From a bacterium (GTDB lineage: Bacteria > SAR324 > XYD2-FULL-50-16): DNA of 25,704 nucleotides. Within the stretch, counting starts at the first letter, position 1. Every line of letters starts with the position of its first letter. Made by a program: the position numbers and the translations under genes. This document shows positions 1-25,704 of this stretch, one piece after another. The notes beneath the pieces were generated by a model. That model did no database searches. It worked only from the letters and a program-made list of their open reading frames with translations, and was not told where the DNA came from. The stretch spans positions 1-25,704 of the forward strand of contig JAJRZQ010000024.1 of NCBI GenBank assembly GCA_024275165.1, read 5' to 3'.

Positions 1-7
1 AAAGCCG

Positions 8-51
8 GCGGGGCGGCTCGCGCGAGCGCTCGCTGGGCGTAAGCGCCCCGC
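8..51. repeat. GC-rich inverted-repeat block (REP-like)
   Basis: GCGGGGC at 8-14 pairs with GCCCCGC at 45-51. Between them lie the dyads GCTCGCGCGAGC (16-27) and GAGCGCTC (24-31), and GGGCG/CGCCC (35-39 with 44-48). The composition is far more GC-rich than the flanking genes. Such clustered palindromes outside genes resemble REP-type elements. No second copy is visible in this window, so the repeat status is inferred. Confidence 0.35.
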
Positions 52-72
52 TATTTATATATGCTCCGCGGG

Positions 73-108
73 CTGGGGCCGAAAAGCCCCAGACCCCAGT
101 GGTTTTTT
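73..108 (+). terminator. Possible intrinsic terminator, plus strand
   Basis: A perfect 7-bp stem, CTGGGGC (73-79) with GCCCCAG (86-92), encloses the loop CGAAAA. An alternative 3' arm CCCCAG sits at 94-99. A T6 run follows at 103-108, which fits the alternative pairing better. On the minus strand no T run follows, so it would not end the mscS operon. The plus-strand gene it might serve would lie outside the window. Confidence 0.35.
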
Positions 109-161
109 AAAATCAGGAACTATAGACACGCTGAGTTAATATCCTCCTGAATAGCGGCAGG

Positions 162-1031
162 CTAAATCTTTTCAAAGCGAATATGGGGCTCTTGGGCAAA
201 GGCCTTTAAAATCGCTTCACTGATTTGGCTTTCCAGCATTCGCCGCCCACGGGGCGGGCTAAGGTAACGCAGAGTGAGTTCAAGGGATTGAGGCCCGATT
301 TTGATAAAGCAGATGGGTTTCAGGCTTTTGTATTGGATCAACTGTTTTTCGGTTGCCTTACGGAGTTCTTTTTCCGCGTGGGGCAAAAATTCCTGGCATG
401 CCGTCAAGGCGATTTTTTGGCTTTGGGTTTTTGCTTTTTCCCAGTCGCTGTCTAGGCTTAAATGGAGGCAGGTTTCATGCCAGAGGTAATGAAAGCCTTG
501 AGAGTAATTGATGAGCGGCTCGCTGAAAACCTTGCCATTGGGGAGTTGTAAGATTCCACCGGTCGATTGTCCCCCTTGGGCCCCCTTTTCCAGTTCCAGC
601 AACAGGGTGCGAAAGAAAAAAATATCAATGACATCTCCCTGACGGCCTCCCATTTCGATACGATCCCCGATGACAAAGGGCTTGCGCCATAAAATGAAGA
701 CCCAGCCCGCCAAGTTTTGAAAAGGCTCTTTGAGGGTGATCACTAAGGCGGCGGCAACGAGGCTTAAAAAGGTAAAAAAGCTTTGCAGACTCTCGATGAG
801 AAAATGAAAGAGGGTAATCGCCGAGACGAGTAAGGTGAGGTGATAGGTGGATTTGCGTACCCGAAAGATTTTCTTCGGGTCGCTCTGCCCCTTGATCCAA
901 ATGCCTAAAGCGACGCGGCGGGCAAACCAAACCAAGAGGATCACCAAAAGACTCGCCCCGACCCGAGGATAAAAATCATGGGAAAGGCCATGAAAAACCT
1001 GGGTGATATCCGTTTGCCAGGTACTCAACAT
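162..1031 (-). CDS. MscS-family mechanosensitive channel
   Basis: Small-conductance mechanosensitive channel protein of the inner membrane (289 aa), expected to release solutes on hypo-osmotic shock. Hydrophobic segments lie near residues 24-40, 62-80 and 86-115; the last would be the pore-lining helix. The conserved beta-domain segment after it reads IGDRIEMGGRQGDVIDI (121-137), a standard MscS signature. The soluble C-terminal domain follows. The frame is open 32 codons further upstream, but the ATG at 1031 is chosen because AAGGAAA precedes it and it overlaps the stop of the upstream HAD gene, a typical coupled arrangement. It is the last gene of the rodZ-glmU-glmS-HAD operon. The family is confident; which paralogue it is (MscS, YnaI-like or other) is not. 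Confidence 0.88.
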   Translation of the reverse strand: MLSTWQTDITQVFHGLSHDFYPRVGASLLVILLVWFARRVALGIWIKGQSDPKKIFRVRKSTYHLTLLVSAITLFHFLIESLQSFFTFLSLVAAALVITLKEPFQNLAGWVFILWRKPFVIGDRIEMGGRQGDVIDIFFFRTLLLELEKGAQGGQSTGGILQLPNGKVFSEPLINYSQGFHYLWHETCLHLSLDSDWEKAKTQSQKIALTACQEFLPHAEKELRKATEKQLIQYKSLKPICFIKIGPQSLELTLRYLSPPRGRRMLESQISEAILKAFAQEPHIRFEKI

Positions 1032-1729
1032 GGGGTTTCCTTCAACAAGGCGGCCCAGTTTGCAATCGACCAATCCGGTTGGGCAAGAGCTGGAGCGGCT
1101 GGTTCGGGGGTGCCTAAAAAACAGCATTGCATCCCCGCTAAGTGGGCCGCGATAACATCTTCTGCGATATTTCCGTAATAAACCGCTCCCTGGGGGGCCA
1201 CCTGGAAGTAAGCGAGAGCTTTTTCAAGGAGGTAGGGACTGGGTTTTTTGCAAGCAGGAGGAAAATTGCCCGAGATCCATTGTCTCTCTGAGGGAAACCA
1301 ATCCGCTAAGCCCGTTCGCTTTAGTTTTTCTGCTTGTAGCTGAGGAATTCCATTACTGACCAGCCCCAAAAAACGCCCCTCTTTTTGCAGGCGTTCCAAC
1401 CAGGCAATGGCCTGGGGTTGGATTTTCAGCTTGCCCCAATACTCTTGGGAATAAACCTGTAGGAGTTGCTCTTTTAAGGCCTGCCGTTGCTGGATATCCG
1501 AGGATTCCTCATGCAAAAAGGCATCGAGGTATTGATCCACCAAGCTGGAACCGAATTTTTTGCTCAAATAAGCCATGCGCGCGGTCCGCTGTTGCGCCTC
1601 GCTCGCAGATTGATGGGGAAAAGCTTGCTCAATCGCCGCCTGTTGGGCAGCTAGGTAGATGGGCCGAGTTTGAATTAAGGTATCGTCTAAGTCAAAGAGG
1701 TGGAGTTGAAAATCAAGCAGCGCTTTCAT
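1025..1729 (-). CDS. HAD-superfamily hydrolase (predicted phosphatase)
   Basis: HAD-fold hydrolase of 234 aa, probably a cytosolic phosphatase on a small phosphorylated metabolite. Motif I is DLDDT (residues 13-17, nucleophile D13 and acid D15), motif II is SNG (125-127) and motif III lysine is K161 or K162. Motif IV reads GNIAED (186-191), where the usual first Asp is Asn, with D191 left to hold magnesium. An alpha-helical cap follows motif I. The open frame extends 63 codons upstream inside glmS, but the ATG at 1729 overlaps the glmS stop as ATGA and restores a normal N-terminus. The substrate is unknown; its position next to glmS makes an amino-sugar phosphate possible, which is inference only. 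Confidence 0.85.
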   Translation of the reverse strand: MKALLDFQLHLFDLDDTLIQTRPIYLAAQQAAIEQAFPHQSASEAQQRTARMAYLSKKFGSSLVDQYLDAFLHEESSDIQQRQALKEQLLQVYSQEYWGKLKIQPQAIAWLERLQKEGRFLGLVSNGIPQLQAEKLKRTGLADWFPSERQWISGNFPPACKKPSPYLLEKALAYFQVAPQGAVYYGNIAEDVIAAHLAGMQCCFLGTPEPAAPALAQPDWSIANWAALLKETPC

Positions 1730-3549
1730 CCCACGGTGACGGACTTCGCCAGGTTGCGCGGTTTGTCGATGTTTAATCCTAAGTGCAGAGCGGAATAGTA
1801 AGAGAAAAGCTGGGCTAGGATCATCTGCATCAAGGGGTTGCTTTCTGCGGTGGCTTGGCTGGGCAGGATGAAGACATGATCGGCAAGTTCTTGCGCCTCT
1901 TGGTTGTCTGCAGAGCAAAAGGTGATCACCTTGCCTTTTCTCGCCTTGACTTCTTCCATGGCCGAAAGGCTAGAGCGGTATAACCCCCCTTCGCTGGGGT
2001 GAGGAAGGAAAAAGAGACAATAGAGGTTTTCATCGACCATCGCTAAGGTGCCGTGTTTTAAAAAACCGGCAGGCAGCCCCTCGGCGTGGAGGTAGGTCAC
2101 CTCTTTCATTTTCAAGGCGGATTCTAAGGCAATCGGGTAATAGATATCCTTGCCCATGAACAACCAATTTTGCACTTTATTGGTTTGTAGGGCGAGTTGA
2201 CGGACAAAACCCGATTCTTCATTGAGAATCTGTTCCATGCTGTTTGCGAATCGCGATAGTTCATCGCGGATGCGGGTCGCTTCCTTTAAGGCGAGCTGGT
2301 TTCGCTTCAGTCCCACGGCCAGGGCAATCTGCCATAAGAGGATTACCTGACTCAAGGCCGCCTTGGTGCTGACAACGCAAATTTCGGGCCCCGAGCCTTG
2401 GAAGATGCAATCTTCCACCTGTCGTGAGATGCTGCTACCCACCACATTGACTATCGCGCTGGTGGCGGCCCCGCCCTTTTGGGCCGCATCAACCGCCATC
2501 CGGGTATCGTAGGTTTCTCCGCTTTGGCTGAAAAACAAAACATGCATGTCTTCATCCAAGGGAATCAAGGAAGGGAATTCATCACTGCTGATGGCAGGGA
2601 CATACAAATCAGCGTAGCGCTTGAAAAGATAACTCCCGATCATGGCCACATAATAGGTCGTGCCCACTCCTACGCAAAAATTGCGGCTTTTTTGGGTAAT
2701 TTTCTCCGCAAAGGTTTCGATCTGCCTTGAGTCGATGTTTAAGGCGCTGCGTACCGTTTGGGGTTGGTCGAAAATCTCTTTGAGCATGTAATGAGAAAAA
2801 CCGCCTCGTTGAGCTGTTTGCCGATCCCATTGCACCCGAATCACCTGTTTGGGGGAAGCGCTGCCATCCACCACTCGCTTTACCTGGTAACCAGCGCTGT
2901 CTAAAATCGCGTATTCGTAGTCTTCGAGTAAAATCGTATCCCTGGTTTCACTGATAAAGGCGTTGATATCGCTGGCAACATAATTGGCGCCATCAGAGAG
3001 GCCAATCACCAAGGGGGAGTCTTTTTTCACCGCGTAGATGCGCTGGGGGTCTTTGGTGGAAAGAAGAGCAATGGCATAGCTTCCTTCCATTTTTTGTACG
3101 GCTTGGCGAAAGGCGAGTTCTAAGTCCCCAACCTCTTTAAAGGTCTCTTCCATGACATTGGCAAAGATCTCCGTGTCGGTTTTGGAAAAAAATTGATAGC
3201 CTTTTGCTTCCAATTGGCCTTTTAAGACTTGGTAATTGGAAAAAATTCCATTATGCACCACTACGAATTCGTTGCTGTTGCTGGCATGGGGGTGGCTATT
3301 GGCCGCGTTGACCTCGCCATGGGTTGCCCAACGGGTATGGGCGATGCCGATGTGGCCTTGCATCTCTTTAAAGCGTTCCGCTGCGTTGACCTCTTCTACA
3401 TTCCCCACATTTTTGCGCAGTTTGATTTGACGGCCATCGAAGATGGCCATTCCGCAAGAATCATAGCCACGGTATTCTAAATTTTGCAGGCACTGCAATA
3501 AATTGTCAGCTACAGCCCGGTGGCTGGCAATGGCACTAATTCCACACAT
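1726..3549 (-). CDS. glmS: Glutamine-fructose-6-phosphate aminotransferase (isomerizing)
   Basis: Makes glucosamine-6-phosphate from fructose-6-phosphate and glutamine, the first committed step to UDP-GlcNAc for peptidoglycan and LPS. It is 607 aa, the normal length. The N-terminal glutaminase domain begins MCGIS, with Cys2 the nucleophile after Met removal, which fixes the start. Two SIS domains follow, with SQSGETYDT. The catalytic set K-x-K-E (in ALKMKEVTY) and the KHG histidine are present, and the C-terminus ends NLAKSVTVG with the Schiff-base lysine. The sequence LPAGFLKHGT differs from the enterobacterial AAGELKHGP and looks closer to archaeal-type GlmS, in line with its archaeal-style upstream partner. 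No clear Shine-Dalgarno is seen; it starts 18 bp after the upstream stop. Confidence 0.97.
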   Translation of the reverse strand: MCGISAIASHRAVADNLLQCLQNLEYRGYDSCGMAIFDGRQIKLRKNVGNVEEVNAAERFKEMQGHIGIAHTRWATHGEVNAANSHPHASNSNEFVVVHNGIFSNYQVLKGQLEAKGYQFFSKTDTEIFANVMEETFKEVGDLELAFRQAVQKMEGSYAIALLSTKDPQRIYAVKKDSPLVIGLSDGANYVASDINAFISETRDTILLEDYEYAILDSAGYQVKRVVDGSASPKQVIRVQWDRQTAQRGGFSHYMLKEIFDQPQTVRSALNIDSRQIETFAEKITQKSRNFCVGVGTTYYVAMIGSYLFKRYADLYVPAISSDEFPSLIPLDEDMHVLFFSQSGETYDTRMAVDAAQKGGAATSAIVNVVGSSISRQVEDCIFQGSGPEICVVSTKAALSQVILLWQIALAVGLKRNQLALKEATRIRDELSRFANSMEQILNEESGFVRQLALQTNKVQNWLFMGKDIYYPIALESALKMKEVTYLHAEGLPAGFLKHGTLAMVDENLYCLFFLPHPSEGGLYRSSLSAMEEVKARKGKVITFCSADNQEAQELADHVFILPSQATAESNPLMQMILAQLFSYYSALHLGLNIDKPRNLAKSVTVG

Positions 3550-3567
3550 GGACTAAAAAATAGGAGA

Positions 3568-4782
3568 TTAAAGATTGGAGGTCACGGTAAAACGGTCTGG
3601 GATTTGGCTGGCTGCTTGGATCAAAGTCCCTGGGGCTAAAATATTGCCTGCCCCGATAAAGGCGTTATCCCCGATAAAGGCCCCGAGTTTGTTGAAGCCG
3701 GTCGGCAGCTCTTCTCCATTTTGAAAGCGCGCTGCTAAAGTTTCCTGTCCCTTGATATGGTTGAGGGTTAGGGTTCCACCGCCTAAGTCGGTCCCTTCCC
3801 CAATGACCGAATCGCCGATAAAACTCAAACGGCCTACCTTAGAGTGACCAAAGAGGACGGCGTTTTTCAATTCCGTACCGTAGCCAATCGTTGACCCCGC
3901 TCCAATGGAGGAATGGTCTCGAATCAAGGCGGAATGGCCAATATAACAATCATCCCCAATGTAACAAGGCCCGACGATGGTGGTGCCCGAAGCGATACGC
4001 ACCTTTTCTCCCATGTGGACGACTCCGTTAATATAGACCCCAGGGTCAATCTGGCAGGAGGCGGGGATGATGGATTGGTTCCAGGCGTCCATTACCATGG
4101 AGTTGGCCCGTAAGATATGCCAGGGGCGGCTTAAGTCAATCCAATCGTCTTCCCATAAGCTGGCGGCCAGGCGACCCTGTTCAACCAACTGGTGCCACAG
4201 GTTGACCATATCCCCCCCGTTGGCGTCCAATTGGCGAAAGATCGCTTTTTCCAAGATAAAACTACCGCCGAAGATGTAATTGGCCAGCCGTTCCCCCTCG
4301 GGCTTTTCAATGAACTTTTGAATTTTCATGTCATGGCCGAGGTAGATATTCCCATAACTACCCGCGAAGGCGGGGTGGGTAATCATCGCGAGGTTCTGGT
4401 TGGGGGTCGCCAAAAAATGCCGCATGAGGTGAGAAAGGTTGTCCCCCCCCATTAAGGTATCGCCGTAAACCAACAAGAAATGCTCGTCTTGGGCAAGGCG
4501 CTCTTGAGCCAGCAAGACCGCTTTGCCAATCCCCGCTTCTTCTTCTTGAATCAGGTAATCGATTTTCAAATCTAAATCTTTGCCGTAATGAAAGGCTTTT
4601 TCAATCCATTGGCGTTGGTGGCCCACCACGATCCAGACCTCGTTGATTCCCGCTTGCTTGATCCGTTTGAGGGTGGTTTGCAAAATGCTTTCACCGGCAA
4701 TGGTGATCATGGACTTGGGTCTGGTGCTGGAAAAGGGTTCCAGCTTTGGGCTTTGGGCAGCGGCAAGCACTAAGGCTTTCAT
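3568..4782 (-). CDS. GlmU-like bifunctional nucleotidyltransferase/acetyltransferase
   Basis: 404-aa fusion of a sugar-1-phosphate nucleotidyltransferase domain (about 1-225) and a left-handed beta-helix acyltransferase domain (about 235-404, hexapeptide motifs such as IGAGNILAPGT). This architecture matches archaeal-type GlmU-like enzymes that make UDP-GlcNAc. RPKSM, VYGDT and EKPEGE match the transferase family. The nucleotide-binding signature is diverged: the family pattern AAGxGxRLxPL is here AAAQSPKLEPF, losing both glycines and the arginine. Activity of the first domain is therefore uncertain. The start ATG overlaps the upstream rodZ-like stop (ATGA), and glmS follows immediately, so the pair likely supplies UDP-GlcNAc. 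Alternatives are a different NDP-sugar synthase or a regulatory paralogue. Confidence 0.85.
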   Translation of the reverse strand: MKALVLAAAQSPKLEPFSSTRPKSMITIAGESILQTTLKRIKQAGINEVWIVVGHQRQWIEKAFHYGKDLDLKIDYLIQEEEAGIGKAVLLAQERLAQDEHFLLVYGDTLMGGDNLSHLMRHFLATPNQNLAMITHPAFAGSYGNIYLGHDMKIQKFIEKPEGERLANYIFGGSFILEKAIFRQLDANGGDMVNLWHQLVEQGRLAASLWEDDWIDLSRPWHILRANSMVMDAWNQSIIPASCQIDPGVYINGVVHMGEKVRIASGTTIVGPCYIGDDCYIGHSALIRDHSSIGAGSTIGYGTELKNAVLFGHSKVGRLSFIGDSVIGEGTDLGGGTLTLNHIKGQETLAARFQNGEELPTGFNKLGAFIGDNAFIGAGNILAPGTLIQAASQIPDRFTVTSNL

Positions 4783-5576
4783 CGGACTTGATTGTTCAGT
4801 TGCGTTAGGGAAAACTTATTGAGTTTCGCCTCATAGAGGTCTTCTTTTTGATCCTTGGAAACCTCGATCTCTTCTCCATTGATGTAGACCTTTGCGCTGG
4901 CCCCGGTGGTCATGGTAAGTTCATACCCTTCTTGAGCGGGCCATTCATATTTTTTCCCCTTTTCTAAGCGTACCTGATGCACGGTCTTGCCATCTACGGT
5001 TAAATTGACCCAGTCGTTTTTTTGGGCCAAAAGAGCTAGGTTTAAGGGGCTGAGTACATTGGGGATCGTCGCGGGGGACGAGTTTTCCTTGGTCGTCTTG
5101 GCTGCTTGTGAGTTTGATACCTGCTCAATGGCCTCAATGACCTGAACCTGTTCCGGTTTGTTTTCTCCCCCGAGGTTGATCAAGACAATCAATAGCAGCA
5201 GGGCGAGTAAAACTCCACCTAAGGCGAGGTAGTTTTTTTCACTTAAAAGGCTTTTTAAATCAAAGGAGGAGGCAGAAGTTTCGTATTCGTTGGGGGGCTC
5301 TTCAATGGGGTTTTGGGTTTGATTTAAAACCTGAACCATCCAATCACTTTCAATGCCCAGTAAATTGGCGTAATTGCGGACAAAACCGCGAACAAAAACA
5401 ATGTCGGGCAATTGGGATAAATCACCGGCTTCAATGTTGCGCAAGCTGGTGATGGTAATGCGGGTGATCTCAGCGACATGTTCTAGGGTATAAGAATGCT
5501 CTTCCCTTTTTTTCCTTAAGATCTTACCAACGGTTTTGAAATCCTTTGCTTCTGGGATTTCGCTATATTCTGTCAT
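4779..5576 (-). CDS. RodZ-like membrane protein, Xre-type HTH plus DUF4115
   Basis: 265-aa protein with a cytoplasmic helix-turn-helix domain of the HTH_25 type (about 14-75, including RNIEAGDLSQLPDIVFVRGF). One transmembrane segment (about 116-136) is followed by a linker and a periplasmic DUF4115-like domain (about 190-262, WVNLTVDGKTVHQ onward). This is the RodZ layout, in which the HTH binds MreB and helps maintain rod shape. It is first in an operon with amino-sugar synthesis genes, which suggests that wall elongation and precursor supply are co-expressed. A near-consensus promoter lies at 5619-5647. The ribosome site before the ATG is weak. The symbol rodZ is likely but not given, since other HTH-DUF4115 proteins exist. 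Confidence 0.88.
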   Translation of the reverse strand: MTEYSEIPEAKDFKTVGKILRKKREEHSYTLEHVAEITRITITSLRNIEAGDLSQLPDIVFVRGFVRNYANLLGIESDWMVQVLNQTQNPIEEPPNEYETSASSFDLKSLLSEKNYLALGGVLLALLLLIVLINLGGENKPEQVQVIEAIEQVSNSQAAKTTKENSSPATIPNVLSPLNLALLAQKNDWVNLTVDGKTVHQVRLEKGKKYEWPAQEGYELTMTTGASAKVYINGEEIEVSKDQKEDLYEAKLNKFSLTQLNNQVR

Positions 5577-5618
5577 GGCGGCTCACTATAAAAACCTTGA
5601 AGCTAAATATTTACTGAA

Positions 5619-5647
5619 ATTAAAGCGTTTTGACCAGTCTTTTTCAA
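5619..5647 (-). promoter_or_regulatory. Sigma70-type promoter of the rodZ-glmU-glmS operon
   Basis: Read on the minus strand, TTGAAA (5647-5642), then 17 nt, then TTTAAT (5624-5619). Each box matches the sigma70 consensus at five of six positions, with ideal spacing. The start codon of the rodZ-like gene lies 43 nt downstream of the -10 box. The 117-bp gap between this gene and exonuclease III has no visible terminator, so some readthrough from xthA is possible. Confidence 0.65.
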
Positions 5648-5693
5648 TCCGGCCCTCAATTTTATGGGTTGGTTGATTTTTCTCTGTCTCAGC

Positions 5694-6497
5694 CTAGAGG
5701 TTGAATTTAGCCCAGATTAAGCAATGGTCGCTAGGGCGCGGGGCTTGGCGCATCTCGTAGTCAATGCCCGCGTCGACCAAATCTCCCTTTAAACCGATGC
5801 TGAGCCAAATCTGATCGATCCTTAAACCCCTGCCATCGGCAAAGCCGCGGGTGCGGTAATCAAACCAAGATAGGGCCTTTTCTTCTTTATGGAGCTGGCG
5901 AAAACTATCCATCAAGCCCCAGTTTTTTAAATCAGCAAGCCATTCTCTCTCCTCGGGGAGAAAGGAACACTTGCCGGTGCGGAGCCAGCGCTTGGCATTG
6001 GCCTCGCCAATTCCGATATCCACCTCTTCGGGGGCGATGTTTAAATCTCCCATGAGGATTAAAGGGTCTTTGGGGTCTCGTTCTTTCAGGAGTCGCAACA
6101 TATCAGCGTAGAATTTTTTTTTCGCGGGAAACTTGGTGGGGTGGTTGCGCCCTTCCCCTTGAGGGAAGTAGCCATTAATGACGGTAAGCTTGCGCCCGTC
6201 CTTTAAGGGGTATTCCCCTAAAATCATCCGTTTCGCTTCCTCGGGGCCATCGGTATGAAACCCTTTTTGCACCCTCTGGGGCGGTTGTAAACTCAACAAG
6301 GCCACCCCATTATAGGATTTTTGCCCGAAGATTTCCACTTCGTAACCTAGGTCTCCAAAGGGCTCTAGGGGGAATTCTTCGTCTCTTACTTTTGTTTCTT
6401 GCAACCCCACGATGTCGGGTTGATTTTTCTCTAAATAAGCCAAGAGCAAGTCAAGCCGTGTTCTAACAGAGTTGACATTAAAGCTGCAAATTTGCAT
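5694..6497 (-). CDS. xthA: Exodeoxyribonuclease III (AP endonuclease)
   Basis: Base-excision repair enzyme that cuts 5' of abasic sites and has 3' exonuclease and phosphatase activity. It is 267 aa against 268 in E. coli and collinear with it. Active-site residues are visible: E34 in QETK, Y110 in INGYFPQG, D151 and N153 in GDLNIAP, D228 in LRIDQI, and D257-H258 in SDHCLIW. The start gives the normal N-terminus MQICSFNVNSVR. A promoter with a perfect -35 box lies upstream at 6531-6559. It is transcribed divergently from the biotin ligase and is probably monocistronic. The product is cytoplasmic and magnesium-dependent. Confidence 0.96.
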   Translation of the reverse strand: MQICSFNVNSVRTRLDLLLAYLEKNQPDIVGLQETKVRDEEFPLEPFGDLGYEVEIFGQKSYNGVALLSLQPPQRVQKGFHTDGPEEAKRMILGEYPLKDGRKLTVINGYFPQGEGRNHPTKFPAKKKFYADMLRLLKERDPKDPLILMGDLNIAPEEVDIGIGEANAKRWLRTGKCSFLPEEREWLADLKNWGLMDSFRQLHKEEKALSWFDYRTRGFADGRGLRIDQIWLSIGLKGDLVDAGIDYEMRQAPRPSDHCLIWAKFNL

Positions 6498-6530
6498 GGT
6501 GCCATCAGGTGAAGATAAAAATTTTCTTTA

Positions 6531-6559
6531 ACAGTATGGACCTCGTTGCAGAGTGTCAA
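6531..6559 (-). promoter_or_regulatory. Probable promoter of xthA
   Basis: On the minus strand a perfect -35 TTGACA (6559-6554) is followed after 17 nt by TACTGT (6536-6531). The -10 box matches only three of six positions, but these include the first two bases and the last T. The xthA ATG is 33 nt downstream. It sits in the 81-bp divergent gap shared with the biotin ligase gene. Confidence 0.55.
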
Positions 6560-6578
6560 CCAACGGAAAGCTTCTTTC

Positions 6579-7325
6579 ATGTCCATTAGAAACCGTCTTC
6601 TTCTTCTACCCGAAACCGAGAGCACCAACTCTTATCTGTTAGATCGCCCCGAACTCTTAAAAACCCCCGGGCTGGTGGTGCGCTCTGTGCGTCAAACCGC
6701 GGGGCGGGGGCGTAGAGGCAAGGTCTGGGAAGGGGGTGAAGGCAACCTTTATTGTTCCTTGGTTTTAGATCCTTCGCAATACGCCATTCCCCAGCCTAGC
6801 TTTACTCTGCTCGCTGGTTTAGCCCTGTACCGCGCTTTAGAAAACAAGGGAATGCGAGGCCATTGGATCAAATGGCCCAATGACATCTTATGGCAAGAAA
6901 AAAAGCTGGCTGGAATTTTAACCGAAACCAAGCAAACCCTTTATGGTCAGCGCTTGGTTTTGGGTTTAGGGGTAAATCTGGTTGGCGGCCCCTCTCAATT
7001 TTCCGCTGAAATCGCGACCCAAAGCGTTACTTTAGAGCAGGCCGGGATGCAGGTTACGGCCATTCAAATGCTCCAGGCCTTTTTGCTCGCCTTTGGGGAA
7101 ATCTTAGATGCTGTAAAGGTTTCGGGGTTGACTCCTTTCTTGGCCGACTGGGAGCGGTGTTGCCAAAGCCTGGGCCGACAAATCTGGCACGAGACCTCAC
7201 AGGGCTGGGCCGGGGCAAAGATCATCGGCTTAGCTTCAGATGGGGCCTTGAAGGTGGTGGATGTTCAGGGGCAAGTCCAGGTGATTTCTGGGGGCGAGGT
7301 GCGCTTTGCCAAGCCGAACCCTTAA
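6579..7325 (+). CDS. birA: Biotin--[acetyl-CoA-carboxylase] ligase
   Basis: Attaches biotin to the carrier domain of biotin enzymes through biotinyl-AMP. It is 248 aa and consists of the catalytic and C-terminal SH3-like domains only. The DNA-binding winged helix of E. coli BirA is absent, so it is not a biotin-operon repressor. The biotin-binding loop is AGRGRRGKVW (41-50), the catalytic segment is KWPNDILW (98-105), and KLAGILTE follows. The frame also has a TTG at 6546, but the ATG at 6579 has GGAAAG eight bases upstream and leaves the normal start just before LLLLPETESTNS. It converges with the yibQ-type gene, and the two stop codons overlap. Confidence 0.94.
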   Translation: MSIRNRLLLLPETESTNSYLLDRPELLKTPGLVVRSVRQTAGRGRRGKVWEGGEGNLYCSLVLDPSQYAIPQPSFTLLAGLALYRALENKGMRGHWIKWPNDILWQEKKLAGILTETKQTLYGQRLVLGLGVNLVGGPSQFSAEIATQSVTLEQAGMQVTAIQMLQAFLLAFGEILDAVKVSGLTPFLADWERCCQSLGRQIWHETSQGWAGAKIIGLASDGALKVVDVQGQVQVISGGEVRFAKPNP

Positions 7326-8506
7326 GGCTTCCCTGCCAAAAGATAAGAGATACGCACCAACTCGATTCCTTCTTGATCCAAGTTGGGCAGTTCTGTAGCC
7401 AAGAGGTTATAGGTTTCTTCCTTCGGGTGGCAGATCACCACCACCAGACCCCTCTCCTTGGCGATCTTGAGCGCTTTGTTCCATTGCTGTTGTATTGCTT
7501 GCTGGCGCGGATTGTCATCCAAAAAGAGGTCGCGGCTAAAAAACAATACCCCCGCCAGGGCCGCCGCGTTTTTTGCCACCTGCCCCGGCGCGGTTTTGCT
7601 GTCTAAAAAAAACAGCTTTTCTTGGGCAAGTTGTCGCATGACCACTTCCATTGCCGCTTCATCTTGAATCAAGGCGGAGCCCATGTGATTGTTGACCCCA
7701 ATGGCCTGAGGAACCTGAGCCAAGTCGGCCCTCAACTGGGTTTGCAATTCTTCTGGGCTTTGCTCTAACAACAAGGCCCCTGGTCCGGGGTTGATTTGAG
7801 GCCAGTCCAAAGGCTGCATGGGGAGGTGTAAAAGCACCTCGCTCCCTATTTGCTCTGCGGCCAGAGCGGTTTTTTTGCTGTAGGTGAGGTTGGGCAGAAT
7901 CGAAAAGGTCAAGTTGCGATGAAGCTTCACCAATTTTTTAAAAAATTTAAGATTCTGCCCTAAATCATCGACAATCAACACCATGCGGCCCTTTGGCTCT
8001 GGGGAGGAGGGCGCGGTTAGAGCGGGTTCCGTCGTTGCTGGAGGCTCTTGATCCACTCCGATAAAAACCCGCACCCAGGGTTGATTCTCTTTTAAAAAGA
8101 CCGCTTGGTAGAGGTACTCCTCTCCTTGTTTGCGGCTGAGTAGCAGTTCCAACCCCTTTTGTTCGGCTTGGCTATATAATTCTTGAAAGAGCTGAGCTTG
8201 GTCGAGTTGGGTGTAGAGTTGGCGGAATTGGGCGATTTTTCCTTCTCGCTCCATCACCCCGGTGATGACCAGGTAGCCTAGGTTGGCTCGCAAGGTTTTG
8301 CTCAAGGCGGTAAAAAATTGCTCTTGCTCTGCCCAAGTTTGATCTTGTTGGGGGGTGGTTCCCCCAGCGGGGAGGTCAACAGGGAATTGAGGGGTTTGCA
8401 ACCCCCACCAAAGCATCGCCAGCGCCAACAGCCCAAAAGCAAGGGCGAGAAACAGTTTGGCGCGCTTTGCCGGTTTTTTGGGGGGGGACTGTCCAGGTTC
8501 TTGCAT
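7322..8506 (-). CDS. Divergent polysaccharide deacetylase family protein (YibQ type)
   Basis: 394-aa protein anchored by one N-terminal transmembrane segment (about 17-36), with a periplasmic linker and a divergent NodB-like deacetylase domain (about 173-390). Family motifs are visible in order: IVDDLG (178-183), ILPN, LLHLPMQP (225-232), NNHMGS (272-277), LDSKT, FSRDLFLDD and CHP. These replace the classical metal-binding TFDD/HxxxH motifs. Family members are exported and thought to act on envelope polysaccharide; no substrate is firmly known. It starts two bases after the fbp stop and is the last gene of the pilZ-fbp-yibQ set. A C8 tract (8480-8487) near its 5' end is a potential slippage site. 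Its stop codon overlaps that of birA on the other strand. Confidence 0.88.
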   Translation of the reverse strand: MQEPGQSPPKKPAKRAKLFLALAFGLLALAMLWWGLQTPQFPVDLPAGGTTPQQDQTWAEQEQFFTALSKTLRANLGYLVITGVMEREGKIAQFRQLYTQLDQAQLFQELYSQAEQKGLELLLSRKQGEEYLYQAVFLKENQPWVRVFIGVDQEPPATTEPALTAPSSPEPKGRMVLIVDDLGQNLKFFKKLVKLHRNLTFSILPNLTYSKKTALAAEQIGSEVLLHLPMQPLDWPQINPGPGALLLEQSPEELQTQLRADLAQVPQAIGVNNHMGSALIQDEAAMEVVMRQLAQEKLFFLDSKTAPGQVAKNAAALAGVLFFSRDLFLDDNPRQQAIQQQWNKALKIAKERGLVVVICHPKEETYNLLATELPNLDQEGIELVRISYLLAGKP

Positions 8507-8508
8507 CT

Positions 8509-10332
8509 TTAGGGTTCTTTCACTAAGGCGGCAAGCTGAACCTTTAAATCAGCCAACTGGGCTTTTAATTTTTTACCTTGGTAGGTCTGTTTGACCTTCA
8601 TGGGTTCTTTGAATTCGTCAATTAGTTCAACTGATAAGGGGATAACCGCCTTGGTTTTATCGGCTTGTTGGATCTCATCTGGAGTCGGCAAAATAATCCC
8701 GTAGAGCTGGTGGGGGGTATGCACCAAGGCATGGCCTCGATTGTAATAGGCAGCGGCAAAGCCCCCATCTACATTAATCGCCATGCCGTCATCGCTCGCC
8801 ATCTTCTTTCCCTTGGTCACATCCACCGGAGTATGACCAAAAATCACTCGCTTGGCGGCAAACTCTTGCAAAAGGCGCTGTTTGAACTCCAAGGTTTCTA
8901 AATTGCTCTTCCAGTAGAGGCTGGGCTCTTTGTGGGTTTCTTTGTCCAGGTTAAAATAGCGTTCATAGGTTTTCATCGCCTCCTTTCCAAAAAAGGGGGA
9001 TTTGGGTCCGCACCAGAGATAAAAATAAAGGGCCCGATCCGCGGCCCTGGGTCGCTCCTGCTTTAAATAGGCCTCACCACTCCGGCGAATGCTGGTTTGA
9101 ATGAAGTCCAGCAAGGCTTTCCCCCGGTAGCCCATAAACTCTTCAAATTCACCCTCTTTGGTACTGGGAACCAAGGCGTGGATGTTCAGCAGATTGTTGT
9201 GCACATGGTAGGTTTCTCCTTTTTCAAAGAAAAAGCGCAAGAGGCGTTTGAGCCGATCATTGTGGACAAATTGTTGTTCTAAATCATCCATCACAGCCGC
9301 TTCTTCCGCGTTTAAGCGAGCGGGATCTTGCAAATCCAGGGTGGGGAAAAAGGTATCGTTCAGCCCCTCGGTGGCGCCCGATTTTAAGGTTTGGGCCAAT
9401 TGGGGCAAGAGCAAACGGGACTCCATCCCAAATTGGGGGTTTTCTCGAATCAAATGATCTTCCAATTTAAACTGAATCACCGCCAAGGCTTTTTCCATGG
9501 AGCGGCCCTTGGCTGTTTTCGCTTTAAAGTTCCCCGTACAGCGTTTCGCAGGGTAGACCCGGGTGGCAAAGGCTTCCAGTTTGGAAAAGTCAAAACCCAA
9601 ACGACGCAAGAGGTCAAAATGGTCGTAGCGGCAGGTGACGCGAGTTGCCTCGGCAATCAAACTGCGGCAGCCGACCGCTGCCCCCATCCATAAGATATCG
9701 TGATTGCCGAAAACAAAGGTGACGATACGCCGATAGGCCGTGCTGGCTAAAATGCGGATGATTTTATCGGGCTGGGGGCCTCGATCAAAGATATCTCCTA
9801 AAACCACAATGCGATCTAAGAGAACCGCTTTGACCGCGTTGCTCAAATGAGTGATCAAGCGCTCGGTAATGGCGGGCTCGTGCAAAAGGCTATGGGGAAC
9901 TGAATGCTGGGAAATGAGGCGTAAGATATAATCGCGATATTCTGGTTGAATGATCTCGGTTACCGGGTATTGCACATGGGTCATCTTGTAGCGCAAAACC
10001 TGAACGAGAAACAGGGCCACCTCTTTGAGGGTATAGGGCATCTCGGGGTTTGCGGAATAACGCGCTTGACGAATAATCTTGCCTAAGTAACGAATCGTTT
10101 CCGGTTTTTCTTGGGGTAAGGCTTCTACACAGGTTTGGTAGAGCATGCCAAAACGACCTTTGAGGATATTGCGGAAGCGGTCTCCCTCACCGTGCAAATC
10201 GCTGATCCAAAGGGTGGAGGGAATATGGGATTCCAACTCGGTCTCTAAAGAGAGGATTTGGCAACTCAGGGCTTCCAGTTTGCGGGTTTTTGGGCTGTTG
10301 TAGGCCCCGAGTTTCGGGCTGGAGCTGTTCAT
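8509..10332 (-). CDS. fbp: Class III fructose-1,6-bisphosphatase
   Basis: Gluconeogenic phosphatase making fructose-6-phosphate, cytosolic and manganese-dependent. It is 607 aa, somewhat shorter than the roughly 670-aa Bacillus enzyme. The calcineurin-type metallophosphatase motifs are complete: [10 protein letters not shown] (44-53), [10 protein letters not shown] (178-187), [10 protein letters not shown] (208-217) and, near the C-terminus, GHTPVDV followed by [10 protein letters not shown]. The large insertion between GNHD and GHTP is typical of class III. This class is best known from Firmicutes and Bacteroidetes, so its presence here is notable. It follows the pilZ gene by 18 bp and precedes yibQ by 2 bp. 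Its product is also the substrate of GlmS encoded nearby, but the two are not in one operon. Confidence 0.95.
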
Positions 10333-10350
10333 GATCTGCTTGACTAGAGA

Positions 10351-10722
10351 TTAACCCGGTCCATGGGTGGCAAGAAAAAAAAGCTCGTCTTTCACCTTTT
10401 CCGAGTCGCCTGTATTCAATTCAAGGAGTCGGCGCAGGTGGGTCAGGCAATCGAGGTCGATTTCTTGAAACTCCAAACCGGCTTGTTCCTCTTTGCAAAA
10501 GACCAATTTGCTCGCAATATCCAAAACCAATTCAGCTCCGTTTAAATTAATCTTCAGGTGGCAGGTGGTTCCCTTAGAAAAGGGGGAGCCCGTATGGAAC
10601 TCAACCAAGGCCCCCTTGAGGGAAATGTCTAAAAGGTGTGCCGGGCAGGATCTCTCCTGGGTGTAAATCGAAATCTCCGCGTCAAAGGGAACCCGAGAAT
10701 AGTGACGCCTTTCTTCACTCAT
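10351..10722 (-). CDS. PilZ-domain protein (c-di-GMP effector)
   Basis: 123-aa single-domain PilZ protein. The c-di-GMP-binding signature is present: RRHYSR (5-10, the RxxxR element R6/R10) and DISLKG (32-37, the D/NxSxxG element). A beta-rich core and a short acidic C-terminal tail follow. It should bind c-di-GMP and pass the signal to a partner protein, which cannot be named from sequence. It leads an operon with class III fbp and the envelope deacetylase, which suggests that second-messenger control touches carbohydrate or envelope metabolism here (inference). The upstream 70 bp are very AT-rich and likely hold its promoter, but no box pair is convincing. Confidence 0.9.
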   Translation of the reverse strand: MSEERRHYSRVPFDAEISIYTQERSCPAHLLDISLKGALVEFHTGSPFSKGTTCHLKINLNGAELVLDIASKLVFCKEEQAGLEFQEIDLDCLTHLRRLLELNTGDSEKVKDELFFLATHGPG

Positions 10723-10792
10723 AAAAATCCATTTTGAGATTTATATGCTTTAGATTATCTTAAAATAACTTGCAAGTCCATGCTTGAAATAA

Positions 10793-10822
10793 CGAAGAGG
10801 ACCTGACTCTTCGACTTTTTAT
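10793..10822. terminator. Bidirectional-looking hairpin after glnQ
   Basis: A perfect 7-bp stem, CGAAGAG (10793-10799) with CTCTTCG (10807-10813), has a 7-nt loop. On the plus strand it is followed by ACTTTTTATTTTG; on the minus strand by TTATTTC. The better T tract is on the plus strand, where no gene precedes it. On the minus strand it lies about 150 bp past the glnQ stop and just upstream of the pilZ promoter region, so it plausibly ends the glnHPQ transcript. Confidence 0.5.
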
Positions 10823-10960
10823 TTTGATTGGTTTTAAGGGTATAGCAGCTTGCGAAAAAGCGCAATGAGGCAAGTTGGACGAAAAGACGACAGTTTGTGA
10901 GGCACGCTACAGTTGGCGGATCCTTGTGCGGCGCTAGGTTTTAAGCTGATGCGGCCTTTT

Positions 10961-11683
10961 TTAATGGTTGAGGACCTTGGATAAGAAGTTTTGCAGGCGA
11001 GGGTGGGAGGGGGCGTTGAAAAAACGCTCCGTAGGCCCCTGAGCTTTGATTTTGCCTTGATCCATAAAGACCACGCGATTGGCAACGCTGCGGGCAAATC
11101 CCATTTCATGCGTGACCACCACCATGGTCATGCCTTCTTCGGCCAGTTGTCGCATGACCGCTAAAACCTCGCCGATGAGTTCTGGGTCCAGGGCGCTGGT
11201 GGGCTCATCAAAGAGCATGACCTTGGGCTTCATGGCCAAAGCCCGGGCAATGGCAACCCGTTGTTGTTGCCCCCCCGAAAGTTGATGGGGAAAGGCGGAG
11301 GACTGATCCGCAAGGCCTACCTTGTGCAACAGGGCCCTGGCTAAGTCTTTCGCTTCTTTCAAGGGCATGCCTTGAACGATTTTCGGCCCTAAAGTCAGGT
11401 TGTCCAAAACACTCATATGCGGAAAAAGGTTGAACTGCTGAAAAACCATGCCCGCTATGCTGCGGATGTGGTTGAGGTCAGCTGTCGCCATGTTCTGACC
11501 GCAGAGCCAGACCTCGCCTTCTTCGGGTTGCTCCAAGGCGTTGATGCAGCGCAGCAGGGTCGACTTTCCCGAGCCCGAAGGCCCGATGACCACCACGACC
11601 TCACCTTGGTCAAGCCGCATCGTTACCTGATCCAGCACCTTTTTCCCGCCAAAGGATTTGGATATTTCTTTGATTTGAATCAT
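10961..11683 (-). CDS. glnQ: Glutamine ABC transporter ATP-binding protein
   Basis: ATPase subunit of the polar amino acid importer, 240 aa, on the cytoplasmic face. Walker A is GPSGSGKST (34-42), the Q-loop is in VFQQFN (80-84), the signature is LSGGQQQR (135-142), Walker B is [12 protein letters not shown] (155-166) and the switch histidine is in VVVTHEM (H192). The open frame runs 30 codons further upstream, but the ATG at 11683 overlaps the glnP stop as ATGA and gives the standard start [12 protein letters not shown]. It is last in glnH-glnP-glnQ. The family assignment is certain; glutamine specificity rests mainly on the binding protein. Confidence 0.95.
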
Positions 11684-12348
11684 TGAACCAATTTGTATTT
11701 CTTTTCTAAAAAGCGTAAGGACAGCGAGATGCCCAGGGTCAGGCAGAGGTATAAGAGGGCAACGGTCAGCCATACCTCAAAAGCGCGGAAGTTGACGGCA
11801 ATCACCTCTTGCCCGCTGCGGGTGAGTTCCCCTACCCCAATGACCACCAATAATGAGGTATCTTTTAGGCTGATCACGAATTGATTGCCCAAAGGGGGGA
11901 TCATCGCCCTAAAGGCTTGGGGCCAGATGACAAACCTCAAGGCTTGCGCTTGGGTTAACCCAATGCAACGGGCCGCCTCCATTTGCCCCTTGGCCACCTC
12001 CGCGATGGCGCCGCGCGCCACCTCGGCAATGTAGGCCCCGGAATTGAGCGCAATGGCAACGACCCCCGCAGTGAGCGGGGGGAAACGCAAACCCAAAATC
12101 AGGGGGAGGCCAAAATAAAGAAACATGACCTGCACCATCAAGGGGGTGCCTCGAATCAGCTCAATATAAATTCCGGCAAGGCGGCGGGCCCAGGGGGAAT
12201 CCAGGCTGCGCGACACGCCCGCGGCAACGCCGAAGAGAAAGCCGAAAAAGCAACCGAGCAGGGTGACCCATAAGGTGAGTCGCGCGCCCTCCATCAATAG
12301 GGGGAGCGTTTCGAGCATCACCGAGGCGTCAAATTGAAAGGAAGTCAT
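11680..12348 (-). CDS. glnP: Glutamine ABC transporter permease
   Basis: Inner-membrane permease of the HisM/GlnP family, 222 aa, with about five hydrophobic segments. The cytoplasmic EAA loop that docks onto GlnQ is visible as [19 protein letters not shown] followed by FVIWPQAFR, around residues 117-145. RGTPLMVQ is another family hallmark. It starts 3 bp after the glnH stop and overlaps glnQ by 4 bp. A homodimer of this subunit would form the channel, since only one permease gene is present. Confidence 0.95.
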
Positions 12349-12351
12349 GCT

Positions 12352-13089
12352 CTAATGGGTGGGGGGTTTTTTCCCAAACCATTTTTGATAGAGTTTGGCA
12401 TAGGTTCCGTTTTGTTTCATTTCAGCTAAAACTCGGTTGACCGGCTCCAGCAGGGGGGAGCCCTTGGGAAAGGCGATCCCATAGTTTTGTCCCGCGTAAA
12501 GCGGCCCCACCAGTTTGACTTGGCCCTTGCCTAAGGTGTTGGCGTAGTATTCCAAAGCAGGGCGATCATGGATGACCGCGTCCACCCCGCCGATCAAAAG
12601 CTCCATATAGGTTTCCTCTGCCCGGGGGAAGAGGCGTACTTTTGCCGCCTTGCCTTGAATGAAGTTGGCGCTGGTCGTGCCCAGTTTGACCGCAACGGCC
12701 TTGTTTTTAAGGTCGTTCAACTTGGTGATGCCTGTTTCCTTCGCCCGCACCATGATTTGCAACCCCGCGCGGTAATAGGGTTGGGAAAAATCCACCACCT
12801 TTTCTCGTTGGGGTTGAATGGTCATCCCCGCCAGCCCCACATCAATACTCCCGCTTTGCAACGCGGGGATCAAGCCATTAAAATCCATGGGTTGGAGCCG
12901 ATAAGTCAAACCCAATTTTTGGGCAATCGCGGCCCATAAATCAATATCGAAACCAACATAGCGGTTCCCTTGCTTAAACTCAAAGGGCATAAAACTGGTG
13001 TCGGTGCCGATCACCCATTCCTTGGCCAATAGCGGGGCAGGGGCAAGACAAAGGAGGAGCAAAACAAAACAAAGCCGTTTTTTCAACAT
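12352..13089 (-). CDS. glnH: Periplasmic glutamine-binding protein
   Basis: Solute-binding protein that delivers glutamine to GlnPQ. It is 245 aa with a Sec signal peptide (1-22, likely cut at LLA/KEW). The mature part is collinear with E. coli GlnH: TDTSFMPFEFKQGNRYVGFD, MDFNGLIPALQSG and GIAFPKGS, ending in YQKWFGKKP. No lipobox cysteine is present, so it should be free in the periplasm. AGAGGT five bases before the ATG is a good ribosome site. The 104-bp upstream gap holds a plus-strand terminator-like hairpin (13148-13179); a promoter is expected there, but I see no convincing box pair. Confidence 0.95.
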   Translation of the reverse strand: MLKKRLCFVLLLLCLAPAPLLAKEWVIGTDTSFMPFEFKQGNRYVGFDIDLWAAIAQKLGLTYRLQPMDFNGLIPALQSGSIDVGLAGMTIQPQREKVVDFSQPYYRAGLQIMVRAKETGITKLNDLKNKAVAVKLGTTSANFIQGKAAKVRLFPRAEETYMELLIGGVDAVIHDRPALEYYANTLGKGQVKLVGPLYAGQNYGIAFPKGSPLLEPVNRVLAEMKQNGTYAKLYQKWFGKKPPTH

Positions 13090-13147
13090 AAGATACCTCT
13101 AGGTTGTCTCTTTCTTCTACGGGGTTCTCTGTGTTTTGTCGAACTTT

Positions 13148-13179
13148 CCTCCCTTGAGTGAGGGGCAGGGAGGTTTTTT
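13148..13179 (+). terminator. Intrinsic terminator-like hairpin on the plus strand
   Basis: CCTCCCT (13148-13154) pairs with AGGGAGG (13167-13173), and a T6 run follows at 13174-13179, then A6. This is a good rho-independent terminator for plus-strand transcription, yet the genes on both sides are minus-strand. It could block antisense transcription into the sulfatase-like gene, or be read on the minus strand as a plain hairpin in the glnH leader. Confidence 0.5.
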
Positions 13180-13193
13180 AAAAAATTAACCTT

Positions 13194-15059
13194 TCAATTG
13201 GCTTTGCTTGCGGTCGGGGCAGGCCATATCCGGTCTTCTTGCAAGAGCCAACGAATTCCCCTCAACCATGCCAAACCCGTTGCTTCTGCTTGCTGGGCTG
13301 TTTTTTCCTCCATTCCCACGGCCTCTTTTCTGCCCCCTGCCTCCACATAGAGTTCCCCTTTTTGAGACCAATAAGCCCAGTATATCCCAGGGCGATTGGT
13401 AAAGGCTCTGGATTTTTCTTGGAGTAAGCTTTGCCCGGTAAAGGGAGCTTGGTAAGGGGCTCCTAAGATATCCATGATCGTTGGGGCAAGGTCGATTTGA
13501 CTGGCGAAGTGGGTTTGTTTTTGTGGTGTTTTCACCAAGCCCCCGGTGATGAGTAGAGGAATCCGACTGCGCAGGGTGATGAACTCTTTGAGGTCGCTCG
13601 GTTCGGTTAAGGGTTTTTGAAAATTGGAGGTATCGGCAAAAATAAAAATTAGGGTATGGTTCCACCAGGGTTTTTTCTCCGCTTCTTCCAAAAAATGAGC
13701 GGTCATGGCAGAGGTGTAGCGCATGGTATTGTGAAACTTCCAATCCCCCTGGCCTGTGGGTTGGTGATATTGTTCCGGGGCCTCAAAGGGGTGATGATTG
13801 GTGATGGTGATGGCGCTGGAGAAAAAGGGCTCTTTGAGTTGATCCAATTCCCTTAACCAAAAGTCAAACAATGCTTGATCCGAATAGCCCCAACCTAGCT
13901 CTTCGGCCCCTGAAGGAAAATCGTAGCGATCTTTGATCTTTTGAAACCCGATTTTTTTTAAAAACTCCCCCTGGTTGTCAAAGCTTCTGTCCGCGCTGGT
14001 TACCCATTGAGTTTCATAACCGGCTTCCTTTAAGATTTGCGGCAAACAGCGGTAAGACTGGCGGAAGTAATCGCGCATGACCGGTGGGCCGTAATTGGGC
14101 ATGATTCCGCAATAGGCGGCAAACTGCCCGTGGCGAGTCTGAAACCCGTTGGCCATAAAATGAGTATAAAAAACCCCTTTTTTTGCCCATTGATCAAACT
14201 CGGGGGTCAGGTTTTTTGGCCCCCCCAAGGCTCCGATTTCCGCGGCGCGGAAGGATTCTAAAAATAAAAAGAGAATATTGGGCCGTTGTTTCCCACAGAG
14301 GTTTTTTGCCAATGGAGTTTGCGGCTTTTGGCAACCATCAGGGCGGCGCAAGCGGGCCAAGGGGTAAGTCTCGCTAAAGGCTAAGGGCTCACCGAGCAGG
14401 TCTTTGTGTATCAGGGGCCACGATTCTTTTGGTTCCGCCCAGTGGATTGGCTTTTCCAAGTGGGTTTTCGACCAATAAAAATAATGTAGGCCCGTTGAAA
14501 TCAAGGGGTCATTGAGGTTTTTGCTTAAATAGCCGTTGGCATAGGTCCCTGCGGGGCCGCTCAGCAAAATGATCCCTCCTAGGCTGATCCAGCGGGCCTT
14601 TACTGTGGGGGGCTTTTGGTCCCCCAGGCGAAAGAGCCCCCAAAATAAAAAGGTAGGTAAAAATACCAAAAGATATAGATAGGGGCTTTTGACCATGTCC
14701 CAAGCGCTAGAGCCAAAGTTCTCCAACTGGGTCAAATACTCCACACTGGAAAAGGGAAGGTGCGAACCAAACTGGACCAGGTATTGATAATCCAAATGCA
14801 GCCCCCCGAGGTATAAAAAGCAGCACGAGACCAAAAGACCAGGATAAAAACGCAGCGGCAGCACAAAACTGAGCAGCCCCGCGACCAGTGCGACTAGGCC
14901 GGCAGCCATGAGATCATAGGCGGTGCCCAGAATAAAGTGGGGCCATAGGCCTGGGGTTTTTGGTGGTAACCCGAGCAGATGAATCCAGCGATAGACCAAG
15001 GCAACCAAAAAACCGAGGAGTAAAAGAACAAAAATGAAGGGTTCCAGGTAACGACGCAT
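13194..15059 (-). CDS. LTA synthase/MdoB-like membrane transferase (alkaline phosphatase fold)
   Basis: Protein of 621 aa with about five N-terminal transmembrane segments and a periplasmic alkaline-phosphatase-fold domain (about 255 onward). Relatives transfer phosphoglycerol or phosphoethanolamine groups to envelope glycans. Counting from the ATG at 15059, family residues are E268 in LESFR, the presumed nucleophile T308 in QTRHGQF, and H423 in NHHPFEAP. At the last metal site, where relatives have a D-H pair, it reads FADTSN (D476-T477), so one metal ligand seems lost. A TTG start at 15083 is possible, but it falls inside a hairpin arm (15081-15105). The gene is alone between the hydrolase and glnH, so its substrate cannot be inferred from context. 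Confidence 0.85.
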   Translation of the reverse strand: MRRYLEPFIFVLLLLGFLVALVYRWIHLLGLPPKTPGLWPHFILGTAYDLMAAGLVALVAGLLSFVLPLRFYPGLLVSCCFLYLGGLHLDYQYLVQFGSHLPFSSVEYLTQLENFGSSAWDMVKSPYLYLLVFLPTFLFWGLFRLGDQKPPTVKARWISLGGIILLSGPAGTYANGYLSKNLNDPLISTGLHYFYWSKTHLEKPIHWAEPKESWPLIHKDLLGEPLAFSETYPLARLRRPDGCQKPQTPLAKNLCGKQRPNILFLFLESFRAAEIGALGGPKNLTPEFDQWAKKGVFYTHFMANGFQTRHGQFAAYCGIMPNYGPPVMRDYFRQSYRCLPQILKEAGYETQWVTSADRSFDNQGEFLKKIGFQKIKDRYDFPSGAEELGWGYSDQALFDFWLRELDQLKEPFFSSAITITNHHPFEAPEQYHQPTGQGDWKFHNTMRYTSAMTAHFLEEAEKKPWWNHTLIFIFADTSNFQKPLTEPSDLKEFITLRSRIPLLITGGLVKTPQKQTHFASQIDLAPTIMDILGAPYQAPFTGQSLLQEKSRAFTNRPGIYWAYWSQKGELYVEAGGRKEAVGMEEKTAQQAEATGLAWLRGIRWLLQEDRIWPAPTASKAN

Positions 15060-15080
15060 CAGGCACTTTGTCACAAAACG

Positions 15081-15105
15081 CAATGCTTATCAAGGAAAAG
15101 CATTG
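15081..15105 (-). terminator. 8-bp perfect hairpin between hydrolase and sulfatase-like genes
   Basis: CAATGCTT (15081-15088) is the exact reverse complement of AAGCATTG (15098-15105), with a 9-nt loop. The minus strand continues CGTTTTGTG, a short T run. It may weakly end the upstream hydrolase transcript or fold in the leader of the sulfatase-like gene. It overlaps the alternative TTG start of that gene, which favours the ATG at 15059. Confidence 0.35.
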
Positions 15106-15150
15106 AATCCCCTTGCCTTGGAAACCTGTACTTGTTGGCGTTGCTCTCGC

Positions 15151-16131
15151 CTAGGGGAGAACAAAAAGCTTTTCCTCCGGGGTGGCCCTTCCGGTGAGCA
15201 GGGCGGAAAGAATATGCTGAAAGACAGGGTTTGCCTTTGGATGCTCTCCTTGGTTCCAATCTAGAAAATAAGAGTGCCCCTTGGGGAAGTCAATTTGGTT
15301 GTTGTAATTATCGCAGTCGATCACATATACATTCCGGGGCAACTTATGCAGGTTTTCAGGTCCGGACAAACCTAAACGGCGGCTGAGAATCTTATTTTTC
15401 AAATTTAAAATTTTGCTGGCAGGCATGGAAAGATCATCGTTGGCATGATAAACCATCACATTGCGGGCGGCATCACAGATCAAGTTTCCTTTTTGCCCGC
15501 TTTCTAACGATTCATTGGGAACATCGGCCGCGACCATAAAAATATTCCTGAAAATTTGAGGGAATTGGTTCCCGCCAAAGTGCCCCGCCCACTTTCGCAC
15601 GCTGTAGAGTAAAGCCCGGTTTCCCATGGAATGAGCCAATATATTGATTCGTTTATAGCAGGGTCTTTGTTCTTGCTCGCTTTCCGTTTTCCATCTCATA
15701 AAAAAGGAAAAGGCCCTGGCAAAAGCGGTGGAGCTGTCTTCTGCCGCGATTTGATCGTCCCAATAGTCTCGTATAATGCCGATATGATTATCGCTGCTGG
15801 GCCAGATGAGGGGGACAACAATAAATTTTTTGTTTTTTGCCTCTTGGTCTAAGAGCTCTTGGAGTTTTTCCGCTCTGGGGAATACATCCTTTTCAGGGAA
15901 ATTATTAAACCCGTGAATATATAAAAGGATTTCTGTATGCAGTTCTTCTGTGGGGCGCGCGTCGCCTTTAAGTCGCGTGAAGAATTTACGATGGCCTAAT
16001 TCTTCATATTGTTCCGCGCCCATACGCCGACAAAAGAAAACATCGTTGAAGGGGGTATCATCCTGCTCATCAATTTTCAGCGCCGTTCCCTTGGGGATTA
16101 ATTTTCGATTGGTGATAAATAAGCTTGTCAT
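15151..16131 (-). CDS. Alpha/beta hydrolase, DUF900 type
   Basis: 326-aa alpha/beta hydrolase resembling the DUF900 (PF05990) lipase-like family. The oxyanion segment is YIHGFNN (71-77) and the nucleophile elbow is LAHSMGN, with S168. A likely acid is D203 in AADVPN or D232-D233 in HANDD, and the catalytic His is probably H286 in KGHSYF. No signal peptide or membrane segment is seen, so it appears cytosolic. The frame is open 13 codons upstream, but the ATG at 16131 has AGAGG four bases ahead. Flanking gaps of 67 and 105 bp suggest a single-gene unit. Substrate unknown. Confidence 0.8.
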   Translation of the reverse strand: MTSLFITNRKLIPKGTALKIDEQDDTPFNDVFFCRRMGAEQYEELGHRKFFTRLKGDARPTEELHTEILLYIHGFNNFPEKDVFPRAEKLQELLDQEAKNKKFIVVPLIWPSSDNHIGIIRDYWDDQIAAEDSSTAFARAFSFFMRWKTESEQEQRPCYKRINILAHSMGNRALLYSVRKWAGHFGGNQFPQIFRNIFMVAADVPNESLESGQKGNLICDAARNVMVYHANDDLSMPASKILNLKNKILSRRLGLSGPENLHKLPRNVYVIDCDNYNNQIDFPKGHSYFLDWNQGEHPKANPVFQHILSALLTGRATPEEKLFVLP

Positions 16132-16236
16132 CTGACCTCTTTTGGTGGTGATTTGTTTCCAGGTTGGCAATCCGTTTTTCGACTTTTCCGCTCCAACGGG
16201 TAGGGCTGGACTATGCCAGAGGCTCCTTGGTAAGAA

Positions 16237-16704
16237 TTATGTTCCCGACAGCTCGGTTTCTTCAAGGGGTTCAATGATATAGGTCAAATTAAGCCGGGTG
16301 AGGATTTTGGCCTTGGCTCCCTTGGGGATCACCTCTTTTTGGGTCATCGCGGGCCAAGTACTGTCTTGGAAAAAAATCCTCCCTCCCGGTTTAGGTCCCA
16401 CCGCGTTGATAACGGTGACGATCTGCCCTAAAAGTTCTTTTTGCTCGTCCAACTTGGCGATGGTAATATCCCCTTGGGGCGCAAGCTTTAAAAGCATTTC
16501 CCGAAACCCTAAAACGAGCGCGATGGAGCTGATGAACCAAGTGGTCAATGAAGTCAGTACCCCCTCAATAAAGCCAAAGTTGATTGCCAGCCCGACTAAG
16601 ATAGCGGCAAAGCCCAGAAAAATTACCACCAACCCGGGGATGAGGACCTCTAAAAGCATCAAGCTTACCCCGAGAAGGATCCAAAAAAAGGCAAAGGGCT
16701 CCAT
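16237..16704 (-). CDS. NfeD family membrane protein
   Basis: 155-aa NfeD-like protein of the short (NfeD1b/YbbK) type without a protease domain. Three hydrophobic segments (about 4-22, 24-44 and 48-66) precede a soluble OB-fold domain (about 88-150, starting LLGQIVTVINAVGPKPGGRI). Members are encoded with stomatin/SPFH proteins and join them in membrane microdomain assemblies. That is the case here: it starts 3 bp after the stop of the second stomatin gene, with TAGGA as ribosome site. Confidence 0.88.
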   Translation of the reverse strand: MEPFAFFWILLGVSLMLLEVLIPGLVVIFLGFAAILVGLAINFGFIEGVLTSLTTWFISSIALVLGFREMLLKLAPQGDITIAKLDEQKELLGQIVTVINAVGPKPGGRIFFQDSTWPAMTQKEVIPKGAKAKILTRLNLTYIIEPLEETELSGT

Positions 16705-16707
16705 ATC

Positions 16708-17655
16708 CTACTTTTTCTCAGGTTTTAACGAGACAAACTGGGCCAGCATGGCGTTCATATCCGTGATATCAGCAGGAATGACCACTTTATTTTTGTTTTC
16801 AGCTACATGGGCAAAATTTATGAGATATTTTTGGCTCAATTGCAGGTAGAGCGCCTCTGCCCCCTGCGCCGCCCCTAGGGCTTGGCCGATTTTTTCAATG
16901 GACGCGGCGGTGGCCTTGGCGACCTGCAATATCCCCGCGGCCTTTCCCTCCGCCTCATTGATGATTTGTTGCCGTTCCCCGTCCGATTGATTGATCATTT
17001 CCATTTTAACGCCCTCACTGCGATTGACCCGGCTTTGCGTTTTCCCCTCGGATTCGGCGATAATCGCCCGTTTTTGGCGTTCCGCGGCGACCTGTTTTTC
17101 CATGGCCGTTTGCACGCTTTTGGGTGGGGCAATATTTTTGATTTCATAACGCAAAACCGTGATCCCCCAAACTTGCCCCACCTCGCTTAAAACCTCAACC
17201 ACACGAGAACTGATGTGGGCCCGCTCCTCAAAGGTGCGGTCTAACTCCAAACGACCCACGACCGAGCGAATCGTGGTTTGAGCCAGTTCGGTAGCGGCTG
17301 TATAATAATCAACCACCCCATAGCTGGCCCGTTGCGGATCCGTAACCTCGATATACATTACGCCATCCACCACCACCTTGACATTGTCTTTGGTAAAACA
17401 AACCTGCGGGGGGACATCCACCGTGGTTTCCTTTAAGTTTTGGATATAGGTCACCTTTTCGATAAAGGGGAAAAGAGCATGAAACCCGGGCCCTAAGGTA
17501 CGATGATACTGCCCTAATCTTTCCACTACATAAGCCGATTTGGTGGGGACCAAGCGCATGCTGCGGATCAATTGAACCATCAGGGTCATGAACAGCAACC
17601 CCCAAACAACAAGATTAAAAATAGCCCCATAGTTGATATCCATTGCGGTTTCCAT
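16708..17655 (-). CDS. SPFH/stomatin-like protein (QmcA type), copy 2
   Basis: 315-aa slipin/stomatin protein. An N-terminal membrane anchor (about 10-32) is followed by the SPFH domain (about 36-190; VERLGQYHRTLGPGFH, KDNVKVVVDGV, LRYEIKNIAPP) and an Ala/Glu-rich coiled region (about 190-260) for oligomerisation. Such proteins form large rings in the inner membrane and are linked to FtsH/HflKC-like quality control. The start at 17655 abuts the upstream stop and has AAGGAAA in front; an alternative ATG lies four codons in. It is the second of two consecutive paralogues, more diverged at the C-terminus than copy 1. Confidence 0.9.
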   Translation of the reverse strand: METAMDINYGAIFNLVVWGLLFMTLMVQLIRSMRLVPTKSAYVVERLGQYHRTLGPGFHALFPFIEKVTYIQNLKETTVDVPPQVCFTKDNVKVVVDGVMYIEVTDPQRASYGVVDYYTAATELAQTTIRSVVGRLELDRTFEERAHISSRVVEVLSEVGQVWGITVLRYEIKNIAPPKSVQTAMEKQVAAERQKRAIIAESEGKTQSRVNRSEGVKMEMINQSDGERQQIINEAEGKAAGILQVAKATAASIEKIGQALGAAQGAEALYLQLSQKYLINFAHVAENKNKVVIPADITDMNAMLAQFVSLKPEKK

Positions 17656-18576
17656 CTAGGTTTCCTTCTGCTGGGTTATCGTGTTTCCCACTTGGTTGAG
17701 GCCTTCAAAAAAGCCTTTTAAATTCGCTAGATTATTAGGAACGATTGAGATTTCCGCGCTTTGCAAAATCTTTCCCAGTTCATCAATGAATTGTTCGGCA
17801 ACCCGCATCTGCACGGCTTCTTTCCCGCCTTCTTTGGCAATGGCGCTGGAGATATATTTTAGCCCTTCTGCCGTAACTTCGGCAAGAATCTCAATTTCCT
17901 TGGCCTTGCCTTCAGCTTGATTCATGCGTTTTTGCTTTTCCCCCTCGGAGAGGTTGATTTTTTCTTGTCGGTAGGCATTAGAAAGGTTGATGGTCGCTTG
18001 TTTTTCCGCTTCGGCGAGAGTGATCTCCGCTCTTTTTTGTCGTTCCGCCTCCATTTGTTTTTCCATTGTATCCACTACATGATTCGAGGGGGAGATATTT
18101 TTGATTTCATAACGCAAAACCTTAATTCCCCAAGGGTCGGAGGCTAGGTCCACCTCTCGGACTACATTTTCATTGATGGATTCTCGCTCGGAGAAGGTTT
18201 GGTCTAGGGTGAGTTTTCCGATCTCAGAGCGCATATTGGTCTGAGCGAGGTTTACGCTGGCAAGGCGATAGTTGCCGATGCCATAGCTGGCTTTTTCCGG
18301 GTCGATCACCTTTAAGAAAACAATTCCATCCACCTCAACCTGAATATTATCTTTCGTGATACAGCTTTGACTGGGAACCTCTAAAACCTGTTCCCTCATC
18401 TCATGGGCATAGGCGACTCGATCAAAGAAGGGGATCAGGAAATGAAATCCAGGCAGCAACAGCCCGGTATATTTTCCCAAACGCTCTTTGACCGCCCCTG
18501 TATTTTGCGGGATGACGATAAAGGTTTTCAGCACGATTAAGATGGCGAAGATTACCAGCAGGGTAATATAGGTCAT
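17656..18576 (-). CDS. SPFH/stomatin-like protein (QmcA type), copy 1
   Basis: 306-aa slipin/stomatin protein with an N-terminal membrane segment (about 4-22). The SPFH domain (about 24-185) includes VKERLGKYTGLLLPGFH, KDNIQVEVDGIVF and LRYEIKNISPS. The coiled region (about 188-250) is rich in EKQ repeats. Family role: inner-membrane scaffold with NfeD. A ribosome site GGAG lies nine bases before the ATG. It is first in the three-gene operon and directly adjacent to copy 2, with no gap. The two share the SPFH core motifs and so look like an ancient tandem duplication, possibly forming hetero-oligomers as HflK and HflC do (inference). Confidence 0.9.
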   Translation of the reverse strand: MTYITLLVIFAILIVLKTFIVIPQNTGAVKERLGKYTGLLLPGFHFLIPFFDRVAYAHEMREQVLEVPSQSCITKDNIQVEVDGIVFLKVIDPEKASYGIGNYRLASVNLAQTNMRSEIGKLTLDQTFSERESINENVVREVDLASDPWGIKVLRYEIKNISPSNHVVDTMEKQMEAERQKRAEITLAEAEKQATINLSNAYRQEKINLSEGEKQKRMNQAEGKAKEIEILAEVTAEGLKYISSAIAKEGGKEAVQMRVAEQFIDELGKILQSAEISIVPNNLANLKGFFEGLNQVGNTITQQKET

Positions 18577-18844
18577 AGAGTCAAACTCCGTTTAGAATGA
18601 AGGTGGTTGGAAAAAGGGGGTTTGCTTGCCCATTCAAGTGCCTTCCAAAAGATCATTACAATAAGTTGAAGTCTCGTCTATGAATTTAGCGGGTCCATTC
18701 TTTTTACAGAGTGAAACATTTCCGAACCAGAGCGCTTTGATCCGCTTCAGGCCTGCCTTTCGATTGAATAAAGCATCGGTATTGATTCTGGTTTTAGATG
18801 TAAAAAAATAAAAACTCATTAGCTCAGGCCCGCTGCCTATTTTA

Positions 18845-18879
18845 GGAAACTCTGAAAAATGCGGAGGTTCCTTTATTTT
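18845..18879 (+). terminator. Hairpin with T-rich tail, plus strand
   Basis: GGAAACTC (18845-18852) pairs with GAGGTTCC (18864-18871) with one mismatch, extended by an A-T pair on the outside, and is followed by TTTATTTTA. It is a plausible plus-strand terminator, but no plus-strand gene lies upstream in the gap. It could end antisense transcripts or an unrecognised small RNA. Confidence 0.4.
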
Positions 18880-18939
18880 ACAAGCTCAAGGGGGGCCACC
18901 CCAGCCGATTTTTAAAGAGAATAATTCCGTCCAGCTTAC

Positions 18940-18977
18940 TTGATTAAGTATAATATTTCAGTGTATTAATATATAAT
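18940..18977 (+). promoter_or_regulatory. AT-rich promoter region for the SulP gene
   Basis: TTGATT (18940-18945) lies 18 nt before TATTAA (18964-18969). Two exact TATAAT hexamers sit at 18949-18954 and 18972-18977, neither with a good -35 box at standard spacing. The dense clustering suggests one or more promoters for the transporter gene, whose ATG is about 70 bp downstream. The exact start point cannot be decided by eye. Confidence 0.4.
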
Positions 18978-19045
18978 CTCTTGTGACTTAGGCATAGTTA
19001 TGCAAAAGTTAAAGTTTTTGGTTTTCTTCCTCCTGGGTAGCCTGC

Positions 19046-20563
19046 ATGTTTGAATTGATCCTCCATAAAAGCGCGAGCTTAAAAAACGACCTCCTTTCCG
19101 GTTTGACCGTCGCTCTAGCCCTCGTGCCCGAGGCGGTGGCCTTTGCCTTTGTGGCGGGGGTAGAGCCTCTAGTGGGGCTCTATGCCGCCTTTATGGTCGG
19201 CTTGATCACCGCCAGCCTAGGGGGGCGACCGGGGATGATCAGCGGGGCAACCGGAGCCCTGGCGGTGGTGATGGTGGATTTGGTTGCCCGCCACGGCGTG
19301 GAGTACCTTTTTGCCACCGTGATCCTCATGGGGTTGATTCAAGTCACGGCAGGATTGTTGCGGTTGGGCAAATTTATCCGCTTGATCCCCCATCCGGTGA
19401 TGCTGGGTTTTGTCAACGGCTTGGCCATTATTATTTTTTTAGCCCAGTTAAATCAATTTCGCCAAAACAACGGTGCCTGGCTTCCCCTTGAACCCATGGC
19501 CTGGATGCTGGCCCTGGTTGCGTTGACCATGGGCATCATTCACTTTTTGCCCAAACTTACCAAGGTATTGCCGGCCTCTTTAGTGGCGATATTTACGGTT
19601 ACGCTTTTGGTGCAGGCTTTTGCGGTAAATACCTTAACCGTAGGGGATATCGCCAAGGTGGCCGGGGGTCTGCCGAGCTTTCATTTGCCGAGCTTTCCCT
19701 TGACTTTTGAAAGCCTTCAAATTATTTTTCCCTATGCCATGATTTTAGCGGCGATTGGGCTGATTGAATCTTTAATGACCTTGAGCCTCATTGATGAAAT
19801 CACCGAAACCCGGGGGCGAGGGAATAAGGAATGCGTGGGCCAGGGGGTAGCGAATATTGCCACGGGCTGTTTTGGGGGGATGGGGGGCTGCGCCATGATC
19901 GGCCAAAGCATGATCAATATCAACTCAGGGGGCAGGGGCCGCGCCTCTGGAATTTCCGCCGCTTTGTTTTTATTGTGTTTTATTCTTTTTGCCTCCTCTT
20001 TTATTGAAGCCATTCCCTTAGCCGCTTTGGTGGGGGTCATGTTCATGGTGGTGATCGGCACCTTTGCTTGGTCCTCCTTGCGCATCTTAGGTAAGATTCC
20101 CCGCCAAGATGCCTTTGTGCTGATTTTGGTATCGGCGGTGACCGTGGCCACGGATTTAGCCCTTGCCGTGGGTGTGGGGGTTGTTGTTTCCGCCTTGGTT
20201 TTTGCCTGGAACAACGCCAAACATATCTATGCGTTAAGTTCCGTTGATGAAAAAGGAGTGAAGACCTATTGCTTGATGGGGCCTCTCTTTTTTGGTTCCA
20301 TTCGCAGTTTTCAAGATCAATTCCAGGTTGCCGAAGATCCCGACGAGGTGATCATTGACTTTGCCGCTTCCAGGGTATGGGATCACTCCGGGATTGAGGC
20401 GATCAACAGCCTCACGGAGCGCTATACGGCCTTGGGTAAACGCTTGCGCCTCAAACACCTCAGCCCTGAATGCGCGACCTTGCTAAAAAACGCGGGAGAC
20501 ATGATTGATGTCAGCGTGATTGAAGACCCCCGTTACCATGTGGCGGTAGATGAGTTGGCTTAG
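19046..20563 (+). CDS. SulP/SLC26 family anion transporter with STAS domain
   Basis: 505-aa inner-membrane anion transporter with 10-14 hydrophobic segments. It has the SulP/SLC26 start [18 protein letters not shown] and [15 protein letters not shown]. The region [18 protein letters not shown] with [12 protein letters not shown] is characteristic of one SulP branch. A compact C-terminal STAS domain (about 405-500) includes DHSGIEAI, the usual regulatory loop. SulP proteins move sulfate, bicarbonate or dicarboxylates; sequence alone does not decide. No Shine-Dalgarno is evident before the ATG. It is a single-gene unit on the plus strand, with a hairpin just after the stop. Confidence 0.92.
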
Positions 20564-20566
20564 GCG

Positions 20567-20593
20567 GTTGGCCTTTTATTTACGCCGGCCAAC
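20567..20593 (+). terminator. Hairpin after the SulP gene
   Basis: GTTGGCC (20567-20573) pairs exactly with GGCCAAC (20587-20593), three bases after the SulP stop codon. The loop of 13 nt is T-rich (TTTTATTTACGCC), but no T tract follows the stem. It is probably a transcript 3' end or a stability hairpin rather than a classical intrinsic terminator. Confidence 0.45.
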
Positions 20594-20717
20594 AGGGCTG
20601 AAGTCTCGTTGTTCAAGCTTGTGTTTATGCGTTGGATAACGGATTTGAACCGAGGGTTTCCTGCTCCTAAACAGCGTATTGGTTGTAAAATAGCTTTAAA
20701 TTTGATATTTTTTTTTC

Positions 20718-21647
20718 ATGAAATATCTTTTTAGCCTTTTACTATGTCTTTTTTATTTTGCGCCTCTGCTGGAGGCGACCTGTTACCTTTCTTTGGACGC
20801 GAATCAACAAAAATCGAGTAGCCTCTCTACCCAAGCGCTGGCACTGCTTTCACGCTATGTGGCCCCGGTAGAGCCGATGCCCCCTAGCGGGGTGCCCCTC
20901 GGTTCTTGTATTTATCAGGCGAGCTTAACCCAAGCGGAGGGACAGAGTTTGTTCAGCCTCAAGGGGCCAAGGATCAACGGTTTTGGGGTTTCAACCCAAA
21001 AAGGGCAGCGAGGGCAGAGTCAAGCGCTGCTTTATGCCTTGTATTTAGGGAAAGCGGATGTTTCTTTTAGATCTCGTATTTGTGCTGATTACCCTAAAGA
21101 GCTGCAAAGTTTTTGCCGTCCCTTGAGCGTGGAGTTGTTGTTTTTTGATGAGTTTGGCCGCCCCCTGCCGGATGGGACGACGGTTCGTTCGGGAGAGAGT
21201 TTTTTTCTTTTACTGCGTCCACTTACGCCCTTGTATGCTCAGATTTTCAATCGAGACGCGGCAGGGGAGCTTTATCAAATTTTTCCAAATAAAGAAGTCA
21301 ACCCTCAATCCAATCCCTTAACGCCGGGGGAGAGTTATTTTTTTCCTCAGAAAAAGGGGGATTTGATTTTTCGTTTTGATCAAAAGCAGGGAGAAGAGCA
21401 TTTCTTTTTGGTTTTTTCCGCTGCTCCACTCCATGATTTAGATATTGCCTTCGCGAAATTACAACAGAAAAAAACGAGAGCAGGGCAAAAGGTTTTTACG
21501 GCTTTGCTAAATCAAAGAGGGGCCGCGTCAACTCAGCAAATCGGCAAGGTGGAAGAAATCGCCTATCGCCAGCAATTTACCGCTATGCCTACCCGTTTTC
21601 AAGGTCAGGGCACCTTTGTGGTGCATTGGAGTTTGGTTCACCGTTAG
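20718..21647 (+). CDS. Secreted DUF4384 domain protein
   Basis: 309-aa exported protein. The signal peptide is residues 1-20 or so (KYLFSLLLCLFYFAPLLEA), with no lipobox. The middle region has four cysteines (C22, C64, C122, C133) that could form disulfides. Residues about 146-236 match DUF4384: GTTVRSGESFFLLLRP, YAQIFNRDAAGELYQIFPN, and PGESYFFP. DUF4384 often occurs on or beside caspase-family proteins, and a caspase-like gene lies at the other end of this locus on the opposite strand. No ribosome site is visible; a T9 run (20708-20716) ends one base before the ATG. Its 3' end overlaps the convergent DUF4105 gene by 59 bp. Function is unknown; a periplasmic partner of the caspase is inferred. 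Confidence 0.75.
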   Translation: MKYLFSLLLCLFYFAPLLEATCYLSLDANQQKSSSLSTQALALLSRYVAPVEPMPPSGVPLGSCIYQASLTQAEGQSLFSLKGPRINGFGVSTQKGQRGQSQALLYALYLGKADVSFRSRICADYPKELQSFCRPLSVELLFFDEFGRPLPDGTTVRSGESFFLLLRPLTPLYAQIFNRDAAGELYQIFPNKEVNPQSNPLTPGESYFFPQKKGDLIFRFDQKQGEEHFFLVFSAAPLHDLDIAFAKLQQKKTRAGQKVFTALLNQRGAASTQQIGKVEEIAYRQQFTAMPTRFQGQGTFVVHWSLVHR

Positions 21648-23247
21648 CGTTACCAAAAAACAGACGCAAGCTCAAGGTGACCTCATTTAATTGATGAGAT
21701 GTTTTATTTTGAGCCCATTTTTCTTGTTTGCGGTTTAAGTCTAAAACCAATTGGGGCTCAACTTCGGGGCCGGACCACAAGCGAAGTTGAATTTTAATTC
21801 CTGCTTTTTGGCGATTGAGTTTTAATTCCCCTTGTTCAAAAAGGAGGTCCTGTTCTAGGTGCGGGCGAATTTGCAGGTTGTTTTTGCTGCCTAAGCTTAC
21901 CAAGCCTTCTAAGCGTACAGGAAAGCTCAAGAGGCCTCCCGGGCCTAGGAGACGGCGGTTCCACCTGGTCGCTCTTTGCCAAGGCTGCACCCAGGCTATC
22001 GCGATAGAGGCAAGTAGAAAGTCGTCATAGTGACTCGAAGAGACCAAATTAAAACGCCCTTCTCCTTCAATCAATCTGGTCTGATAAGGAAGGTAGGACC
22101 AAGTGTCCTGTTCCCAAGCCAGCGCGGTTAAGCCGATTCCCATTTTGACCTTTCCTTGGATCAAGCTGGGCGTATTTTGTAAAATTTCCTTTATTTTATG
22201 GATGCGCAGGGCCTGAAAACTCGCTTGAGTTATTTCTTGTTGTTGCGTCTTTGTAAAGGCAAAGGAGGCAAGCTCAATCGAAGAGGAGCGGCCTAGACTA
22301 CGGTAAGAACGATCACCCAATTCTTGGTACAATAGGCTCCCTTGCAATGTCGTAATGGGTGTTTTCTCTTCTCTCGGTTCTTGTTGCCATCCCTTGCCAA
22401 GGGAAAGTTTCAAATAACCTGTATGGCCGCTCCCTTTTTGAGCTTGTTTTTTCTGTTCGGCCAGCTTCCACTGGTTCAGTTCTTGATCTATATCCACTTG
22501 AGGTGGGTCACCCTCTATTGCTAATTGACGGTAGAGCTTGCGCGCTTCGCCTTTGGGTCGACTCGCGTAATCCAAACATCCTTCTTCGTTCCAGGCGTAA
22601 TACAACTCGGCTTGTTGAAACATCAGCAATATTTTTCCAATTTGTTTTTTAACTTGGGGGCTTTGGTTTGAGTTTGCGAAGAGTTGCCGAACCGCTTGGG
22701 TTCGGGTGGCCTCTTCATCGGCAAAGAGTTGCTTTGCTCCGGGCCAAGTTAGCTGGGGAATTTGTTGTTGGAGTACCTTGATTTTAGCTAAAATCCATTC
22801 TCTCGCGCGGTAGGATTTCGACCAGAAACTTAAAAAATCAGGATAAACCCGCTCAATGAGTCCGGCTCGATCCAGTTCAAAAAGCAATAGGTTGGGGGCT
22901 GCCACCCAGGGGGAAAAATCGGTCAGTTTTGGATTTTGTATCCCCTCTCCAAGAACCTGAAACAAGATGCTGCCACAATTTTGGGTAAAAAATCGATAGT
23001 CCATTTGATGGTTTAATTTCGCGCGAATCAAGCGGGCCAGCAGGTCCATTTCTTGGGAGCGGGTTAACTTGAGACGATAGCGTTGCAGGCTGCGGTTTCC
23101 AATGGTGGCATAGTGATAGTCGATATATTGTAGCGTATCGACCTGCGCCATACTGGAAAATTGACCCGCCACCCCCTTTAGGGCGGAAACCAGAGCGGTG
23201 AGTCCTTTTTTTATTTGCAGGTTAAGGTTTTTTTTTCTTGTTTGCAT
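21589..23247 (-). CDS. DUF4105 protein, C-terminal part plus beta-barrel region (frame 2)
   Basis: 552 codons from the first ATG. Residues 11-100 match the second half of DUF4105: KKGLTALVSALKGVAGQF, a YRLKLTRSQEMDLL stretch, and YRFFTQNCGSILFQVLG with the conserved N90-C91. A helical, Gln-rich linker follows (about 140-265). The last 270 residues alternate polar and hydrophobic residues, with YLKLSLGKGW and LSLRLFFG, like an outer-membrane barrel. It has no signal peptide and no ribosome site before its ATG. The first half of the domain is encoded in the other frame just upstream (23211-24287). A -1 shift at an A9 run would join them into one protein of about 900 aa. The last 19 codons or so run into the DUF4384 gene on the other strand and extend past the expected barrel end. 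Confidence 0.7.
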   Translation of the reverse strand: MQTRKKNLNLQIKKGLTALVSALKGVAGQFSSMAQVDTLQYIDYHYATIGNRSLQRYRLKLTRSQEMDLLARLIRAKLNHQMDYRFFTQNCGSILFQVLGEGIQNPKLTDFSPWVAAPNLLLFELDRAGLIERVYPDFLSFWSKSYRAREWILAKIKVLQQQIPQLTWPGAKQLFADEEATRTQAVRQLFANSNQSPQVKKQIGKILLMFQQAELYYAWNEEGCLDYASRPKGEARKLYRQLAIEGDPPQVDIDQELNQWKLAEQKKQAQKGSGHTGYLKLSLGKGWQQEPREEKTPITTLQGSLLYQELGDRSYRSLGRSSSIELASFAFTKTQQQEITQASFQALRIHKIKEILQNTPSLIQGKVKMGIGLTALAWEQDTWSYLPYQTRLIEGEGRFNLVSSSHYDDFLLASIAIAWVQPWQRATRWNRRLLGPGGLLSFPVRLEGLVSLGSKNNLQIRPHLEQDLLFEQGELKLNRQKAGIKIQLRLWSGPEVEPQLVLDLNRKQEKWAQNKTSHQLNEVTLSLRLFFGNANGEPNSNAPQRCPDLENG

Positions 23248-24287
23248 GTTTTGGTTTGTTCAACGGGAAACGGGGAAGGAGGGACTTCAAAGTTGCTACT
23301 GTCGGCCAAAAAAGAAACCACTAAGTCATAGGGATTTTCCAATCCGGCCACTTGGGCGGCTCGGTTGTTGTCGAGTTTGATCCGCAATAAAAGATGTCCT
23401 GCGATTTCTGAAACCTCCCGGTCTCCGGGGGTGGCGTAGAGCAATTCAAAACCGATTAAGCTTTGTTGGTTTAAGGGGCCGATTTTTATGGTTTGCCCGC
23501 TGTAGATATCTTTCATCGTAATTCCTCCTAAGAGCCCCCACAGCTCGTGTTGGCAAAAAATACCGCGGTTTTTGAAGGAGGGGTGATTGAGCGGGGAGAC
23601 GAAATCGGGAAAAAGCCGAGCGGCAAATTCATATTTTCCCGGCATGCGGCAGCGAATCGAATCCTCGTAGAGGCTTCGGGGAGGGGCGAGATAACTGGCG
23701 AGCGTGGCGGCCAAATCCTCTTTGGGGTTGAGCATGCCTCGAGGCTCCGCAAAGGCTTTTAGCCCTAAGTTACGGGGCTCCCAGCCGAGCCAATGCTTTT
23801 TCCAAGGGGTGAGGCTCAGCCAAAGAGGTTGAAGCTGTTTGGCGTTTTTTTTCAAAGCGGAGAGGGCCAAACCTCGGGCCAATTCTCGTTGGAGGTAAGC
23901 TTGAAACTCTGAAGGCGGCCCTTGAGGGCTAGCAAGTAAATGTTGGTTAAAAAGAATTTGCCAAGCTTGCCGTTTTTTGAGGGACAATGAGGCGAGTTGC
24001 CTTTTTTTTTCTTTGAGTTCTTTGAGGCTGTAAAGAGGGATTTCATAAACCTCCTTAACCCAAACTCCACCGTATTCTCGAGGGTCTTTGGGCAAAGGGG
24101 TCGAGACGATTTTCACCTGGAGCACCCCGGCCTGTTGGAGAAAAGAGGCAGGTAGTTGCCGGGTGAAGTCTTGTAGTTGGGTTGCTTCGGCTTGATCCCA
24201 AATCCCAAGAAACCGCACTGCTCCAAAAGCTAAATGGGAGTGGGGGCAAAGCAGCAAGGTCAAAAAGATTACCTTCCATGGCCTCAT
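23211..24287 (-). CDS. DUF4105 protein, secreted N-terminal part (frame 1)
   Basis: 358-aa product with a signal peptide (1-22, likely cut at AFG/AVRF). Residues about 75-225 resemble the N-terminal region found in longer DUF4105 proteins, including the acidic-aromatic stretch LNPKEDLAATLASYL and CRMPGKYEF (213-221). The segment QRELARGLAL sits where relatives seem to carry an HExxH-like site, so any peptidase activity here looks lost (inference). EIAGHLLLRIKL (295-305) is the conserved GH-LLR part of DUF4105. The reading frame then ends 24 bp after an A9 run with a non-domain tail rich in Lys and Thr. The ATG at 24287 overlaps the upstream stop (ATGA); the open frame further upstream has no signal peptide start. 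Together with 21589-23247 this is one split gene. Confidence 0.72.
   Translation of the reverse strand: MRPWKVIFLTLLLCPHSHLAFGAVRFLGIWDQAEATQLQDFTRQLPASFLQQAGVLQVKIVSTPLPKDPREYGGVWVKEVYEIPLYSLKELKEKKRQLASLSLKKRQAWQILFNQHLLASPQGPPSEFQAYLQRELARGLALSALKKNAKQLQPLWLSLTPWKKHWLGWEPRNLGLKAFAEPRGMLNPKEDLAATLASYLAPPRSLYEDSIRCRMPGKYEFAARLFPDFVSPLNHPSFKNRGIFCQHELWGLLGGITMKDIYSGQTIKIGPLNQQSLIGFELLYATPGDREVSEIAGHLLLRIKLDNNRAAQVAGLENPYDLVVSFLADSSNFEVPPSPFPVEQTKTCKQEKKTLTCK
23228..23236 (-). other. A9 slippage tract joining the two DUF4105 frames
   Basis: On the minus strand nine A residues are read in frame 1 as GAA AAA AAA ACC, which contains the -1 slippery heptamer A AAA AAA in the correct phase. After a -1 shift the ribosome would read AAC CTT AAC, exactly the frame of the downstream half. 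Nine-A runs also favour RNA-polymerase slippage and sequencing indels. No strong downstream stem-loop is evident by eye. Confidence 0.6.
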
Positions 24288-25240
24288 TGCGGGAATTGAT
24301 TTCGGCGAAGAAGTCGATGGGCCTTGAGCAGGACTTGGCTCAATTCTTGTTTGTTCGGGTTCTCGGGCTGGGTTTGTCGAATCGACCACGCAAGGCGGCT
24401 TGAAGAAACCCTCCATTTGAAGGCGTAAAACCGCAAATTGGGTCCCTGCCCGGCGTAGGCCTCTTTGAGCAAGGTTTCACCATAATAGGGGTTGAGTTGA
24501 GTTGCCTCTTCGCTGAAGGAGGTTTGTTTTACTGTGCGGGCAGAAAATTGGTCGGTGTTGCGGCTGGTTTCTAGGCTACCCCTGCCGCTCTCTGCGGAAA
24601 AATCGGTCAGTCCATTGCCCGTTGTTTTACTGAAATCCGCGGATTGCACTCCCAACTCTTTGGTAAAATTTCCCATTTTACCGCTGTATTGGGTTGATTG
24701 TCCTCCTGTTTCTCTTGTATATTCAAAGCTGGCTTGGCTTTTTCCCGTGCTGCCTTTCGCCAAGGGCACGGTGGAGTTTTTCCAGGTCCAGATTGCCGCT
24801 TCCCCGGTGATTCCTCCTATATAGCTGGTGCCGGCACTGGAATTTTTACCCAAATAGCTACTCATTTCTCCCGACCAGATTGTGCTGTTTTTTAATCTCC
24901 CCGCACTGGGGACGGTTGACTCGTCATAACTCCATAAAGAGGTCTCTGCGGTTTTAGCGCTAGAGGCAGCACTCACCTCTGAACTGGAATTGGCACTGGG
25001 AAGGGTCGAGTTTTCATAACTCGCATTGGCGGCATCACCGGTTTTTTGCCCTGTTTGGACGGAAAGTTCTGTGGTGGATTCGCTGGAAGGTCGGGTTGAC
25101 GCTTGGTAAGCTCGTTCGCTTTGGTTGGTGCTGGAAACCCCCAACGCTTCAAAAAACCCCATCTCTTGGGCTTGAAGCTAAGAAGAGAGTAGGTAACAGT
25201 GAATCGGCAAAATAACCACGAGGCTGAGGAAACTTCTCAT
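24284..25240 (-). pseudogene. Ser/Thr-rich repeat protein with in-frame TAG after its signal peptide
   Basis: The ATG at 25240, 23 bp after the caspase stop, opens MRSFLSLVVILPIHCYLLSS, a good Sec signal peptide. An in-frame TAG (25180-25178) follows, then LQAQE and a second ATG at 25162. From that ATG the frame is open for 292 aa. Residues 20-221 are rich in Ser, Thr and Gly with a loose 11-residue periodicity and variants of YENSTLPSA/YDESTVPSA/WKNSTVPLA. The C-terminal 70 residues are a different, basic segment with W250 and W259. Without the stop codon the product would be exported and cut near LQA/QE. If translated from 25162 it would lack an export signal. TAG ends other genes here, so general reassignment is unlikely. 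It overlaps the DUF4105 start by ATGA. No domain was recognised. Confidence 0.6.
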
Positions 25241-25263
25241 AAAATTGCTCTGGTGGAGAAGGC

Positions 25264-25704
25264 TCAGCGCCGATAGAAAATAAAATCGCCGCCTTCATGA
25301 CCTGAGTTGCGGATAATACTGTATTCGGGGACTTGTTCCGAGTTTCCCGCAACAAATTCTTTTAGCTTGGTATAATAGAGCATTTCTGCGCTTAAAGCGG
25401 AGTTGTGATTGTTTTTTAAAGCTTGTAAAAATCCCCAGGCAAAAACGGAATGACCGCTATTCCTACTCGAATCCGCAACGGGTTCATTGCCTCCGCTGGC
25501 CAGCAAGGTTCTGGATTTTCTTTGTTCTAGTTGTTGCGTGTACCCTTCTTGTTGGCTCTTTGCTTGAAGTTTGAAGTTTGAAGTTTGAAGTTTGAAGTTT
25601 GAAGTTTGAAGTTTGAAGTTTGAAGTTTGAAGTTTGAAGTTTGAAGTTTGAAGTTTGAAGTTTGAAGTTTGAAGTTTGAAGTTTGAAGTTTGAAGTTTGA
25701 AGTT
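25264..25704 (-). CDS. Caspase-family (C14) protein, C-terminal part, 5' end beyond window
   Basis: 146 codons visible, open to the window edge. The last 85 residues match the p10-like part of bacterial metacaspase-type proteins: KSRTLLASGGNEP (63-75 of the visible part), GHSVFAWGFLQAL (84-96), VPEYSIIRNSGHEGGDFIF. The catalytic His and Cys (in a DSCxSG motif) would lie upstream and are not seen. Visible residues 1-47 are pure heptapeptide repeat (T-S-N-F-K-L-Q) encoded by a 7-bp DNA repeat, placed about 15-20 residues before the conserved p10 start. That is where the p20-p10 linker lies in caspases. It heads a minus-strand set with the Ser/Thr repeat protein and the DUF4105 protein. Substrate unknown; bacterial caspase-like proteins usually cut after Arg or Lys. 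Either the repeat is part of the gene, or the gene is broken here, or the contig ends in an assembly artefact. Confidence 0.7.
   Translation of the reverse strand, partial: NFKLQTSNFKLQTSNFKLQTSNFKLQTSNFKLQTSNFKLQTSNFKLQAKSQQEGYTQQLEQRKSRTLLASGGNEPVADSSRNSGHSVFAWGFLQALKNNHNSALSAEMLYYTKLKEFVAGNSEQVPEYSIIRNSGHEGGDFIFYRR
25564..25704. repeat. Perfect heptanucleotide tandem repeat, about 20 copies
   Basis: TTGAAGT repeats without a single mismatch for 141 bp to the end of the window, 20.1 copies visible. On the plus strand the cycle contains TGA, so it cannot be coding. On the minus strand (ACTTCAA cycle) all three frames are open and give the same heptapeptide. The unit is not a multiple of three, so each gain or loss of a copy shifts the frame downstream. 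Confidence 0.97.

Follow-up and report, generated by a model that had tools for sequence, protein, structure and literature searches.

The window, the entire 25,704-nucleotide stretch of DNA that was analysed, represents the whole of contig C12 in a 2.69 Mb assembly of 47 contigs (98% complete). Its last open reading frame (25264-25704, minus strand) combines two elements. Positions 25264-25563 encode a caspase p10 segment with the remainder of a linker (AKSQQEGYTQQLEQRKSRTLLASGGNEPV...GGDFIFYRR) and a stop codon, and positions 25564-25704 are occupied by a (CAAACTT)n microsatellite on the same strand which is translated into NFKLQTS heptads. TRF reported a period of 7, 20.1 copies and a match of 100% for the array and, read on the plus strand, the final 141 bp of the contig, up to its last base, are perfect (TTGAAGT)n. 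The array stretch contains no stop codon and is in frame with p10. Each of the three frames on the CAAACTT strand is free of stops and encodes the same heptad, whereas the opposite strand carries stops in every frame. These results are in agreement with the sequence-only reading, which had described 20 perfect copies in frame with p10, open in three minus-strand frames and closed on the plus strand, while the true copy number is probably at least 21 (see below). Secondary structure of the array strand was not above that of shuffled sequences.

Two probable halves of one caspase-family gene

Although Pfam by itself did not detect the p10 segment, a profile made from relatives alone matched its 99 residues with an E-value of 2e-28 (Z=5000), thereby bearing out the earlier p10 assignment. 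The segment aligns with p10 of 12 relatives and carries the expected motifs at the expected places, namely SGGNEPVAD (SGGxEPVxD), GHSVFAW (GHSVFA) and GGDFIFYRR (GGDFIF). The matching p20 segment is found outside the window at the end of a second contig, C42 (positions 29674-30051; locus L001), and gives the genome's single Peptidase_C14 match (Pfam E=6e-13; relatives' profile E=4e-36). Both catalytic residues are intact, the histidine in YYAGHG (GHG) and the cysteine in SDSCYSG (DSCxSG). The p20 segment reads LLYYAGHGTFD...HVLIVSDSCYSGTLSRGA and continues directly in frame into NFKLQTSNFKLQTS..., a second 141 bp copy of the array that extends to the contig end (L001:1826-1966). A p20 domain with these two residues is thus present directly beyond the repeat, the place where the sequence-only reading had suggested looking for it.

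The two segments cover complementary parts of the relatives' profile (p20: positions 52-159, p10: positions 171-266) and their scores fall inside the range of the corresponding halves of intact relatives in a leave-one-out comparison. Together they form a remnant of about 225 codons without stops or frameshifts in which the catalytic and other conserved residues are kept and the conserved motifs are present from 'YGF' onward. Shuffled versions of each half were stop-free in just 0.05-0.15% of trials. Among solved structures, the sole match was 3bij (GSU0716), with an E-value of 0.0025. Assignment to the orthocaspases in the strict sense, which are defined as having p20 only (PMC5756287), was ruled out by the presence of p10, which would be in frame with p20 only at a copy number n = 2 mod 3.

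The two array ends are exactly 141 bp long each and can be superimposed in phase over 139 bp. Among the 94 contig ends of the assembly, 10 pairs share an overlap of exactly 141 bp, which identifies 141 as the final de Bruijn k. The displayed 20 copies therefore reflect the assembly and the real array must exceed 141 bp. A break at this site needs more than seven 141-mers in the array, from which we infer an array of the form (CAAACTT)nCAA with a length of at least 148 bp and at least 21 copies. A pattern search for (CAAACTT)3 returned just two sites in the genome, the ends of C42 and C12, one per strand, with no further array of at least three copies elsewhere. Creation of the repeat by the contig end, an assembly artefact, was rejected since the array, though its length equals k, is present independently at two ends with different flanks.

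The p20 segment of C42 and the p10 segment of C12 are almost certainly halves of one gene. Synteny in relatives did not inform the join, as the PpiA neighbourhood is not kept and the G001 contig starts within the Ser/Thr-rich gene described below. That the array instead bridges unrelated sites, or that the bin is mixed, is highly improbable: the repeat could in principle be common to a contig of another genome, but the halves are complementary portions of one protein, p20 is the sole Peptidase_C14 match, array ends number just two, a short array would not cause a break and the GC contents of C42 and C12 are equal (0.495 and 0.497). Using the junction patterns of both flanks to search viral_contigs for population variants, no match was obtained.

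Truncation of the gene and its neighbourhood

Similarity to caspases begins only at position 52 of the relatives' profile, and the Pfam match starts at position 27 of 233. The caspase fold is incomplete, lacking the first strand (ALxIGxxxY / ALVIGxxxY) and the NDA helix motif. The absent N-terminal portion gave no profile match in any upstream frame, and no signal peptide was found for the remnant. The only nearby start codon is a TTG directly preceded by an in-frame TGA, with no forward promoter-like match upstream. A tRNA-Pro gene ends at L001:1358, 94 nt upstream of this TTG. Its 3' end was considered as an attachment site, but no second copy is present in the genome. A deletion or rearrangement likely placed mid-caspase sequence behind the tRNA region.

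Two further genes lie in the window next to the p10 segment. The downstream neighbour, separate from the caspase, is a Ser/Thr-rich open reading frame (24284-25162, minus strand) with degenerate ENST(V/L)PSA-like repeats and no Pfam or NCBIfam match. A homologue is kept in G001 (C190; 35% identity, E=1.5e-17), directly upstream of the DUF7843-Lnb_N gene. The latter is split into two minus-strand open reading frames in the window (21589-24416), with a weak DUF7843 match in 23211-24416 and Lnb_N in 21589-23247. The frameshift is located near an A9 (plus A7) tract at about 23200-23260, where the two frames overlap (23211-23247). In G001, the gene is one continuous 775-aa frame with 60% identity across the join. 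This could mean that the tract is a homopolymer contingency site, that the gene is a pseudogene or that a base was miscalled. A split neighbour of this kind is compatible with decay of the region or with slippage at a second site.

Relatives of the gene and recurrence of the array

In a search of 98 genomes, none of them from the same genus, a caspase match was found in 29, and the better matches join p20 and p10 by a short linker. The best relative (G006:C19, 44% identity) carries the linker SRG-INLTSRDPGYIEKLINKKSR, shown as example L033, compared with SRG-A-[repeat]-AKSQQEGYTQQLEQRKSR in our gene. The repeat therefore sits exactly in the p20-p10 linker, as had been proposed, and appears from this alignment to have been inserted without evident loss of linker residues. 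A (CAAACTT)4 array was absent from all other genomes of the 98. Our protein resembles bacterial C14 caspase-family or type I metacaspase-like proteins (p20+p10) in its His-Cys dyad p20 and its p10, both of which match relatives of the family, but differs in the missing N-terminal strand and leader and in the at least about 147 bp added to the linker. An extended p20-p10 linker is also a feature of type II metacaspases from plants and algae. However, our protein is bacterial and without specific sequence link to these enzymes, and its linker, being a nucleotide microsatellite, is no conserved regulatory region. The earlier suggestion that the linker is the site cut on activation is not simply transferable, since, according to a review (PMC5756287), autoprocessing between the two domains takes place in animal caspases and type II metacaspases but not in type I (p20+p10) metacaspases.

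We looked for (CAAACTT)4 in genome_contigs, which comprises about 85,000 species genomes. At least 118 stretches were found, distributed over Bacteroidota, Gammaproteobacteria, Planctomycetota, an archaeon (Woesearchaeota) and others. The 122 arrays among the matches listed had a median length of 34 bp and a maximum of 108 bp, many of them coming from short-read assemblies. Of these 122 arrays, 27 lie in an open frame that extends for 60 or more codons in both directions, although not all such frames are genes. When ten in-frame arrays were checked, all ten proteins contained Pfam domains. Five arrays lie within a single domain match, namely TrmE_N/MnmE (L140), Amidase (GatA-like, L169), SMC_N/RecF-type ATPase (L072), Inositol_P (L088) and Bac_rhamnosid (L128), while the others lie between or just past domains. 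In-frame arrays inside or between domains were also seen in proteins of the acetyl-CoA synthetase (L118) and anthranilate synthase (L174) types, again in unrelated phyla. From its presence in unrelated genes of many phyla, we conclude that the array is a recurring microsatellite tolerated in proteins and not a caspase-specific device.

Control heptamers were run on viral contigs and on genomes of the phylum, and no claim of enrichment is made for the genome_contigs matches. In viral contigs, CAAACTT gave 5 stretches and two control heptamers matched in composition gave 2 and 10, so that no enrichment was seen. In the phylum (52 genomes), a three-copy CAAACTT match was present in one further genome, and one control unit had none. 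In Thiohalocapsa sp. ML1, many CAAACTT arrays were observed (L071, L082, L100, L114, L130 and L138), some of them mixed with related heptads such as LHPSNFK, possibly a dispersed repeat family. Further, the heptad peptide alone gave a match in the PADLOC PglX/PglXI profile (positions 1038-1084, E=1.5e-5), which suggests that some BREX PglX proteins carry a similar heptad array. Heptameric simple sequence repeats are over-represented in many bacteria, for example GGGAATC in Xanthomonas and GGGGATT in Nostoc, the described cases being mostly intergenic (PMC4692102). They share with our array the variable-length heptanucleotide organization but are G-rich and mainly intergenic, whereas the CAAACTT unit lies within a protein and has three frames without stops. 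A literature search returned nothing on the NFKLQTS peptide or on CAAACTT as a bacterial repeat; the two papers containing the DNA string were off-topic by title.

Reading frame and origin of the array

As the sequence-only reading had predicted, a change in copy number moves p10 in and out of frame. Continuous reading from p20 into p10 occurs only if n = 2 mod 3 (for example n = 20, 23, 26 and 29). At other copy numbers, the array stays open with the same heptad and a stop follows within about 30 residues. This arrangement recalls neuO of E. coli K1 and prophage CUS-3, where the copy number of an AAGACTC heptanucleotide VNTR must be a multiple of three for the gene to be ON, and activity increases with the number of RLKTQDS heptads (PMC3046976). 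Both cases involve a perfect coding repeat whose unit is not a multiple of three, open in frame, encoding a heptapeptide repeat, with a single in-frame class modulo 3 and a linker or extension whose length would be set in steps of three copies. However, in neuO the gene is intact, the array lies two nucleotides past its start codon and variation has been demonstrated, whereas our array lies mid-gene between domains of a 5'-truncated gene, with TTG as its only start and no promoter match, and is known from one assembly.

We consider it probable that the array is a mutational microsatellite that expanded in a decaying caspase gene (C14, p20+p10) which is now found on two contigs. Under this explanation, (CAAACTT)n would have expanded inside the p20-p10 linker and thereby split the assembly in two. 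Growth most likely occurred through slipped-strand events at a frame-neutral heptamer in a weakly constrained linker. Loops would tolerate such an array because three frames of one strand are open and always yield the polar heptad NFKLQTS. The 5' part, including signal peptide, first beta-strand and NDA motif, has been lost, leaving a remnant that starts behind tRNA-Pro. Truncation presumably came first or relaxed selection, and the gene may have no present function. The frameshift of the neighbouring DUF7843-Lnb_N gene on the same strand, relative to G001, supports decay. The state of the two halves runs counter to it, as they contain neither stops nor frameshifts, retain their catalytic residues and score like intact relatives. 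Because p20 and p10 are still intact, any decay would be recent, or constraint persists. Also counter to this explanation, the array with its 21 or more copies exceeds in length all the others that were sampled, which reach at most 108 bp with a median of 34 bp, although many of these come from short-read assemblies.

Alternatively, the gene might be a neuO-like contingency locus in which slippage alters n, so that n = 2 mod 3 would give a p20-(NFKLQTS)k-p10 protease (ON) and any other n a truncated product (OFF), with linker length in the ON state tuning activity or autocleavage. We regard this as rather unlikely. The frame arithmetic, with read-through at n = 20, 23, 26 and 29, the close precedent (PMC3046976) and the apparently intact p20 and p10 all speak for it. 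Further, metacaspases cut after Arg or Lys (PMC5756287) and each heptad contains a Lys, hence the linker could be cut. Against it stand the missing 5' part with TTG as the only start and no promoter match, the absence of the array from all relatives and its occurrence in housekeeping genes, for which a switch would be detrimental. A more specific version, in which lineages with a hypermutable linker flip between a full-length (n = 2 mod 3) and a p10-less protease while linker length and the number of potentially cleavable Lys residues vary with each heptad, appears unlikely. For the ON/OFF switch proposed from the sequence, the frame arithmetic thus held, while a working caspase is doubtful in either phase because the 5' part is missing, and the array is not caspase-specific. 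A neuO-like switch would be mechanistically sound, although it is weakened by the truncation.

It is more improbable that the truncated gene is expressed and functional as one fixed in-frame allele, with the array serving as a long tolerated linker and no switching taking place. Conservation of p20 from 'YGF' on and of p10, and the identical heptad within probably functional enzymes elsewhere, are consistent with this idea. However, the first beta-strand and N-terminal leader of the relatives are lost, and so long a perfect array of 7-bp units would not be expected to remain fixed in frame.

If switching were true, the locus would place a bacterial caspase-family protease under the control of a stochastic genetic switch; proteases of this class are linked to stress responses and cell death. 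In the likelier case of a microsatellite expanded in a decaying gene, the finding is that one stop-free heptanucleotide, encoding NFKLQTS, recurs in frame in conserved enzymes of unrelated phyla. Because this unit recurs in frame inside such enzymes, the growth of microsatellites is a way in which proteins can gain linkers.
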